Part shown: piece by piece, positions 1-60,231 of the stretch
How positions within the stretch are numbered: position 1 is the stretch's first letter
How the letters are laid out: each line of letters begins with the position of its first letter
Assembly (NCBI GenBank): GCA_014764515.1
Contig: JACXWD010000010.1
Location: 1 to 60,231, forward strand
Reading direction: 5' to 3'
DNA length: 60,231 nucleotides
Source: Candidatus Polarisedimenticola svalbardensis
GTDB lineage: Bacteria > Acidobacteriota > Polarisedimenticolia > Polarisedimenticolales > Polarisedimenticolaceae
Notes under the pieces: model-generated
Told to the model about the DNA's origin: nothing
The model's database searches: none
What the model saw: only the letters and a program-made list of their open reading frames with translations
Program-made: the position numbers and the translations under genes

Positions 1-108
1 ACCCGTGTCATCCTGTCCGACGAAACCGAGGGCAGGATGGTCGTTGCGGATGCGATCCGCTGGGTACCTTCATCCGGCGGTTCCACCGCGGACGCAGTCG
101 AGGAGTGA
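1..108 (+). CDS. C-terminal end of a golvesin-like domain protein (5' truncated)
   Basis: Frame 1 is open from the window edge to TGA at 106-108 and encodes 35 residues. They include a hydrophobic strand followed by MVVADAIRWVP. This 'V-ADA-R' ending is typical of golvesin/xanthan-lyase-like C-terminal beta domains found on secreted hydrolases and amidases. The next gene starts 4 nt after the stop, so the two are probably cotranscribed. The N-terminal catalytic part, if any, lies outside the window, so only the terminal domain can be named. Confidence 0.65.
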   Translation, partial: TRVILSDETEGRMVVADAIRWVPSSGGSTADAVEE

Positions 109-112
109 TGTA

Positions 113-1180
113 GTGAGAACAGTTCTTATATTGATGACGTTGCTCCTGCTGCTGACCGGCTGTGGCGGCGGCGGCCAGGGCAACGAGGTCGAATTCAGGG
201 TTCCGGTGTCGGTCCGTGAAGTCGGCACCGATACGGTAGAAGACCGCATTGTGGCTACCGGCACCTTGCGGGCGGAGCGGATCGTTTCCCTCCGTGCGGA
301 ATCCGCCGGTATCCTTCAGATCGCTACCTCAGCCTCCGGGCGAAGGCTGGCGGAAGGGGACCGGGTCGCCACCGGCCAGGCTATCGCGGAGATCACCGGG
401 GAAGATGTGCGTCTCGCCGCCCGGACCGATTCAAACCGCTCCCGGTACCAGGTGGCGCTGCGGGACTTTGAGTCGAAGAAACTCCTGTTCGCCGAAGGGC
501 TGATCAGCGATAACGAACTGCAGTCGGCGGAGTCGGCGCTGGCCGACGCCCGCCTGGAACTGGATCGCTCGCTGTTCACCGAGAGCCGCTCGAAACTGCT
601 GACCCCGATGAGCGGGGTCTTGCTTCAACTGGCCCGGGACGAGAACGGCCAGCCGCTGGCCGACGGCCAGTTGGTATCCGCCGGCCAGATGCTGGCCCAG
701 GTGGCCAACACCGCCACACTCATCGCCGACATCAACCTGGTCGGTCCGGATGCCGCCAGGGTAAGGCCGGGGCAGGTGGTGCGGTTGCGGCATCACGCGT
801 GGGAAGACAGCACATTCGCCGGCAAGGTGATCCGGCTGGCGCCGTCGGTGGATCCGACCACCCGGACACTGCGGATCGAGGTCGGGCTGGACAACCGGGA
901 CGGCAAGCTCAGGCCGGGTATGTTCATCGAGGCCACGGTGGTGGCGGAACGGAGGCCGGATGCGGTGGTGGTGCCACGGGCTGCGGTTACGGAGCGAGCC
1001 GGCCGCAAGGTGCTGTTCGTGCTCAAGGGCCAGAAGGTGGAGCTCCGTGAAGTCGGCCTGGGGCTGGGAGATGATGACATGGTGGAGGTCCGCGGCGGGA
1101 TCGAGCCGGGTGACCGGGTTGTAACCAAGGGTCTCGAAACCCTCACCGACGGCGCCAGGGTGCGTGTCTCCGGAAGCTGA
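113..1180 (+). CDS. RND efflux periplasmic adaptor (membrane fusion) lipoprotein
   Basis: The product is a 355-residue membrane-fusion protein that would bridge an inner-membrane RND pump to an outer-membrane channel. The GTG start at 113 has AGGAG at 101-105, seven bases upstream. An upstream in-frame start at 5 is possible but would put a long tail before the signal. The N-terminus has a hydrophobic run followed by LTGCGGGG, a lipobox, so the protein is probably an inner-membrane-anchored lipoprotein like AcrA. A biotinyl-lipoyl-like half-motif, a helical hairpin (about residues 100-170) and a beta-barrel with PSVDPTTRTLRIEV follow in HlyD/AcrA order. RND1 begins 3 nt after its stop. No TolC-like gene is in view. 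Confidence 0.93.
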   Translation: MRTVLILMTLLLLLTGCGGGGQGNEVEFRVPVSVREVGTDTVEDRIVATGTLRAERIVSLRAESAGILQIATSASGRRLAEGDRVATGQAIAEITGEDVRLAARTDSNRSRYQVALRDFESKKLLFAEGLISDNELQSAESALADARLELDRSLFTESRSKLLTPMSGVLLQLARDENGQPLADGQLVSAGQMLAQVANTATLIADINLVGPDAARVRPGQVVRLRHHAWEDSTFAGKVIRLAPSVDPTTRTLRIEVGLDNRDGKLRPGMFIEATVVAERRPDAVVVPRAAVTERAGRKVLFVLKGQKVELREVGLGLGDDDMVEVRGGIEPGDRVVTKGLETLTDGARVRVSGS

Positions 1181-1183
1181 GTG

Positions 1184-4100
1184 ATGGAAGCCCTCTCACG
1201 CATGGCCGCCAATCGACCGGTAGCGGTGGCTGTGTTCGCCGCCGCCATGACGATCCTGGGATGGATCGCCTGGGGCGACATGCCCCTGGATCTCCTTCCG
1301 GATATTCAGAGTCCGACTATCGTGGTATCCACCAGTTCCGGTGACCGGCCACCGGAAGAAATGGAACGGATCTATGGTGAACGGGTAGAACAGTTGCTGT
1401 TCACCGTTCGGGGTATCCGCTCCGTTGAACAGGTCGCCCGAACAGGCCGTTTGATCGCCACCGTCACCTTCGAGTGGGACACCGACATGGATCTCGCCCT
1501 GGTGGACGTCGAAAAATCGGTGGGCCTGTTGCGCTCCGATCCGGATCTGGAAGAAGTGCTGGTGCGCCGTCTCGACCCCAGACAGGCGCCGGTGCTTTCG
1601 CTGGGACTGGTTGCTCCGGAAGGACGCCCGGATCTGGCCGAGCTTCGGCGAGTGGCCAGGCGGCAGGTCGCTCCGGCGCTGGAGCGGCAGGACGGCGTAG
1701 CCGAAGCCCGTGTTCTGGGGGGCCGGGAGCGGGAGATCCGGATCCAGGTGGACCGTTACAAGTTGCAGGCCCACGGCATCACCCTTTCGGAACTGGAAAA
1801 CAGGGTGCGGGCGGCGAACGTTGATCTCAATGCCGGAACCCTGGAAGAGGGCGGAAAAGTCTACCTGGTTCGCGGGATTTCCCGGTACCGCACCCCCGAG
1901 GATGTCAGAAGGGCGGTCATCCGCTATGCCAAGGACGCCGAGGGTCGCAATGTGCCGGTGCGCGTCGGCGATGTGGCCGTAGTCTCGGTAGGTGACGCAG
2001 AGATTCGTCACCTGGTTCGAGTGGACGGCACCGAGGGGATCGGCCTTTCGATCTACAAGGAAGCCGGATCCAACACGGTGGCGGTGTCCAGGACGGTGCG
2101 TGAGGCGCTGGCTGGCATCGGCAAGGATCTTCCCGGTGTCGAGGTCCGGGTGGTAGCCGACGAAGCGGCCCTGGTGGAGCAGGCTCTTGAAGATGTACAG
2201 CAGGCTGCACTGATCGGGATCGCACTGGCGATCCTGGTGCTGATCCTGTTCCTGCGTTCTCCCGGCCCCACCGTCGTCGTGGCCACGGCAGTGCCTGTCT
2301 CCCTGCTGGCCACCCTGTTCCTGATGCACCTCAACGAGGGCACCCTGAACATCATGACCCTGGGAGGTCTGGCCCTGGGCGCCGGAATGCTGGTGGACAA
2401 CGCCATCGTGGTGGTGGAGAACATCTACAGGCACCTGACCCAGGGGGAAAATCCGGTAGACGCCGCGGCTCGGGGTACATCCGAGGTGGCCGGGGCGATT
2501 ACCGCCAGCACCTTGACTACCTGTGCCGTGTTCCTGCCGGTGATTTTCGTAAAAGGTCTGTCGGCGCGACTGGTGTCCGGGCTGTCCTTCGCCGTGGTGG
2601 TTTCACTGCTGGCCTCCCTGGTTGTGGCCGTGTTCCTGATCCCGGCCCTGGCCCAGTGGCTGCTGCCGCGGAAGAAAGCCAAAGCGCTTGATCCCGGGAG
2701 GAGCCGGGTCGAACGGTTTGTTGCCGGCCTCCTGAAGCAGCCGCTCCTGGTGGTAGTCATCGGTGTTGTGCTGGTAACGGGCGCCGGCTGGATGTTGCGT
2801 TCCCTGGGGACCGAACTCCTTCCCCCGGCCGACCCGAAACAGTTCAGCGTCCGGCTGGTAGGGCCGCCGGGGCAACGGGTCGAATCGACGTCCAGCATGG
2901 TTGCCGGTATCGAGACCGTTCTTCGCGAGGCTGCCGGCGACGATCTGCAGGCCCTGATGTCCGAGGTCGGCAGGCTGCCGGAGGACGATCGCCAGATCCG
3001 GGAAGAGCAGACCGAGGAAAATACGGCCCGGATCCTGGTGCGGCTGGCGGAGGACGGCGCTCCCGCCCGCATTGTGGCGGACTCCGCTTCCCGGGCCCTT
3101 GAAGGACTGGAAGGCGTCGACCTTTCCTGGGAAGTCGGCAGTTCGGCCCTGAGCCGTGCACTGGGAACATCCGGGCCGCCGATCGCAGTTGAGATCTCCG
3201 GCGAGTCGCTTCAGGATCTGAGAGCCGCCTCGGACAAGGTGCTTGAGGCTTTCCGGGAGCTACCCGAGATCTGGAACCTGAACTCTTCATTCGAGGGTGG
3301 GCCGCCGGAACTGCGCATTGTCCTTGAACGAAACATTGCCGACGGGCTCGGCGTTGACCTCAACCAGGTTGCCACCGTTCTGGAAGCATCCCTGGACGGG
3401 CGCAAGGTCACGGTGTTGTCGGTGGGCGATGAGGAACGGGACGTAGTGCTCTTGTTGCCCCGGGTTCGCCGCGACGACCTGGTTCGGGTTCCGATCACCT
3501 CCAGTGACGGTGTGGAGCTGGTACTCGGCGACGTGGCCCGGTTCATTCCCGAGGAAGGCGCCCGTGAGATCTACCGTCGGGATCAGCGCCGGGTCGCCCG
3601 GGTTACCGCTCGGATCGCGCCAGGTTACGAATACCCCCAGGCGATCGCCGCAGTGGCTGGTGCTCTGGCAGGTGTTGACGTGGCGCCCGGCCTGTCCACC
3701 GCCATCACCGGAGAAGAGGAAGAGCGGATCCGGACATTCCAGGAACTGACCTGGGCCGCGCTTCTGGCGCTGCTGCTGGTGTTCATGGTTCTGGCCGGCA
3801 CGTTCGAGTCGTTGATCCACCCGCTGACCATCGTCTCCTCGGTGCCCCTGGCGCTGACCGGCGTGGCCGTGATTCTGTTCGCCCTGGGACGTCCGGTAGG
3901 CGTCATGGAGATGCTCGGCATTATCGTTCTGGCCGGGGTGGCGGTGAACGACGCTATCCTCCTGGTGGATACCGCCCGGCGCCTGATGTCGGAAGGGTTG
4001 CAACGGGAACAGGCCCTGGCCAGGGCGGCGGGGCTGCGGCTGCGGCCGATCCTGATGACCACCGCCACGACGGTGCTGGCCCTCCTGCCCCTGGCCCTTG

Positions 4101-4246
4101 GGAGCGGCGAGTCGGCGCGGTTGCGCAGTCCGATGGCGCTGACGGTTATCGGAGGGATTATCGCCTCCACCATCGCCTGCATGACGGTCATACCGTGCCT
4201 GTACCTGTTGCTGGATCGACTGCGGCCGGCGCGGAAGACAGGTTGA
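1184..4246 (+). CDS. RND efflux permease 1 (AcrB/HAE1-like)
   Basis: This is a full-length RND permease (about 1,020 residues) that would use the proton gradient to export small molecules from the periplasm or inner leaflet. It shows the duplicated architecture: TM1, a large periplasmic loop, TM2-6, TM7, a second loop and TM8-12. The TM4 motif GMLVDNAIVVVEN carries the proton-relay Asp followed by Asn, as in many non-AcrB pumps. The TM10 motif is GVAVNDAILLVD. GTG 1181 and ATG 1184 are both possible starts; I prefer ATG because GGAAG lies seven bases upstream. The gene lies 3 nt after the adaptor and 4 nt before the second pump, which suggests a heteromeric MdtBC-like pair. The substrate cannot be predicted. 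Confidence 0.95.
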   Translation: MEALSRMAANRPVAVAVFAAAMTILGWIAWGDMPLDLLPDIQSPTIVVSTSSGDRPPEEMERIYGERVEQLLFTVRGIRSVEQVARTGRLIATVTFEWDTDMDLALVDVEKSVGLLRSDPDLEEVLVRRLDPRQAPVLSLGLVAPEGRPDLAELRRVARRQVAPALERQDGVAEARVLGGREREIRIQVDRYKLQAHGITLSELENRVRAANVDLNAGTLEEGGKVYLVRGISRYRTPEDVRRAVIRYAKDAEGRNVPVRVGDVAVVSVGDAEIRHLVRVDGTEGIGLSIYKEAGSNTVAVSRTVREALAGIGKDLPGVEVRVVADEAALVEQALEDVQQAALIGIALAILVLILFLRSPGPTVVVATAVPVSLLATLFLMHLNEGTLNIMTLGGLALGAGMLVDNAIVVVENIYRHLTQGENPVDAAARGTSEVAGAITASTLTTCAVFLPVIFVKGLSARLVSGLSFAVVVSLLASLVVAVFLIPALAQWLLPRKKAKALDPGRSRVERFVAGLLKQPLLVVVIGVVLVTGAGWMLRSLGTELLPPADPKQFSVRLVGPPGQRVESTSSMVAGIETVLREAAGDDLQALMSEVGRLPEDDRQIREEQTEENTARILVRLAEDGAPARIVADSASRALEGLEGVDLSWEVGSSALSRALGTSGPPIAVEISGESLQDLRAASDKVLEAFRELPEIWNLNSSFEGGPPELRIVLERNIADGLGVDLNQVATVLEASLDGRKVTVLSVGDEERDVVLLLPRVRRDDLVRVPITSSDGVELVLGDVARFIPEEGAREIYRRDQRRVARVTARIAPGYEYPQAIAAVAGALAGVDVAPGLSTAITGEEEERIRTFQELTWAALLALLLVFMVLAGTFESLIHPLTIVSSVPLALTGVAVILFALGRPVGVMEMLGIIVLAGVAVNDAILLVDTARRLMSEGLQREQALARAAGLRLRPILMTTATTVLALLPLALGSGESARLRSPMALTVIGGIIASTIACMTVIPCLYLLLDRLRPARKTG

Positions 4247-4250
4247 TCCG

Positions 4251-7200
4251 ATGAGCCGGGACGGCAGATCGGGTTTCAGCCTGTTCGCGCTGCCGGTACG
4301 CAGACCGGTGGCGACCCTGATGTTCTTCATCGGGGTGGTCATCCTGGGCTGGGTCGGCCTGCGCCAGATCCCGATCGAGTTGATGCCGCCGCTCACCGGC
4401 GACAACCTCTATATCCAGTTCAATCGCCCGGGGAGCGAGCCGGAAGTTGTGGAGCGGGAAATCCTGCTGCCGCTGTCCGGTCGCGTCGCCCGATTGAAAG
4501 GTGTTCAGGAGACTGAAGGGACCGTCACCGGTTCCGGCGGCCAGATGCAGATCCAGTTCGAGCCGGGTACCGATCTCAAGATCCGGGAACTGGAGATGCA
4601 GCGCATGGCCGCGGACCTGGCCCGGGAACAACCGCTGGGAACCAGCATCGTTGTCCGGTCCGACGATTTCAGTGCGTTCAGCAAGTTCGTCATGACGGTG
4701 CAGGTTACCGGCATGGCCGACAGCAACGCCTTGTACGATTTCGTCGATGATCGTATTCGGGCCCGGCTCTCGGCGGTGGCCGGGGTGTCCCAGGTGCTGG
4801 TCACCGGAGGCCAGGGCAGGGAACTGGCAGTACGGATCGATACCGACCGTTGTGCCGCCTACGGCATCCGGCCCCAGGAAGTGACCGCCATGCTGGGAAG
4901 GTCGGTGCAGCGCCGTAGTTTCCTGGGAGGGATCGAGGAGGAGGGGATCCGCACCGCAGTGGTTCTGGACGGCCGCCCCGCCGGTATCGCATCCCTGGGA
5001 GACCTCCAGATCCGGCCCGGGAGCGCCGTTCGCCTGCGGCATGTAGCCGATATCGATTTTGGTGGCGGCGACGAGACCTCCCTGTACCAGGTCAACGGCA
5101 AGCCGGCAGTCGGCTTGATCCTCTTCAAGGAAGACAGCGCCAACCTGGTGGAACTGGGCCGGGACCTGAACGCCAGGCTGCTTGAACTCGAGGAAGATTT
5201 CAGTGCCTACGGTCTGGGGTTCGTTGTCGGATTCGATGCGGCGGAACTGGTGGAGGAGCAGCTCGACCGGTTGAAAAAGCTGGGCCTGTCCGGATTCATC
5301 ATCGCCCTGGCGGTGCTGTTCCTGTTCCTGCGCGAGTGGCGGGCGGTGACCGTCGTCGCTGTGGCTGTTCCGGTCTCTCTATTGGCCGCAATCGGGATGC
5401 TGTACTTGGGCGGCCAGTCCCTGAACCTGATCTCGCTGTTCGGTCTCGCCATGGGGATCGGCATGCTGGTGGACAACAGCATCGTTGTTTATGAAGCGGT
5501 GCAGCGCCAACTGGAACGGGGCGCAAGCCCCGATGCCGCGGCGGAGGGCGGTGTGCGCCGGACAGTCCGGGCGATCCTGGCTGCCAGCCTGACCAACGCC
5601 GTCGTTTTTCTTCCGGTTGCATTTACCGATTTCGAGAACACCCTGATCCAGAGCCTGGTGACCGTCCTGGCCCTGGCGATCCTGCTGCCCCTGGCCGGGT
5701 CCCTGCTGGTTGCCGTAGGCCTGGTGCCGCTTCTGGCCCGCAGGATGGCGGCGCCGGCAGCCCTGGCCCGGCTGGCCCGCCTGCGTGAGCGCCGTGAACG
5801 GTTCGCCGGTTTCATACCGCCGGATCGGGCCAGGGGTCTGTTCTCCGGCATGCTGAAGAATGCCCTGCGCCGGCCCGGGTGGTGGCTGGCCGGGAGCGCC
5901 TTCGCCGTGTTGGTGACGGTAGTGGTCGCCCTCCCCCTGGTGATGGTGAGCCTGGCGAGCCAGGACCCGCCGGAAGCAAGCCAGGTCCAGATGGAAGTGG
6001 AGGTCCCGGCCGGCGGTTCTTTGGAAGCGACCCGGGAGGAGTTCGCCGCCCTGGAACGGGCTGTCGGTGAACTGCCCGGCATCAAGTCGGTGGAGAGCTT
6101 CATCCGGGAAGACAACGGCAGCATCACCGTCTATCTCGTGGACGAGGAAGACCGGCCTGAAGAGATCAACGCCGCCAAGGTCCGGAGCGTTCTCACCACG
6201 GCGGCCGATCGCCGGAGCGGTGTTTCGGTTCAGCCCCCTGGCGCCAGGCAGGGTGGCCAGGGCGGCGGCGGCCAGGGCGGTGGCGGCGGCTTGACGGGAC
6301 AGGACGCGGCGGAAGTGGTGCTGTCCGGTCCGGACTACCGCCAGCTGGACCGTATCGCCAGGGACCTGCGCGCCCAGCTCGCTTCCATCCCGGAGATCGC
6401 CGGCTCCGTCTGGACCTCCACCCGTCCGGGGCGGGAGGAACTCCAGGTCCTGCCGAATGAAGCGGAGCTGGCCGCGTTTGGAATTACCGCTGACCAGATC
6501 CTGCCGGTATTGCAGGTGCTGCGGCGGGAAGGATTTTCCATCCAGGTCGGACATCTGCAGTCCGACGGGCGTGAAATACCGCTGACAGTCAGGAACGGCG
6601 AAGAAGACGAATACGAGGTCAGCAACCTGAGAGAACTGCGTTTGCCCACCGAGGCCGGTGTGCTCCCCCTGGGGGCGATAGCGAGTACGAGGAAAATGCC
6701 TCCGCCGCCGGCTATCCAGCACCGGGACGGCCGACGTGAGACTTCCGTTTTCTATCGTTTTGGACCACAGGCCCCGGAAACCGGCCCGGCCCGGCTGGCG
6801 CTGGAGAACCAGATCAAGGAGGCGATCCAGGAAGTTCGCCGGCCTACCGGCTACACCATCGAAACTCCGGATGCCGACGAGTCGTTCAGTTGGTTCAAGA
6901 AGATCCTGATCCCGGTGCTGTTGCTGTTGTTTGCGATCCTGGCTATCACCTTCGAATCCCTGACCATGCCGCTTCTGGTTTTGATAGCACTCCCCCTCAC
7001 GGTACTGGGGGCGACCTGGACCCTGGTGCTCAGCGGAACCGCCGCCGGACCGATGGCGCTGGCCGGGGCCCTGGCCCTTATCGGTCTGACGGTGAACCCG
7101 GCGATCCTGCTGGTGGACCGGATGCAGCAGCGGGTTCTCTACAGCAACACCACCCCAGGCGCCGCAGCCCTGGCAGCGGTTCGGGAGCGGACCCGCCCGG

Positions 7201-9041
7201 TGCTGATGACCGCTGCAACAACCATCCTCGGCCTGTGGCCGCTGGCCCTGACCACCGGACGCCAGAACGAAATCTGGCCGCCCTTCGCCGTCATCGTCAT
7301 GGGAGGCCTGCTGGTCTCGACCCTTATGACCCTGGTGATCGTTCCCCTGGGGTTCGTGATCCTGCGCAGGCTGGATACTCTGTTCGGCCGCCTTGGCCCG
7401 TGGATGGTGCTGGGCTGGGCCGGCGCCGTGACCGCAATCATGTTGCCGCTGTTCCGCATCGGTTTGATCGAGACGGCGACCTGGAAAACCTTGACCACCA
7501 TCATCGTCGCCGGGCTGCTGCTGGGGCTGGCGGCGCTGTTGTTCCCGAAAGAGAAGCGGCCTGAGCCGGAAGCCGGCGAAGATGGTCCACCGGTGCTGGA
7601 AGTCCGGCACCTGGAGAAGGTTTATGGCCGGCCCGGCCCGGTGGCCCGGGCATGGCGCCTGCCGGAACGATTTGCGCAATACGTGCTGGGTCGTGGCGGG
7701 AAGCCGTTCGACCCGCGGGACGCCCTGGCCTCCCTTCTGCCCCTGGTGCTGGTGATCAGCGGAGCCCTGTACCTCGCCTTGTCGGTGCGTTCTGTATTTT
7801 GGCGGTTGATCTATACCTATCTTGTGGCCGGCCTGGTCACCCGGTTCCTGCAGGGTATCCGGCGGGCCCGGGGGAAGGCCGACGAAACCGGCGCCGTCCT
7901 GCCCGGCGGCATCGAGAGCGTCGTTTCGTTCTTCGTCCCGTGGGCAGCCACGTTATACCTGGTCATGGACGGTTACCTTTTGCCGAAACTGGCCGGGGCC
8001 GGGAAGGACTTCGGGCTGTGGCTCGTGGTGTTCCTGGTGATCATCGTTGCGGTCTGTCATGGAGGCCGGCGAACCGCCGTTGCCTTGAGCCGCGACCTGA
8101 TAAAAGAGCGTCCCACCGACATCAGGTTCCGAAGGGTTCGCGGTGTGTGGCGGTCCATCGCCCGGAAGTTGTTCGGGTTCGGGTTGAAACGGGAAGAGGT
8201 TCGGGCGCTTACCGGTGTTCAGTTCCGAACGACCCGGGGCATGATCGGCATTCTCGGTCCCAACGGCGCCGGCAAAACCACGCTGCTTCGGATGCTGGCC
8301 GGCATCCTGGATCCTACCGCCGGTACGATCTGGCTTGGGAACGTGCGGCTTGAAAAACTACGCAAGTATCTGGCCCGCTGGGTCGGCTACCTGCCCCAGG
8401 ATTTCGGACTGCCCCAGGATATGACCGCCAGGGGATATTTGCAGTACTACTCCATGCTGTACGACCTGCCGGAAGAGAAACGTGACGAGCGTGTCAACCG
8501 GCTGCTGGAGGATGTCGGCCTGCTGGAGAAGGCCGACCAGCCGATAGGGAGCTACTCCGGTGGCCAGCGCCAACGGGTCGCTGTTGCTCGCACCCTGCTG
8601 CGCCTGCCCCCGGTGATCATTGTTGATGAACCGACGGTCGGCCTGGATCCCCGGGAGCGGATACGGTTCCGGAACCTGCTCTCCCGGCTTGCCGCCGGCC
8701 GGGTTGTGTTGTTCTCCACCCATGTGGTGGAGGATGTGGCGGTGGCGTGCGAACGGGTGATCGTCATTACGCGGGGGCGAATGGTTTATGACGGCGAGCC
8801 GATCGGCCTGGCCGAGAAAGCTGCCGGACGGGTCTGGGAGGTCCGGCTGACGGCGGAGGAAGAAGGTACCCTGCCGGCAGGCGTGCTGGTGGCGGACCAG
8901 GTGCCGGAGGCCGGTGGTATTTCCAGGAACCGGGTCCTCAGTCGCACCCGGCCGCATCAGGCAGCGGAGTTGATTGAACCTTCCCTGGAAGACGGCTACC
9001 TCTGGCTTGTGGGCGAAGGGTTGGCGGAGGCGGAAGCATGA
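4251..9041 (+). CDS. RND permease fused to an ABC ATPase split by a four-TM insert
   Basis: The product has 1,596 residues. About residues 1-1040 form a second complete RND permease (TM4 motif GMLVDNSIVVYE, TM10 motif GLTVNPAILLVD). Two extra TM segments follow (about 1051-1103). An ABC ATPase starts at about 1114 with VLEVRHLEKVYG, the usual first strand and A-loop Tyr. It is then interrupted by about 190 residues containing four predicted TM helices (about 1159-1272). It resumes near 1317 with the strand before Walker A (GPNGAGKTT, 1336-1344). The signature YSGGQRQ is at 1435, Walker B IIVDEP at 1456-1461 and the switch His at 1491, so the ATPase looks intact. A Gly/Gln-rich linker lies near 665-682 in the second periplasmic loop. 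The stop overlaps the ABC-2 permease start by 4 nt. Confidence 0.93.
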   Translation: MSRDGRSGFSLFALPVRRPVATLMFFIGVVILGWVGLRQIPIELMPPLTGDNLYIQFNRPGSEPEVVEREILLPLSGRVARLKGVQETEGTVTGSGGQMQIQFEPGTDLKIRELEMQRMAADLAREQPLGTSIVVRSDDFSAFSKFVMTVQVTGMADSNALYDFVDDRIRARLSAVAGVSQVLVTGGQGRELAVRIDTDRCAAYGIRPQEVTAMLGRSVQRRSFLGGIEEEGIRTAVVLDGRPAGIASLGDLQIRPGSAVRLRHVADIDFGGGDETSLYQVNGKPAVGLILFKEDSANLVELGRDLNARLLELEEDFSAYGLGFVVGFDAAELVEEQLDRLKKLGLSGFIIALAVLFLFLREWRAVTVVAVAVPVSLLAAIGMLYLGGQSLNLISLFGLAMGIGMLVDNSIVVYEAVQRQLERGASPDAAAEGGVRRTVRAILAASLTNAVVFLPVAFTDFENTLIQSLVTVLALAILLPLAGSLLVAVGLVPLLARRMAAPAALARLARLRERRERFAGFIPPDRARGLFSGMLKNALRRPGWWLAGSAFAVLVTVVVALPLVMVSLASQDPPEASQVQMEVEVPAGGSLEATREEFAALERAVGELPGIKSVESFIREDNGSITVYLVDEEDRPEEINAAKVRSVLTTAADRRSGVSVQPPGARQGGQGGGGQGGGGGLTGQDAAEVVLSGPDYRQLDRIARDLRAQLASIPEIAGSVWTSTRPGREELQVLPNEAELAAFGITADQILPVLQVLRREGFSIQVGHLQSDGREIPLTVRNGEEDEYEVSNLRELRLPTEAGVLPLGAIASTRKMPPPPAIQHRDGRRETSVFYRFGPQAPETGPARLALENQIKEAIQEVRRPTGYTIETPDADESFSWFKKILIPVLLLLFAILAITFESLTMPLLVLIALPLTVLGATWTLVLSGTAAGPMALAGALALIGLTVNPAILLVDRMQQRVLYSNTTPGAAALAAVRERTRPVLMTAATTILGLWPLALTTGRQNEIWPPFAVIVMGGLLVSTLMTLVIVPLGFVILRRLDTLFGRLGPWMVLGWAGAVTAIMLPLFRIGLIETATWKTLTTIIVAGLLLGLAALLFPKEKRPEPEAGEDGPPVLEVRHLEKVYGRPGPVARAWRLPERFAQYVLGRGGKPFDPRDALASLLPLVLVISGALYLALSVRSVFWRLIYTYLVAGLVTRFLQGIRRARGKADETGAVLPGGIESVVSFFVPWAATLYLVMDGYLLPKLAGAGKDFGLWLVVFLVIIVAVCHGGRRTAVALSRDLIKERPTDIRFRRVRGVWRSIARKLFGFGLKREEVRALTGVQFRTTRGMIGILGPNGAGKTTLLRMLAGILDPTAGTIWLGNVRLEKLRKYLARWVGYLPQDFGLPQDMTARGYLQYYSMLYDLPEEKRDERVNRLLEDVGLLEKADQPIGSYSGGQRQRVAVARTLLRLPPVIIVDEPTVGLDPRERIRFRNLLSRLAAGRVVLFSTHVVEDVAVACERVIVITRGRMVYDGEPIGLAEKAAGRVWEVRLTAEEEGTLPAGVLVADQVPEAGGISRNRVLSRTRPHQAAELIEPSLEDGYLWLVGEGLAEAEA

Positions 9042-9754
9042 GGGCGCAACGTCTGAAGGATGAGATCCGGCTGCTGCGCCTTTCGGCCAGACTGCTCATG
9101 GGCAAGCGGTTCTGGCTGGTGCCGCTGTTCACGATCCTGTGGCCGACGGCTTTGTGGCTGTTTCTGCTGTGGGGGTGGACCGAGAACGCGTACGTGCCAA
9201 CCGATGCCCAGACCGGCTTGATCGGCACGCCGTTGACGGTGCTCGGCATTTTCCTGGGCGGCAAGGTGATCGCAGGGGAGATCGACAAACGTACCCTGGA
9301 GATCGCCTACACCGTTCCCGGAGGGGCCCACCGGATCTGGATTTCCAAGCTGATCGTATGCGTGTTGACCCTGGCGGTTGCGGAAGCGCTGCTGGCAGGC
9401 GCCGCATACGCCTTCTTCACCGATTACCCGCTGGGTGCGCTGTACGGCGCCATGCAGTCGGCGCTGTTCTACCTTGTGCTGTCCATGAGTCTGGCGGCGC
9501 TGTTCAAGTCGGAGGCCAGCGGCGGTCTGGTGGTGATCGTCGTCCTGCTGTTGAACTGGTTGTTCACCGGGTTCGGAGCCAATCAAATCCGGATTTCACC
9601 GTTCTGGAATCCTGCAGTCTTGCTCGGAAGAGGCCGGGATCCGGCAGACGTCCTGGCCTGGACGGTACAGAACCGGATCGGGTTCCTGTTCGCCATCGCA
9701 GCGGTGATCGCCATGGGGTTCACCCGGGCGGAGCGGCGGGAAAAGCTGCTCTGA
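9038..9754 (+). CDS. ABC-2 type permease subunit
   Basis: The protein has 238 residues and about six hydrophobic segments. The pattern AGEIDKRTLEIAYTVP before a TM segment is typical of ABC-2 export permeases, where the cytoplasmic coupling region follows TM2. The start overlaps the preceding stop by four bases (ATGA), indicating translational coupling. The natural partner is therefore the ABC ATPase domain at the C-terminus of the fused RND protein. The C-terminus is short and basic (RAERREKLL). The substrate is unknown. Convergent with the next gene, with only 9 nt between the stops and no clear terminator. Confidence 0.85.
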   Translation: MRAQRLKDEIRLLRLSARLLMGKRFWLVPLFTILWPTALWLFLLWGWTENAYVPTDAQTGLIGTPLTVLGIFLGGKVIAGEIDKRTLEIAYTVPGGAHRIWISKLIVCVLTLAVAEALLAGAAYAFFTDYPLGALYGAMQSALFYLVLSMSLAALFKSEASGGLVVIVVLLLNWLFTGFGANQIRISPFWNPAVLLGRGRDPADVLAWTVQNRIGFLFAIAAVIAMGFTRAERREKLL

Positions 9755-9763
9755 TCTCCAGAG

Positions 9764-10309
9764 TCAGTGCAGCTGAACGTTGACCGAGTCCGGCCCGGGA
9801 TGGAGGAGTCGCACGCCATCCGTCCGGCGCCATCGGGCCAGCATCGTGCCATCGGTGCCGTTGAACGTAACGCTGCTGTAGCCCGCCGTGGAGGCGATGC
9901 GGCTGGCGTCTTCCATCAGCCGTATCCGGGATGCGGGGCGAAGTTTCATCCAGCGGTTGATACTGATCTGGGCCACAACATCCGGTGGCGTCACCTGGAC
10001 CTGAAGAATCTCCGGTGTTGCCCGGAACGAATTCAGGTTGAGAGCGCCCGGCTCCAGAACCGGCTCCTGCACCAGGAAGGTCCAGCCGCCAAGGAGGACA
10101 ACCAGCAGCATCATGGTCCAGACCATCGGCTGCATGATGCCCCTTTGAATGTGGGCATCGGTCGGTTCCACCGCAGTGTTATCCAGGTCCCTGGACAGCT
10201 CCTGGATGATCTCGTCGGTAGGGACGGTCTCAGGCTCAGGCCTGACGGCCGGCGCCTGGTAGTCGTCCAGAGCCGGCCTGTTCCGTGGGTGTTCCATATC
10301 CTGGGCCAT
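9764..10309 (-). CDS. Hypothetical single-pass membrane protein
   Basis: This 181-residue protein has a soluble, acidic, Pro-rich N-terminus of about 65 residues, one TM segment (WTMMLLVVLLGGWTFLVQ, about 67-84) and a C-terminal domain with no recognisable motif. The ATG at 10309 has GGAGG six bases upstream, which decides the start even though the frame stays open much further. The topology suggests a type II membrane protein with a periplasmic C-terminus. I do not recognise the family. It is divergent from glgA and convergent with the export operon, so it may be a single-gene unit. Confidence 0.7.
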   Translation of the reverse strand: MAQDMEHPRNRPALDDYQAPAVRPEPETVPTDEIIQELSRDLDNTAVEPTDAHIQRGIMQPMVWTMMLLVVLLGGWTFLVQEPVLEPGALNLNSFRATPEILQVQVTPPDVVAQISINRWMKLRPASRIRLMEDASRIASTAGYSSVTFNGTDGTMLARWRRTDGVRLLHPGPDSVNVQLH

Positions 10310-10336
10310 GTATTCCTCCGCTGGTCTACTCTTTAG

Positions 10337-10365
10337 AACGTAGAGTCCGGGGGACCGGGGATCAA
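10337..10365 (-). promoter_or_regulatory. Candidate promoter for the 9764-10309 gene
   Basis: Reading leftwards, TTGATC (10360-10365) and TACGTT (10337-10342) are separated by 17 bases, about 28 bases before the start codon. The match to consensus is moderate, and the spacer is GC-rich and self-complementary (runs of G and C). Confidence 0.3.
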
Positions 10366-10486
10366 CTTCCCGATATGTAAGGAGCCGTTCCAGGCCTCCT
10401 TGAGGTGGATAAACCTTGGAATACAAGGCAATCGTCCGGTGGTACAATCGGTCTTCCCTGTTGGAAGAACCCGAACGGAGGTCGCC

Positions 10487-11959
10487 GTGAACCCGCTGCG
10501 GATCTGCTTCGTCTCCTCCGAAGTCGCACCTTTCGCCAAGACCGGCGGCCTGGCCGACGTCTCGTCCGCCTTGCCGGGATTCCTGGCAGGCGCAGGTCAT
10601 GACGTTCGTGTGTTCATGCCGATGTACGGCTCTATCAATCATGACCGCGCGGACATGAAACCGGTCCACGGGCTGACCGATATCGCGGTGGATATGGGAG
10701 GGCGACAGGTAACCTGTTCGGTTCATGAAACAGTCACCGCACCGGGAGGAGCGCCTCTTTACCTTCTGGACTGCCCCGAGTACTACCATCGCGAGGCTCT
10801 CTACGGTTCCGACCCGGATGAGCACCAACGCTTTGCCATGCTGTGCCGTGCGACGTTGGAGAGTTGCCAGCGCCTGCAGTGGGGTCCGGATATCATCCAT
10901 TGCAACGACTGGCACGCCGCATTGATCCCGTTGTATCTCCGAACCCTTTACGCCTGGGACCAGCTGTTCAACGATACGCGGACCGTATTGACCATCCACA
11001 ATATCGCCTATCAGGGCGTGTTCAGTTCCGGGATCACCCACGATCTGGGGATGGCAGGTCACGAAAATATGTTCCACAGGGAGGACTTTGCCGCCGGCCA
11101 GGTCAATTTCCTGAAGACCGGTATCCTGTATGCCGACGCCATCACCACGGTGAGCGAAACGTATGCCCGGGAGATCCAGACCCCCGAATACGGCATGGGC
11201 ATGGAAGCCGCCCTGAAAGGCCGGGGCGGTTCGGTGATCGGAATTCTTAACGGTGTGGATTACTCGATCTGGTCGCCGGAGAATGATAGCGACATCCCCC
11301 GCCAGTACTCGGCGGACGGTCTGGACGGGAAGCGGGTCAACCGGGACCAACTCTTGTCGGAGCTGGGATTAAGCCCCGACCCGGTCGGCCCGGTTCTGGG
11401 TGTCATCTCCCGGCTGGCGTCTCAAAAGGGGTTTGACCTCATGTTCGGCGTTCTGCCGGAGATCCTGGCCGGAAACGATGTCCGGCTGGTTGTGCTGGGG
11501 AGCGGCGCCGAGTCTTACGAATCCTATTTCGCAACGCTTCAACTGGAATTTCCAGGCAAGGTCTGTTTCTACCGCGGCTTCAATGCCGGGCTGGCCCATC
11601 GCATCGAGGCAGGGTCGGATGTCTTCCTCATGCCGTCACGGTTCGAGCCCTGTGGCCTGAACCAGATGTACAGCATGCGATACGGGACGGTGCCGGTAGT
11701 TCGCAAGACCGGTGGACTGGCTGATACCGTGAAGATGTGGAACCCGGAAGACGGCAGCGGCACCGGGTTCGTATTCGACCATTTCAGCGCGGACGGGTTC
11801 CGCTGGGCGCTGCAAGCCGCCCTGAATTCCTTCAAAGATACCGAGGGGTGGCGCCGCCTGATGAAAAACGGCATGGAGCAGAATTATTCATGGAACAGCC
11901 AGGGTCGGCACTACCTGAACCTGTATACCCGTCTTCTTTCAGGGCGGCCTGTGAGGTAA
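10487..11959 (+). CDS. glgA: Glycogen synthase (ADP-glucose starch/glycogen synthase)
   Basis: This 490-residue enzyme extends alpha-1,4-glucan chains from ADP-glucose in the cytoplasm. The N-terminal GT5 domain begins with the ADP-glucose loop KTGGL (residues 18-22). The C-terminal half has RFEPCGLNQMYSMRYGTVPV, the E-x7-E nucleotide-sugar motif of GT-B retaining enzymes, followed by a second KTGGLADTV. The GTG start at 10487 has GGAGG five bases upstream, and length and start fit the family. No other glycogen genes are nearby. The stop codon TAA runs directly into the terminal inverted repeat of a transposase unit, so the original 3' end may have been altered by that insertion. Confidence 0.96.
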   Translation: MNPLRICFVSSEVAPFAKTGGLADVSSALPGFLAGAGHDVRVFMPMYGSINHDRADMKPVHGLTDIAVDMGGRQVTCSVHETVTAPGGAPLYLLDCPEYYHREALYGSDPDEHQRFAMLCRATLESCQRLQWGPDIIHCNDWHAALIPLYLRTLYAWDQLFNDTRTVLTIHNIAYQGVFSSGITHDLGMAGHENMFHREDFAAGQVNFLKTGILYADAITTVSETYAREIQTPEYGMGMEAALKGRGGSVIGILNGVDYSIWSPENDSDIPRQYSADGLDGKRVNRDQLLSELGLSPDPVGPVLGVISRLASQKGFDLMFGVLPEILAGNDVRLVVLGSGAESYESYFATLQLEFPGKVCFYRGFNAGLAHRIEAGSDVFLMPSRFEPCGLNQMYSMRYGTVPVVRKTGGLADTVKMWNPEDGSGTGFVFDHFSADGFRWALQAALNSFKDTEGWRRLMKNGMEQNYSWNSQGRHYLNLYTRLLSGRPVR

Positions 11960-11977
11960 ATGGGGACATTGCACGTT
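11958..11977 (+). repeat. Left terminal inverted repeat of the transposase unit
   Basis: A 20-base sequence starting AAATGGGGAC, identical to the reverse complement of 12814-12833. Its first bases are shared with the TAA stop of glgA. Confidence 0.8.
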
Positions 11978-12022
11978 TGATTGCAATTCTTAAAGTTGCT
12001 TGAACCTACCGTCAGTCTTGAA

Positions 12023-12685
12023 TCACAGGATATCGCTTCTTGGCCTGCCTATTGGGCGAAGCTTACTGAGTAATCCCAAACGCTCGGCAGTTTCTTGGAC
12101 CCAGTCATGATCTCCATAGGGCTGCTCTCTATTGAGACTTGTACGGACAGCCGCCAGCTCATCAGTTGTTAAGGGTTCGTTGACGAAAGATCGCCATAAT
12201 TTCGGAAGCTCAAGAGGCGATGGATCCAGTAGTGGATCATCATTACATGTCCGGCGCTGGAAACTGGACCATCGCCAGTTCATCACGTCATCAACAATTC
12301 CTGCGCGCACCGGATTTCTTTCAACATAGCGAACGACGGTCAAAAAATGATCATTCTCCTGGATCGGAGGAGCCTTGAATCTCCCTTCCCAGATCCGTCC
12401 GTTGACTCGGTGCCGTTTCCTGTGATGGTGAACCTGGCAGGTCATAAGCCAGTGTATCCACCTCCCAAGATCTCCATCCAGTCTCGGGCGGAGCACTAGA
12501 TGAAAATGGTTTGGCATCAGGCACCAGGCGAAGACATCTATTGGGATTCTGCTTTTTGCGCGGAGTAGGAGACTTTCAAAGAATCGGTAGTCAACCTCGT
12601 CGTGGAAAATAGTGTTTCGGTTGTTCCCGCGGTTCATAACGTGATGACAAACATTGCCCCGGGAAGCGCGAGCAGTTCTAGGCAT
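12023..12685 (-). CDS. REP-associated Y1 (HUH) transposase
   Basis: This 220-residue single-strand transposase belongs to the Y1/RAYT group, which cuts and joins DNA at REP-like hairpins. It shows the N-terminal HHVMNRGNNR pattern, the HUH metal-binding pair in MPNHFHLVL (His60, His62) and the catalytic Tyr120 in RYVERNPVRAG, all intact. The ATG at 12685 gives the family N-terminus MPRTAR. The frame is open upstream but the extra residues do not fit the family. The gene appears functional and lies inside a perfect inverted repeat, so it is probably the enzyme for that unit. Confidence 0.9.
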   Translation of the reverse strand: MPRTARASRGNVCHHVMNRGNNRNTIFHDEVDYRFFESLLLRAKSRIPIDVFAWCLMPNHFHLVLRPRLDGDLGRWIHWLMTCQVHHHRKRHRVNGRIWEGRFKAPPIQENDHFLTVVRYVERNPVRAGIVDDVMNWRWSSFQRRTCNDDPLLDPSPLELPKLWRSFVNEPLTTDELAAVRTSLNREQPYGDHDWVQETAERLGLLSKLRPIGRPRSDIL

Positions 12686-12813
12686 GCTGATTCCGGTGGA
12701 GGAGTGCTTCGTGGGCCGGAGGAATGATATAGCGGGTTGCTGCGATGCGGACCTGGTCGGCGCTGATCGGTTGCCACTATGCAACGAGGCGCGAGTTATA
12801 AGATTTTAGATAT

Positions 12814-12833
12814 AACGTGCAATGTCCCCATTT
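12814..12833 (-). repeat. Right terminal inverted repeat of the transposase unit
   Basis: Perfect complement of the left repeat. Its last base abuts the stop codon of the gene at 12834. The ATGGGGAC core recurs in a palindrome at 17738-17752. Confidence 0.8.
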
Positions 12834-13877
12834 CTACATCTTTCCGACGTGGCGGATGAAGCCGGCCTGGAACGATTCGGCGTCTGCCCCGATCGATTCC
12901 AGGAGGACCCTGGAGCCGGTAGTTGCCGGGCCGTCGTTTTCCATGAACCGGAGAAAACCCTGACGGTACCGGCCGTCCTCACCATGAAGCAGGTAATGTA
13001 CCAACGCCCATGAGGCGGCGTAATGGATCCGGATCTCGGGCCCGTAAAACTCCCGGTAGGTTCCGATATCCACGATATCGAGAATACGCAGGCCGTCTTC
13101 TTTTTTCTTCAGCGCTTTTCGCAGGGCGACCAGGTGGTTTCGTGCTGCGTCCGATCGAGATTTGCCACCGTCCTTGGAAACCGAGTTGCGCACTGTACCG
13201 ATTTTGCCGGATTTGAAATTTCCTTCTGTGTCGGTTTCCATAAGTGAGAAATAGTTGGCCATACCCTCGCTGATCCAGCCTGAGCGGTTGCCGTAATGCA
13301 TCTGTTCCATGAGCTGATGAGTTGCCTCGTGGACCAGGGTGACCGGCACATCGTCGAGGACCGAACTGTCGGAGTGCAACGTGATCAGGTCCAGGCCACC
13401 CTGGTAATGCCCAGCCGGCTGGAACTCGTCGAACCGGGCCTTCCCGGTCACGATTTTGTTGAACTTGTAGTATGAGTAGAACAGGAAGACCGGCGAGATC
13501 CTTTCGTACGGCTTGAGTTCGACCTCTCCCTCCCAGTACCGGATGAATGCGCCGCGGAACTGCTCCAGCATCAGTCCTGCCGCTGCCGGGTCAATCCGAG
13601 GGTCGTCGGTTCGGATCAGGTAGTGCGGAGTTTTCTTTACGGCGTAGTTCTTGTCCCGGATCAGTTCCCGCGCCTGCTCAATATATTTCTCCCGGATCTC
13701 TTCCGGACTCCTGGCCTCCTGCCTCTCCTCTTCACTCTTCGGTTTCATCCGTTCCATGTATTTCTGGTCCTGCCGGCTCCAGTCCTCGGTCTGGGGGTCG
13801 GACTGGGACAGGACAGGGGACAATAGCCCCAGGCAGGCAACGAGTACGGCGGCGAAACGGTAAGCGTGGCTCGGCAT
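12834..13877 (-). CDS. Secreted gluzincin-type metalloprotease-like protein
   Basis: The protein has 347 residues and a signal peptide (VLVACLGLLSPVLSQS). A charged, helical region (about 25-80) precedes a catalytic domain with LVHEATHQL, an HExxH zinc motif, and SEGMANYFS about 20 residues later supplying the third ligand, as in DUF1570/peptidase-MA-like gluzincins. ATG 13877 is preferred over GTG 13883 because GGAGG lies five bases before the ATG. Location should be periplasmic or extracellular. The substrate is unknown. The stop directly abuts the transposase unit. Confidence 0.8.
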   Translation of the reverse strand: MPSHAYRFAAVLVACLGLLSPVLSQSDPQTEDWSRQDQKYMERMKPKSEEERQEARSPEEIREKYIEQARELIRDKNYAVKKTPHYLIRTDDPRIDPAAAGLMLEQFRGAFIRYWEGEVELKPYERISPVFLFYSYYKFNKIVTGKARFDEFQPAGHYQGGLDLITLHSDSSVLDDVPVTLVHEATHQLMEQMHYGNRSGWISEGMANYFSLMETDTEGNFKSGKIGTVRNSVSKDGGKSRSDAARNHLVALRKALKKKEDGLRILDIVDIGTYREFYGPEIRIHYAASWALVHYLLHGEDGRYRQGFLRFMENDGPATTGSRVLLESIGADAESFQAGFIRHVGKM

Positions 13878-13971
13878 CGGCACCTCCGGTCGGATACTGG
13901 GAGGATACTACCGGAGTTAAGTCACTGCAAAACAAGGGCTTTTGATTACGGTTGTGGTGTTGTCGCAAGCC

Positions 13972-13977
13972 TATAAT
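13972..13977 (+). promoter_or_regulatory. Consensus -10 box for the 14036 gene
   Basis: TATAAT stands 58 bases before the first possible start of the beta-propeller protein gene. The -35 position at 17-bp spacing (CGGTTG) is poor, so activation or a non-standard -35 is likely. Confidence 0.45.
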
Positions 13978-14016
13978 CGACGTATATAAATGCGGTTGAC
14001 GTGACGATTCGATCGC

Positions 14017-14034
14017 GGCCGGAGAACTCCGGCC
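14017..14034 (+). promoter_or_regulatory. Leader hairpin over the ribosome binding site of the 14036 gene
   Basis: GGCCGGAGAACTCCGGCC is a perfect 8-bp-arm inverted repeat that contains the only GGAG before the start at 14036. A second possible small stem (GGCC at 14031-14034 with GGCC at 14040-14043) is followed by five T. The two stems share sequence and could be alternatives. I do not recognise a known riboswitch. Confidence 0.35.
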
Positions 14035-14035
14035 G

Positions 14036-17000
14036 ATGAGGCCTTTTTCAATGAACAAGTTCCCCAGGTTCGCCTGCCTGTTTCCTGCCCTCCTGCTCGC
14101 CGCCGGCCTGCAAGCCGCCATGGCCCAGCAGGAGCCTCTCCGCCCTGTGATCGTGGATACAAAACTGGATGAACAGGAACGGATCCAGAAACGGCTGGAC
14201 TGGTTTTACTCCAGCCGCCGGGCCGGCACCTCCTCCGATTCGGAGATGGCAACCTTGCGGGCGGCCGGGGTGGAAGCGACTCGTAAATCGATTCAGGACC
14301 AGCATCAGCGCCGTTCCGCCGGCGCCGATGCCGAGGAGAACTTCTGGGTTTCCATGGGGCCGTCGCCGTCCCGGTTTGGTGGTTGGACCTTCGGCAATAT
14401 CGCCGGCCGGGTATCGTCCCTGGCTGCCGACTGGACCGGCAACGTCCTGTACCTGGGAACCGCATCCGGCGGGTTGTGGAAATCGGAGAACGACGGTCTG
14501 AGCTGGACCAGCATTTTCGACACTGCCGGGACGCTGACCATCGGTACTGTTGCGGTGGACCCAAATGATTCGGATGTGATCTGGGCCGGCACCGGCGAGA
14601 ACAACCAGGGATGCACCAGCTATTTCGGGATCGGGCTTCTGCGCAGTGGTGACGGCGGCATGACCTGGGAGAGCCGCAACGGCAGCGCCGGCCAGGATCT
14701 GGAAGACCTGTCTTCCTTCGCCAACGTCATCGTCGACCCCAGAAATTCGTCACACCTGGTCATCGGTGGCAGGATCCGGGGCTGCACCTCCGGGTCGAGC
14801 ACCACCGGCGGCATCTATACGACCTCTGATGCCGGTCTGACCTGGACCATGCGTCTCTCGGCATCGGTCTACGAGATCGCCCAGGACCCGACGGTCCAGG
14901 ACATCTTCTGGGCCGCGACATCGGGTGGGGTCTACAAGTCCACCGACAACGGCGTCTCATGGATCCGTCAGACCGCCTCCGGCCTGCCCAGCAGCGGCAC
15001 CAACCGGACCGAGCTGGCGGTTTCGCCCAGCGATTCCAACATCGTCTACGTCCTGTTCCAGAGCCCGAACGAACTGTGGCGGACCATCAACGGCGGCGCC
15101 ACGTGGGAGCGCAGGGCCTCCGGCAGCGATGCCTGTGACGGCCAGTGCTCCTACAACATGGTGCTCAGGGTCCATACAACCAACCCGGACATTGTCATCC
15201 GGGGCACGATCCGGAACTGGCGCTCCATGGATGGCGGCGTCACCTGGACCGATCTGAGCAACGGCTGGGGCTCGTCCCAGAAGGTCCATCAGGACATGCA
15301 TGTCCTGCTCATGGACCCGAACAACCCGGATGCGTTCTACACCGGCGGTGACGGCGGGCTGTGGAAGACCGAGAACCTCGGTTCCAGTTTCAGCAACAAG
15401 AACGGCGACCTGAACATCACCCAGTTCTACGCCATAGGCGTGGATGCCCAGGACCCGGATAAAATCTGCGGAGGCGCCCAGGACAACAGTTCCCTGGCCC
15501 GTACCACCAGCAACCTGTGGAGCCTGCAAACGGTGACCGGTGATGGTTTTGTCTGCCACTTCAACCCGTTCAACCCGAACTATGCCTACATCACGTCATA
15601 CCCCAGTGGAGGCACTCCCAGCGTGTACCGCTCAACCTCCGGTGTGCTTGGAGGCTTCAGCAGGATCACGGGCAGCAGCAGCGGGATTATCAGCGGCGAC
15701 CGCATCAACTGGGTCACGCCGTATCTGCTGGACCCGCTGCACCCGTCCACGCTCTACCTGGGCACCCATCGGATGTACCGATCCGACAACAACGGCAGTA
15801 ACTGGAGCCAGGTCGGCCCGTCGGATCTCACCAACGGATCCGGTTCATTGTTCGCACTCGAGATCAACCGCATCTACACCGATGTCCTGTACTCCGGCAG
15901 CGGCAGCGGCAGGATCTGGCGCACGGAGAACGGTGGCAACAACTGGACCGATATCTCCGCCGGACTCCCGGGGCGAGGGGTCAATGACATCGCCGGGGAT
16001 CCCACCGATCCGGACCACGCCCTCGCCGTCGTCAGCGGTTTCAACACCGCCCATCTCTGGGAGTGGACCGCTGGTGGAAGCTGGGTCGAGACCGGCGACG
16101 GCCTGCCCAACGTCCCTGCCAACAGCGTCCTGATGCTTTCCGCCGATGACGTGCTCGTAGGAACCGATACCGGCATCTTCCGCAGCTCCGACGGTGGCGC
16201 CACGTTCCAGCCGTACATGAACGGACTTCCGGAAGGACTGGTGGTTACCGACCTGAAGTACAACCCGACCCAGAGCATGGTTACCGCCGGCACCTACGGT
16301 CGCGGCGCCTGGCAGGTGTTGGTGCAGTCGTACGGTCCGGTTGTGCTCTACGATTCGGTCGGGCTGCCGTTCACCGAGGTGGATGGTGATGGCGACGGCA
16401 ATGTAGAGCCGGGTGAAACATGGTCGGTGTCGCCCATGCTCAGGAATGTAGGAAGCGGTCTGGCGGATCAGGTTCAGGCCAGACTGGCCACGTCCAGTCC
16501 CGGCATCACCATTCTGGATGCATCGCCCCAGTCCTACGGGGATATCCTCCCCGGTATCGCCGCCGGACCGCCTGCTCTGATCCGATTTACCGTGGATCCC
16601 TCCGTCGGCTGCGGCAATCTGGCCGGCTTCGATCTGGTGGACATCAGCTCCGGAAGCGGGTCGGTGACCTACCAGGATCGGATCTCGGCATTCGAGATCC
16701 TGGTAGACAACGGCGTTCCGGCTCCGATCCATACGGTCGTTCTGGATGAAAACTTCGACTCGGGCAGCGCTCCGGACTGGTCCCACCTTGCGTCAGACGC
16801 CAACCTGCCGACCTGCAACAAGGCAAACAAGGACGAGTGGAACCTGGCCACCAAGGACGCCGCCCATGGGGTCAGCTTCCATGCCGGCAGGGGCCCCGGA
16901 AACAGCTACAGCACCCTGAACTATGCCTGGCTGCATTACGGTGGCCTGGATTCGGCAGGCGGCGCCGGCTTCACCATTCCGGTGGAGGCGGATGTCGCCA

Positions 17001-17719
17001 CCATGACCGTGGTGCACTGGTACGAGACGGTAGTGAATGGCGACGGAGGCCGGGTTGTCATTGACGGTGTGGCCGATGGCCAGGACATCTATACGACCCT
17101 GAACCCGGTGGGCGGGTACTCTCCCGGCGGGAATATCGCCGGCGCCGGATGCAACGGCCTTGAAAACGGCCCTGCGTTCCACGGTATATCCGGAGGCTGG
17201 GTTACCAGTACTTTCGATCTTACGGCGTACCGCGGAAACACGGTCTGGCTTGCGTTCGTGTTCGGATCCGACGATCGTCGCCGGAATGACGGCGAAGGCT
17301 GGTACGTCGATCAGGTCCACGTCGAGATCCAGGAGCCGGGGCCGGCGACCTGCGACATCATCCGCTGGCCCGGTTCGATACAGGGATCGGTGCAGTACGA
17401 CCTGGTAGCCGGCAACGATATCCAGGCGACATGGTCCGAGTCCTGCAACAGCCTGGAAGTTCCGGGGCAGACCTATTCGGTCCAGGCTGGTGACCTCAAC
17501 CTGCTGCAGTCCAGCGGCCAGTACAGCCATGGGCCGGTAGGTGATCAATGCGGCCACACGTCGCCGGCCACCTTCACGCCAGGTGTCGGGAACGAGTACT
17601 TCCTGGTAGTTCCGGCCCTGGGTGGTCGTGAAGGGGGAAGTGGACTGGATTCCGCCGGAGCAGCCCGTCCCCAGGCCAGCAACGTCTGCGGCGAGGTGAG
17701 GGTGGAAACCTGCCCCTAG
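14036..17719 (+). CDS. Large secreted Asp-box (BNR) beta-propeller protein
   Basis: The product has 1,227 residues and a signal peptide (FACLFPALLLAAGLQAAMAQ). Residues of about 100-760 hold about ten Asp-box motifs (S-x-D-x-G-x-T-W variants), as in sialidase and sortilin/VPS10-type propellers. A segment with DGDGDGNVEPGETW follows and marks a calcium-like loop. Next comes a beta-sandwich starting LDENFDSG, resembling carbohydrate-binding or MAM-like domains. The last ~110 residues form a module ending ETCP, resembling the ends of the proteins at 56808 and 59458. ATG 14036 and 14051 are both possible starts; the latter gives a cleaner signal peptide. Sialidase active-site residues are not evident, so a binding or adhesion role is as likely as catalysis. 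Confidence 0.85.
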   Translation: MRPFSMNKFPRFACLFPALLLAAGLQAAMAQQEPLRPVIVDTKLDEQERIQKRLDWFYSSRRAGTSSDSEMATLRAAGVEATRKSIQDQHQRRSAGADAEENFWVSMGPSPSRFGGWTFGNIAGRVSSLAADWTGNVLYLGTASGGLWKSENDGLSWTSIFDTAGTLTIGTVAVDPNDSDVIWAGTGENNQGCTSYFGIGLLRSGDGGMTWESRNGSAGQDLEDLSSFANVIVDPRNSSHLVIGGRIRGCTSGSSTTGGIYTTSDAGLTWTMRLSASVYEIAQDPTVQDIFWAATSGGVYKSTDNGVSWIRQTASGLPSSGTNRTELAVSPSDSNIVYVLFQSPNELWRTINGGATWERRASGSDACDGQCSYNMVLRVHTTNPDIVIRGTIRNWRSMDGGVTWTDLSNGWGSSQKVHQDMHVLLMDPNNPDAFYTGGDGGLWKTENLGSSFSNKNGDLNITQFYAIGVDAQDPDKICGGAQDNSSLARTTSNLWSLQTVTGDGFVCHFNPFNPNYAYITSYPSGGTPSVYRSTSGVLGGFSRITGSSSGIISGDRINWVTPYLLDPLHPSTLYLGTHRMYRSDNNGSNWSQVGPSDLTNGSGSLFALEINRIYTDVLYSGSGSGRIWRTENGGNNWTDISAGLPGRGVNDIAGDPTDPDHALAVVSGFNTAHLWEWTAGGSWVETGDGLPNVPANSVLMLSADDVLVGTDTGIFRSSDGGATFQPYMNGLPEGLVVTDLKYNPTQSMVTAGTYGRGAWQVLVQSYGPVVLYDSVGLPFTEVDGDGDGNVEPGETWSVSPMLRNVGSGLADQVQARLATSSPGITILDASPQSYGDILPGIAAGPPALIRFTVDPSVGCGNLAGFDLVDISSGSGSVTYQDRISAFEILVDNGVPAPIHTVVLDENFDSGSAPDWSHLASDANLPTCNKANKDEWNLATKDAAHGVSFHAGRGPGNSYSTLNYAWLHYGGLDSAGGAGFTIPVEADVATMTVVHWYETVVNGDGGRVVIDGVADGQDIYTTLNPVGGYSPGGNIAGAGCNGLENGPAFHGISGGWVTSTFDLTAYRGNTVWLAFVFGSDDRRRNDGEGWYVDQVHVEIQEPGPATCDIIRWPGSIQGSVQYDLVAGNDIQATWSESCNSLEVPGQTYSVQAGDLNLLQSSGQYSHGPVGDQCGHTSPATFTPGVGNEYFLVVPALGGREGGSGLDSAGAARPQASNVCGEVRVETCP

Positions 17720-17725
17720 ACGATC

Positions 17726-17752
17726 GGGGACTGATTCATGGGGACTGTCCCC
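17726..17752. repeat. REP-like palindrome between convergent stop codons
   Basis: The 33-base space between two convergent stops contains GGGGACTG, then CATGGGGACTGTCCCC. The core GGGGACTGTCCCC (17740-17752) is a perfect palindrome with a central T and abuts the stop of the RluA-like gene. It shares ATGGGGAC with the terminal repeats of the transposase unit at 11958-12833, so it may be a REP substrate of that or a related enzyme. It could also act as a bidirectional terminator, although no T-run follows. Confidence 0.55.
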
Positions 17753-18610
17753 CTAGGAGCTTTCCAACTCACAGGGAGGCCTGCAGTACAGGCGTAACGG
17801 GCCGGTGCCGGCAGGGTGGTCCAGTTCCAGCATCATGGCATGGAGCCGGTATCCGGGATCGCCGGGCAACGCCGCGCTGTCCGTCGCCGGCAACCCTCCG
17901 GCCTGGTACAGCGGGTCACCGCATAACGGGTGGCCGGCGGCCGCCAGGTGGATCCGGATCTGATGAGGCCGCCCGGTCTCGATTTCAACCTCGGCCAGAA
18001 AGCATCCGTCCCTCTGTGCCAGCACGGTGACCCGGGATCGCGACGGCTTGCCCTCCGGCGATACCGCATGAACCGTCCCCAACAGCGGGTGGGGTACAGG
18101 CCCGATAGTTGCGTCGATTTCAAATCGGTCCTTTGCCGGCACACCCTCCGCCAGGCCGCGGTAAACCTTCCGGACCTTACTCCGTCGCCAGGCTTCCGAC
18201 ACCTTGGCCATCGCCGACCGGTTCCGGGCGAACAGAACCAGCCCCGATGTCCAGCGCCCCAACCGGTGGAGCGGTGAGGCGGACGGGTCGAACTCCCGAA
18301 CGGCGTAGAGCAGGCTGTTCTCGAGGAACCCGCCCCCGGGCAAGGTCGGCAACCCTGCCGGCTTGGCCACTGCCAGCAGCTCCTCGTCCTTGTGCAGCAC
18401 GCCGAAGGTTCTGGGAGCTTCCGGCTCATCCCATGGCGGCCGGCGCCAGGTCAAGCGGTCGCCTTCCAGGCGGACCTGGCCGTTCCGGATCCGTTCCCGC
18501 CAGTCGTCCCGTGTGGAATGAAGGTATTTTTCGGTGAGATAGTCCAGGAGCTGGTCACCCCGGATCGAGCCGGGGAGGGTTTCATGGTAGACGTACCCTT
18601 GATTACGCAT
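17753..18610 (-). CDS. RluA-family pseudouridine synthase-like protein lacking the catalytic Asp
   Basis: The protein (285 residues) has an S4-like N-terminal region followed by the RluA fold: VLHKDEELLAVAKPAGLPT, then HRLGRWTSGLVLFARN, then ETGRPHQIRIHLAAAGHPLCGDPLY. In characterised RluA enzymes the second motif is HRLDxxTSG, where Asp attacks the uridine. Here that position (residue 118) is Gly. The other motifs are intact, so it may bind RNA without pseudouridylating or use a variant mechanism. The ATG at 18610 overlaps the preceding gene's TGA by one base, indicating translational coupling to the lytic transglycosylase. Confidence 0.82.
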   Translation of the reverse strand: MRNQGYVYHETLPGSIRGDQLLDYLTEKYLHSTRDDWRERIRNGQVRLEGDRLTWRRPPWDEPEAPRTFGVLHKDEELLAVAKPAGLPTLPGGGFLENSLLYAVREFDPSASPLHRLGRWTSGLVLFARNRSAMAKVSEAWRRSKVRKVYRGLAEGVPAKDRFEIDATIGPVPHPLLGTVHAVSPEGKPSRSRVTVLAQRDGCFLAEVEIETGRPHQIRIHLAAAGHPLCGDPLYQAGGLPATDSAALPGDPGYRLHAMMLELDHPAGTGPLRLYCRPPCELESS

Positions 18611-19266
18611 CACGCCTGAAGCAGGCCGCAATCCTCGCAGAGCTGCTGGTACAGGCGAAGCACGTTCTCGGCGTAACTGCTGGCGACCTCCGCTCCACTG
18701 TTCCGCATCTGGTGCCGCAGCCGGGTCGGGCCCCGGTTGTAGGCGATAAGCGCCAGCCGCTCGTCACCCTGGAAACGGTCCACCAGTTCCCGGTAGTACC
18801 GTACCCCCAGGCGTACGTTCTGGTTCGGTTCCACCAGGGTGATGTCGCCGGACCACAGCAGGTCATGACGCTCTGCAACGTCTTGTGCAACAAATGGACG
18901 CAACTGCATCAGGCCGATGGCGCCGGCTTCACTGACCACGGCAGGCCGGAAAGAACTTTCCATGGAAATGATAGCGGCTACCAACAGAGGGTCCAGCGCT
19001 TCTGCCCGGGATTCATGGTAGATCGTATCGGCGAGTTGCCGCAGTCGTTCCCGGTCGCCGTATGTGCGGTGCTTCTCTGCCAGGGCCAGAATCGCCGAAC
19101 GGATCCGATTCGCACGTTCGGCATGAGTCATGGTCGGCGCCGATTGAACAAGCGGTTCGTAGGTAACGACGATCACGTCGCGGTCAACCCTGTCGAAAAA
19201 CAACGATGAAGAGAGGGCGACTGCAGCAAGAACGATACATATCGCGGTATGTTTCGATGCTCTCAT
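18610..19266 (-). CDS. Lytic transglycosylase (SLT domain)
   Basis: This 218-residue enzyme would cleave the peptidoglycan MurNAc-GlcNAc bond non-hydrolytically. A single N-terminal hydrophobic segment (about 8-24) acts as signal or anchor and places the domain in the periplasm. The SLT motifs are present: IISMESSF with catalytic Glu103, then GAIGLMQLRP, then NVRLGVRYYREL and ALIAYNRGP. AAGGAG precedes ATG 19266 with suitable spacing. The gene overlaps and precedes the RluA-like gene, so the two form an operon. Confidence 0.92.
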   Translation of the reverse strand: MRASKHTAICIVLAAVALSSSLFFDRVDRDVIVVTYEPLVQSAPTMTHAERANRIRSAILALAEKHRTYGDRERLRQLADTIYHESRAEALDPLLVAAIISMESSFRPAVVSEAGAIGLMQLRPFVAQDVAERHDLLWSGDITLVEPNQNVRLGVRYYRELVDRFQGDERLALIAYNRGPTRLRHQMRNSGAEVASSYAENVLRLYQQLCEDCGLLQA

Positions 19267-19599
19267 CCCTTCTCCTTTCAAGCCGGCGGCAGGTTTGCCG
19301 GGTCGTCTGCTCCACCTAGTCTAGAGCAATCCCGGTACCTGCGCGATGCCAAACCGCCCGGTAGTCTTCGCCCTCCGCCTTCTCGGTGAAATAAAAACGA
19401 GGCCCCGAATACCCTGAAAATCGTCCGGTGGCCGAAGCGGTTCCAGGTGCCTGAAACAAGGGGAGTTATGGCTCTGTTGCGCGGTTCCGGGCTTTCGGGA
19501 AAGCCGGGAATATGGGGAACATCCTTGAAACGGAACGACGTGGAGCGGTAGCAGGAGTGACAAAGATTTGTCCGATCACCTGGTTTATAGTGTCCTCTT
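19267..19599. other. Intergenic region (333 nt) with no gene recognised
   Basis: No convincing coding region is seen. An 80-codon minus-strand open frame (19321-19563) has no family resemblance or ribosome binding site. The right end carries the -10 box of the methyltransferase gene. The left end carries the AAGGAG of the lytic transglycosylase. Confidence 0.5.
19586..19591 (+). promoter_or_regulatory. -10 box close to the start codon (leaderless methyltransferase)
   Basis: TATAGT ends 8 bases before ATG 19600, and no Shine-Dalgarno sequence precedes the ATG (the bases are gtcctctt). Transcription would start at or next to the A of the ATG. No good -35 is visible. Confidence 0.45.
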
Positions 19600-20373
19600 A
19601 TGAGTGCAGTAAATCAGGATAAATTGGAATCGGCCCGCCTGTACCGTCTCCTCCACCGGGGAAGCGAAGGTGATGCTTCCTTCTATATCGACGCCTGCCG
19701 AGGTGCAGGTTCGGTCCTGGAACTGGGGTGTGGTTTCGGCCGGTTGCTGGCGCCGCTGGCCCAGGACGGCATGCAGGTCACCGGCGTGGATCGTGATGAA
19801 GCGATGCTGAAACTTGCGGCGGAGACCGTGGCCGACCTTTCACCTGAGGATGCCGGCAGGGTCGCACTGCTGGAAGGGGACATGACCCGGTTCGACGCCG
19901 GCAAAAAATTCGACCGTGTCTTGATCCCGTTCAACGGGTTGTACTGCCTGTCGTCGGATGAGGCCGTGCTGTCATGTTTCAAAACAGCCAAAGCCCACCT
20001 GGCGGAGAACGGCAGGCTGCTGTTTGACGTCTATACCGTCGATCCGGAAGACGAACCGAACCCCGGGGAGGAAGACGAGGACGCCGTGGAGTACCTCACC
20101 ACGATCCTGGACGGGGACCGGGAGATCGACGTCCGGGAGCGGGACGTCTGGGATCCCCAAGCCTCGACGGTGGAGGTGACCTACCTTTTTACCTTCCGGG
20201 AGGGTGGGGCGGCCCGCCAGGTCCGGCAGACCATCGTGCACCGCTATATGACGCCGGAGACCACCCTGCAGTTACTGGACCAGGCAGGCTTCCGGGTAAT
20301 GGCGAAATACGGCGGTTTTACCCGTGAGGAGCCGGACCGGGACAGCGTCCACCTGATCGTGGAGGCCGGTTAA
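19600..20373 (+). CDS. Class I SAM-dependent methyltransferase
   Basis: The protein has 257 residues with a Rossmann methyltransferase domain. Motif I is VLELGCGFGRLLAPLA (about residues 36-51), the acidic end of strand 2 is VTGVDRDEAML, and FDRVLIPFNGLYCL is motif IV-like. The substrate is not predictable; the YdaC/UbiE-like fold covers many small-molecule enzymes. The ATG has no Shine-Dalgarno, but a TATAGT lies 8 bases upstream, suggesting a leaderless message. It stands alone between the lytic transglycosylase (divergent) and the ferredoxin. Confidence 0.85.
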   Translation: MSAVNQDKLESARLYRLLHRGSEGDASFYIDACRGAGSVLELGCGFGRLLAPLAQDGMQVTGVDRDEAMLKLAAETVADLSPEDAGRVALLEGDMTRFDAGKKFDRVLIPFNGLYCLSSDEAVLSCFKTAKAHLAENGRLLFDVYTVDPEDEPNPGEEDEDAVEYLTTILDGDREIDVRERDVWDPQASTVEVTYLFTFREGGAARQVRQTIVHRYMTPETTLQLLDQAGFRVMAKYGGFTREEPDRDSVHLIVEAG

Positions 20374-20426
20374 CCCCTGCATGTGAATCAGAACCCAAAA
20401 GGTACTGATTTCAGCGGTTTAACTAT

Positions 20427-20441
20427 GGACCATCATGGTCC
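20427..20441. promoter_or_regulatory. Perfect dyad upstream of the ferredoxin gene
   Basis: GGACCATCATGGTCC has two 7-base arms around one central base, about 100 bases before the ferredoxin start. It could be an operator or a short transcript hairpin for the upstream gene. There is no T-run after it, so a terminator role is weak. Confidence 0.3.
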
Positions 20442-20469
20442 GTGATTCAGGATGCACAGTCGGAAATGA

Positions 20470-20739
<270 letters not shown>

Positions 20740-20769
20740 ACACAGCAGAGCAACGCGAAAATCTTCAAG

Positions 20770-20798
20770 CCGGACCCCGTATGGGGTCCGGTTTTTTT
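20770..20798 (+). terminator. Rho-independent terminator after the ferredoxin gene
   Basis: A 9-bp perfect stem (CCGGACCCC / GGGGTCCGG) with loop GTAT is followed by seven T. Confidence 0.92.
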
Positions 20799-20998
20799 GT
20801 GCGTAAGAAACAGAATCACAATTCTTGGTTAAGCTCATGGCGGTCAGAAGCCGGGGGATCCGCTGATGGTTGTAAAGAGCCGGTCCAATAGGGTGGCGCC
20901 GATCACCAAGAAGGATCTGGGTTCTCGGCACGATTGGGTTGTTCCATTTAGGCTATCGCGTAATCAAGCACTACACGACGGAGTCTAGAGGGGATATC

Positions 20999-21109
20999 TT
21001 GTGGCTAGCTGCATTCATACTGTTATTTCCGATTTCTTTCCTGGCCTACTATTGGATCCATGTTGACAAGTATCTAGAGGAGGAGGCGATAACAAGTGAT
21101 GGGCTTTAG
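20999..21109 (+). CDS. Small (36 aa) single-pass membrane protein
   Basis: A TTG start at 20999 preceded by AGAGGGG (20987-20993, spacing 5) opens a 36-residue frame ending at TAG 21107. It begins with a hydrophobic stretch (WLAAFILLFPISFLAYYWI) and ends in an acidic tail (DKYLEEEAITSDGL), a typical small membrane protein. The end overlaps the strong AGAGGAGGAGG preceding the next frame, so translation may be coupled. There is no database evidence here, and the non-ATG start keeps confidence modest. Confidence 0.42.
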   Translation: MWLAAFILLFPISFLAYYWIHVDKYLEEEAITSDGL

Positions 21110-21641
21110 TTGTGGGTCAAGAGCTAAAAAGGCGCACCGCGCGGGACGCATGAAGAGAAAATTGTCCGTCGGCCTCCTGATAGTCATGACCGTTATTCTC
21201 GGATGTCTCGGTGGGGTGGAGCAGCCTCAGCGATTCGCTCAAGAACTTCAAGAAATCATCTTGAGTGGAGACGTCGACGCATTTGAAGACATCTGCACTG
21301 CGACGTTCCCGGACCAGCCTGATTTCATTGAGGACCTGGTTCGATATGTGTTCGGAGATGTCACCGCGCAATTCTCGATCCGATCGTTCATGCTGGATCA
21401 AGATCTGGAAATATATGTCGGGCCCTTTGGCAGCGGCGAGGATGGTGTGAAGCGATGGCTGGTCATTTATTACGACCCTGCGGTTATTGACTTCTCCACC
21501 AAGGTGTCGCCGACTCAACTGGAAGAACATTGGCAAACCGGGTATGTGGAAACGGTTGTGGAGTGCACCGATGGGGTGTGCGTATTTCCGGACACGGCGT
21601 TCCAGTACGCAACGTCACCTACATGGGTCGGGGATTACTAG
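21096..21641 (+). CDS. Hypothetical lipoprotein
   Basis: Starts at GTG 21096 or ATG 21099 are served by GGAGGAGG at 21079-21086, while ATG 21150 gives a more typical lipoprotein: MKRKLSVGLLIVMTVILGC with a lipobox Cys. If the longer start is used, an 18-residue basic tail precedes the signal. The mature part (about 140 residues) is acidic with no recognised domain. It contains a Cys pair near the end (VVECTDGVCVF). Base composition is lower in GC than the flanks, in line with an accessory patch. Function unknown. Confidence 0.65.
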   Translation: MMGFSCGSRAKKAHRAGRMKRKLSVGLLIVMTVILGCLGGVEQPQRFAQELQEIILSGDVDAFEDICTATFPDQPDFIEDLVRYVFGDVTAQFSIRSFMLDQDLEIYVGPFGSGEDGVKRWLVIYYDPAVIDFSTKVSPTQLEEHWQTGYVETVVECTDGVCVFPDTAFQYATSPTWVGDY

Positions 21642-21688
21642 TAAGCGGAGCGCTCCGGATGTGATCTCTACTTGAGCTCGACGCATAA

Positions 21689-21724
21689 TTGACCTATATT
21701 AGGATCTGTATTTAGATTCTAAAT
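21689..21724 (+). promoter_or_regulatory. Promoter and palindromic operator of the toxin-antitoxin pair
   Basis: TTGACC (21689-21694) serves as -35 with possible -10 TAGATT 18 bases on. ATTTAGATTCTAAAT (21710-21724) is a 7-base-arm palindrome overlapping that -10, ten bases before the antitoxin ATG. This placement fits autoregulation by the antitoxin, which is typical of such modules. Confidence 0.55.
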
Positions 21725-21733
21725 GAGGTCGAA

Positions 21734-22030
21734 ATGAAGCAAAAGCTTCGAGTTTCAAAGGATATCCTCCCTCTGGGCGAGTTCAAGGCCAAGGCCTCCC
21801 AGGTTCTTCGAGATCTCCATGAAAGCCGGCGGGCAATCGTCATCACCCAGAATGGCCGGCCGGCAGCCGTACTGATCACTCCTGAGGACTTCGATCTTCT
21901 CCATGAAAAGGAGCGGTTCCTTGAGGCGGTTCAAGAGGGCATGGAGGATGTGGCGGCGGGACGGGTTACGGATAATCGGTATCTGGCTAAGAAATATGAT
22001 TTAGACCCGGGTTCTGTTCACGAACCATGA
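21734..22030 (+). CDS. Type II antitoxin, Phd/YefM family
   Basis: This 98-residue antitoxin has the Phd/YefM N-terminal DNA-binding fold: LGEFKAKASQVLRDLHESRRAIVITQNGRPAAVLITPEDF. The C-terminal tail (VTDNRYLAKKYDLDP) would wrap the toxin. GAGG lies five bases before ATG 21734. The last four bases overlap the toxin start (ATGA), the usual arrangement of these modules. It would repress its own promoter through the palindrome just upstream. Confidence 0.9.
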   Translation: MKQKLRVSKDILPLGEFKAKASQVLRDLHESRRAIVITQNGRPAAVLITPEDFDLLHEKERFLEAVQEGMEDVAAGRVTDNRYLAKKYDLDPGSVHEP

Positions 22031-22320
22031 CGCTGAAATGGTCGGATCGGGCAGTGGCGGATCTGGATTCAATCCATGCCTCCATCGCCCGCGACAGTCC
22101 ATATGCAGCCCGCCGATGGGTCGGGCGTCTCTGGTCAGAAGCCCAACAACTGGAGACTACTCCATGGATCGGTCGTGTTGTTCCGGAACTGCAGCGAGAA
22201 GAAATCCGAGAACTCCTGATTAGGAACTACAGGCTTGTCTACCAGGTGGGCGAGAAGACAGTGGATATCCTCACCGTATTCGAACGGCACCGCAGGTTTC
22301 CCGCCGATTCGTCGGAATGA
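22027..22320 (+). CDS. Type II toxin, ParE/RelE family
   Basis: The 97-residue toxin has the ParE/RelE fold: an N-terminal KWSDRAVADLDSIHASIARDSPYAARRWVGRL segment, then PWIGRVVPELQREEIRELLIRNYRLVYQV and VDILTVFERHRRFP. The length, the motif G-R-V-P-E and the basic R-N-Y-R-L-V-Y stretch match ParE-type gyrase inhibitors more than RelE ribonucleases, but the exact target is not certain. It is translationally coupled to the antitoxin and ends 8 bases before the convergent stop of the hydrolase-DedA-ATP-grasp gene. Confidence 0.9.
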   Translation: MTLKWSDRAVADLDSIHASIARDSPYAARRWVGRLWSEAQQLETTPWIGRVVPELQREEIRELLIRNYRLVYQVGEKTVDILTVFERHRRFPADSSE

Positions 22321-22328
22321 TCTGAACC

Positions 22329-24890
22329 TTAATTCCGCCGCACAGCCTCGGTCCGGTAATGCTTCATCAACCTGAACAGCTCTCGAATGCTTGTCGGTTC
22401 GGCGCCTCTCTCCCTGTTTCTCTTCCCGATCTCGAATGCGATGTCCCACTGCCTGACCAGGGTTTTCCATGCCTCCCAGAGGGAGGTCCTGCGGTCGTAG
22501 ATGTGGGTCGCTTCCGAAGTGACGCCGTTAAGCTCGATGATTTTGAAATTTCTGCCGCCGGTCAATTCTTCGGCAGTTCTCGTGCGGATGTCGTAGCGGC
22601 CGAACCAGAAGCCTTCAAAGGATGAGCTGATCTGCTCGATGGCAGCTTCCAGTTCGGGACTGTTCACCCACATCCCGTCCAGGAATACCGCACCGCGGCA
22701 GTGGGTTCCCAGCTCGGCCAGGCGGACACGTTCTCCCGCATTCGGAGTGCGGTCGGCGGCATCCGGATGGGCCTTCAGGTAGAACTTCGCCATGGCCACG
22801 GCGCGCTTGTCGTTGAGGATCAACTGTTCCAGTGTCTGTCTGCCGTCCCCGGTGACGTCGGGAATAACCTTCTCGGTGATACTGAAAATCGTTCCTTTAG
22901 ATTCTCCAGGCAGGCAGTACCAGAACACACCGAACTCGGGGCCGGGAGCGTATTCCTGCAGGATCATCGGCTCCAGGATTGATGAAAGCCCGGATTCCAG
23001 CTGCTTGCTGTTCCGGATGATCTTCACACCGGAGCCTCGCTGGCCGATGTCCGGTTTCAGGACAACTGGGAAGTCGAGCTGCTCACGGGCCATGAATTCC
23101 TGAGCCGTCTTGAGACTGGCCGCAACCGGGATCCGTATGTGCCGGGCGATGAACTCCCGGTTGCCTTCTAGGCTGTCCAGGATGTCGCTTTTGGATTCGG
23201 CAATGAAGCCGCCGGAGGGGATCCCCGGGTTTGCCGCAGTGAACAGTGTCATGGATCGGTGTTTCAGTCCCAGCCACAGGATGTGAAGGACGATCGGCGG
23301 GTAGAACATCCATGGTGGCCAGAACTCCCAGTGTCGTATCCGGGTCAAACGGCCCTGCATCCGCTTTCGCCCCCGCCAGGTCAACAGCGGGACCAGCATC
23401 CGGACCAGGATGAACAGGAGGATGGCCAAACCGATCAGAACCGGCAGGCCGTAAGTTTCGGCGAGTCCCAGCCATGCCACGGCGTCGGATCCTGCGAACA
23501 TCGCCAGTGCTACCAGGATCGGCGTCCAGGCGCCGGCGGCGAGGATGAAGTACAGGCAGAATTTCAGGAACCCGGTCTGGAACATGCCGGCGGCAAAGTA
23601 GGTCGGGAGGCGGGTGCCCGGCGTGAACCGGGACAGGGCGATCACAACCGGCCCCCGTCGGTTGAACCATCGGGAGCCCTGCTCCACCCTTTCCGCTGTA
23701 AGGAACCACTTCAGAGGAGCCCGGTGGATCGCCGCCCGGCCGATCCAGCGTCCTGCCAGGAACAACATCACGTCGCCGATGAAAATCCCGATGAAGCAGG
23801 CCAGCGCTCCTGGAAGGAACCCGATCCTGCCCTGGGCGACCATCAGCCCGGTGACGATGCAGGTCAGATCCTCACTGACCATGGTCGCCAGGGCGATGAG
23901 CAGCATCAGGACCAGGAGGGCGACGCCGGTCGCTGCCGGAGCGTCGGATGATTCATGAAGCTGTTGTGATTGGGCGATACGGGCAGGATCGGCGTCGTCG
24001 CGCCACGGCATCCGGCCGGCCTCCACCTCCAGAAGGAACTCGCCGATCACTGTTGCCAGCATCTCGCCTCGAGAGAAAACCATGAAGTGGCTGAAGGGCG
24101 TTGCGTGCAGCTCCGAGTGGGGAACAATGCGGTGGTGCTCCTCGGCCACGGCGAACGGGACCAGGATGTCCTCCCTGCCGTGGATGATCTTCACAGGTGG
24201 CTGCAGTTCGGTGAGGATTCTGCGAAGCGGCCTCTGGTCCGAGTCGTAGAAGTTTCTGGCGTACGGGATGTCCATCATCCCGCCGTCCAGCAGGCCGAAA
24301 TGGGGCAGCCCTTCCAGGATCAGCCTCATGACGGTGAGCTGGGCGCCGTGGATCAGGTGGTTGAGCCGGTAGTGACCAGACAGTTCCAGTTCCTGGACAC
24401 CGATAGCCGACAGCAGGGTGACGGAGGCTACCCGGTTCGGCGCCAGGTCGTAAAGATTCAGGGCTACGCCCCCACCCATGCTGAACCCTACGACATGGAC
24501 CTGTTCGATCCGTTCCCGTTCCAGGAACTGCGCGAGGTATTCGGCGTGGGATCGGATGGAGTAGTCGGGGATGTTCCGCGTCGAGTGGCCGAATCCGGGA
24601 AGGTCGGGAATCAGGATCCTGCGGCTGCCTTTCATGGCGGCGGCCATCTTCCTGAAATCGGCGCCCCGCCCCGGGCTGCCGTGGATCAACAGCACCGGCC
24701 TGCGTTCCGGTGAAGCTGTTCCGGCAAGATCTTCCAGCGCCAGTTGCACCTGCCCCAGTTCGACAGTGCGGATGCCAGGTGACGGTTCGGGTTGTCGTGT
24801 GTCTGCGGCCCACCTTACGGTGTGGGACAGAATCAGCAGGACGGCATAGACCAGTATCGTCGGCCCGAGCACTCTGCGTTTTTCGGGCAA
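22329..24890 (-). CDS. Triple fusion: alpha/beta hydrolase - DedA (VTT) - ATP-grasp
   Basis: The product has 853 residues. A signal-anchor (about 10-25) precedes an alpha/beta hydrolase with nucleophile elbow GFSMGG (Ser137), HGREDILVPF (acid) and FSHFMVF (His). A DedA/VTT membrane domain (about 325-505) shows EDLTCIVTGLMVAQG, FIGDVMLFLAGRW, FTPGTRLPTYFAAG and several TM helices. An ATP-grasp-like domain (about 590-800) carries FPVVLKPDIGQRGSGVKI, LQEYAPGPEFGVF and FKIIELNGVTSEATH. The start is TTG 24890 with GGAG 6 bases upstream. It is the last gene of the acyltransferase operon. DedA proteins are linked to lipid flipping and ATP-grasp enzymes make amide bonds, so lipid remodelling is likely but unproven. 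Confidence 0.88.
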   Translation of the reverse strand: MPEKRRVLGPTILVYAVLLILSHTVRWAADTRQPEPSPGIRTVELGQVQLALEDLAGTASPERRPVLLIHGSPGRGADFRKMAAAMKGSRRILIPDLPGFGHSTRNIPDYSIRSHAEYLAQFLERERIEQVHVVGFSMGGGVALNLYDLAPNRVASVTLLSAIGVQELELSGHYRLNHLIHGAQLTVMRLILEGLPHFGLLDGGMMDIPYARNFYDSDQRPLRRILTELQPPVKIIHGREDILVPFAVAEEHHRIVPHSELHATPFSHFMVFSRGEMLATVIGEFLLEVEAGRMPWRDDADPARIAQSQQLHESSDAPAATGVALLVLMLLIALATMVSEDLTCIVTGLMVAQGRIGFLPGALACFIGIFIGDVMLFLAGRWIGRAAIHRAPLKWFLTAERVEQGSRWFNRRGPVVIALSRFTPGTRLPTYFAAGMFQTGFLKFCLYFILAAGAWTPILVALAMFAGSDAVAWLGLAETYGLPVLIGLAILLFILVRMLVPLLTWRGRKRMQGRLTRIRHWEFWPPWMFYPPIVLHILWLGLKHRSMTLFTAANPGIPSGGFIAESKSDILDSLEGNREFIARHIRIPVAASLKTAQEFMAREQLDFPVVLKPDIGQRGSGVKIIRNSKQLESGLSSILEPMILQEYAPGPEFGVFWYCLPGESKGTIFSITEKVIPDVTGDGRQTLEQLILNDKRAVAMAKFYLKAHPDAADRTPNAGERVRLAELGTHCRGAVFLDGMWVNSPELEAAIEQISSSFEGFWFGRYDIRTRTAEELTGGRNFKIIELNGVTSEATHIYDRRTSLWEAWKTLVRQWDIAFEIGKRNRERGAEPTSIRELFRLMKHYRTEAVRRN

Positions 24891-24903
24891 GCGGGTCTCC
24901 CGG

Positions 24904-25446
24904 TCAGACGGCTGGGTGGCCGGTCTGCTGCTCCCAATACCGTAGTGTGGAAGGGGCCACGCCGAATGCCTGGCCGGTCTCGAACCCCCTTGCGGCCAGC
25001 AGCAGCCGGATGATGGCGTAATGGTGGACCGTGTGGCTGAACAGGAACTGCAACTCTCGAAGGACCGAAGAAGCAGCCCAGGGAGCAGAGTCGTGGCCTG
25101 CTCCTGCAGGAGCTTCGCCCCGGGTTCTGATCAGGCGCCCGGCATCGTTGTCGTTAATGGTTTCCAGCTTTCCGATCAGCGCTTCCATACGTTCCGCCGC
25201 GTATAGCCGGTCCCCGGCGATGCGGTCGTCCCGTTGCCGGCATTCGTAGTCCACTTCTCCGGAGTCGAGGCCTGCCAGGAGGCAGAAGTAGAAGTCCATG
25301 CCGTGGCGAAACTGCATGCCGACGCCGCCGGCCTGGGGCCGACCGGTTTCCGGTTCATACAATCCGTCTTCCAGCCGGCGAATCAGGTCGAGGCCTTGCT
25401 GGAGGACGGCGATGTTCGGTCCTGCCGGCAGCATTGCGAGATCCAT
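24904..25446 (-). CDS. DinB/YfiT-like metal-binding protein
   Basis: This 180-residue four-helix-bundle type protein shows FRHGMDFYFCLL near the N-terminus and FLFSHTVHHYAIIRLLL near the C-terminus. The His positions match the metal ligands of DinB/YfiT proteins, which often act in thiol-dependent or small-molecule transfer reactions. There is no signal peptide, so it is cytoplasmic. It lies in the acyltransferase operon, 8 bases after the preceding gene and 13 before the fusion gene. No specific substrate can be given. Confidence 0.72.
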   Translation of the reverse strand: MDLAMLPAGPNIAVLQQGLDLIRRLEDGLYEPETGRPQAGGVGMQFRHGMDFYFCLLAGLDSGEVDYECRQRDDRIAGDRLYAAERMEALIGKLETINDNDAGRLIRTRGEAPAGAGHDSAPWAASSVLRELQFLFSHTVHHYAIIRLLLAARGFETGQAFGVAPSTLRYWEQQTGHPAV

Positions 25447-25454
25447 GAACGCTC

Positions 25455-26216
25455 CTATTCCGGCACCGGCCGGAACCGGGATTTTACCGCCTCATGAAGT
25501 TCGATGGCGAGTTGTTTCCGATCCCCGTTGATGACCGGCTCACTCCCGAACACCAGCGAGGCCCGGAACCGGGGCAAACCAAATAAACCGATCAGATGGG
25601 GCAGGAATTCCATGTTTCCCCACCAGCAGACCGATTCCCGGGCGGAAAGGTGCCCCTCCGGGGTCTCGTAGCGGATGCTGGCGTGGAAAACCGGGAAGCG
25701 GCCCTGGGCCGCCGGTTCCAGGAGGGAAGAGCGGAAGGGCGGAACCGTTTCCCCGTTGCTGCTGGTCCCCTCGGGGAAAATCACGACCCCGACACCGGCC
25801 TGGTACGGCACCTTCAATTGCTCGATCACCCGGGGGATATCGCGTTTCAGGTCCCGATTGAGGAATATGGTGCCGCCGGCCGGCACCATCGGTCCGAACA
25901 GGGGCCACTCCTTGATGTCGGCCCGGGCAACGAAGGTGCATGGCACCCTCGAGACCAGCAGGACAATGTCCACATAGCTCAGGTGGTTGGCGACCAGCAG
26001 GAACGGGCTGGGGGGAGGCTCTCCCTCCACCGTGACCTCCATCCCCAGAGCCCTTGCGATTACCCGCGCCCAGATATGGAATACCCGGGCGCGCCAGCGG
26101 GGGACCGAGCCGCCGGTCAGGCGGATGAACGGCACTCCACAGGTAATGACCAACCAGGTCACAGGTGTGACGATGGCGAACGCGGCCATCTTGAACCCGA
26201 CCCGGATAGATTTCAT
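25455..26216 (-). CDS. olsA: 1-acyl-glycerol-3-phosphate acyltransferase (PlsC/OlsA-like)
   Basis: This 253-residue acyltransferase has a hydrophobic N-terminus (about 10-30), the catalytic NHLSYVD (HX4D, about 76-82) and FPEGTSSNGE. It transfers an acyl chain from acyl-ACP to a lysolipid. Because the adjacent upstream gene is OlsB-like, the partner reaction may be O-acylation of lyso-ornithine lipid (OlsA). The symbol is therefore given on context; PlsC is the alternative. Spacing to the neighbours is 8 and 14 bases. Confidence 0.8.
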   Translation of the reverse strand: MKSIRVGFKMAAFAIVTPVTWLVITCGVPFIRLTGGSVPRWRARVFHIWARVIARALGMEVTVEGEPPPSPFLLVANHLSYVDIVLLVSRVPCTFVARADIKEWPLFGPMVPAGGTIFLNRDLKRDIPRVIEQLKVPYQAGVGVVIFPEGTSSNGETVPPFRSSLLEPAAQGRFPVFHASIRYETPEGHLSARESVCWWGNMEFLPHLIGLFGLPRFRASLVFGSEPVINGDRKQLAIELHEAVKSRFRPVPE

Positions 26217-26230
26217 CGACAGTGCCCCGC

Positions 26231-27034
26231 TCAGTAACCGAAGAACAGCTTCCTCGAATGGGGCGCCAGATCTTCGAAGTCAAACAGCACCAGCCAGTCG
26301 ATGGTCTTGAATTCCCGATCCAGCACTGGTGGGCTGACGACCCGGGAGCCGTACCGCAGGTACAGTTTGAACAGAGGAGGGATCGTGGCCGTGCCCTGGA
26401 ACGGCGGTACGCCTTCTTCAGGTTGACATGCAAACCCCGGCCGGCATTCCACGCGCAGCGACGGATGGACCAGGCCGCTCTCTTCGATATGCCGGTGCAC
26501 CGCCAGGCCTTCCATGGCGTCCTGGCTGGTGATGGAGCAACAGCCGAAGAAGTAGCGCTTGCGGTTGAATGAGAGATACTGGGCCAGTCCTTTCCAGAGC
26601 AGGAAAAGCACCTGTCGATTGCGGTAAGGGAGGGCCACCGAAGCTCTTCCGATTTCCACCGATCCAGACCTGACGTCCGGAGGGAGCCCGTCCAGATCAA
26701 ACTCGTCGTTGGAATAGAAGCCTGCACCGCTATCAGCCATTTCGAAGGTCTGCATCCGGTAGGTGCCGACGATAAGACCGGCCTCCGTGTCTTCCACGAT
26801 CAGGTGGTGGAAAAAAGGGTCGTAACGGTCCTGGTCCTTGCCGGACTCGAACGAACCTGCCAGGCCTTCACCCAGTTCCAGGTTGAAAACCTCGAATCTC
26901 AGGCGCAGCGCCGCCTCGTATTCCTCCTGGGTGGATGCGAACTTGACGCAATACTTCCCTTCGACCAGTGGTTGGTCCGGGCGGCACTCCGGGATGTGCG
27001 GGAAGCCGGTGCCTGAGGCGGATTCTGATTCCAT
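26231..27034 (-). CDS. olsB: OlsB-like GNAT N-acyltransferase (ornithine-lipid first step)
   Basis: This 267-residue protein has the Acetyltransf_5 pattern: ALRLRFEVFNLELGEG, DPFFHHLIVED, GTYRMQT and VEIGRASVALPYRNRQVLFLLWKGL, then FFGCCSI. These features mark the GNAT-related family that includes OlsB, which attaches a 3-hydroxy-fatty acyl chain from ACP to ornithine (or a similar amine). ATG 27034 is preferred to the TTG one codon earlier. Pairing with a PlsC-type gene supports an OlsBA-type amino-lipid pathway. The family also includes autoinducer-like and other acyltransferases, so the amine is inferred. Confidence 0.8.
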   Translation of the reverse strand: MESESASGTGFPHIPECRPDQPLVEGKYCVKFASTQEEYEAALRLRFEVFNLELGEGLAGSFESGKDQDRYDPFFHHLIVEDTEAGLIVGTYRMQTFEMADSGAGFYSNDEFDLDGLPPDVRSGSVEIGRASVALPYRNRQVLFLLWKGLAQYLSFNRKRYFFGCCSITSQDAMEGLAVHRHIEESGLVHPSLRVECRPGFACQPEEGVPPFQGTATIPPLFKLYLRYGSRVVSPPVLDREFKTIDWLVLFDFEDLAPHSRKLFFGY

Positions 27035-27055
27035 CAAATAAATTTTACCACGGTC

Positions 27056-27844
27056 TCACCGGTAGAACTCAGGTCGCCGGTCTCTCAGAAGATGGTTTCG
27101 GGGAGTCAGGGATTTATTCCGTGATTCCTTCGGGTCGATCTCGAGAACCTGCAGCCGCCTGCGCTGGGCCGGAGCCCGGCCCAGTACCTGCCCCTTCGGC
27201 CCGACGATCTGGCTGCCTCCGGTGAACCTGAGGCTGGCGTGGGGTCGCTTCTCCAGGCCGAAGCGGTTGGTGGTTACCGCAAAAATTCCATTTTCCAGAC
27301 AACGGGTCTGCATGCTCTTCTGGCAATAATTCAGGACCAGGTTGGAGGGGTGGCAAAGGAGTTCCATCCCCTGCAAAGTCAGGGTACGGGTGACTTCGGG
27401 GAAAACCCAGTCGAAGCAGATCATCATGCCGACCCTTACCCCCCGGATCGTATTGATTTCCAGCGGAAGGTCGCCCGGGTCGAAGTAACGCTTCTCCTCG
27501 TTGAACAGGTGGATCTTGCGGTAGGTCCGAAGCAGACCCCGGGGGCCGATCAGGAGGGAGGAGTTGTAGATCCTCTTGCCGCTTTTTTCGGCGAATCCGG
27601 TGACGACGTACATCCCTTTCCTGCGGCAGAGCCTTGAAAGGGCATCGACGCTTTCGGACCGGGATGGATCCTCGGCCAGGGATGCGAGCTCTTTCCGGTC
27701 CCGGAAGGTGTACCCGGTGAACGGCAACTCCGGCAGGACCATCAGGTCGGCGTCCACCGGTTCCAAAGCCTTCAGCACGATATCAAGGTTGGTCCCGAGA
27801 TCGCCGAAACATGGATGGAATTGGAAATAGCCGACTTTGAACAT
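27056..27844 (-). CDS. Nitrilase-superfamily carbon-nitrogen hydrolase
   Basis: This 262-residue enzyme is a member of the carbon-nitrogen hydrolase family, cytoplasmic, acting on amides or nitriles. The catalytic triad is visible: Glu in VLPELPFTGYTF, Lys in YRKIHLF and Cys in MICFDWVFPEV. GAGAGG precedes ATG 27844 with good spacing. A promoter with TTGAAA and TATTTA lies just upstream. It is the first gene of a five-gene minus-strand operon leading to the OlsB/OlsA-like genes, which suggests a role in supplying or removing an amine or amide used there. The specific substrate cannot be read from sequence. Confidence 0.87.
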   Translation of the reverse strand: MFKVGYFQFHPCFGDLGTNLDIVLKALEPVDADLMVLPELPFTGYTFRDRKELASLAEDPSRSESVDALSRLCRRKGMYVVTGFAEKSGKRIYNSSLLIGPRGLLRTYRKIHLFNEEKRYFDPGDLPLEINTIRGVRVGMMICFDWVFPEVTRTLTLQGMELLCHPSNLVLNYCQKSMQTRCLENGIFAVTTNRFGLEKRPHASLRFTGGSQIVGPKGQVLGRAPAQRRRLQVLEIDPKESRNKSLTPRNHLLRDRRPEFYR

Positions 27845-27879
27845 GATTACCTCTCGGAGGGAGTGTCCCACTTTCGCCT

Positions 27880-27908
27880 TAAATAAGCTGGTTTTCAAGG
27901 GTTTTCAA
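27880..27908 (-). promoter_or_regulatory. Promoter of the nitrilase-OlsBA-fusion operon
   Basis: TTGAAA (27903-27908) and TATTTA (27880-27885) are 17 bases apart on the minus strand, ahead of ATG 27844 with GAGAGG. This is a near-consensus sigma-70 promoter. Confidence 0.65.
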
Positions 27909-27926
27909 TATTTTTATCCAGGGATC

Positions 27927-27968
27927 TTGACGTGGAGCCGATTTAATCCAACAATATATCCGGATATA
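27927..27968 (+). promoter_or_regulatory. Promoter and TATATCCGGATATA operator of the ArsR-MTase/ahcY operon
   Basis: TTGACG (27927-27932) and AACAAT (27950-27955) are 17 bases apart. A perfect 14-base palindrome (27955-27968) begins at the end of that -10 and lies about 20 bases before the TTG start. The position fits repression of the operon by the encoded ArsR-type regulator. Confidence 0.55.
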
Positions 27969-27987
27969 CGGATGGAGTTAAAGGTAC

Positions 27988-28944
27988 TTGACCACCCAAG
28001 CGTCCACAGAAGCCGGGATTTTTCGCCGGATGTCGACCCTCTCCGACCCGATCCGGAGCCGGGTGCTCCTGGTGCTGGAGAGAAGGCACCTGTCGGTGAG
28101 CGAACTCTGTGAGGTCCTTGGTCTTCCCCAGTCCACAGTCAGCCGGCACCTCAAGCTGCTTTCGGAAGCCGGCTGGATCAACGCCCGCCGGGAGGGAACG
28201 CGAAGGATGTACGTGCTGTTCCCCGACGATCTGGAGGAGAGTGCCGCCTCCCTGTGGTCGATCCTCAGGGAACAGGTCGCAGAACTGCCGGAGTCGCGTG
28301 AAGATTCCCGGAGAGTCGTCCAGGTCATGGCCGGCCGTAGAAGCCGTTCCCAGGAGTTTTTCGATCGGGATGCACCGGAGTGGGACCGGGTGCGTGAGAG
28401 CCTGTTCGGCGACCGGTTCGGTCTGTTGGCCCTGCCCGGCCTGCTGGATCCGGACTGGGTCGTAGGTGACCTTGGTTGCGGCACCGGGCTGATGGCGGAA
28501 GCGGTTGCACCGTTCGTGAAACAGGTGCATGCCGTTGATGATTCCGAAGCGATGCTGGTCGCTGCGGAGAAACGAATTGGCCCGCGAAACAACATCCGGT
28601 TGTATCAGGCCGCTCTGGAGTCTTTGCCGCTGTCGGACAACAGTCTGGATGCGGCGATCATGATCCTGGTTCTGCACCATTTGCCGGACCCGGATGCGGC
28701 GTTGGCGGAAGTAAGGCGGGCTGTGAAGCCCGGCGGAAGGATCCTGATCGTGGACATGGTGCCTCACGAGCGGGCTGAATTCGAGGAAAACATGGGTCAT
28801 GTCTGGCTGGGCTTTGCTGAGTCGGATGTGGTTCGCCGGGCAAGAGAAGCAGGATTTGAACGAGTTCGGCACAGTCTGTTGCCGATGGAACGAAACGCAA
28901 AAGGACCGGCATTGTTCGCCATGACTGGGCGGGCCGCCGGATAA
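27988..28944 (+). CDS. ArsR-family regulator fused to a SAM methyltransferase domain
   Basis: Residues of about 12-75 form an ArsR winged helix ([40 protein letters not shown]). Residues of about 150-300 form a class I methyltransferase fold with [18 protein letters not shown] and [17 protein letters not shown]. There are no metal-sensing Cys pairs. The start is TTG 27988 (ATG 28030 is an alternative). The gene is followed 29 nt later by ahcY, so the C-terminal domain may sense SAM or SAH and regulate the methyl cycle. That matches the known SahR type, an ArsR family member controlling SAM-cycle genes in Proteobacteria, by architecture rather than by demonstrated homology. Confidence 0.85.
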
Positions 28945-28973
28945 CCGATCCCATGGGGACTGGAGGAAACGAG

Positions 28974-30476
28974 ATGACGACAGTGAGTGGTGAGAAGATT
29001 CACCCGTTCAAGGCAGCCGAGAAAGCCGGCCGGCCGGCCTACAAGGTGAAGGATCTTGGCGAGGCGGCGTTCGGTCGCCGTGAAATGGTTCTGGCGGAAC
29101 ATGAGATGCCTGGACTGATGGTATTGCGGGAACGGTACGCCGGCAAACAGCCGCTTGCCGGTGTCAAGGTCATGGGCAGTCTGCACATGACCATCCAGAC
29201 TGCAGTGCTGATCGAGACCCTGGCCGATCTGGGAGCGGATATCCGCTGGGTTTCCTGCAACATCTTTTCCACCCAGGACCATGCTGCCGCGGCTGTTGTC
29301 GTGGGGCGGCCGGAAACCGGTGGAACAGTCGACGATCCCCGGGGAGTGCCGGTATTCGCATGGAAAGGGGAAACCCTTGAGGAATACTGGTGGTGCACCG
29401 GTGAGGCGCTGATGTGGCCCGACGGTACCGGCCCGGACATGATCGTGGATGATGGCGGCGACGCCACGATGCTGGTCCACAAAGGGAAAGAGTTTGAAGA
29501 CGCCGGCCAGGTGCCGGAATTTGATCCCGCCAACGATGCGGAGGAGTGGGGTGTGATCCTCAACCTGCTGCGGGCGGAGATGGCGGAAAACCCGGCACGC
29601 TGGAACAAGGTTGCCGCCGGCATCTACGGCGTCAGCGAGGAGACCACCACCGGGGTGCACCGCCTGTACCAGATGGCAAACGAAGGGAAGCTGTTGTTCC
29701 CCGCCATCAACGTCAACGATTCGGTGACCAAGAGCAAGTTCGACAACATCTATGGTTGCCGCCACTCCCTCACGGACGGTATCTGCCGCGCCAGCGACGT
29801 CATGATCGGCGGCAAGGTCGCCGTGGTATGCGGCTACGGCGAGGTCGGCAAAGGGTGCGCACAGGCACTCAGGGGCCAGGGCGCCAGGGTTGTTATAACC
29901 GAGATCGATCCGATCTGCGCACTGCAGGCCGCCATGGAAGGGTACGAAGTCAACACCCTGGAAAACGTGATAGAAACGGCAGATATCTTCATCACCACTA
30001 CCGGCAACAAGGACGTCCTGACCGCCGCCCACATGAGCCGGATGAAGGACAAGGCGATCGTCGGCAACATTGGCCATTTCGACAACGAGATCGACATCGC
30101 CGGACTGAAGAAGATCAAGGGCATTGAATGCGTCAACGTCAAGCCCCAGTACGATGAATGGCGGTTCCCCGACGGGCACAGCGTCATGATGCTGGCCGAG
30201 GGTCGCCTCCTGAACCTGGGTTGCGCCACCGGCCACCCCAGTTTCGTGATGTCCGCATCGTTCACCAACCAGGTGATGGCCCAGATCGAATTGCACATCA
30301 ACAAAGGCAAGTACGAACGGAAGGTCTACGTGTTGCCCAAGCACCTGGACGAAGAGGTTGCACGGTTGCACCTCCCCCATTTGGGCGTGAACCTGACCCG
30401 CCTTACAAAAGATCAGGCCGACTATCTCGGGATACCGGTGGATGGACCGTACAAACCGGAGCATTACCGCTACTGA
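28974..30476 (+). CDS. ahcY: S-adenosylhomocysteine hydrolase
   Basis: This 500-residue enzyme hydrolyses SAH to adenosine and homocysteine, removing the inhibitor of methyltransferases. Signature features are the N-terminal [31 protein letters not shown] region, the NAD-binding [20 protein letters not shown], and the conserved C-terminal [14 protein letters not shown] 28974 has GGAGG at 28962-28966; an ATG at 28953 is less suitable. It is cotranscribed with the ArsR-MTase regulator, and a strong terminator follows. The length is at the upper end of the family. Confidence 0.97.
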
Positions 30477-30501
30477 TCGGTCAACGGCTGGATCTGAACG
30501 A

Positions 30502-30535
30502 CGCCTGGCAGCCTTGTGCTGCCGGGCGTTTTTTT
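30502..30535 (+). terminator. Rho-independent terminator after ahcY
   Basis: A 10-bp stem (CGCCTGGCAG / CTGCCGGGCG) with loop CCTTGTG is followed by seven T. Confidence 0.92.
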
Positions 30536-31154
30536 AGCTGAGTTCCGTTTCGGCGCCCAGCCGATGCAGCAGCTCACGGTACCAGTCCAGGGCGATCGCC
30601 GTACGTCCCGGCAGGGCGGTGGTTCCCCAGATCACGGTCAGGGTTGCGGTAGTGTCACCGCTGGTCTTGGTCCGTTGGGAGTCCTTGACGCCGTTGGCGC
30701 AGGCTCCTGCGGAATCGTACAGGCAGAACAGACCATCGAACCGTATTTCCTGTCCCGACGGATTGAAAACGTAGCGCCCTTCTTCCCCCGCAATCCCCAC
30801 CTTGTAGGGCGGCTTCGCCAGGGCGGTGTCCACCATGCTGATCGGCAGCCCGCTGTGGTACGAGACCGCGTTGCAGGCGTCCACTGCCGGATTGATGGTG
30901 GAAAGTTTGCCCTGGTCTGCGGCTCGCACCAGATACTCGGAAGCCGGTTTTCCCCGCCCGGTCGGCTTGTAGCCGGCGACCCGGAACAGATCGCGAACCG
31001 CCGTCTTGACCTGGTCGCTGGGCGCCAGCGGCCCTGCGGACCCTGGGTGGAGCAGGGCCACCAGCCAGTCTGGGCTGGCCAGTTCCGACAGGGGGACCGG
31101 GAACCGGGTCAGGAAGGCGGCGGCATCCAGCAGGTCGTGGTGTTGTGTCTCCAT
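30534..31154 (-). CDS. B3/B4 tRNA-binding-domain protein
   Basis: This 206-residue protein resembles the free-standing B3/B4 domain found in phenylalanyl-tRNA synthetase beta chains, with the pattern KPASEYLVRAADQGKLSTINPAVDACNAVSYHSGLPISMVD. Stand-alone B3/B4 proteins may edit mischarged tRNAs or bind small molecules. ATG 31154 is chosen over an in-frame ATG at 31217. No clear Shine-Dalgarno is seen. The gene is convergent with ahcY across the terminator (the stop lies within the T-run) and divergent from the AAA+ regulator. Function is inferred from the domain only. Confidence 0.75.
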   Translation of the reverse strand: METQHHDLLDAAAFLTRFPVPLSELASPDWLVALLHPGSAGPLAPSDQVKTAVRDLFRVAGYKPTGRGKPASEYLVRAADQGKLSTINPAVDACNAVSYHSGLPISMVDTALAKPPYKVGIAGEEGRYVFNPSGQEIRFDGLFCLYDSAGACANGVKDSQRTKTSGDTTATLTVIWGTTALPGRTAIALDWYRELLHRLGAETELS

Positions 31155-31352
31155 AGCGTCGGAAAAGCGTATCAGAATCCGTATCCGTACGGGGTGTGGA
31201 GTGACAAACTTTCGCCTCATCCCGTGCGGAATGTGACGTTTGTTGTTGGGTAGCGTTGCGATCGGCGACATGTCTCCCGACACTCGGTCTGTTTTTCGAT
31301 GCAGCCGGTCTGGCCCTGCCCTTGCATCCATGGTGCATGGAAAAGGATGACC

Positions 31353-32321
31353 ATGACCCTGGAACCAATTACAAAATCGAAACAGCACGATCCGTTCGAG
31401 GCCTTTATCGGCTGTTCGGACACGATCCTGAGTCTGATCGATACGGTGCGGGAGGTGGCCCGGACTGATTCCACCGTCCTGATCACCGGCGAAGGCGGTA
31501 CAGGCAAGGGGTTGATGGCCCGAACCATCCACGCTGCATCGGATCGATCCGGGAAGCCGTTCGTGACGGCAAACTGTGTGGTGCATTCCAGGGCGCTGCT
31601 CCACAGCGAACTGTTCGGAGAGGACCGGGATCAGGGGAGTTCGGACGGCGGCGTCAAGCGAGGCAGGTTCGAGCTGGCGTCTGGCGGGACCCTTTTCCTC
31701 GATGAGATCGGGGATATCTTTCCCGAGACCCAGATGCTGCTCCTTCGGATACTGGAAGAGCGCACCTTCGAACGGGTAGGGGGCGGAACGACTCTTGCCG
31801 CCGACGTTCGCCTGATCGCAGCGGCGAACCGGGACCTTCAGCTGGACATTGCTGAAGGAGCGTTCCGATCCGAACTGTACTATCGACTGAACGTCATCCC
31901 GGTCCGCATGCCGCCCTTGAGGGAACGGCGCGATGATGTGCCGCTTCTGGCGAATCACTTCCTTGCCCGCTACGTGGGACGGCACGGAAAGCCTGTGGAC
32001 ACCATCGATCCGGCCGCCATGGAGCTGATGACGGCCTACAGTTGGCCAGGCAATGTCCGGGAGCTGGAAACCGTGGTGGAGCGGAGCGTCGTTCTCTCCC
32101 GTTCAAAGGAAATCGTTCCCGACGATCTGCCGCAGGCGCTCCAGCAGCCGGGTCGGGGTCCGGCGATCCCGGGCCGGGGAACCCTTCTGGAGATCGAGGC
32201 GGTCCGGATTACCGAGGCCCTCAGTGAGGCGGAAGGCAATAAAAAACTGGCCGCCAGGAAACTCGGAATCCATCGCAGCACGCTGTATAAAAAAATTGAA
32301 AAGCTGGGATTGAACCGTTGA
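31353..32321 (+). CDS. AAA+ Fis-type transcriptional regulator lacking GAFTGA
   Basis: This 322-residue protein has a bacterial enhancer-binding AAA+ domain: Walker A GEGGTGKG (about 46-53), GGTLFLDEIGD as Walker B, and ELYYRLNVIPVRMPPLRERRDDVPLL, WPGNVREL. The C-terminus (about 297-321) is a Fis-type helix-turn-helix. In sigma-54 activators the GAFTGA loop lies between ELFG and RRGRFE. Here that stretch is ELFGEDRDQGSSDGGVKRGRFE, so GAFTGA is absent. TyrR-type regulators that work with sigma-70 also lack it. No receiver or sensor domain is present. ATG 31353 follows AAAAGG by six bases. It overlaps the next gene's start by four bases. Confidence 0.9.
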   Translation: MTLEPITKSKQHDPFEAFIGCSDTILSLIDTVREVARTDSTVLITGEGGTGKGLMARTIHAASDRSGKPFVTANCVVHSRALLHSELFGEDRDQGSSDGGVKRGRFELASGGTLFLDEIGDIFPETQMLLLRILEERTFERVGGGTTLAADVRLIAAANRDLQLDIAEGAFRSELYYRLNVIPVRMPPLRERRDDVPLLANHFLARYVGRHGKPVDTIDPAAMELMTAYSWPGNVRELETVVERSVVLSRSKEIVPDDLPQALQQPGRGPAIPGRGTLLEIEAVRITEALSEAEGNKKLAARKLGIHRSTLYKKIEKLGLNR

Positions 32322-34327
32322 AACGAAGCGGATCCATACGGTTGTTCATTACAGCGGTTTGCCTCGCTGCGGTGGCCGTTGCCTTCAAGTTTGCAGCCCA
32401 CGGTATCTGGGACCAGGTCGGCATTCTGGCCACGCTGGTGCTGGGGACAGCCGCCGCTGCCGCATGGCCTGTGCGCCTGCCGAATGTCCGCGTTCAGTTC
32501 ACGGTCAACCACCCGATCATCCTTTGCAGCCTGGCGATGCTCGGCCCCGGGCCGGCCATACTGGTAGCCTCCGCCGGTGTGGTCGGCGCCACGCTGAAAG
32601 TGCGCCACAAGGCGACCGCTGTCAGGCTCGTATTCAACCTCGGCGCCCAGATCCTGGCGGCCGGTCTTGCCGGAATGACGTTCATGCTGGCCGGTGGTCA
32701 GGCTGGTGAGCCGCTTCGGGAACTGCTGATCCCGCTACTGGCGGCGACCACCGTCCTGTTCCTCGCGGACAACGGCCTGGTGGCCATGGTGGTCGCCATG
32801 GACCAGGACAGGCCGTTCTGGACGGTCTGGAACGACTCGTTCCGGTGGTCCGCCGTTTCCTACTTCACCGGGATGAGTTTCGCGTCTGCGATCATGCTGG
32901 CGTATGAATCCCTTGGGGTCATGGGATTCGCTCTCGGAATCGCCCCTGCCTGGCTGTTGATCTCGTTCTTCAGGATTCAGAAGCGCTGGCAGGCGGAACA
33001 CCTGCACCGGATGGAGCAGGTCGAGCAGCTCAACCGTGTCCTGGAGTGGAAAGTGAAGGACCGCACGCGAGAGCTGCAGGCGGCCCTGGGCTCACTCGAG
33101 GAAACCAACAGCAAACTGGTTGGGGCGAACGAGGCACTCACCGAGGCGAGCAAGGCCAAAAGCGAATTCCTCGCCAACGTGTCTCACGAACTGAGAACGC
33201 CGTTGAATGCTGTGATCGGTTTCTCGGAAGTGCTGTCAGCCCAGGAAACCGAGGGCCTGAGCGGCCGGCAGCTGGACTTTCTCAAAGCGATACACGACGG
33301 AGGCGATCATCTGCTGTCACTGATCAACGACATCCTGGACCTCTCGAAGATCGAATCGGGGCGCATGCCGCTGAACCTGGATGTGGTTGAAGCGGTGCCC
33401 ATCGTGTCTGAAGTCGTCGCCATGCTCCAGGGGCAGGCGGAAAAGACCGAACTGGATCTTGTCGCCGAGTGTGACGACGGGATCAGTCCGGTATCCGTAG
33501 ATCCCCGCCTGTTCAGGGAGGTGCTCCTGAACCTGGTCAGCAATGCGATCAAGTTCACCCCGGAGGGAGGATCGATTCGGGTTCTGGCGCGCATGGAGGA
33601 CAGCGACCTGGTTGTTCAGGTTGTAGACAACGGCATCGGCCTTGCGGAAGGGGATCAGGCGAGAGTGTTCGAGCAGTTTTTCCAGGTTGACGGCACCTAT
33701 ACCCGCAAGTTCAGGGGCACAGGGCTGGGCCTTGGCCTGGTGCGGCGCATGGTGGAGATGCATGGCGGCACCGTGGCTGTTCATTCCGTGCTGGGCGAGG
33801 GAGCAACCTTTAGCTGCAGGTTCCCCGACTGCAGGGTGGATGTTCCCAGGGAGCTGCCGCCCAGCGACTTCGGTGTGAACGTATCGGGGAACGAAGGCGA
33901 TCCGTTGTCCAGCGATTCGCAGGACCCGGCGCCGATGGTCAAGGCAGGCCAGCGCACCATCCTCGTAGTAGATCCCGATCCGTTGAACCGGCGTCTGGCG
34001 GTCAATGCTCTTAAGACCCGGGACTACAGGGTTCTGGAGGCATCGGCAAGCGCCGCGGCCCTCCAGTTCCTCCGGGTCCAGCGCGTCGATCTGGTTCTGG
34101 TCGCCCTCGACCTTGCCGACGCAGACGCCTACGCCCTGGCCCAGAATATTTTGAACGAGCCGGCCGCCCGGGGTGTTGCCCTGGTCGCCCTGGCTGGCAC
34201 GGAGATGACCGATCCGGCGGTGATCCGAAAGTCCGGTTTTGATGGACTGATTGCAACACCGGTGCAGATCAACAAGTTGCCGAGCCAGGTGCGGACATAC
34301 CTGGAGCGGAAGGAGCATGTGGCATGA
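32318..34327 (+). CDS. Hybrid sensor histidine kinase with a degenerate receiver
   Basis: The 669-residue kinase has an N-terminal membrane region of about seven TM helices (about 1-215, MASE-like), a coiled-coil linker, and a HisKA domain with SEFLANVSHELRTPLN (His290). An HATPase domain (NLVSNAIKFTPEGG, DNGIGL, GTGLGLGLV) follows. The C-terminal receiver starts TILVVDPDPLN but the phospho-acceptor position in LVLVALDLADAD is Ala instead of Asp, and the conserved Lys is Thr. It is thus a pseudo-receiver. The start is TTG 32318. It overlaps the AAA+ regulator upstream and the next gene downstream, so all three form an operon. Confidence 0.88.
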   Translation: MKRSGSIRLFITAVCLAAVAVAFKFAAHGIWDQVGILATLVLGTAAAAAWPVRLPNVRVQFTVNHPIILCSLAMLGPGPAILVASAGVVGATLKVRHKATAVRLVFNLGAQILAAGLAGMTFMLAGGQAGEPLRELLIPLLAATTVLFLADNGLVAMVVAMDQDRPFWTVWNDSFRWSAVSYFTGMSFASAIMLAYESLGVMGFALGIAPAWLLISFFRIQKRWQAEHLHRMEQVEQLNRVLEWKVKDRTRELQAALGSLEETNSKLVGANEALTEASKAKSEFLANVSHELRTPLNAVIGFSEVLSAQETEGLSGRQLDFLKAIHDGGDHLLSLINDILDLSKIESGRMPLNLDVVEAVPIVSEVVAMLQGQAEKTELDLVAECDDGISPVSVDPRLFREVLLNLVSNAIKFTPEGGSIRVLARMEDSDLVVQVVDNGIGLAEGDQARVFEQFFQVDGTYTRKFRGTGLGLGLVRRMVEMHGGTVAVHSVLGEGATFSCRFPDCRVDVPRELPPSDFGVNVSGNEGDPLSSDSQDPAPMVKAGQRTILVVDPDPLNRRLAVNALKTRDYRVLEASASAAALQFLRVQRVDLVLVALDLADADAYALAQNILNEPAARGVALVALAGTEMTDPAVIRKSGFDGLIATPVQINKLPSQVRTYLERKEHVA

Positions 34328-35547
34328 GCACGATCGATTACCGTCCCGAAGCGGTGGACATCCTGGTGGTGGATGATGAAGAACAGAATCGCCTGCTTCT
34401 GGAAGAATATCTGAGGCCAGCAGGGTATACGGTCCGCACCGCTGAAAACGGCGAGACCGCCCTCAAGATGGCGCTGGAAAAACCCCCCGATCTTGTGCTA
34501 CTGGACATCATGATGCCGGATATCAACGGCATGGAAGTATGTCAGAGACTCAAGAGCCATGAGTCGACCCGGCTGAGCCAGGTCATGCTGGTAACGGCTC
34601 TGGGAGGTTCCTCGGCCCAGGTTCAGGGCCTGGATTGCGGCGCCGACGACTATGTCGTGAAACCGGTGCGCCGGGATGAATTCCTGGCCAAGGTTCGCTC
34701 CATGCTGCGGGTCCAGCGTCTGGTCCTGGAGCTGCACCGGACACGGGAATCCTTACACTTGCGCAATGCGGAGCTGGAAGAACTGCACGCGCTGAAGGCG
34801 ACACTTTCCCAGTCCCTGGTGCACGATCTTAAAAACCCACTGACATCCATGCTGGGCAACCTGGAGCTGCTTTCCCGTGAGATCGATGAGGCGAAGAGGA
34901 TGCGGGTTACACGTTGCCGCAACCAGGCGGCGCGGATGCACGGCATGATACTGGACCTGCTGGATGTGGCCGGCCTGGAAGAAGGTCGCCTCAAACTGAA
35001 ACAGGAAACGGTGCCTGCCGACGATCTGATCCACGGTTCGCTGGAGGGGCTGGAGGGTCTGGCCGAGCAGCACTCCGTGACTATCGAGGTCGATCTCGTC
35101 TCGGCAGAAGCGGAGATCCATGGTGACCGGTCGGTTCTCACACGGGTGCTGGACAATCTGCTTGTCAACGCTATGAGTCATTCACCGTCCGGAGGAGTGA
35201 TCACGGTTACCTGCGAGGCCCGGGCGGAAGGTGTGGAAGTCGGCGTCACCGACCAGGGATCCGGTATTCCGGAGCAGCTGCGGGACAAAGTGTTTGAAAA
35301 GTTTGCCCGATTGGAACTCCAAGGCGAGGGTGTCAGCGCCAACCGGGGTCTGGGTCTGACCTTTTCACGACTGGCCGTGGAGGCCCACGGTGGTGTGATC
35401 TGGGTGGAAAATGCCCCTGAAGGCGGCGCCCGGTTCCGTATGATCCTGCCTTCGGTGGAGGAGCTTCGCCTTTACGGAAGCGAGGGTGATTCGGCAGGCA
35501 TCGACGGCCGGCCCGGAGCGACCGCCTCGGATGCCGCTTCAGGCTGA
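34324..35547 (+). CDS. Response regulator - histidine kinase (REC-HisKA-HATPase)
   Basis: This 407-residue cytoplasmic protein starts with a canonical receiver domain (VVDDEEQNR, phospho-acceptor Asp61 in LLDIMMPDINGM, Lys in VVKPVRRDE), then a HisKA with SLVHDLKNPLTSMLG (His167) and an HATPase with NLLVNAMSHSPSGG, DQGSGIP and RGLGLTFSRL. No membrane or DNA-binding domain is present. A phosphorelay is likely: the upstream kinase may phosphorylate this receiver, tuning its own kinase. The ATG overlaps the preceding stop by four bases. The last 76 bases overlap the convergent permease gene's 3' end. Confidence 0.9.
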   Translation: MSTIDYRPEAVDILVVDDEEQNRLLLEEYLRPAGYTVRTAENGETALKMALEKPPDLVLLDIMMPDINGMEVCQRLKSHESTRLSQVMLVTALGGSSAQVQGLDCGADDYVVKPVRRDEFLAKVRSMLRVQRLVLELHRTRESLHLRNAELEELHALKATLSQSLVHDLKNPLTSMLGNLELLSREIDEAKRMRVTRCRNQAARMHGMILDLLDVAGLEEGRLKLKQETVPADDLIHGSLEGLEGLAEQHSVTIEVDLVSAEAEIHGDRSVLTRVLDNLLVNAMSHSPSGGVITVTCEARAEGVEVGVTDQGSGIPEQLRDKVFEKFARLELQGEGVSANRGLGLTFSRLAVEAHGGVIWVENAPEGGARFRMILPSVEELRLYGSEGDSAGIDGRPGATASDAASG

Positions 35548-36503
35548 CGGTCAGGGGCGGTTCGGTCGCCCATACGGTTGATAACCAGGACGGTGACGGC
35601 TACCGCCAGGCCGGGGAAGGTGGCGATCCACCATGCGTCCAGCAGCCGATCCCGGCCGTCGGCGATCAGGGACCCCCAGGAGGCCGCCGGTGGGAGGACT
35701 CCCAGCCCCAGGAACGACAGCGAGGTCTCCAGCAGGATGGAATCGCCGGTCCTGAGCGCAGCTTCCACCATGACCGGGGCCGCCGCTCCCGGGAAAACAT
35801 GGAGGACCGCCTGACGCAACGGCCCGGCCCCGGCCGCACGGGCGGAGGCTACCCAGTCGTTCCGCTTGAGGGCCAGCACCTGTCCGCGTACGAGCCTGGC
35901 CGACGTCATCCAACTGGTGGCGCCCAGAATCAGAACGGTGTTCAAAAGCGAAGGGCCGAACAGAGCGACCAGAAGCAACGCCAGGTACAGCCTCGGGATC
36001 GACAGGGCGAGATCGGTGCAACGCATCAGGATGCTGTCCAGGGGACCACCGGCGAAACCGGCGGCCAGGCCGATGGCGGATCCGATGACAACGGCCATGG
36101 CTGCCGCCAGCAGCCCTATAAGCAGGGAGATCTTGCCGCCAAGGACCAGGCGGGCGGCCATATCCCTCCCGTAGGAGTCGGTGCCGAGCAGGAAAAGTTC
36201 GGACCGTACGCCACTGCTCAGGGATCCTCCCTGCAAGTCCGCGACCGAAACCTGCTTCCAGGTGTTTCCGCGGCGAAACTGCAACTCGCTCCGGGTTATC
36301 CCCTCCACTTCGTGGCAATAAATCCGATCCCCGTCGGCGAGTAGCAGTGTTGTGGCGCGGCTCAGAGGGGGCAGGTTCCGGAGGACCAGACCATCGGGTT
36401 GGGCGTTGGGGTCACGGCCCAGTGTGAATTGAGCCACCAGTGCCACAGCAACAAGCACAAGGGCGGCATAGGCTGCTGTGCGGTACAGGGGCCGGCCGCT
36501 CAC
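35472..36503 (-). CDS. ABC peptide/nickel-type permease (DppC/OppC-like)
   Basis: The protein has 343 residues. After one N-terminal TM and a periplasmic segment with GTDSYGRDMAARLVLGGKISLLIGLLA, five further TM helices follow. The motif ARAAGAGPLRQAVLHVFPGAAAPV is the EAA-type loop that meets the ATPase. It works with the DppB-like gene, whose stop it overlaps by four bases (GTGA). The C-terminal tail is low in hydrophobicity and overlaps the convergent kinase gene. Confidence 0.9.
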   Translation of the reverse strand: MSGRPLYRTAAYAALVLVAVALVAQFTLGRDPNAQPDGLVLRNLPPLSRATTLLLADGDRIYCHEVEGITRSELQFRRGNTWKQVSVADLQGGSLSSGVRSELFLLGTDSYGRDMAARLVLGGKISLLIGLLAAAMAVVIGSAIGLAAGFAGGPLDSILMRCTDLALSIPRLYLALLLVALFGPSLLNTVLILGATSWMTSARLVRGQVLALKRNDWVASARAAGAGPLRQAVLHVFPGAAAPVMVEAALRTGDSILLETSLSFLGLGVLPPAASWGSLIADGRDRLLDAWWIATFPGLAVAVTVLVINRMGDRTAPDRQPEAASEAVAPGRPSMPAESPSLP

Positions 36504-37486
36504 GAGCCGTTTTCCGCCAGGCCGTCCCTCACACGGGGGTCCAGCATCGCCATGGCGATATCGGCCAGCAGGTTCCCGATGATGACCAGCCCTGCAGCCA
36601 GTACGGTTGTGGCCAGCACCACAGGCAGGTCATGGGCCTGGATTGCGTTGTAGGTCAGCCGTCCCATACCGGGCCAGCCGAAGACAACTTCGATGATCAA
36701 CGTGCCGGAAACCAGGATCGGGAGGGTCATCCCGATAAGATTCACAACAGGTAGCAGGGCCGGGCGAAGGGCGTGGCGCAGTGTCGCCGCCCGCCGATGG
36801 AGGCCCCGGGCCCGGGCGGCGTGGACGAACGGTTCCGCGAGGGCGGTCAGCAGTCCTCCCCGCACGAAACGGGAAAGACCTGCTGCGGACGACAGGCCGA
36901 GGACAAGGGCCGGCAGGGCCAGGTGTCGCAAGATGTCGAGCCACCGGCCGAGAGCCGAAAGGTCGGCTGCATCCACCGATCGCATGGAGGACGGCGGGAA
37001 AACAGGGAACCGCACAGCCAGAAGCAGGATCGCCATCAGGCCGACCCAGAAAACCGGCATGGCATACAACGCCAGGGCTGTCCCATGGACTCCGCGGACG
37101 ATCCTTCCCCTCGAAAGAGCGGACCATAGTCCCAGTCCGATACCGGCGACAAGATGCACCAGGAGGGCGGCTCCCGAAAGAAGCAGGGTGGCGGGAAGGG
37201 CCTCGGCTATCGCCTGCCGGACCGGACGGGATCTGGAATGGGACCAGCCCAACTCGCCCTTGAGACAGACCGAGGACAGCCATCTCACGTACCGCTCCGG
37301 TGCAGGCCGGTCCAGGCCGTACGCTCTCTCCAGCCGGTCCCGGACCTCAGGAGGCACCGGTCGGTTGCCGATCCATTGATCTACCGGGGAGCCGGGCGCC
37401 GATTCCATCAGGACGAAAACAAGGGTGGCGGCTCCCAGGGCCAGTGGGATCGCCAGCAGAAGCCTCTTGATGATCATGGGACCCAT
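36500..37486 (-). CDS. ABC peptide/nickel-type permease (DppB/OppB-like)
   Basis: The 328-residue permease has six TM helices, with the first followed by ESAPGSPVDQWIGNRPVPPEVRDRLERAYGLDRP, typical of DppB. The EAA-like loop is FVHAARARGLHRRAATLRHALRPALLPVVNLIG. The start ATG 37486 lies 3 bases after the SBP stop; ATG 37477 is an alternative. It would form the translocation pore with the DppC-like protein. Confidence 0.92.
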   Translation of the reverse strand: MGPMIIKRLLLAIPLALGAATLVFVLMESAPGSPVDQWIGNRPVPPEVRDRLERAYGLDRPAPERYVRWLSSVCLKGELGWSHSRSRPVRQAIAEALPATLLLSGAALLVHLVAGIGLGLWSALSRGRIVRGVHGTALALYAMPVFWVGLMAILLLAVRFPVFPPSSMRSVDAADLSALGRWLDILRHLALPALVLGLSSAAGLSRFVRGGLLTALAEPFVHAARARGLHRRAATLRHALRPALLPVVNLIGMTLPILVSGTLIIEVVFGWPGMGRLTYNAIQAHDLPVVLATTVLAAGLVIIGNLLADIAMAMLDPRVRDGLAENGS

Positions 37487-37489
37487 GGT

Positions 37490-39103
37490 TCAGGGATCGA
37501 TCCAGGCCTGTTCCAGTTCGGCCAGGGCATCTCCGGGGACATTCAGGGCAAGGTCGTGAAGACGGGTGGAGCTGGCGACAAGCCTGGATGATTCGAACAG
37601 GAACGTATACGGCTGATCGGCGTGGATACGGTCATGGATCCGCTGGAGGGCGCCGGCCATGAGCGGTATTGTCGGCGCCGCTTCAAGGGCATCGAGGGCG
37701 TCATCGAATTCCGCGGACTTGTACCCCACGACGTTATAGCCGGCCGGAGGCATGGAGCTGGATGCGAACAACGACCGTAATTCCACCTTGCCTTCGAAGG
37801 ACCAGCCGGCAACGTAGGCATCGAAGTCGCCGGACTTGTTGCGGGCGACAAACGCACCCATCTGCATCGGCGGCAGCAGGCGCACATCGACTCCAACCTG
37901 TTTCAGTTGCTCCTGGACCCGGACCATGACCATGTTCCGAAGCTCGTTGCCTGCGTTGGTCGTCATCTCGATCTCGAACGGCTTTCCGTTCCGCTGCAGA
38001 ATCCCGGCGTTCAGCTTGAACCCTTTGGCGGCCAGTATTCTTCTCGATTTGTCCGGATCATAGGGCCAGGCATTTCCATTCACGGCTACCCGGTAGCTTC
38101 GGGGTACGGGCCCCGGGCTCACACTGCCGTGGCCGTAGAGCAGTTCTTCCACGATCCCTTCTCGGTCCACCGCCATGGTCAGGGCCTTACGGATCTCCGG
38201 GTCGTCCAGCGGGGGTCGGGTTGCGTTCCACCCGATGTAGTCATACCCCAGGTTGCGTACTTCACGGACGTTCAGGGACCGGGCGGACACCAGGGCTTCG
38301 GCCTGCCACGGTGGGATCCCTTCCACGAGGTCCACCGTGCCCGCCTGCAGTTGCAGCATTAGATTCCCCAAGTCGGGGACGATGCGGTAGACGACCCGGT
38401 CCAGGCGGGGCAGATCCTGGCGGTAGAACCCGGGGTTGCGCGTGAGGCTGACCTCTTCCCCCGGGCGGTAGCGCTGAAGAAGGAAGGGACCGCAGCCGAC
38501 TCTCGCCGTGGACCAGTCGTGTGTCTGCCAGTTCGCGAACGGGACTTTCCCGAATATATGCCGCGGCAGGATACCGCCGGTGATGATGTCGGCCATCATT
38601 TCCGGATAGGTGCGGTTCAGGATGAAGGTGACGGTGCGTTCATCATCCACCCGCACATCCCGGATGGCGGATTTGACGTCGGCGCTGCTCCATGCCACTT
38701 CCTCCGCGACCTGGGCGGTCCATGTGAACCGGACATCGTCAGCCGTTACGGGAGTCCCGTCGCTCCAGTTCATCTCGCGCAGGTAAAAAGTAACGGCCCG
38801 GCCGTCACTGGAGGTAGTCCAGCTTTCGGCCACCCTTGGCTCCAGGGCAGGCGCTTCGCCGTTTCCGTCGCGGTTTTCCCGAGCCAGCGGCAGGTAGATC
38901 CGTCGCAGTACCTTGAGGGAGCTGGTCTGGTTGGCGAGATACTCGTTCCAGGAATCCAGATCGGAGATGACGCCGATGACTGCGGTCCCACCGCTGACCG
39001 GCTCCAGGGCCCGATCCGGACCGGTGGATTCGCCATCCCCGCCGCAACCGGCCATCAGGAACAAAAGGGTCAGAGTTAACAGCAGTATTCGCCCAGCCTT
39101 CAC
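37490..39103 (-). CDS. Peptide-type ABC transporter substrate-binding lipoprotein
   Basis: This 537-residue family 5 extracellular solute-binding protein (DppA/OppA type) starts with a lipoprotein signal, LLTLTLLFLMAGCGG. Family 5 features are LEPRVAESWTTSSDGRAVTFYLREMNWSDGTPVTADDV and RKALTMAVDREGIVEELLYGHG. It would capture a peptide or related ligand in the periplasm. GTG 39103 has GGAGG five bases upstream and a promoter directly before that. First gene of the three-gene importer operon; no ATPase gene lies within the operon. Confidence 0.93.
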   Translation of the reverse strand: MKAGRILLLTLTLLFLMAGCGGDGESTGPDRALEPVSGGTAVIGVISDLDSWNEYLANQTSSLKVLRRIYLPLARENRDGNGEAPALEPRVAESWTTSSDGRAVTFYLREMNWSDGTPVTADDVRFTWTAQVAEEVAWSSADVKSAIRDVRVDDERTVTFILNRTYPEMMADIITGGILPRHIFGKVPFANWQTHDWSTARVGCGPFLLQRYRPGEEVSLTRNPGFYRQDLPRLDRVVYRIVPDLGNLMLQLQAGTVDLVEGIPPWQAEALVSARSLNVREVRNLGYDYIGWNATRPPLDDPEIRKALTMAVDREGIVEELLYGHGSVSPGPVPRSYRVAVNGNAWPYDPDKSRRILAAKGFKLNAGILQRNGKPFEIEMTTNAGNELRNMVMVRVQEQLKQVGVDVRLLPPMQMGAFVARNKSGDFDAYVAGWSFEGKVELRSLFASSSMPPAGYNVVGYKSAEFDDALDALEAAPTIPLMAGALQRIHDRIHADQPYTFLFESSRLVASSTRLHDLALNVPGDALAELEQAWIDP

Positions 39104-39120
39104 AACCACCTCCAGAGTGC

Positions 39121-39148
39121 AATATAAGGAAGGGAAGCGCCGAGTCAA
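39121..39148 (-). promoter_or_regulatory. Promoter of the peptide importer operon
   Basis: TTGACT (39143-39148) and TATATT (39121-39126) are 16 bases apart on the minus strand. The transcript would begin near 39114, just before the GGAGG, leaving a very short leader. Confidence 0.72.
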
Positions 39149-39168
39149 CTTGCGAAAAACGGGTCGGA

Positions 39169-41403
39169 TCAGACGGTTTCGTGCCAGATGGACAGCAGCC
39201 GCAGGGCCCGGTCCGCGGTCCTGAAGGTGGGAATCCCAAGATCCGTCAGGGCGGCCGCCATGGGGTCGTACATCCGGCCGGCATCCACAACCGCAACCCA
39301 GGGTTTCCTGCAATCGCGATTCAACCGGCCAAGCCGGGTGACGATGGAATCAACGGCATCCAGGTCTTCCCCGTGACGCTGGCCTGCCGGAAGAGTCTGC
39401 AGGGCGGCGGTGAGTGGCACGCAGCCTACAAGACCGACATCCACCGCCGGATCCTGGAGCACCGTATGCACTGCTTTTTCGTACAGTTCGTCGTTCATGA
39501 TCGGTGTCAGGTCCAGCGGGTTGTGGACGCTGACGATGCCGTCGATGCGGCATGCCCGGAACAGACCGGTGAGGATCTCGCGACTTTCTTCTCCCAGATC
39601 CGCCAGTCGGAACGGCCCCAGGTTGTCCGCCATGGCGACACATTCAAACCCGGCGTTGGAGATCGCTCCGAGGCCGCTCCCCGACGGTTTCCTGCCGTCA
39701 AGGAAAGTGAACAGCCTGATGAGGTCATCGAATTCGGCCAGGCTCCGGGCGACGACGACCCCGGCCTCTTCCGCCAACTGCCGGGTGACCTGGTAGTCAC
39801 CTGCGATGGAGGCGGTGTGGGACGCGGACGCCTGGGCGCCTGCAGCTGTTCTGCCGGCACGGTAGAGCAGCACCCGGCGGCCGGACCGGTTGATGTTCCT
39901 GGCGGCCTCGAGCCATCGTGTGCCGTCCCCGGGCTTGAACCCTTCGACGTAACAGGCGTACAGCCGTATCTCTTCGTCGTCCTGAAGGTAGGTCAGATAA
40001 TCGCCGGCGGTGAGATCGGTCTGGTTTCCGATGGTGGCCAGATACTTCGGATTGATCTTGCCCAGCTTGCTGGCCTGGGCGACTGCAAAAGCCCCGCTCT
40101 GGGAGATCATGGCGATGGGGGAGACATCCTGGGGTGTATCCGGCAGTTTATAATCCGGAATGAACAACGTGTCGTAATTTCCCGGACGGGATCGCACTCC
40201 GAGACAGTTGCCACCGTTGATCACCGGACCCTGCCACGATTCCTTCCTGGAACGGTTCAGGGCGTCCTGGACCCGTCCGACCTGCTCTTCGCTCCCATGC
40301 CGTTCCTCCATCCCTCCCGGGATGACGATCAGGCTCTCCGCCTTGCGGAGCCGGACCAGTTCCTCAACGACCCCAGGTGTCTGGGCGGCGTCAACGGCCA
40401 GGATGAATAGATCGACCGTCTCGGGCAAAGAGGCGATATCAGGCACGCAGCGGCACCCTTCGATCTCATCCGCACCCGGTTTGACGACGTAGATCCTGGA
40501 CCGGTCGAACCCTTCCCGGACCGTATTGTTCAGGATGATCCGTCCCGGGTTCATGCGGCTGGAGACGCCGATGATCCCGATACTTGCGGGGCACAGCAGG
40601 TTGCCGATTTTGTGCAGCGGCGGGGACAGCCGGGACTCCGGCAGCGGGTCCCCGAGACGGACCAGTACATCCAGAGCAACCGGTCCGTCAGGCGAAAGTA
40701 CCAGCGGATTGATCTCGAACTCCCGCACCGGGGCAGGCATGGATTCCCGGCCGAACTCCATCAGGGCCTGCAGCAGGTTGTTCAACCTCTCCGGGTCGAC
40801 ACGGGGAGGCTGGTTCCTCAGGCTGCCGTCGATCATGGGGGCGACTGACGATCGGGCGACCATGGCCGGAACCGTTCCAGGATCTGTGGACGATGCGGAG
40901 GCGATGCCGACGCCACCTTCTCCCAGGCGATCGTTGAGGTATTCGGTGTAGACACCGCCGGCGCCGAAGGTCAGGACGGGGCCGAAGTCGTCAGTCCAGC
41001 GCAGTCCGGCCAGGAGCTCACCACCGGGAGAGCGGTCGTAGTCGATCTTCTCCAGGACCAGGAAGCCGTCGATGGGGAAGGAACCGAGGGCGGTCTGCAT
41101 CTCTGCCAGCGTACGGTTGATGTCGTCCACACCTCCGGGGACGATTCGAATACCGCCCACGTCGCTCTTGTGCAGGATTTCAGGGGATACAACCTTTACT
41201 ACCACCGTGCTCGACCGGATCCGGTGCAGCGACTCGGGTTCCACGGAATCGCCTGCAGGCACGAACACGTATTCGGGGACCGGGATTCCGATCCCTTTCA
41301 GGAGCTCGAGCCCCTCGGTTTCAAGGAGGACGGAGCGACCCTGTTCTGCAGCCCGTGCGGCCAGGCGTTGCAGGAGTTCACCGGCGCCTAGGTTGGGGTG
41401 CAT
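39169..41403 (-). CDS. ADP-forming acyl-CoA synthetase (fused beta-alpha, ACS type)
   Basis: This 744-residue enzyme converts acyl-CoA, ADP and phosphate to the free acid, CoA and ATP. The N-terminal half (about 1-240) is the ATP-grasp beta part (TVVVKVVSPEILHKSDVGGIRI, LTFGAGGVYTEYLND). The C-terminal part has the CoA-binding domain (SIGIIGVSSRMNPGRIILNN), then a succinyl-CoA-ligase-like domain with ISQSGAFAVA and ASHTASIAGDY, where the His is the phosphorylated residue. Archaeal ACS are usually separate alpha and beta chains or fused in alpha-beta order, so beta-alpha is worth noting. The gene overlaps iorB by 16 bases, linking it to arylacetyl-CoA use. Symbol left blank. Confidence 0.92.
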   Translation of the reverse strand: MHPNLGAGELLQRLAARAAEQGRSVLLETEGLELLKGIGIPVPEYVFVPAGDSVEPESLHRIRSSTVVVKVVSPEILHKSDVGGIRIVPGGVDDINRTLAEMQTALGSFPIDGFLVLEKIDYDRSPGGELLAGLRWTDDFGPVLTFGAGGVYTEYLNDRLGEGGVGIASASSTDPGTVPAMVARSSVAPMIDGSLRNQPPRVDPERLNNLLQALMEFGRESMPAPVREFEINPLVLSPDGPVALDVLVRLGDPLPESRLSPPLHKIGNLLCPASIGIIGVSSRMNPGRIILNNTVREGFDRSRIYVVKPGADEIEGCRCVPDIASLPETVDLFILAVDAAQTPGVVEELVRLRKAESLIVIPGGMEERHGSEEQVGRVQDALNRSRKESWQGPVINGGNCLGVRSRPGNYDTLFIPDYKLPDTPQDVSPIAMISQSGAFAVAQASKLGKINPKYLATIGNQTDLTAGDYLTYLQDDEEIRLYACYVEGFKPGDGTRWLEAARNINRSGRRVLLYRAGRTAAGAQASASHTASIAGDYQVTRQLAEEAGVVVARSLAEFDDLIRLFTFLDGRKPSGSGLGAISNAGFECVAMADNLGPFRLADLGEESREILTGLFRACRIDGIVSVHNPLDLTPIMNDELYEKAVHTVLQDPAVDVGLVGCVPLTAALQTLPAGQRHGEDLDAVDSIVTRLGRLNRDCRKPWVAVVDAGRMYDPMAAALTDLGIPTFRTADRALRLLSIWHETV

Positions 41404-41972
41404 ACGGCCGCCTCCCGGCCGGCCCGGAACGCCTTGAGGTTGATGTCCACAACCTTGTCGCCCTTGTTCCTGAACTTCTTGAGGATGAACCGCTCGATGA
41501 CCACAGGCTCTATCGGGAGCAGCCCGGCTGCAGCGCCGACGATGACCATGTTGGTGGATCGGGCTGCTCCGGCCTCCCGGGCGAGCCGATCCGCGTCCAC
41601 CAGGATCGAATGCGGCAGCTTGCGGACGGCGTCCAGTACTTCGTCCAGGTCCGGGTACTTTGCAATGTTCAGGACAGGTTTGGATGACGTGATGAGGGTC
41701 CCTTCAGGGGACAGGTATTCCAGATAGCGCAGGCTCTCCATCGGTTCCATACTCAGGATCATGGTGGCCCGGCCCTTGGGGATCAGGTCGCTGCCGATCG
41801 GGCTGTCGGAAATCCTCAGATTGGCCTGTACGGCTCCGCCTCTCTGGGACATGCCGTGCACTTCGGACTGCTTGACGTACAGACCCTCCTCAAGGGCGGC
41901 AGCGGCGATGATGGCTCCGATGGACAGCACGCCCTGCCCGCCTACGCCTGCCAGTACGATGTCGCATCTCAT
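41388..41972 (-). CDS. iorB: Indolepyruvate:ferredoxin oxidoreductase, beta subunit
   Basis: This 194-residue gamma/beta-type subunit belongs to the 2-oxoacid:ferredoxin oxidoreductases. It opens with DIVLAGVGGQGVLSIGAIIAAAALEEG and then SEVHGMSQRGGAVQANLRIS, both signatures of the IorB/PorG fold. It forms the active enzyme with the TPP-binding IorA. GAGGTG precedes ATG 41972. The stop lies inside the ACS gene (16-base overlap). Confidence 0.95.
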   Translation of the reverse strand: MRCDIVLAGVGGQGVLSIGAIIAAAALEEGLYVKQSEVHGMSQRGGAVQANLRISDSPIGSDLIPKGRATMILSMEPMESLRYLEYLSPEGTLITSSKPVLNIAKYPDLDEVLDAVRKLPHSILVDADRLAREAGAARSTNMVIVGAAAGLLPIEPVVIERFILKKFRNKGDKVVDINLKAFRAGREAAVCTPT

Positions 41973-41984
41973 CAGGTCACCTCT

Positions 41985-43610
41985 TCAGCTGATCGCCGTT
42001 ACGGCGGCGGCTGCTTTTTTTCTTTTGGCGGTTTCGATGCATTCCCTAACGGCGATCACTACCGACAACCCCTTGTGCTCCATCTCGGTGCGCAGGATGG
42101 CGGCCAGTTGATCGACTTTCTTGGGGTGAGCGGGGACGACGTGGAAATGGTCGGGCTCGACGCCGACACCCAGGACGATCTGTTCCAGACGGGAACTGGG
42201 GATCAGCGGGTCCTGGCCGCCGGTCATGGCCGTCGCCTCATTGTCCAGGATTACCAGGGTCATGTCGGTGTTGCCGGCTGCAGCGTCGATCAGCGGCGTT
42301 ATGCCGGAGTGCAGGAAGGTGCTGTCTCCGATCATTGCCACGGCAGGCCGGTATCCGGCCTCCGATGCGCCCTTGGCCATCCCGATGGATGCACCCATGC
42401 AAACGCAGGATTCAATCGTGCTGTAGGGCGGTAGAGCGCCGAGTGTGTAGCATCCGATGTCGGCGGTTACTACGGATTTCTCGAACCCTGCCATCGCCTG
42501 GGTCAGGGCGCTGTAGGTGTCGCAGTGCGGGCAGCCGGCGCAGAGCTGGGGCGGCCTGGTGGCCAGTGGCAGACCGTCCACCCGAACACCCTGGGCCGGT
42601 TCCAGTCCGAGGGAGCTCCGAACGATGTCCGGCGTCAGTTCACCGGCTGCCGGCAGCGCACCGTCCATTTTGCCGCGGATCGTCAGGTCGCCCTTGGCTC
42701 GGGGGAGGAGGCCCCGGAGCTGGCGTTCCAGCAAGGGATAGCCCTCCTCAAGAATCAACAGCGTGTCCACGTGGGCGGCCAGCTTGCGCATCTTGTCCAG
42801 CGGCGGGGGGTACATGCCGATATGAAGATGGGATGGTTTACATGTCAGGTCGTCCAGGTTTTCGAAATAATAGTTCCGGGCGATTCCGGTAGTGATGACT
42901 CCAAGTGAATTGTCGGCCTTGTTCAGGTCCAGCCGGTTCACCGGACTGTTGTCCGATCGTTCCTGGAGCTCGTTTTCACGGTCAAGCAGGGATTGCCATT
43001 GTTTTCTGGCGTTGGCCGGAAGGAGGATCCAGCCGGCCCGATTCGTTGTTTTCTGCAAGGGTCGTTGTTCCACCGGATCGGACAGGTGTACGACCGCACG
43101 GCTGTGAGCCAGCCGGGTAACGAGACGGATGATCACCGGCGTGCGATACCATTCCGAAAGTTCGAACGCCTCGCGGGTCATCTCGTACGCTTCCTGCTGG
43201 TCGGTAGGCTCGAGGCACGGCAGATGGGCAAAGTCGGCATAGAACCGGCTGTCCTGTTCGTTCTGCGAGCTGTGCATGCCCGGATCGTCGGCAACCGCGA
43301 TAACCAGTCCTCCCTCGATGGACAGGAGAGCCGAGTTCATCAGCGGGTCGGCCGCCACGTTGAGCCCAACGTGTTTCATGGAGACGAGAGCCCGTCGGCC
43401 GACCATGGAAACGCCCAGACCTTCTTCAAGGGCCGTTTTTTCGTTGGCGCACCACGCTGCATGTGGGCCACCGTTCTTTTCCATGTATCGGATCAGGAAC
43501 TCGGTAATTTCCGTGGACGGGGTTCCCGGGTAGGCGTACGCCGCCGTCAGTCCGGCATGGATCGCTCCCAGTGCGACCGCTTCATCGCCAAGCAATACCT
43601 GTTCTTTCAT
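41985..43610 (-). CDS. iorA: Indolepyruvate:ferredoxin oxidoreductase, alpha subunit (without C-terminal ferredoxin domain)
   Basis: The 541-residue TPP-dependent subunit oxidatively decarboxylates aryl-pyruvates to aryl-acetyl-CoA, passing electrons to ferredoxin. Features are YAYPGTPSTEITEFL, LNVAADPLMNSAL, CAGCPHCDTYSAL and the TPP motif GDSTFLHSGITPLIDAAAGN, then LDNEATAMTGGQDP. Family members usually run to about 600-650 residues with a C-terminal 2[4Fe-4S] domain. This one ends after VIAVRECIETAKRKK with no CxxCxxCxxxC motif. ATG 43610 has GGAGG eight bases upstream. A TTG-rich longer frame upstream is not coding. First gene of the iorA-iorB-ACS operon. Confidence 0.93.
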   Translation of the reverse strand: MKEQVLLGDEAVALGAIHAGLTAAYAYPGTPSTEITEFLIRYMEKNGGPHAAWCANEKTALEEGLGVSMVGRRALVSMKHVGLNVAADPLMNSALLSIEGGLVIAVADDPGMHSSQNEQDSRFYADFAHLPCLEPTDQQEAYEMTREAFELSEWYRTPVIIRLVTRLAHSRAVVHLSDPVEQRPLQKTTNRAGWILLPANARKQWQSLLDRENELQERSDNSPVNRLDLNKADNSLGVITTGIARNYYFENLDDLTCKPSHLHIGMYPPPLDKMRKLAAHVDTLLILEEGYPLLERQLRGLLPRAKGDLTIRGKMDGALPAAGELTPDIVRSSLGLEPAQGVRVDGLPLATRPPQLCAGCPHCDTYSALTQAMAGFEKSVVTADIGCYTLGALPPYSTIESCVCMGASIGMAKGASEAGYRPAVAMIGDSTFLHSGITPLIDAAAGNTDMTLVILDNEATAMTGGQDPLIPSSRLEQIVLGVGVEPDHFHVVPAHPKKVDQLAAILRTEMEHKGLSVVIAVRECIETAKRKKAAAAVTAIS

Positions 43611-43724
43611 GCTGATTCCTCCCGAAGTGGCGGGGTTTTCCATCACCACCGCTCTATCCAACGTAGCGCACAAACCGGCACTAGGGGGTCGGCCCGACTG
43701 GACAAAGTTGACATAGATAGTGGT

Positions 43725-43782
43725 TTTTAGAAAAGGCCGGAACGACAACGATTCTTTGTGGGGAATCGAGTCGATCCGGCCT
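43725..43782 (-). terminator. Terminator of the 43801 gene
   Basis: On the minus strand, a long imperfect stem pairs AGGCCGGA with TCCGGCCT, then CGAC with GTCG and CGATTC with GAATCG, around a loop of about 8 bases. It is followed by TTTTCTAAAAA. It ends about 115 bases before iorA starts, separating the two units. Confidence 0.75.
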
Positions 43783-43800
43783 GACCGGGAAGGTTGAGCC

Positions 43801-45165
43801 CTACTTGACGGCGCTGATGTACGCCTGGCGGTAGTTGTCGAATGCATTGCGGTAGTCGCCGTCGGCGAGGTCGGCATCTCCCCGCTCGAACTGACTGTCC
43901 GCCTGGAACACAGGCAGTCCCGCCGCACGGCTGTTCTCAATCGCCTCGCGGACGATTTCACGCACCAGTTCAATGCCGGTGCCGTCGATACCACCCGGAT
44001 CCGATACACCTGCCGGAAGCTCGAACAACGAGATGACATCGTTCCCGTCGTCCAACATGTTTTTCTCGATCGCCATCTGTACCGTCAACCCACGGAACAG
44101 CTCCAGGAATTCCAGTTGTCTCAGGAGGGCTGCATCGATTGCGTCGGCCCTGCTGTTGATGAGATCGATAATCTCCGTATGCTGCACCATCATCGCATTG
44201 TCGTGAGCGACAAGCCTGGCGTCGTGGATGGCGATATCGGAGGCGATCATCTCGAGCTTGGTTCCGATAATGTCGAAGGAGGCGTTCAGGTTGCAGTCGT
44301 CGCCGAGAGCGTTGGCCAGGTCCATCCGGACACAGATCAGCTTGTTGACCGAGCTGAGGATTGCGAATCCGGTTTTCAGGGGGTTCGGGATATCCTTCCC
44401 CACCGAGATTTCCAGCCCGACACTGACACCGACCGAGACATCACCGATGGTGTCTGGAATCAGGTCGTAGATCAGGTCCAGAAGTGCCTGCGCTTCGGTG
44501 CATTGGGCTGCACCGGTGAGTCCGGCGTCATATGCCGTGAAGTCGGGAGTCGGGATGGTCCCCGGGTACGGGTCCACCGTATTGTGTTCCACTGTGAACA
44601 GTTCCAGGAAGCCGGAAACCATGCCGGACACCCAGCCGAAGTCCAGCCCGATAATCGCTTCCGCTCCGCTGGACGTTTCGGAATACTGATCGCCGTTGCA
44701 GACGCTTCCGGTTTCAAGGCGCATCCATACAGCTGAACGCCGTCGCACCGGACGGATCCGGATAGCCTGTGTGGTTGTGGCCGGAAGGAGCTGGGGCATC
44801 TGGGCGAAGGAGACCCGCAGCTTCTCGATGTCTTCGTCGGAAGCAGCCGGCAAGAGGTGGCGAGCCTGGACAAACGCATTGCGCGCTTTCCGCATCATAT
44901 CCAGGTGCAGGTGGTAGTAAGGGTCGTCGGATACATTCGGTCTGTTCAGCTCCAGGTACTGCTGAAGCCCATCTTCCATGGCTGCGCTGAAATCGATCAT
45001 CTGGGCACGGGCCCGATGTAAATCGGGAACGAGTTGGTCGCCGGTACGCACTTCCTGCTGCAGGCCGGTCTGCGCTTCAGAGACCGGGACGAAACCGATC
45101 AGCATGAGTCCACAGACCAAAAACAACGACAAACACACCAATCCCGAAAGTCCATGTCTGTGCAT
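43801..45165 (-). CDS. Hypothetical secreted protein
   Basis: This 454-residue protein has a signal peptide (GLVCLSLFLVCGLMLIGFVPVSEAQ). A helical region with many Met and Gln follows, then a central beta-rich part with SGAEAIIGLDFGWVSGMVSGF and VSVGVSVGLEISVG, and a long C-terminal coiled-coil-like region ending near a TPR-like ADGDYRNAFDNYRQAY. Four or more Cys are present. I do not recognise a family. AGGAG lies eight bases before ATG 45165. A promoter with an overlapping dyad is upstream and a strong terminator follows, so it is monocistronic. Confidence 0.72.
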   Translation of the reverse strand: MHRHGLSGLVCLSLFLVCGLMLIGFVPVSEAQTGLQQEVRTGDQLVPDLHRARAQMIDFSAAMEDGLQQYLELNRPNVSDDPYYHLHLDMMRKARNAFVQARHLLPAASDEDIEKLRVSFAQMPQLLPATTTQAIRIRPVRRRSAVWMRLETGSVCNGDQYSETSSGAEAIIGLDFGWVSGMVSGFLELFTVEHNTVDPYPGTIPTPDFTAYDAGLTGAAQCTEAQALLDLIYDLIPDTIGDVSVGVSVGLEISVGKDIPNPLKTGFAILSSVNKLICVRMDLANALGDDCNLNASFDIIGTKLEMIASDIAIHDARLVAHDNAMMVQHTEIIDLINSRADAIDAALLRQLEFLELFRGLTVQMAIEKNMLDDGNDVISLFELPAGVSDPGGIDGTGIELVREIVREAIENSRAAGLPVFQADSQFERGDADLADGDYRNAFDNYRQAYISAVK

Positions 45166-45211
45166 GTCTAAACTCCTATTTCTCGCTGCCACATCTTGTG
45201 AATGCACTTTC

Positions 45212-45240
45212 CGTATACGCCGATACGGTGCGTACATCAA
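45212..45240 (-). promoter_or_regulatory. Promoter with overlapping dyad for the 43801 gene
   Basis: TTGATG (45235-45240) and TATACG (45212-45217) are 17 bases apart. CCGTAT and ATACGG (45211-45228) form an inverted repeat with a 6-base loop that covers the -10 and part of the spacer, a plausible operator. Confidence 0.55.
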
Positions 45241-45294
45241 TGAATCGGTTGCCTGCAAGGTGACCGGGTTGATCCGGAATGCAGCGGGGGCGAA

Positions 45295-46320
45295 TCAGGA
45301 CCGGAAGGGTGAGGTCCGAGTGTGAGGTGGCGTGAGCTCGCCTGCGATCGGCACCGGCATCGCTTTCCGGACCTCATCCACCGAACCGAGGGTGCCGAAC
45401 AGGTACATCAGCTTTACCGTCGCCGCTTCCAGGGTCATGTCGCCGATCCCGATGGCGCCGGCCTCACGGGCCAGCCGCCCACCGGAGTAGCGGTCCAGGT
45501 CGACCCTGCCGTTGGAAGACTGGGAACCGATGACGACCAGTTTTCCGGCATCGGTCAACGCACGGATGGCATCGGCAATTCCGGTCCGTTCCACCGGAAT
45601 GTTGCCGCTGCCGAACGCCTCAAGCAGAACGGCCCGGGTGTCGGTGTCGATCAGTGCGCCGAGTGCATCCGCCGGCTGGCCCGGACAGAGGCGCAGGGCC
45701 GCGACCCGTGGATCGAAATCACCCTCTACCTGGAAGGGACCGTCGGGCCTAAGTGTCCTGCTGTACGGTTGGATACTGGTTCCGACTTCCGCCAGTGGGA
45801 GGAAGTTCGGCGACTTGAAGGCGCCGTAGGCGAAGGTGCTGGTCTTGGTTACCCGATTGGCACGAAGCAGCAGGTTATGGAAATAGATCACCACTTCCTG
45901 AATCTCATGGGTGGCCAGATCCACAGCTCCGATCAGGTTGCCCTGGGCGTCGCTTCGCGCATCGGCCAGGGGGAGTTGAGACCCGGTCAGGATCACCGGG
46001 CAGGGCAGGTTGCGGAGGAGGTACGAAAGCGCCGAACCGGTATAGGCCATGGCGTCGGTTCCATGGGCGATCACGACTCCGTCGTGGGTTTCCACGGCGG
46101 GACCGATTTCGGCACCCAGCTTCTTCCAGTGTTCCGGAGTGATGTCGGTGCTGTCGATGTTGAACAGAACCCGGGTCGTGATGTCCGCGAACTCCTCCAG
46201 CTCCGGGACGTAATCCAGCAGGGTCGCACCGATCTCATCAGGAGCCAGGACCCGGTCCGGATCCCGGGGTTTCATTCCCAGTGTTCCGCCGGTGTGGAGG
46301 ATCAATATCCGTTTGCGCAT
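45295..46320 (-). CDS. ansA: L-asparaginase (type I)
   Basis: This 341-residue enzyme hydrolyses asparagine to aspartate and ammonia in the cytoplasm. Motif one is LILHTGGTLGM, with the nucleophilic Thr, and motif two is VVIAHGTDAMAYTGSAL, with the Thr-Asp-Lys-type catalytic set; GSQSSNGRVDLDRYSGG lies in the C-terminal half. There is no signal peptide, which fits the cytoplasmic type I. The start is ATG 46320, seven bases from a TACAAT box; ATG 46329 would overlap it. No Shine-Dalgarno is present, so the message is probably leaderless. Divergent from the aminotransferase gene. Confidence 0.92.
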   Translation of the reverse strand: MRKRILILHTGGTLGMKPRDPDRVLAPDEIGATLLDYVPELEEFADITTRVLFNIDSTDITPEHWKKLGAEIGPAVETHDGVVIAHGTDAMAYTGSALSYLLRNLPCPVILTGSQLPLADARSDAQGNLIGAVDLATHEIQEVVIYFHNLLLRANRVTKTSTFAYGAFKSPNFLPLAEVGTSIQPYSRTLRPDGPFQVEGDFDPRVAALRLCPGQPADALGALIDTDTRAVLLEAFGSGNIPVERTGIADAIRALTDAGKLVVIGSQSSNGRVDLDRYSGGRLAREAGAIGIGDMTLEAATVKLMYLFGTLGSVDEVRKAMPVPIAGELTPPHTRTSPFRS

Positions 46321-46327
46321 GGAGGGC

Positions 46328-46333
46328 ATTGTA
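46328..46333 (-). promoter_or_regulatory. -10 box of leaderless ansA
   Basis: TACAAT on the minus strand ends 7 bases before ATG 46320, with no Shine-Dalgarno between. No clear -35 is seen. Confidence 0.5.
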
Positions 46334-46366
46334 TACGCCAGCGCCGCCAACCTGCCTACCGGCATG

Positions 46367-46372
46367 TACAAT
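46367..46372 (+). promoter_or_regulatory. -10 box of the leaderless aminotransferase gene
   Basis: TACAAT ends 7 bases before ATG 46380, mirroring the divergent ansA arrangement, with no Shine-Dalgarno. Confidence 0.5.
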
Positions 46373-46379
46373 ATGGCGC

Positions 46380-47540
46380 ATGCCCCAACACCCTGACACT
46401 TCCGGTTCCGTAGAGAAGATCCAGGGCTCGGTATTTTCCTCCGTGGCCGGGATCCTTGCGGAATACTCAGGGGAACTGTTCCGGTTCCAGGTCGGCGACA
46501 CCTGGATGGAGCCTCCGGAGGGCTGTCGCATGGAAGACCTGACGGTGGCCGGGTATCCCGGGATGCACCGCTACGCGCCGACCCGCGGTCTCCCCGGGTT
46601 GGTGTCCTCGGTTGCGGAGAGAGTCACCAGCCGCAGCGGCCTGTTCACCGCCCCTGAGGAAGTACTGATAAGCGCCGGGGCCACAGGAGGCCTGGCGGCG
46701 GTTCTGGGAGCGATCCTGGAGCCTGGAGAAGAGGTCCTGGTTCTGGCGCCGTACTGGCCCCTGGTCGACGGCCTGGTCCGCACCTACCGGGGCCATCCGG
46801 TGCCGGTGCCGTTCATCGGAGAGGTGTCCGACGCTGTTGGTGCCGTGGCCGCCGTGGAATCAAGACGCACAGATCGCACCGCAGCCCTGTATCTGAGCAC
46901 TCCGAACAACCCGACCGGGCGGCTCATCCCCCGGGAGCAGTTGGAGGCCCTGGCCGAATGGGCCCGGTCCAGCAACCTCTGGTTGATCTCGGATGAAGTG
47001 TACGAGGATTATGCTTTTACCGGCAGGCATGTATATACCCGGCCCCTTGCACCGGAGCGGACGTTCTCGGTGCATTCGTTTTCAAAGGCGTTCGGAATGG
47101 CCGGCAACCGGTGCGGCTACGTGGCCGGTCCGGCGGAAGTCATGGAGAAGCTTGAGCGTGTCTCCACCCACAATTACTACAGCACTCCGACAGCTTCCCA
47201 GCTGGCCGCCGCCAGGGCTCTTGAGGGTGCAGGGGACCGTTGGGTGGACCGGGCCCGCAAGCTGTACCGGGAAGCGGGGATGTCCTCCTCCCGTATTCTG
47301 GGTGTCCCGGCTCCGGAGGGCAGCACGTTCCTGTTTCTCGATGTGGCCGACCATGCCGCAGATCATGAAGGCGGCCTGAACGGTCTCCTGATGGAGCTCG
47401 CCCGTAACGGTGTCGCCGTGGCCCCTGGACCAAGTTTCGGACCGTACCCTTCCCACATCAGGGTCTGTTTCACGGCCGACCCGCCGGATGTGATGGAACG
47501 GGGAATGGAAAAGCTGGCCGGCCTGTTGAGCAGGGTATGA
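46380..47540 (+). CDS. PLP-dependent aminotransferase, class I/II
   Basis: This 386-residue enzyme transfers amino groups with pyridoxal phosphate. Seen are YAPTRGLPGLVSSVAERV, ISAGATGGLAAVLGA, LYLSTPNNPTGRLIP, LISDEVYEDYAFTG and the PLP-Lys motif SVHSFSKAFGMAGNRCGYV. The substrate could be aspartate, aromatic or branched amino acids. The IorAB enzyme in the same window works on aryl-pyruvates, which such an enzyme could supply, but no operon links them. ATG 46380 is chosen because the upstream frame has no start signal and a -10 lies seven bases before it. Divergent from ansA. Confidence 0.92.
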   Translation: MPQHPDTSGSVEKIQGSVFSSVAGILAEYSGELFRFQVGDTWMEPPEGCRMEDLTVAGYPGMHRYAPTRGLPGLVSSVAERVTSRSGLFTAPEEVLISAGATGGLAAVLGAILEPGEEVLVLAPYWPLVDGLVRTYRGHPVPVPFIGEVSDAVGAVAAVESRRTDRTAALYLSTPNNPTGRLIPREQLEALAEWARSSNLWLISDEVYEDYAFTGRHVYTRPLAPERTFSVHSFSKAFGMAGNRCGYVAGPAEVMEKLERVSTHNYYSTPTASQLAAARALEGAGDRWVDRARKLYREAGMSSSRILGVPAPEGSTFLFLDVADHAADHEGGLNGLLMELARNGVAVAPGPSFGPYPSHIRVCFTADPPDVMERGMEKLAGLLSRV

Positions 47541-47562
47541 GCCGCTGGAAGATGGGAAAACG

Positions 47563-48102
47563 ATGTCGATTCTCGACCTGATCGGACTGGGGCGTGGCTC
47601 GGGCGGAGGCGATGAAGCAGCGACCGGTGATTCGGCCACGGTTCGCAAGATCGCCGCCGCACTTGAGGATATGGAGCCGGAGCAGGCCCGCTACATGGCA
47701 GCCTTCGCCTATATCCTCGGTCGTGTGGCCAATGCGGACCGGGTTATCCACCAGGCGGAGACCGCGACCATGTGCCGCCTGCTCCGTGAAAAAGGCTCTC
47801 TCGGAGAGACTCAGGCCGCCCTGGTGGTTGAAATGGCGCGTCAGCAGGGTGTTCTGTTCGGCGCCAGCGAGGACTACCTCGTAACCCGGGAGTTCCGGGA
47901 GATCTCCACCAAGGAGCAGCGCCTCGCTCTTCTGGATTGCCTGTTCGCGGTATCGGCTGCGGATCGTTCCATCTCGGCGCTTGAGGGCCGCGTTCTGATG
48001 CAGATCGCCGACGAGCTCAAGCTGGACCGCAGGGAGTACACCGCTCTGCGCACCACTTACCGGGAGTACCTCTCGGTGCTGCAGAAGCCGGACGAAGACT
48101 GA
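47563..48102 (+). CDS. TerB-like tellurite-resistance-domain protein
   Basis: The 179-residue protein has a short Gly-rich N-terminus and an all-helical TerB/DjlA-like domain (about 45-175): AAFAYILGRVANADRVIHQAE, LLDCLFAVSAADRSISALEGRVLMQIADEL. TerB-like domains bind metals and occur in stress-response proteins and co-chaperones. The gene follows the aminotransferase by 22 bases and is likely cotranscribed. No tellurite operon is nearby, so the role is unknown. Confidence 0.8.
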   Translation: MSILDLIGLGRGSGGGDEAATGDSATVRKIAAALEDMEPEQARYMAAFAYILGRVANADRVIHQAETATMCRLLREKGSLGETQAALVVEMARQQGVLFGASEDYLVTREFREISTKEQRLALLDCLFAVSAADRSISALEGRVLMQIADELKLDRREYTALRTTYREYLSVLQKPDED

Positions 48103-48112
48103 TCCAGGGGAG

Positions 48113-49489
48113 TCAGGTGGTGGCGGCCGGGCCGGTTCCCAGCCCCTTGATCGCCTTGTACAGCCAGGCCGTGAACATGGCGGAGCTGAGCAGGGACGCG
48201 ATCATGAGGCCGACCACCAGGCCGTAGATCGGGTGGAGCCCGGTGACCGTGGTCATGCGGATTCCCAGCCAGGCCAAGGGGAACGTCAGCCCCAGGTAAC
48301 GCACCAGGGCGGTTATGAGGCCGGGTTTGCCCCGCTGCATCCCTTCGAACGCCGGCCGGCACAACAGGAAAGGGGACCCCAGGAGGCAACTCACCGGAAC
48401 GAAGTACAGGAGGATCCTCGTGAACCCGGCGGATACTTCCGATTCGGTCAGGGAGCGCGCAACCCAGGGGGCGATGATCGCAATGACCGGCCCGACGATC
48501 AGCACCGAGTACACGACCATGGCCAGGCCGGCCTCCCGCAGCCCCTTCAGGATGCCGGCGATATCCCCCCGGCCGAACCGACGGGCGGTGAACGGCAGCA
48601 GGGCGACGCCGATGGCGATGATCGGGTTCAGGGCGAACAGGGCCACCCGGTAGTAAATGGAATAGGCCACAATCGCCTCGGTGGCGTTCTCCATCCGGGA
48701 CAGCAGCAGGTTGACCAGTCCCGCTTCCGAGGCCATCAGGGCGAATGTCAGCGCCGAGGGGATGGTCAGTGTAAACAGGGTGCGGTACGGCCGTGGGTCC
48801 GGGTTGCAGTCGATCTCCACCTGGACCGCCTTGCGCCTCCGCTCATGGGCGTTGGCCTTGGCCGTGGCGTAGGCCAGTCCGCCCAGCCGCCCTAGGACCG
48901 TCGAGAGAGCGATCCCGAAAATGCCCCAGCCGAAAACGAACAGGAACAGGGCGTTCATCACCAGGTTCAACACGTTGGAGATGATCCCTGCCCACATGGT
49001 GGTGCGGGTGTCCTGGTGGGCCTTGACCATGGAATCGGGCAGGATCGACCAGAACGAGGTCAGGGAAGCACCGAACAGCATGGTGCTGCCGTAGATCCGG
49101 AACTGCCGGGCCACTTCCGGATCCAGGCCCATGTGTGGAGCGACGAACCAGATGCCGACACCGATCAGTGCGAAACCCGGTGAGACGATCTGGACCAGCC
49201 TGAGAGCCGATTTTAGGTACTGCTCGATCCGCCGGTTCTCGCCCGCTCCGACGGACCGGGACAGGTTCGAGGTCAACCCGGTGGACATCCCGACCCAGAT
49301 GGCGATGAGCACGAATTCAAACGGAATGGTCAGCCCGATGGCGGCCACCGCCGGGTCGCCGATGGTGGCGGCGAACACCGTATCCACCATGGTGAATGTC
49401 GCCCGCATGACGAAGGAAATCACCAGGGGCGCCGCCATCCGGAGGACGGACGGATCCTGTCGGTCGATATCCGGCAGGCCAGCGGCCAT
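48113..49489 (-). CDS. MATE-family multidrug efflux transporter
   Basis: The 458-residue protein has about 12 TM helices in two six-helix halves. Family features are VDTVFAATIGDPAVAAIGLTIPFEFVLIAIWVGMSTGLTSNLSRSVGAG at the start and repeated GxxNxxxxxxLxFxF-type stretches. It would exchange cations for drugs or metabolites. ATG 49489 has AGGAG nine bases upstream. It begins 38 bases after the DAGK-like pseudogene stop, and may belong to the same minus-strand operon as the genes at 49528-51678. Confidence 0.9.
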   Translation of the reverse strand: MAAGLPDIDRQDPSVLRMAAPLVISFVMRATFTMVDTVFAATIGDPAVAAIGLTIPFEFVLIAIWVGMSTGLTSNLSRSVGAGENRRIEQYLKSALRLVQIVSPGFALIGVGIWFVAPHMGLDPEVARQFRIYGSTMLFGASLTSFWSILPDSMVKAHQDTRTTMWAGIISNVLNLVMNALFLFVFGWGIFGIALSTVLGRLGGLAYATAKANAHERRRKAVQVEIDCNPDPRPYRTLFTLTIPSALTFALMASEAGLVNLLLSRMENATEAIVAYSIYYRVALFALNPIIAIGVALLPFTARRFGRGDIAGILKGLREAGLAMVVYSVLIVGPVIAIIAPWVARSLTESEVSAGFTRILLYFVPVSCLLGSPFLLCRPAFEGMQRGKPGLITALVRYLGLTFPLAWLGIRMTTVTGLHPIYGLVVGLMIASLLSSAMFTAWLYKAIKGLGTGPAATT

Positions 49490-49527
49490 GGGTGAGTTCT
49501 CCTGAGCCTGGGGAGGAAGGGTGAATT

Positions 49528-50414
49528 CTACCCTTGAACTTCCGGTTGCGCCGCCACCAAAAGAGCACCGGGCATGGTTGTAAGGGTAATGGGCGCTCCA
49601 TCCGCCTCGAGGACCGGTTCACCGTCGGCCCAGACCGTAACCGGGGATGGTGACGACAGTGTGGCGCTGCGGATTTTCCGGATCGAGACCGACCGGCTTC
49701 GGACGTGACTGCCGGAGTAAACCCGGGGCAGGGTCCCCAGGAGACGAAGTCGGGACACCTTGGGTACGAGAACCATGTCCAGCAGACCATCCTCAAGGCT
49801 GGCGCCCGGCGCGATACGCATCCCTCCTCCGAAACGACTGCCGTTTGCAAACAAGGCAAGCATGACCGGGCCTTCGAACCGCCCCTCGTCATGGTCGATG
49901 GTGACTTCGGGGGGGACGAATCGAAACAGGGTTTTCACAGCGGCGTAGGGGTATAACAGGGGGCCCCTCACCAGCCGGACCTGGTCCCTGGCCACGCGGA
50001 AACGTCGCCGTCAAAACCGACGCCGGCGACACAGTTGAACGGGATACCGTTGACCGTGCCGAGATCAATCTTGCGAACTGCCGGTTCCAGTGCGGCCGCC
50101 AGTGCTTCTGCTGGATGGGGGTTGATCCCCAGGGCCCCGGCGAAGTCATTGCCCCGGCCAAGGGGCACGATTCCCAGGGAACAGGCGCTTCCCGCCACCC
50201 CCCTGCCGGCTACCTGCAGGGTGCCGTCGTCACCGCCTACAACCAGCCGGGTGACCCCTTCGTCCACCGCCCTTGAGACCTGCCTGGCCAGGTCGGCCTG
50301 ATCCCGGGTGAGAACCAGTTCTGCATCCTTCTCCCGGGCCACGCTCTGCATCGCCTACCTGAACCCGGTGGCCTGGCCCCGGGAACAGGACGGGTTCAGC
50401 AGGAATCGGATCAC
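49528..50414 (-). pseudogene. Broken diacylglycerol-kinase-like lipid kinase
   Basis: The catalytic domain of a DagK/YegS-type lipid kinase can be read across three pieces. From GTG 50414, VIRFLLNPSCSRGQATGFR precedes an in-frame TAG at 50355-50357. The same frame then gives VVGGDDGTLQ (the GGxDGT ATP-binding loop) and GIVPLGRGNDFAGALGI, up to NCVAGVGFDGDV. Around 49990-50000 the reading frame changes by one base, and the remaining 155 residues (RGPLLYPYAAVKTLF... to WADGEPVL) continue in the next frame. One stop and one frameshift make it inactive unless sequence errors explain them. GTG 50414 lies just after the stop of the gene at 50416. Confidence 0.75.
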
Positions 50415-50415
50415 G

Positions 50416-51678
50416 CTACCGGACCCGCTGAGCGTCGAACGGCGGCACCTCCTGGGCCTCGCCCTCAACGACCTGGATTGTGGCGAACCGGGGCTCGGAC
50501 ACGATCACGTGGCCGCCGCCGCCGTCCAGAACGAGCCGGTACCGGCCCGGTGCCAGGGACCCGATGCCCCAACGCCCGTCATCACCGGGCCGCACCCTGG
50601 TCGCTTCACGAAGAATGCTGTTCGGCCCGAGGACGAGAACCGACTCAACCTGGGCTGCAGCCGCACCCTCTATCGTCCCGAACACCTGGTAATCGGTGTG
50701 GCGAACCGGTGCCGGCGGAGGAGGTGGCGCTGCCTCCTGCCGGACCGGCTCCGGGGCGGGAGGAGTCTCCACAGGCCGGGCCTGCGGTTGTTCCACGACC
50801 GGCTCAAGCTCAGGTTCTGGCTCAGGCTCAGGTTCCTCTGGAGTTTCCACCGGCTGGACCTGCGGTTCCTCGACCACCACAGGCACCGGTGGAGGGTTTG
50901 GAGCCTGAACCAGCTTCGGTTCAGGTCTGGGGGCCAGCGGCAATACTGCGGCGGAAATGTCCAGTACATCCAGCGGCTGCTCGATTTTCACGTTGTCGAG
51001 GGTCACGCCGTACAGCCGGTTCGGGTCGGAGTAAACGGACATGGAACGCAGAGGGCTTGCGAGGGAGAAGCGCTGCCGGACCGGTATCTGATCTTCAGCC
51101 TGTGAGTCCTCGAGGTTGACCAGGACCAGGTCCAGGCTGCGTCCGACCAGGAACAGCGGCCCCGAGTGATGGGCCAGCGCCAGGTTCCCGCCAGGCAATT
51201 GGTACAGCGGACCGGATCGAAATCCGGGCAGTGTGAAGGATCGGATTTCATGCTCACATGCCACCAGGATGTGTTTGGCGCCGGGCCACCATGTCATTCC
51301 CGCGGCGGATCTGGGCAAGGTAAGCAGGCGGTCCGTGCTGGTGGTCGCGGTGTCGATCGTCAGAAGGTAGGTATCCCAGGCTTTGCCCTTTTTCTGCTTC
51401 TGGACCACGGCCAGCAGGACTGCGTCATCCTCCACGAATAGCAGAGAACGCACCTGGCCCTTGATCACCAATCCTCGGTAACTGGTATCGGACGAAAGTT
51501 TGAACCTTATGGCCGAAGTCCGTTTTTCTCCGGCTTTGGCAGTCGCGACCGCGCCGGCCGGGCTGCCGGCCACCGCCTTGATACCCGAGAGATCTTCTTC
51601 CCAGTAGGACGGTGGACCATCGGCCAGGGCCGGGCAGGCCATGAAGAGGGTCAACAGGGTCGCCGCGAAAGCGTTCAT
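50416..51678 (-). CDS. Secreted protein with a Pro/Glu-rich spacer and a C-terminal beta domain
   Basis: The 420-residue protein has a signal peptide (FAATLLTLFMACPALA). An N-terminal region (about 30-240) has repeated beta-strands and appears like a beta-propeller-type fold. A spacer rich in Pro, Glu and Val (about 250-330) has stretches such as EPEPEPEPELEP. The C-terminal part (about 335-420), FGTIEGAAAAQVESVLVLGPNSILREATRVRPGDDGRWGIGSLAPGRYRL, resembles carboxypeptidase-regulatory-like beta-sandwich domains. GGAG precedes ATG 51678. The Pro-Glu spacer is like TonB periplasmic spacers, but no TonB C-terminus is present. Function unknown. Confidence 0.72.
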   Translation of the reverse strand: MNAFAATLLTLFMACPALADGPPSYWEEDLSGIKAVAGSPAGAVATAKAGEKRTSAIRFKLSSDTSYRGLVIKGQVRSLLFVEDDAVLLAVVQKQKKGKAWDTYLLTIDTATTSTDRLLTLPRSAAGMTWWPGAKHILVACEHEIRSFTLPGFRSGPLYQLPGGNLALAHHSGPLFLVGRSLDLVLVNLEDSQAEDQIPVRQRFSLASPLRSMSVYSDPNRLYGVTLDNVKIEQPLDVLDISAAVLPLAPRPEPKLVQAPNPPPVPVVVEEPQVQPVETPEEPEPEPEPELEPVVEQPQARPVETPPAPEPVRQEAAPPPPPAPVRHTDYQVFGTIEGAAAAQVESVLVLGPNSILREATRVRPGDDGRWGIGSLAPGRYRLVLDGGGGHVIVSEPRFATIQVVEGEAQEVPPFDAQRVR

Positions 51679-51692
51679 GCCGTCTCCAGTGA

Positions 51693-52913
51693 TCAACCGG
51701 CGTGAACCGTGACGGTCCGTCCGATCTCATCCAGTATTCCCCTCAAGACATCATAATCCGGATGCCGGACCCGGACCCATGCGTTGGCCATATACCCGGC
51801 CTCCACAGCCTGGGTAGGCGTGCCTTCGCCGGGGAAATGGGAGTCGATGATATTTTCACCGAACCGCTCCTGAATCGACTCGATCCCGGAATATCCCCGG
51901 ATAGCGCCATCGCCCTCCGGCCGCAGTGCGATCAGACCGGCGGCGTAGCGCCGCGTGGGACCGACGCCAGGATCCCCGCCGGTCACCGCCATCGCCCATT
52001 CCCTGTACAGGTCGAATTCGTTGGCGGTGCTGTACAGGTCCCAGGTGCCGACTCCAGGCGGCCGGGTACCGATCTCGGAAAACTTCAGCCCGTTGGGGCC
52101 GAAGAACCACTCCATATGGGTAGCGGACGTTCCGATACCCAGTTCCCGGATCACCCGGGCTCCCATCTCGCGGACTTCCATGTAGTCCGGCGACTCCAAC
52201 CGGTTGGTTGTCACAAGCTGGGGCGAGATCCAGCGGGTCCTCATCGCCTCCAGAACGTTGGGGTAGTAGTGAGAGATGAACTCGTATCGTACCTGGCCGT
52301 TTACGGTCAGTGTGTCGTAGAACCCCTCGTGACCCTCGATGAACTGTTCAAGGGCGATGGAGGCGCCGTCCAGGAGCCCCGAGTCGCGGATCGCCGCTTC
52401 CAGCTCTTCATCGTTGTTCGCCCGCCATGTACCGGCGGCACCGGCGGCGTCCCTCGGCTTCAGAATCAGTGGATACCCGGTTTCCGCTGCGAACCGACGG
52501 GCCTCATCGGCGGAATCGGTACCGGTGGAGGCGGCGCAGGCGATACCGGCCTGACGCAGTACTTCCTTCATGGCCGGTTTGTCCCTGCTCAGGAACGCGG
52601 TCCGGGGAGAGGTGCCTGGAATTCCTGTGGCCTCCCGCACATGGGCCACGGGCTGGATGTGGGCCTCGATGGTTGCTTCCAGCCGATCCACCCATCCCCG
52701 GGACTGGATCCGGCGAACGGTCTCCAGCAGTTCCCCTTCGTTGCAGACCGACGAAATCTGCTCGTAGCCCCCGAGCCAACCTTTGAGGTCGTTGTCCAGT
52801 TCGTGGACCGGTCGTTCGCCGATCCCGGTTACCCCGGCGCCGGTCGATGCCAGGGCTCGGACGAATTCGCGCTGGTTTCTGGGGAATGCCGGTTCCACGA
52901 AGATCACATGCAT
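51693..52913 (-). CDS. ATP-grasp ligase (copy 1)
   Basis: The 406-residue protein has an N-terminal Rossmann-like domain, then an ATP-grasp fold with KEVLRQAGIACAASTGTDSADEARRFAAETGYPLILKPRDAAGAAGTWR, ALEQFIEGHEGFYDTL and SATHMEWFFGPNGLKFSEIGTRPPG. These bind ATP and an acyl carboxylate and join it to an amine. It is divergent from a paralogue 127 bases away, with which it shares HMEWF, ISHYYP and E-G-RPPG. AGGAG lies seven bases before ATG 52913. The amine and acid are unknown; it could act in a dipeptide, an amino-acid ligation or a small-peptide pathway. Confidence 0.88.
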   Translation of the reverse strand: MHVIFVEPAFPRNQREFVRALASTGAGVTGIGERPVHELDNDLKGWLGGYEQISSVCNEGELLETVRRIQSRGWVDRLEATIEAHIQPVAHVREATGIPGTSPRTAFLSRDKPAMKEVLRQAGIACAASTGTDSADEARRFAAETGYPLILKPRDAAGAAGTWRANNDEELEAAIRDSGLLDGASIALEQFIEGHEGFYDTLTVNGQVRYEFISHYYPNVLEAMRTRWISPQLVTTNRLESPDYMEVREMGARVIRELGIGTSATHMEWFFGPNGLKFSEIGTRPPGVGTWDLYSTANEFDLYREWAMAVTGGDPGVGPTRRYAAGLIALRPEGDGAIRGYSGIESIQERFGENIIDSHFPGEGTPTQAVEAGYMANAWVRVRHPDYDVLRGILDEIGRTVTVHAG

Positions 52914-53040
52914 AACATGGCTCCTGAATGTTGCTGCCTAATCCTATCTCGATTCACCTGAAAATGTGTCCTGATCCGTTTATCCTTTAACATGACGTCA
53001 GTCGAACGGACAGCACCGTTCGGTCCACAGGGAGGCAGTC

Positions 53041-54258
53041 ATGCCGGCAGTCGTATTTGTTGCGCCGTTTTTCCTGGAGACGACCCTCAGGTTTCTCAAG
53101 GCAACGGCACTACTTCCAGGTGTACGACTGGGGCTGATCAGTCAGGATCCTGTATCCCGCCTGCCTGAGTCGATCCGGTCCAGGCTGACTGCCGTTGAGG
53201 TGCTGCCCGATGCTCTTGACCCGGAAATGATCGCTGGAGCGGTCCGCAGGCTTGCAGGTTCCCTCGGCCCGATCCATCGTTTGATCGGCGCACTGGAGCA
53301 GCTGCAGGTACCCCTGGGCCAGGTCCGGGATCTGCTGGATATCGATGGTATGAAGGCGCCTGCGGCTCGAAAGTTTCGAGACAAGGCATTGATGAAGGAG
53401 ACTCTGCAGGCCGCCGGGGTGCCCTGCGCCCGACATGTCCTTGCGGGGAGCCGGGAGCAGATCCGGGAGTTCCTGGAACGCACCGGGTACCCGGTCGTGG
53501 TGAAACCGATCGACGGCGCCGGGGGCAAGGACACACACCGGGTGGAGGACTCGGACGGCCTTGAAAGGGCCTTGGCGGTTACCGAGCCGACGCCGGAGCG
53601 GCCGGTTCTGATGGAAGAGTTCGTGCAGGGCCAGGAGCATTCCTTCGATTGTGTTTCGATACACGGTCGCCAGGTCTGGCACTCCCTCAGCCATTACTAC
53701 CCCGGCCCCCTTGAAGTGATGGAAAACCCGTGGATTCAGTGGTGCGTCATGATCCCCAGGGAAGTGGACGATGCCCGCTATGACGATATACGGCAGGTTG
53801 CGTCCCAGGCGCTGGATGCACTGGGTGTGGGCACTGCCCTCAGCCATATGGAGTGGTTCCGCCGTCAGGATGGCAGTATCGCCGTCTCCGAGGTAGGCGC
53901 ACGGCCCCCGGGTGCACAGTTCACAACCCTGATCTCCTATGCCAATGAGATCGATCTGTACGGCGCCTGGGCCGAACTCATGGTGTATGACCGCTTCCGG
54001 CCCCCGGAGCGGAAGTTTGCCGCCGGGGCCGCCTACCTCCGGGGGCAGGGAGAGGGGCCGATTCGGAGAATACTGGGTCTGGACCGGATTCGGGAGGAGA
54101 TCGGTGAACTGGTGGTGGAGGCGCGCCTCCCGGAACCGGGCAGCAGGCGCTCGGGGAGCTACGAGGGGGACGGCTATATCATCCTCCGGCATCCGAGCTC
54201 AAAGGTGGTCCGGCAAGCGCTTGGGAGGGTCGTGGAGACAGTTAGGCTGGAATGCTAA
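53041..54258 (+). CDS. ATP-grasp ligase (copy 2)
   Basis: The 405-residue paralogue has the same layout: Rossmann-like N-terminus, then KALMKETLQAAGVPCARHVLAGSREQIREFLERTGYPVVVKPIDGAGGKDTHRV, MEEFVQGQEHSFDCVS, LSHMEWFRRQDGSIAVSEVGARPPG. GGGAGG precedes ATG 53041. The divergent arrangement with copy 1 suggests a shared control region (52914-53040), though only weak promoter motifs are seen there. Two similar ligases in pairs often add different amino acids in sequence, but this is inference only. Confidence 0.88.
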   Translation: MPAVVFVAPFFLETTLRFLKATALLPGVRLGLISQDPVSRLPESIRSRLTAVEVLPDALDPEMIAGAVRRLAGSLGPIHRLIGALEQLQVPLGQVRDLLDIDGMKAPAARKFRDKALMKETLQAAGVPCARHVLAGSREQIREFLERTGYPVVVKPIDGAGGKDTHRVEDSDGLERALAVTEPTPERPVLMEEFVQGQEHSFDCVSIHGRQVWHSLSHYYPGPLEVMENPWIQWCVMIPREVDDARYDDIRQVASQALDALGVGTALSHMEWFRRQDGSIAVSEVGARPPGAQFTTLISYANEIDLYGAWAELMVYDRFRPPERKFAAGAAYLRGQGEGPIRRILGLDRIREEIGELVVEARLPEPGSRRSGSYEGDGYIILRHPSSKVVRQALGRVVETVRLEC

Positions 54259-54276
54259 GCCGCACCGATTAGCCTC

Positions 54277-54305
54277 TTGACAAGTTGACTATTTCAGACA
54301 ATATT
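54277..54305 (+). promoter_or_regulatory. AT-rich promoter region of the HTH-receiver gene
   Basis: TTGACA (54277-54282) and AATATT (54300-54305) are 17 bases apart. A second element TTGACT overlaps at 54285. CCTTA (54325-54329) and TAAGG (54337-54341) form a short inverted repeat near the start codon. The region is much more AT-rich than its flanks. Confidence 0.45.
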
Positions 54306-54348
54306 AGATGCTCATATTTTAATACCTTAAATAACCTAAGGTGACGGG

Positions 54349-54969
54349 ATGAACGAGAAAGCAGTCTTTACCACCTTCGAAGCAGCGAAACTATGCCATG
54401 TTTCGCCGCTCTCCATCATCAACTGGGTGAATGCCGGCAGGCTGCCTGCTTTCCGGACACCGGGCGGCCACCGGCGGATCCGCCGCGAAGATCTGGTCAA
54501 GTTCATGAAGGACAACGGGATCCCCCTGGCGGAGGAGCTCAATGCCGGGTCGGGCAGGACCAGGGTTCTGGTTGTGGACGATGACGGTGCTATCCGGGAT
54601 CTCCTGGCGGAGCATATGGGGTCCAGAAGTGAGCCGTTCGAGGTGATGACCGCCTCGGACGGATTCGAGGCCGGCCGGCTTGTGGCGACCTTCAAGCCAG
54701 ACGTGGTTCTCCTGGACCTGCGGATGCCGGGCATGGACGGGTTTCAGGTCTGCCGCACCGTCAAGGCCGATCCAGAGACTTCCGGAACCATTGTGATCGC
54801 CATGACCGGGTTCCACACACCGGAAACCGAAGCCCGGATCAAGGAATGCGGTGCCGTCGAATGCTTCGCCAAGCCGGTAGAGGCTTCGGTCCTGGCCGAC
54901 AGCATCGAAGAGCAGATGGAGAAGAAGGTCTCGGGCCGCCAGCGCAGGAAGCGCCCGGCCAAGGACTGA
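54349..54969 (+). CDS. HTH (MerR/excisionase-like) - receiver response regulator
   Basis: The 206-residue protein begins with a helix-turn-helix of the MerR/excisionase/BldC type (TTFEAAKLCHVSPLSIINWVNAGRLPAFRTPGGHRRIRREDLVKFMKD, about 5-55). It is followed by a complete receiver (VLVVDDDGAIRDLL, Asp123 in VLLDLRMPGMDGFQV, Lys in CFAKPVEASV). The order is the reverse of most response regulators, which have the receiver first. AAGG lies before ATG 54349. It has no partner kinase adjacent; the kinases at 32318-35547 are far away. Confidence 0.88.
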   Translation: MNEKAVFTTFEAAKLCHVSPLSIINWVNAGRLPAFRTPGGHRRIRREDLVKFMKDNGIPLAEELNAGSGRTRVLVVDDDGAIRDLLAEHMGSRSEPFEVMTASDGFEAGRLVATFKPDVVLLDLRMPGMDGFQVCRTVKADPETSGTIVIAMTGFHTPETEARIKECGAVECFAKPVEASVLADSIEEQMEKKVSGRQRRKRPAKD

Positions 54970-54970
54970 G

Positions 54971-55891
54971 TCAGGGGCAGCCGGAGGCTGCTGCCAGCCT
55001 GTCGGTCAGGACGCAGGATCGGATCGCTGCCGAATCCAGGTCGCAGGTCCCTGCCGTCCAGTTGCAGTCCAGGGCAGTCAGGTCGTGACCGAAGTCCATG
55101 ACCAGCAAAAGCCGTCGCCGCTCCTGGACGAACGGGTCCACATCCACATCCAGCGAAAATGTTGCTTCGCCGTCCACCGCAACCGCGGCACTGTCGGTGC
55201 ATGCATCGCCGATCCCGTCTGAAGGGAAACCGATCGGTAAGGCCGGGTCCGGCGTGTTCAACTGGTCCAGGTTGGCGTGGAACGGGCAGTTGTCCGCCAC
55301 GTCCGGAACCTCGTCCAGTTCACTGTCGAGAAAATAGGTCGGATCGCCCACACCGCCACTGGAGTCGAAGGCACAGGCTTCGCCGATCTCCTCTTCGAAG
55401 ACATCGATCACCGCTTCCTGGCCGGCGTTGGCGATCAGGGGGCAGTTATCGTCTTCGTTGAGAACACCATCTCCATCCAGGTCACCGCCGGGAGACACGT
55501 CGACCTGCCGTACCCGGGAAAGGTCCATCTCGGCCGTGAAGGTCAGGATGCCGGTCACCGGTGCAGGCGAAACCTCCACTGCGGCGCCGAGCATGCACTC
55601 ACCGCTGCCGGTGGACAGCGAAATGTATGATTGCTGGAACAGGCAGTCGCCGCCAGGCGCCAGTTCGTGGGCGATATCGGCGAACTGGATCGACGCCGCC
55701 GGTATGGTCCAGATTGCGTTCTGGATGCTGTCCACTCCCAGGTTCGGAACACTCTGGGCTGCCAGGACCGGATGAACCTGAAGCAGCCCGACTTCGATTA
55801 TGTCGTCTTCTATTTCGTCACAGGCCAGCGTGCAGGCCAGCAGGACCAGCAGGAATGCCAGGGACAGGGTTCTGTGTGTGGAAGCGCTCAT
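54971..55891 (-). CDS. Secreted protein with thrombospondin-3-like calcium repeats
   Basis: The 306-residue protein has a lipoprotein-like signal (LLVLLACTLAC) and a beta-rich middle. Calcium-binding loops follow: DLDGDGVLNEDDNCPLIAN and SELDEVPDVADNCPFHANLDQLNTPDP, both TSP3-like. It ends with SCVLTDRLAAASGCP. ATG 55891 is six bases after the stop of the lipoprotein gene upstream in the operon. No catalytic residues are seen; probable structural or adhesion role at the cell surface. Confidence 0.8.
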   Translation of the reverse strand: MSASTHRTLSLAFLLVLLACTLACDEIEDDIIEVGLLQVHPVLAAQSVPNLGVDSIQNAIWTIPAASIQFADIAHELAPGGDCLFQQSYISLSTGSGECMLGAAVEVSPAPVTGILTFTAEMDLSRVRQVDVSPGGDLDGDGVLNEDDNCPLIANAGQEAVIDVFEEEIGEACAFDSSGGVGDPTYFLDSELDEVPDVADNCPFHANLDQLNTPDPALPIGFPSDGIGDACTDSAAVAVDGEATFSLDVDVDPFVQERRRLLLVMDFGHDLTALDCNWTAGTCDLDSAAIRSCVLTDRLAAASGCP

Positions 55892-55896
55892 CCTGC

Positions 55897-56625
55897 TCAG
55901 TAGGTGATCCAGTCCAGCCCTTCGAGTTCGGTGATGAATCCGTTGGCGTTGAACGACGTGATGCAGGGCACTGTGCCGCCCCGGGAGACCCTGCAAGCGA
56001 CCGGATTGTCCGAACAGGTGAAGGCGTTCTTGTATGCCTGGATCAGAAGAGCCGAGTTGATCCTGATCGGATGATTCACGGCGTCGCCGGAAGGGATCGC
56101 AATCGGCACGTTCGGGCGGAAGGTCCGCCGGTCTACCGACAGGCCGTTAATCGCCTGCGCCACCCGTGACTGTTCCGTCTGGTCACCGGGCAGCAGCGTC
56201 TTCCGGTCGATACAGGCGGCCCCCAGATCGGGAACATCGTTGTTCACCAGCGTAATCGGGATCAGTCCGCTGGGCAAAAAGCTGATCTCCTCGAGAATGA
56301 AGGTGCCTGCAGGAAGGCTTGCGGAAGGCAGGGGACTCGAGGTCGAGTTCAGGTCCATTTCACGGATCTCGTTGGCGAGCAGCGAGATCCCGGCGTTGCC
56401 CAGGCTGTCCTGGCCTTCGGCTGTGGCCGGCCTGACAATCGCCTTGGCAACCAGGAGATTGGCTTCTTCATAATCGGTTGACCCGGGATCGGTGATCTGG
56501 AATTCCAGTACCAGATTCCCAACGGTTGTGCTCAGGGGATCGCTGCCGGAACATCCCGAGAGGATGGCGATGAAGACGATCGCCAGGATCGTCAGACTCA
56601 CAAAGGTTCTCCGAACCAACTTCAT
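55897..56625 (-). CDS. Hypothetical lipoprotein
   Basis: The 242-residue protein has a lipoprotein signal (LAIVFIAILSGCSG). The mature part is beta-rich with no recognised domain; repeated Asn-Ser-rich strands and a Cys pair (CSDNPVACRVSRGGTVPC) are seen. GAGGGC lies before ATG 56625 and a strong promoter is upstream. It precedes the TSP3 protein by five bases, and the two are probably cotranscribed. Confidence 0.75.
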   Translation of the reverse strand: MKLVRRTFVSLTILAIVFIAILSGCSGSDPLSTTVGNLVLEFQITDPGSTDYEEANLLVAKAIVRPATAEGQDSLGNAGISLLANEIREMDLNSTSSPLPSASLPAGTFILEEISFLPSGLIPITLVNNDVPDLGAACIDRKTLLPGDQTEQSRVAQAINGLSVDRRTFRPNVPIAIPSGDAVNHPIRINSALLIQAYKNAFTCSDNPVACRVSRGGTVPCITSFNANGFITELEGLDWITY

Positions 56626-56693
56626 TGGGTTGCCCTCTGATTACTGTTTCTACAAGATGCTTAACCGTACTTTGAATGCTCAAAAGAGGCAAA

Positions 56694-56722
56694 ACTATAA
56701 ACGAACAATTGCGGAGTGACAA
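56694..56722 (-). promoter_or_regulatory. Promoter of the 55897-56625 lipoprotein operon
   Basis: TTGTCA (56717-56722) and TATAGT (56694-56699) are exactly 17 bases apart on the minus strand, about 70 bases before the start codon. Confidence 0.7.
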
Positions 56723-56807
56723 CCGCAGAAATGTGGCCGGTCCAGGCCGGCATCAGCAGGTATAGAGGAGAAGTGCTTCTATATCAGCACTTACAGATAC
56801 CAACCCC

Positions 56808-59321
56808 TCAGGGGCAGGCTACCGGCATCAGTCGCGCCGTTCCTCCCTGACCGATGCCGTAGGAGCCGGTGCAAACCTCCTCGCCCCGGGCCACGTAATA
56901 GTAGGCGTCTCCCGAAGAAGGCGCCGCCCGGGTATCGATCCATGAGGTGCCGCTCAGATCGTCAGCCAGGCAGGTGGCAAGGCTGGTATCCCCGGTCACG
57001 GCCAGGTCCAGCATGAACCCGCCGGCCAGATCATAGCGGTTGGCAGTCGGCTCTACGTTCCAGCTCACCAGCGCATCCAGGCCGCTGTTCTCCACGAAGA
57101 GGCCGGTGACCTCGCCAGGGCCGGTGGCTGTGTTCGGATCCAGGGGTGCGCAGTCGTCCACATCCGGTGTGCCGTCGCCGTCGTCGTCCGGGTCGCAAAC
57201 GTCGCCCAGCGCGTCCAGGTCCGTATCCAGCTGATCCTGATTGGCTGAAGCCGGGCAGTTGTCGCAAAGGTCGCCGGAGAAATCATGATCGAGGTCGGTC
57301 TGTGTGGTGTTCGCATCCAGAGGGCAGTTGTCGTCCAGATCTTTAACGCCGTCGGTGTCGAAGTCACCATTCACCGGTGCGCAGGCAACCGGCGGATTCA
57401 CCGGGCCGGCCGAGACGTATTGGCCCATTACGCTTTCACCACAGCTGTTCACGGCGGTGACGAAGTAGTAGAAGCCTTCGTTGGATAGCGGCTCGGTGTT
57501 GTCCACTGTCTGGCCGTCCAGCACCTCCGTGATCAGGCAAATTTCGTCGTATAGCCAGGTCTCGGCCACGGAGAAGTTGCCCCGGTAGACGTTGGCGGCG
57601 CGGCCCTGTGGCACGTGCCCCCAGGCGATCGTAACGTCCGCGCCGGCCCTGTCCAGGAGGAGCGTGTTCCCGATAGGGTCGGGGACCGATGCGACACTGG
57701 CGTTGAAATCGTCACAATCCAGGACATCGTCCACGCCGTCGTTGTCGTCGTCCGGGTCGGTGCCGTTGGGGATACCGTCCAGGTCGAAGTCGATGTCGAG
57801 CTCATACGCTCCCATGTCCACTTCGGCGGTGCTGCTGTCATCGCCGTCCTGCACCCGGGGTCTTCCGACCAGGTCCAGTGTTGATGCATCGGCATTGTTG
57901 CCGGCGTCGATGGCCGGACTGCCGGCCTGCAACCGGAAATCCTCACTCCCCGGCGTCGTGTCGACGAACAGCGGATCCACCGAGATGTTCCCGTTCAGGC
58001 CGATGTAGTCCGGATCGGTTTTGTCGCCGCCGACCTCGCTGGGGTTCATGTACACCGTGGCCAGATTACCATGGAAGTCGTTGTACCTCACCACCGGCTC
58101 CGAGGTGTCGACGTACAGGCCGCCGCCGCCGAACTCGGCGTAATTCAGGGCGACGATGTTGTTGGCCAGGGTCGGCTCCTCGCCCACGTTTTGGGTCGGG
58201 CCGAGGCTCACACCGCCACCGAAGTCCGCTTCATTGTCCACGATCGTATTGTTGTTCAGGCTGAACAGAACGTTGCCGACCTTGACCCCGCCGCCTTCAC
58301 CGGCGGTGTTGTACTGCATCAGGTTGTCCGAGATTGTGCCGAAGGCCGGTGTGAATACACCCAGATTTCCGTCGTAGCGCGGCCCGCCGGAGATGGCGCC
58401 GCCCCGATCGGTGCCGGTGTTGTCCACGATGATGTTCCGGGTGATGGTCGGCGCAGCAGGCAACGTGTTCAGGGAGTAGATCGCCATTCCGCCGCCGGCG
58501 GCGGTCTGATAGAGCTTGTTCAGGTCGCCTGTACGGTTGGTGCGGATCGTGTTGCCCTCGATCTCCGGGATGGAGTGGTACCCGACGTAAATACCGCCAC
58601 CTAGCGAATAAGTCACTTCGCTCTCGCTGGCTCCGTCCTGGGAATCGACTATGTTCCCCTCGATCAGGTTATTCGTAATCACAGGCCGTGCCGGATCAAA
58701 GCTGAATTTATTCGAATGGATGTAGATCCCGCCGCCGTACCAGATTTCAGGGTTACTCGAATCGGCCAGGATATTGCCGGTGATCTCGTTGTTGGTGATG
58801 GTTGGCGAACTGGCTCCGAAAACAAAGATTCCACCACCGACCAGGAGATTGGGAAGGCTTCCACCGGAATCCCGGAAGAACCCTGCACCGCCGGTAATGG
58901 TGAACCCTTCCAGCCGATCGGCGTTGGTCGGTCCGACGCCGTCGATGGAGCTGATGATCACCGTAGAGCAGTGCGTGGTGGCGGGGTTGACGATGCAATC
59001 CCGGGTGTAGCACTGCTGTCCGGCGCCGTCGATGGTGGTCACAGCCGGCCCGTCGGTGGAGATGATGCTGATGTCTCGAAACAGGATGATTGACTCGTTG
59101 TAATAACCGGGGCTGACTTGTACGGTGCCGCCCACATCCTGGATGTCGCAGACTGCGTCCATGATGCTGCAGAACGGATCGCCGGGAGTGCCGGTGCCTG
59201 GGCAGGTGCTGTCGTCGTCTACGTAAACCGTTTGCTGGGCTTGAGCCGGCGTCAGGGCCGATAGCACGACCAGGAAAGCGAGTATTCCTGAAGTAATTAT
59301 CTGCCGCAGAGGGGTGACCAT
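56808..59321 (-). CDS. Large secreted beta-helix protein with TSP3 repeats
   Basis: The 837-residue protein has a signal peptide (FLVVLSALTPAQA). Residues of about 25-500 form a right-handed beta-helix with repeated PTITNNEITGNI, GGGIYI, ITRNIIVDN and NNNTIVDNEA patterns as in NosD/pectate-lyase-like proteins. A TSP3-like calcium region follows (DDDNDGVDDVLDCDD, DTDGVKDLDDNCPLDANTTQ, DPDDDGDGTPDVDDC). The C-terminal ~100 residues form a module with SWNVEPTANRYDLAGG, YYYVARGEEVCTGSYG and a VACP end. GGAG precedes ATG 59321. It is probably a surface or matrix protein, with polysaccharide lyase or adhesin activity possible. Confidence 0.85.
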   Translation of the reverse strand: MVTPLRQIITSGILAFLVVLSALTPAQAQQTVYVDDDSTCPGTGTPGDPFCSIMDAVCDIQDVGGTVQVSPGYYNESIILFRDISIISTDGPAVTTIDGAGQQCYTRDCIVNPATTHCSTVIISSIDGVGPTNADRLEGFTITGGAGFFRDSGGSLPNLLVGGGIFVFGASSPTITNNEITGNILADSSNPEIWYGGGIYIHSNKFSFDPARPVITNNLIEGNIVDSQDGASESEVTYSLGGGIYVGYHSIPEIEGNTIRTNRTGDLNKLYQTAAGGGMAIYSLNTLPAAPTITRNIIVDNTGTDRGGAISGGPRYDGNLGVFTPAFGTISDNLMQYNTAGEGGGVKVGNVLFSLNNNTIVDNEADFGGGVSLGPTQNVGEEPTLANNIVALNYAEFGGGGLYVDTSEPVVRYNDFHGNLATVYMNPSEVGGDKTDPDYIGLNGNISVDPLFVDTTPGSEDFRLQAGSPAIDAGNNADASTLDLVGRPRVQDGDDSSTAEVDMGAYELDIDFDLDGIPNGTDPDDDNDGVDDVLDCDDFNASVASVPDPIGNTLLLDRAGADVTIAWGHVPQGRAANVYRGNFSVAETWLYDEICLITEVLDGQTVDNTEPLSNEGFYYFVTAVNSCGESVMGQYVSAGPVNPPVACAPVNGDFDTDGVKDLDDNCPLDANTTQTDLDHDFSGDLCDNCPASANQDQLDTDLDALGDVCDPDDDGDGTPDVDDCAPLDPNTATGPGEVTGLFVENSGLDALVSWNVEPTANRYDLAGGFMLDLAVTGDTSLATCLADDLSGTSWIDTRAAPSSGDAYYYVARGEEVCTGSYGIGQGGTARLMPVACP

Positions 59322-59386
59322 ACATTTCTCCATCCGGTTTCCGGCATTGCTGCCGGTCGGATCTGGACCCCCTGACAGACCACGGG

Positions 59387-59415
59387 TATATACGGCGGAT
59401 TCCGGACAGCTACAA
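59387..59415 (-). promoter_or_regulatory. Candidate promoter of the beta-helix gene
   Basis: TTGTAG (59410-59415) and TATATA (59387-59392) lie 17 bases apart on the minus strand, about 66 bases before ATG 59321. The -35 is weak. Confidence 0.4.
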
Positions 59416-59457
59416 GGATTGTTTGACACAAGCAAGAATTTTAAGATTTCCTCTAAA

Positions 59458-60231
59458 TCAAGGGCACGCACCGGATGGGCTTCGTTCGGCTCCAGCCGCA
59501 CCAGTTCCGTAGCTGCCGGTACAGGCGTGTTCGGCCCGCAGGATGTAGTAGTGGGCGTCGCTTGACGGGGGGTTGCCCCGTGTATCCAGCCAGGTTTCAC
59601 CGATGTTGTCGTCGGTCAGGCAGGTCGCATTGGCCACGCTGCCGTCCACAGGTAGCTGCAGAATAAGTCCGCCGGCCACGTCGTAGTGTGTTGCCGACGG
59701 CTCCATGGTCCAGACAAGTTGCACATCGGTTCCGGTAGCCCGCTCGATGCGAAGATCGCTGACGTCACCAGGTGCCACCGAGAACAAGCCGTCCAGCGGA
59801 GCGCAGTCCGAGCCGTCATCGACGCCGTCACCGTCATCGTCCGTGTCACAGGCGTCCCCGGCCCCATCGAGGTCGGTATCGAGCTGTCCCGGGTTGACCT
59901 CCAGCGGGCAGTTGTCCACCCCGTCGTCAACGCCGTCGCCATCATCGTCGGTGTCACAGGTATCGCCTTCGCCGTCCAGATCGGTGTCCAACTGTGAAGG
60001 GTTGGCGTCCAGCGGGCAGTTGTCTACGCCATCATCGACGCCGTCGCCGTCGTCATCGGTATCGCATACATCGCCTGCACCGTCGAGATCGGTATCTGTC
60101 TGAGCCGGGTTAATGTCCAGAGGGCAGTTGTCCACGCCGTCATCAACACCGTCACCGTCGTCATCGGCGTCACAGAGATCACCGGCGCCATCCAGGTCGG
60201 TATCGAGCTGTCCCGGGTTGGCGTCCAGCGG
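59458..60231 (-). CDS. TSP3-repeat secreted protein, C-terminal part (5' truncated by window edge)
   Basis: The frame is open to the window edge. It contains about four 36-residue repeats with calcium-type DxDxDG loops and NC-P motifs, encoded by 108-bp DNA repeats. The C-terminal ~110 residues match the end of the beta-helix protein: VWTMEPSATHYDVAGG, CLTDDNIGETWLDTRGNPP, YYILRAEHACTGSYG and a GACP end. The start and any N-terminal domain lie outside the window. It is probably a cell-surface calcium-binding protein and a paralogue of the adjacent protein's C-terminal part. Confidence 0.85.
   Translation of the reverse strand, partial: PLDANPGQLDTDLDGAGDLCDADDDGDGVDDGVDNCPLDINPAQTDTDLDGAGDVCDTDDDGDGVDDGVDNCPLDANPSQLDTDLDGEGDTCDTDDDGDGVDDGVDNCPLEVNPGQLDTDLDGAGDACDTDDDGDGVDDGSDCAPLDGLFSVAPGDVSDLRIERATGTDVQLVWTMEPSATHYDVAGGLILQLPVDGSVANATCLTDDNIGETWLDTRGNPPSSDAHYYILRAEHACTGSYGTGAAGAERSPSGACP
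59806..60231 (-). repeat. 108-bp tandem repeats encoding 36-residue calcium-binding units
   Basis: The Cys codon of each NC/DC motif recurs at forward positions 59803, 59908, 60016 and 60124, giving steps of 105, 108 and 108 bases. Each unit encodes P-L-D-x-N-P-x-Q then T-D-L-D-G-x-G-D and D-D-D-G-D-G-V-D-D-G. The array continues beyond the window. Confidence 0.85.

Follow-up and report, generated by a model that had tools for sequence, protein, structure and literature searches.

An RND permease joined in one chain to an ABC ATPase with a membrane insert, and its possible role in a two-engine envelope transporter

The locus described here raises the question of whether a complete RND permease and an ABC ATPase interrupted by a membrane segment are encoded as one protein and, if so, what such a protein may do. 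We analyzed a window of 60,231 nucleotides (the whole stretch of DNA under study) from Candidatus Polarisedimenticola svalbardensis. A single open frame on the plus strand (4251-9041), starting with ATG, contains 1596 codons and encodes a fusion protein of 1596 amino acids. The Pfam profile ACR_tran matched residues 13-1038 (4287-7364) over practically its full length (profile positions 3-1020 of 1021; 1e-153), and phmmer linked this half, here called RND2, to solved structures of the AcrB/MexB type; ABC_tran matched residues 1331-1462 (4e-29). Between TM12 of the RND half and the first strand of the ATPase, AlphaFold2 placed two further TM helices, numbers 13 and 14 (residues 1050-1069 and 1076-1097; 7398-7541), joined by a short uncharged loop and absent from an earlier sequence-only reading of this DNA. 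The chain accordingly runs from the RND permease through two extra TM helices, strand 1 with the A-loop, and a four-TM insert to the remainder of the ATPase. Since Pfam and NCBIfam name just the two known domains, automatic annotation would hide this split and fused architecture.

We found the same fusion far beyond the window. When 60 relatives were searched, the long frame recurred at 48 to 58% identity in further genera and in a second family of the class, some of the genomes being single contigs. With a profile made from the insert region and a threshold of E<=1e-20, matches were obtained in 33 of the 396 genomes of Acidobacteriota, spread over 16 of 210 genera; some of these genomes, too, are single-contig. 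Outside this phylum, the fusion was present in 3 of 146 genomes in the order of a "Pseudomonadales bacterium" MAG (L063) and in 1 of 249 genomes in the phylum of a "Gemmatimonadetes" genome (L077), Gemmatimonadota; the most diverged fusions share about 28 to 34% identity over the whole protein. Homologues were thus obtained from about 37 genomes, and because the same fusion occurs in several phyla and in single-contig assemblies (e.g., G004 and G206), an assembly chimaera or a frameshift is excluded: the fusion is a real gene. This bears out the sequence-only reading, which had proposed a single-chain RND-to-ABC fusion and suggested a family search for it. We also considered a mis-binned contig in the Pseudomonadales MAG and rejected this: the fusion occurs in two more genomes of that order, which makes transfer or inheritance likelier. 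Among plasmids, no record covered 80% of the query, and the best matches were plain ATPases. A contig scan with generic ABC patterns, which gives no measure of rarity, named at least one fusion. The inserted ATPase was never seen as a short stand-alone gene among the profile hits in the 396 Acidobacteriota genomes and the other groups searched, where it lay in long frames or at contig edges, and the membrane insert inside the ATPase was kept throughout.

The ATPase itself is divided. Strand 1 and the A-loop (residues 1113-1125; 7587-7625) precede a membrane insert (residues 1126-1315; 7626-8195), behind which follows the rest of the ATPase core (residues 1317-1536; 8199-8858); Walker A begins at residue 1336, which is 211 residues downstream of the A-loop Tyr at 1125. 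In an alignment of 21 homologous tails, Lys1123 and Tyr1125 were invariant. Mean identity to the window protein was 61% at residues 1113-1130 and 63% in the ATPase versus 33% in the insert, implying that the segment ahead of the insert shares its evolution with the ATPase rather than with the insert. Furthermore, a strand 1/A-loop PSSM built from 25 ordinary ABC ATPases gave the pre-insert site the highest rank of any position in 21 of 22 fusions and the second rank in the remaining one, a sequence with unknown residues; the scores over the 90 residues preceding Walker A all stayed far below that of the pre-insert site. The segment IRFRRVRGVW after the insert, plausible by eye as an alternative strand 1, was rejected, being poorly scored, not conserved and missing in one locus (L023). 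An AlphaFold2 model of residues 1040-1596 (mean pLDDT, 86.5) contained a ten-residue strand at 1116-1125 before the insert and a strand at 1317-1327 after it. The two presumably pair with each other, because a segment is labeled as a strand only if it has a partner, and outside the ATPase there is no further strand of such length. By the PSSM, the invariant Tyr, the identity profile and the modeled strand, strand 1 and the A-loop aromatic residue belong to the ATPase domain.

All of the ATPase motifs, namely Walker A (GPNGAGKT), the Q-loop (YLPQ), the signature (YSGGQRQR), Walker B (VIIVDEPTVGLDP) and the H-loop (STH), were present and invariant or nearly so in the 21 homologues, the Walker B Glu included. 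The best NCBIfam ABC models were DrrA and GldA, and a Foldseek search with the ATPase part returned ABC ATPases, the best being TM_1403 (4yer), with a TM-score of 0.77 to 0.80 depending on the target. The domain is nevertheless not an uninterrupted soluble one, as about 190 residues with four TM helices are set into it. In the model, the insert consists of two amphipathic helices, four long helices (1155-1178, 1182-1206, 1220-1247 and 1254-1280) and another amphipathic helix; it had no match in Pfam up to E=5, and identity with a known domain was therefore rejected. A defence system was likewise rejected, as PADLOC matched just the generic ATPase parts. Positive charges lie on the loops predicted to be cytoplasmic, so that the even TM count and the sidedness hold, with both ATPase parts on the cytoplasmic side by charge distribution. 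The separation of strand 1 and the A-loop from Walker A by about 190 residues with four TM helices, the intact motifs and the cytoplasmic placement of both parts had all been claimed from the letters of the DNA and stand up well here; the structure prediction proposed along with them gave 1116-1125 as a strand. A four-helix membrane domain can thus be accommodated by an ABC nucleotide-binding domain between its strands 1 and 2, beside the adenine-stacking Tyr. To our knowledge, no described ABC protein has a four-helix membrane domain at this place.

Immediately downstream, and overlapping the stop codon of the fusion by ATGA, lies another gene (PERM; 9038-9754, plus strand). It encodes a six-TM ABC-2 (type V exporter) permease of 238 amino acids and was found directly 3' of the fusion in every locus whose 3' flank was read, about 27 in number. 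Its AlphaFold2 model (pLDDT, 91) had NosY, ABCG25, KpsM and PmtCD as top Foldseek matches, and those at probabilities of 0.9 to 1.0 were mostly of these type V exporter kinds (NosY, ABCG, KpsM and PmtCD), with weak E-values (0.03 at best). Its layout is that of a six-TM type V permease, and the long periplasmic stalk or domain of MacB/FtsX is absent. A conserved segment, GEIDxRTLEIAYTVPGG, resembles an ABC-2 coupling-helix motif. Its position in all loci read and the Foldseek matches thus indicate a dedicated six-TM permease partner for the ATPase; PERM is the obvious candidate, and the two would pair as subunits of one exporter. In one family of the phylum (f54; L143, L144, L145 and L146), a second small-permease copy follows about 0.5 to 1 kb after the first, perhaps providing a heterodimeric membrane part.

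Fusion and PERM belong to a conserved six-gene set, a context that the sequence-only reading missed, the order in relatives being ATP1, P1140, adaptor, RND1, fusion and PERM. ATP1 is a stand-alone ABC ATPase of about 330 amino acids, paralogous to the fused one, and P1140 is an ABC-2-like permease of about 1140 amino acids; of three copies tested, two carry a Golvesin_C domain. In the window, the periplasmic adaptor (MFP, HlyD/RND_mfp; 2-1180, plus strand; HlyD_D23, 2e-21; RND_mfp TIGR01730, 7e-53) is cut at its 5' end by the contig start; its counterpart in a genome of the same genus (G001) has 421 amino acids. RND1, a stand-alone RND permease of 1021 amino acids (1181-4246, plus strand; ACR_tran, 3e-208), ends 4 bases before the fusion, which it adjoins in most relatives. 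The left part of the set lies on another contig of the same genome (C175, locus L026), which probably abuts the left end of the window. A P1140-type permease with a Golvesin_C domain stands beside a stand-alone ABC ATPase at the start of that contig (G000:C175) and at L025:8137-11553, and the ATP1-P1140 pair is divergently oriented in two loci (L024 and L147).

In different phyla, the fusion is accompanied by the block ATP1-P1140-MFP-RND1. P1140, adaptor, RND1, fusion and PERM lie together in the Gemmatimonadota locus. In G508, a genome of the Pseudomonadales order, two contigs share the set (loci L162 and L168), one with ATP1-P1140-MFP-RND1 and the other with fusion-PERM, and no part has been lost; fusion and PERM lie there between alcohol-dehydrogenase-like and urate-oxidase-like genes. 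In G037, a genome that is 74% complete and whose fusion lacks N-terminal sequence, no close RND1 accompanies fusion and PERM. We recognized no outer-membrane factor gene in the gene set. Farther along the window, the listed 528-residue frame at 9764-11350 (minus strand) overlaps a likely glycogen synthase gene on the plus strand (10400-11959); just about 176 of its residues are conserved in G001 (72%), and the real gene is therefore probably a short single-TM protein. An ORF at 12023-12784 (minus strand) carries MNRGNN...AWCLMPNHFHLV motifs that resemble those of REP-associated (Y1-type) transposases and has a homologue near the PERM gene of G001 (L032:6675-7361).

In a tree of the ATPases, the fused ones formed one clade (100/97) and the true ATP1 proteins another (99/90). 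Six duplicates of fused ATPases, recognizable as zero-length pairs, bore the ATP1 label, and the clades are clean without them. The single supported clade makes one origin of the fusion likely.

Is the RND half driven by protons? The TM4 Asp at residue 408 (the position of AcrB D407) was kept in all fusions covering it, and RND2 also retains RPxLMT in TM11; the second Asp, next to that of TM4, is mostly Asn in fusions. The TM10 Lys (AcrB Lys940) is Asn in every fusion and is likewise replaced in RND1, which makes proton coupling of RND2 uncertain. This Lys is not known to be universal among RND families. We regard proton drive of RND2 as plausible on these residues. Thus, the earlier statement that proton-driven and ATP-driven machines are joined stands for the RND and ABC domains, and we still only infer its "proton-driven" part, with the TM4 Asp kept and the TM10 Lys being Asn.

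The fusion and its gene set are best explained, in our view, by a two-engine envelope transporter, an account that we judge somewhat more likely than not. RND2 would assemble with RND1 and the adaptor into a tripartite pump, and the ATPase half, anchored through TM13-14 and the four-helix insert of the strand 1-strand 2 hairpin, would serve as the nucleotide-binding domain of an ABC exporter with PERM as its membrane part. The covalent link would dock the exporter onto the pump, locking two transporters in one complex. At the expense of ATP, a substrate, or a lipid or protein needed by the pump, might cross or leave the inner membrane and be handed to the RND part, which would carry the substrate on towards the outer membrane; the second ABC pair, ATP1 and P1140 with its periplasmic Golvesin_C-like domain, would belong to the same module. 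This account is supported by the constant position of PERM and its start/stop overlap in the window, by the likeness of its predicted fold and conserved segment to ABC exporter subunits, by the invariant ATPase motifs and the retained TM4 Asp, by the upkeep of the other four genes across phyla, including both split loci of G508, and by the separate clade of fused ATPases. It is weakened by the replaced Lys of RND2 and the lack of a recognized outer-membrane factor gene in the set, by G037, and by a mismatch of stoichiometry, as ATPases are dimers and RND pumps trimers. An RND1:RND2 heterotrimer could solve the latter. An RND heterotrimer is known for MdtBC. In a stronger version, a single polypeptide of an envelope-spanning complex would have both ATP hydrolysis and proton flow working on one transport pathway, with the hairpin insert coupling the ABC and RND engines; this seems to us possible but less likely than not.

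Pump and exporter might also work independently: fusion and co-transcription would then secure equal amounts and a common location, and the two would be coupled neither mechanically nor through a substrate. Each half is complete by itself, the linker with its two extra TM helices is long, and the two gene blocks are unlinked in G508, all of which would suit such an arrangement. A gratuitous fusion, however, would be expected to split sometimes, whereas the inserted ATPase never appeared as a short gene of its own in the groups searched and the insert was never lost; we consider independence unlikely. That the RND chain runs by way of extra TM helices into the ATPase, in a protein lacking the TM10 Lys of AcrB, could instead mean that the ATPase powers or gates the RND trimer via the insert, replacing or supplementing proton drive, with PERM as an accessory scaffold. 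But PERM is never missing and looks like a genuine membrane subunit of an ABC exporter, RND2 still has the TM4 Asp, and RND1 is also without the Lys yet has no ATPase, so that the missing Lys needs no ATPase to explain it; such gating appears quite unlikely. A last alternative borrows the principle of MacB/FtsEX: ATP cycles of fusion and PERM would drive a periplasmic conformational change, e.g., opening of the RND/adaptor complex, without moving a substrate. MacB-family proteins do so within tripartite systems (PMC8277102), but the long periplasmic stalk or domain that MacB/FtsX use is what the type V layout of PERM lacks, and we hold this to be very improbable.

The fusion bears on a general distinction: exporters of the RND and ABC types are placed in different classes, each with its own energy source, and a conserved chain joining them makes coupling of these sources testable. 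The sequence-only reading knew of no such architecture, and searches of 5.39 million open-access papers for RND-ABC fusions and for membrane inserts in the ABC ATPase gave no description of it. With HAE-type RND permeases (AcrB, MexB and MdtBC), the fusion shares the full-length ACR_tran fold, the adaptor, a second RND gene and the TM4 Asp; it differs in some 555 additional C-terminal residues, which hold the extra TM helices and the ABC ATPase, and in Asn for the TM10 Lys of AcrB. DrrA/GldA/NosF-type ATPases working with ABC-2 (type V) permeases (e.g., NosFY and KpsMT) are close in that the DrrA and GldA models score best, the structure is near TM_1403 (4yer) and NosF, and PERM is near NosY and KpsM; their known members are soluble subunits, whereas here the ATPase stands behind an RND pump and its first hairpin is broken by four TM helices. 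In MacAB-TolC, too, an ABC ATPase and a periplasmic adaptor act together in a tripartite exporter, although MacB is a four-TM ABC protein with the ATPase at its N terminus and no RND part (PMC8277102). The MacB-family layout of N-terminal ATPase, four TM helices and periplasmic domain is thus not that of the fusion, in which the ATPase is C-terminal, behind the RND domain.
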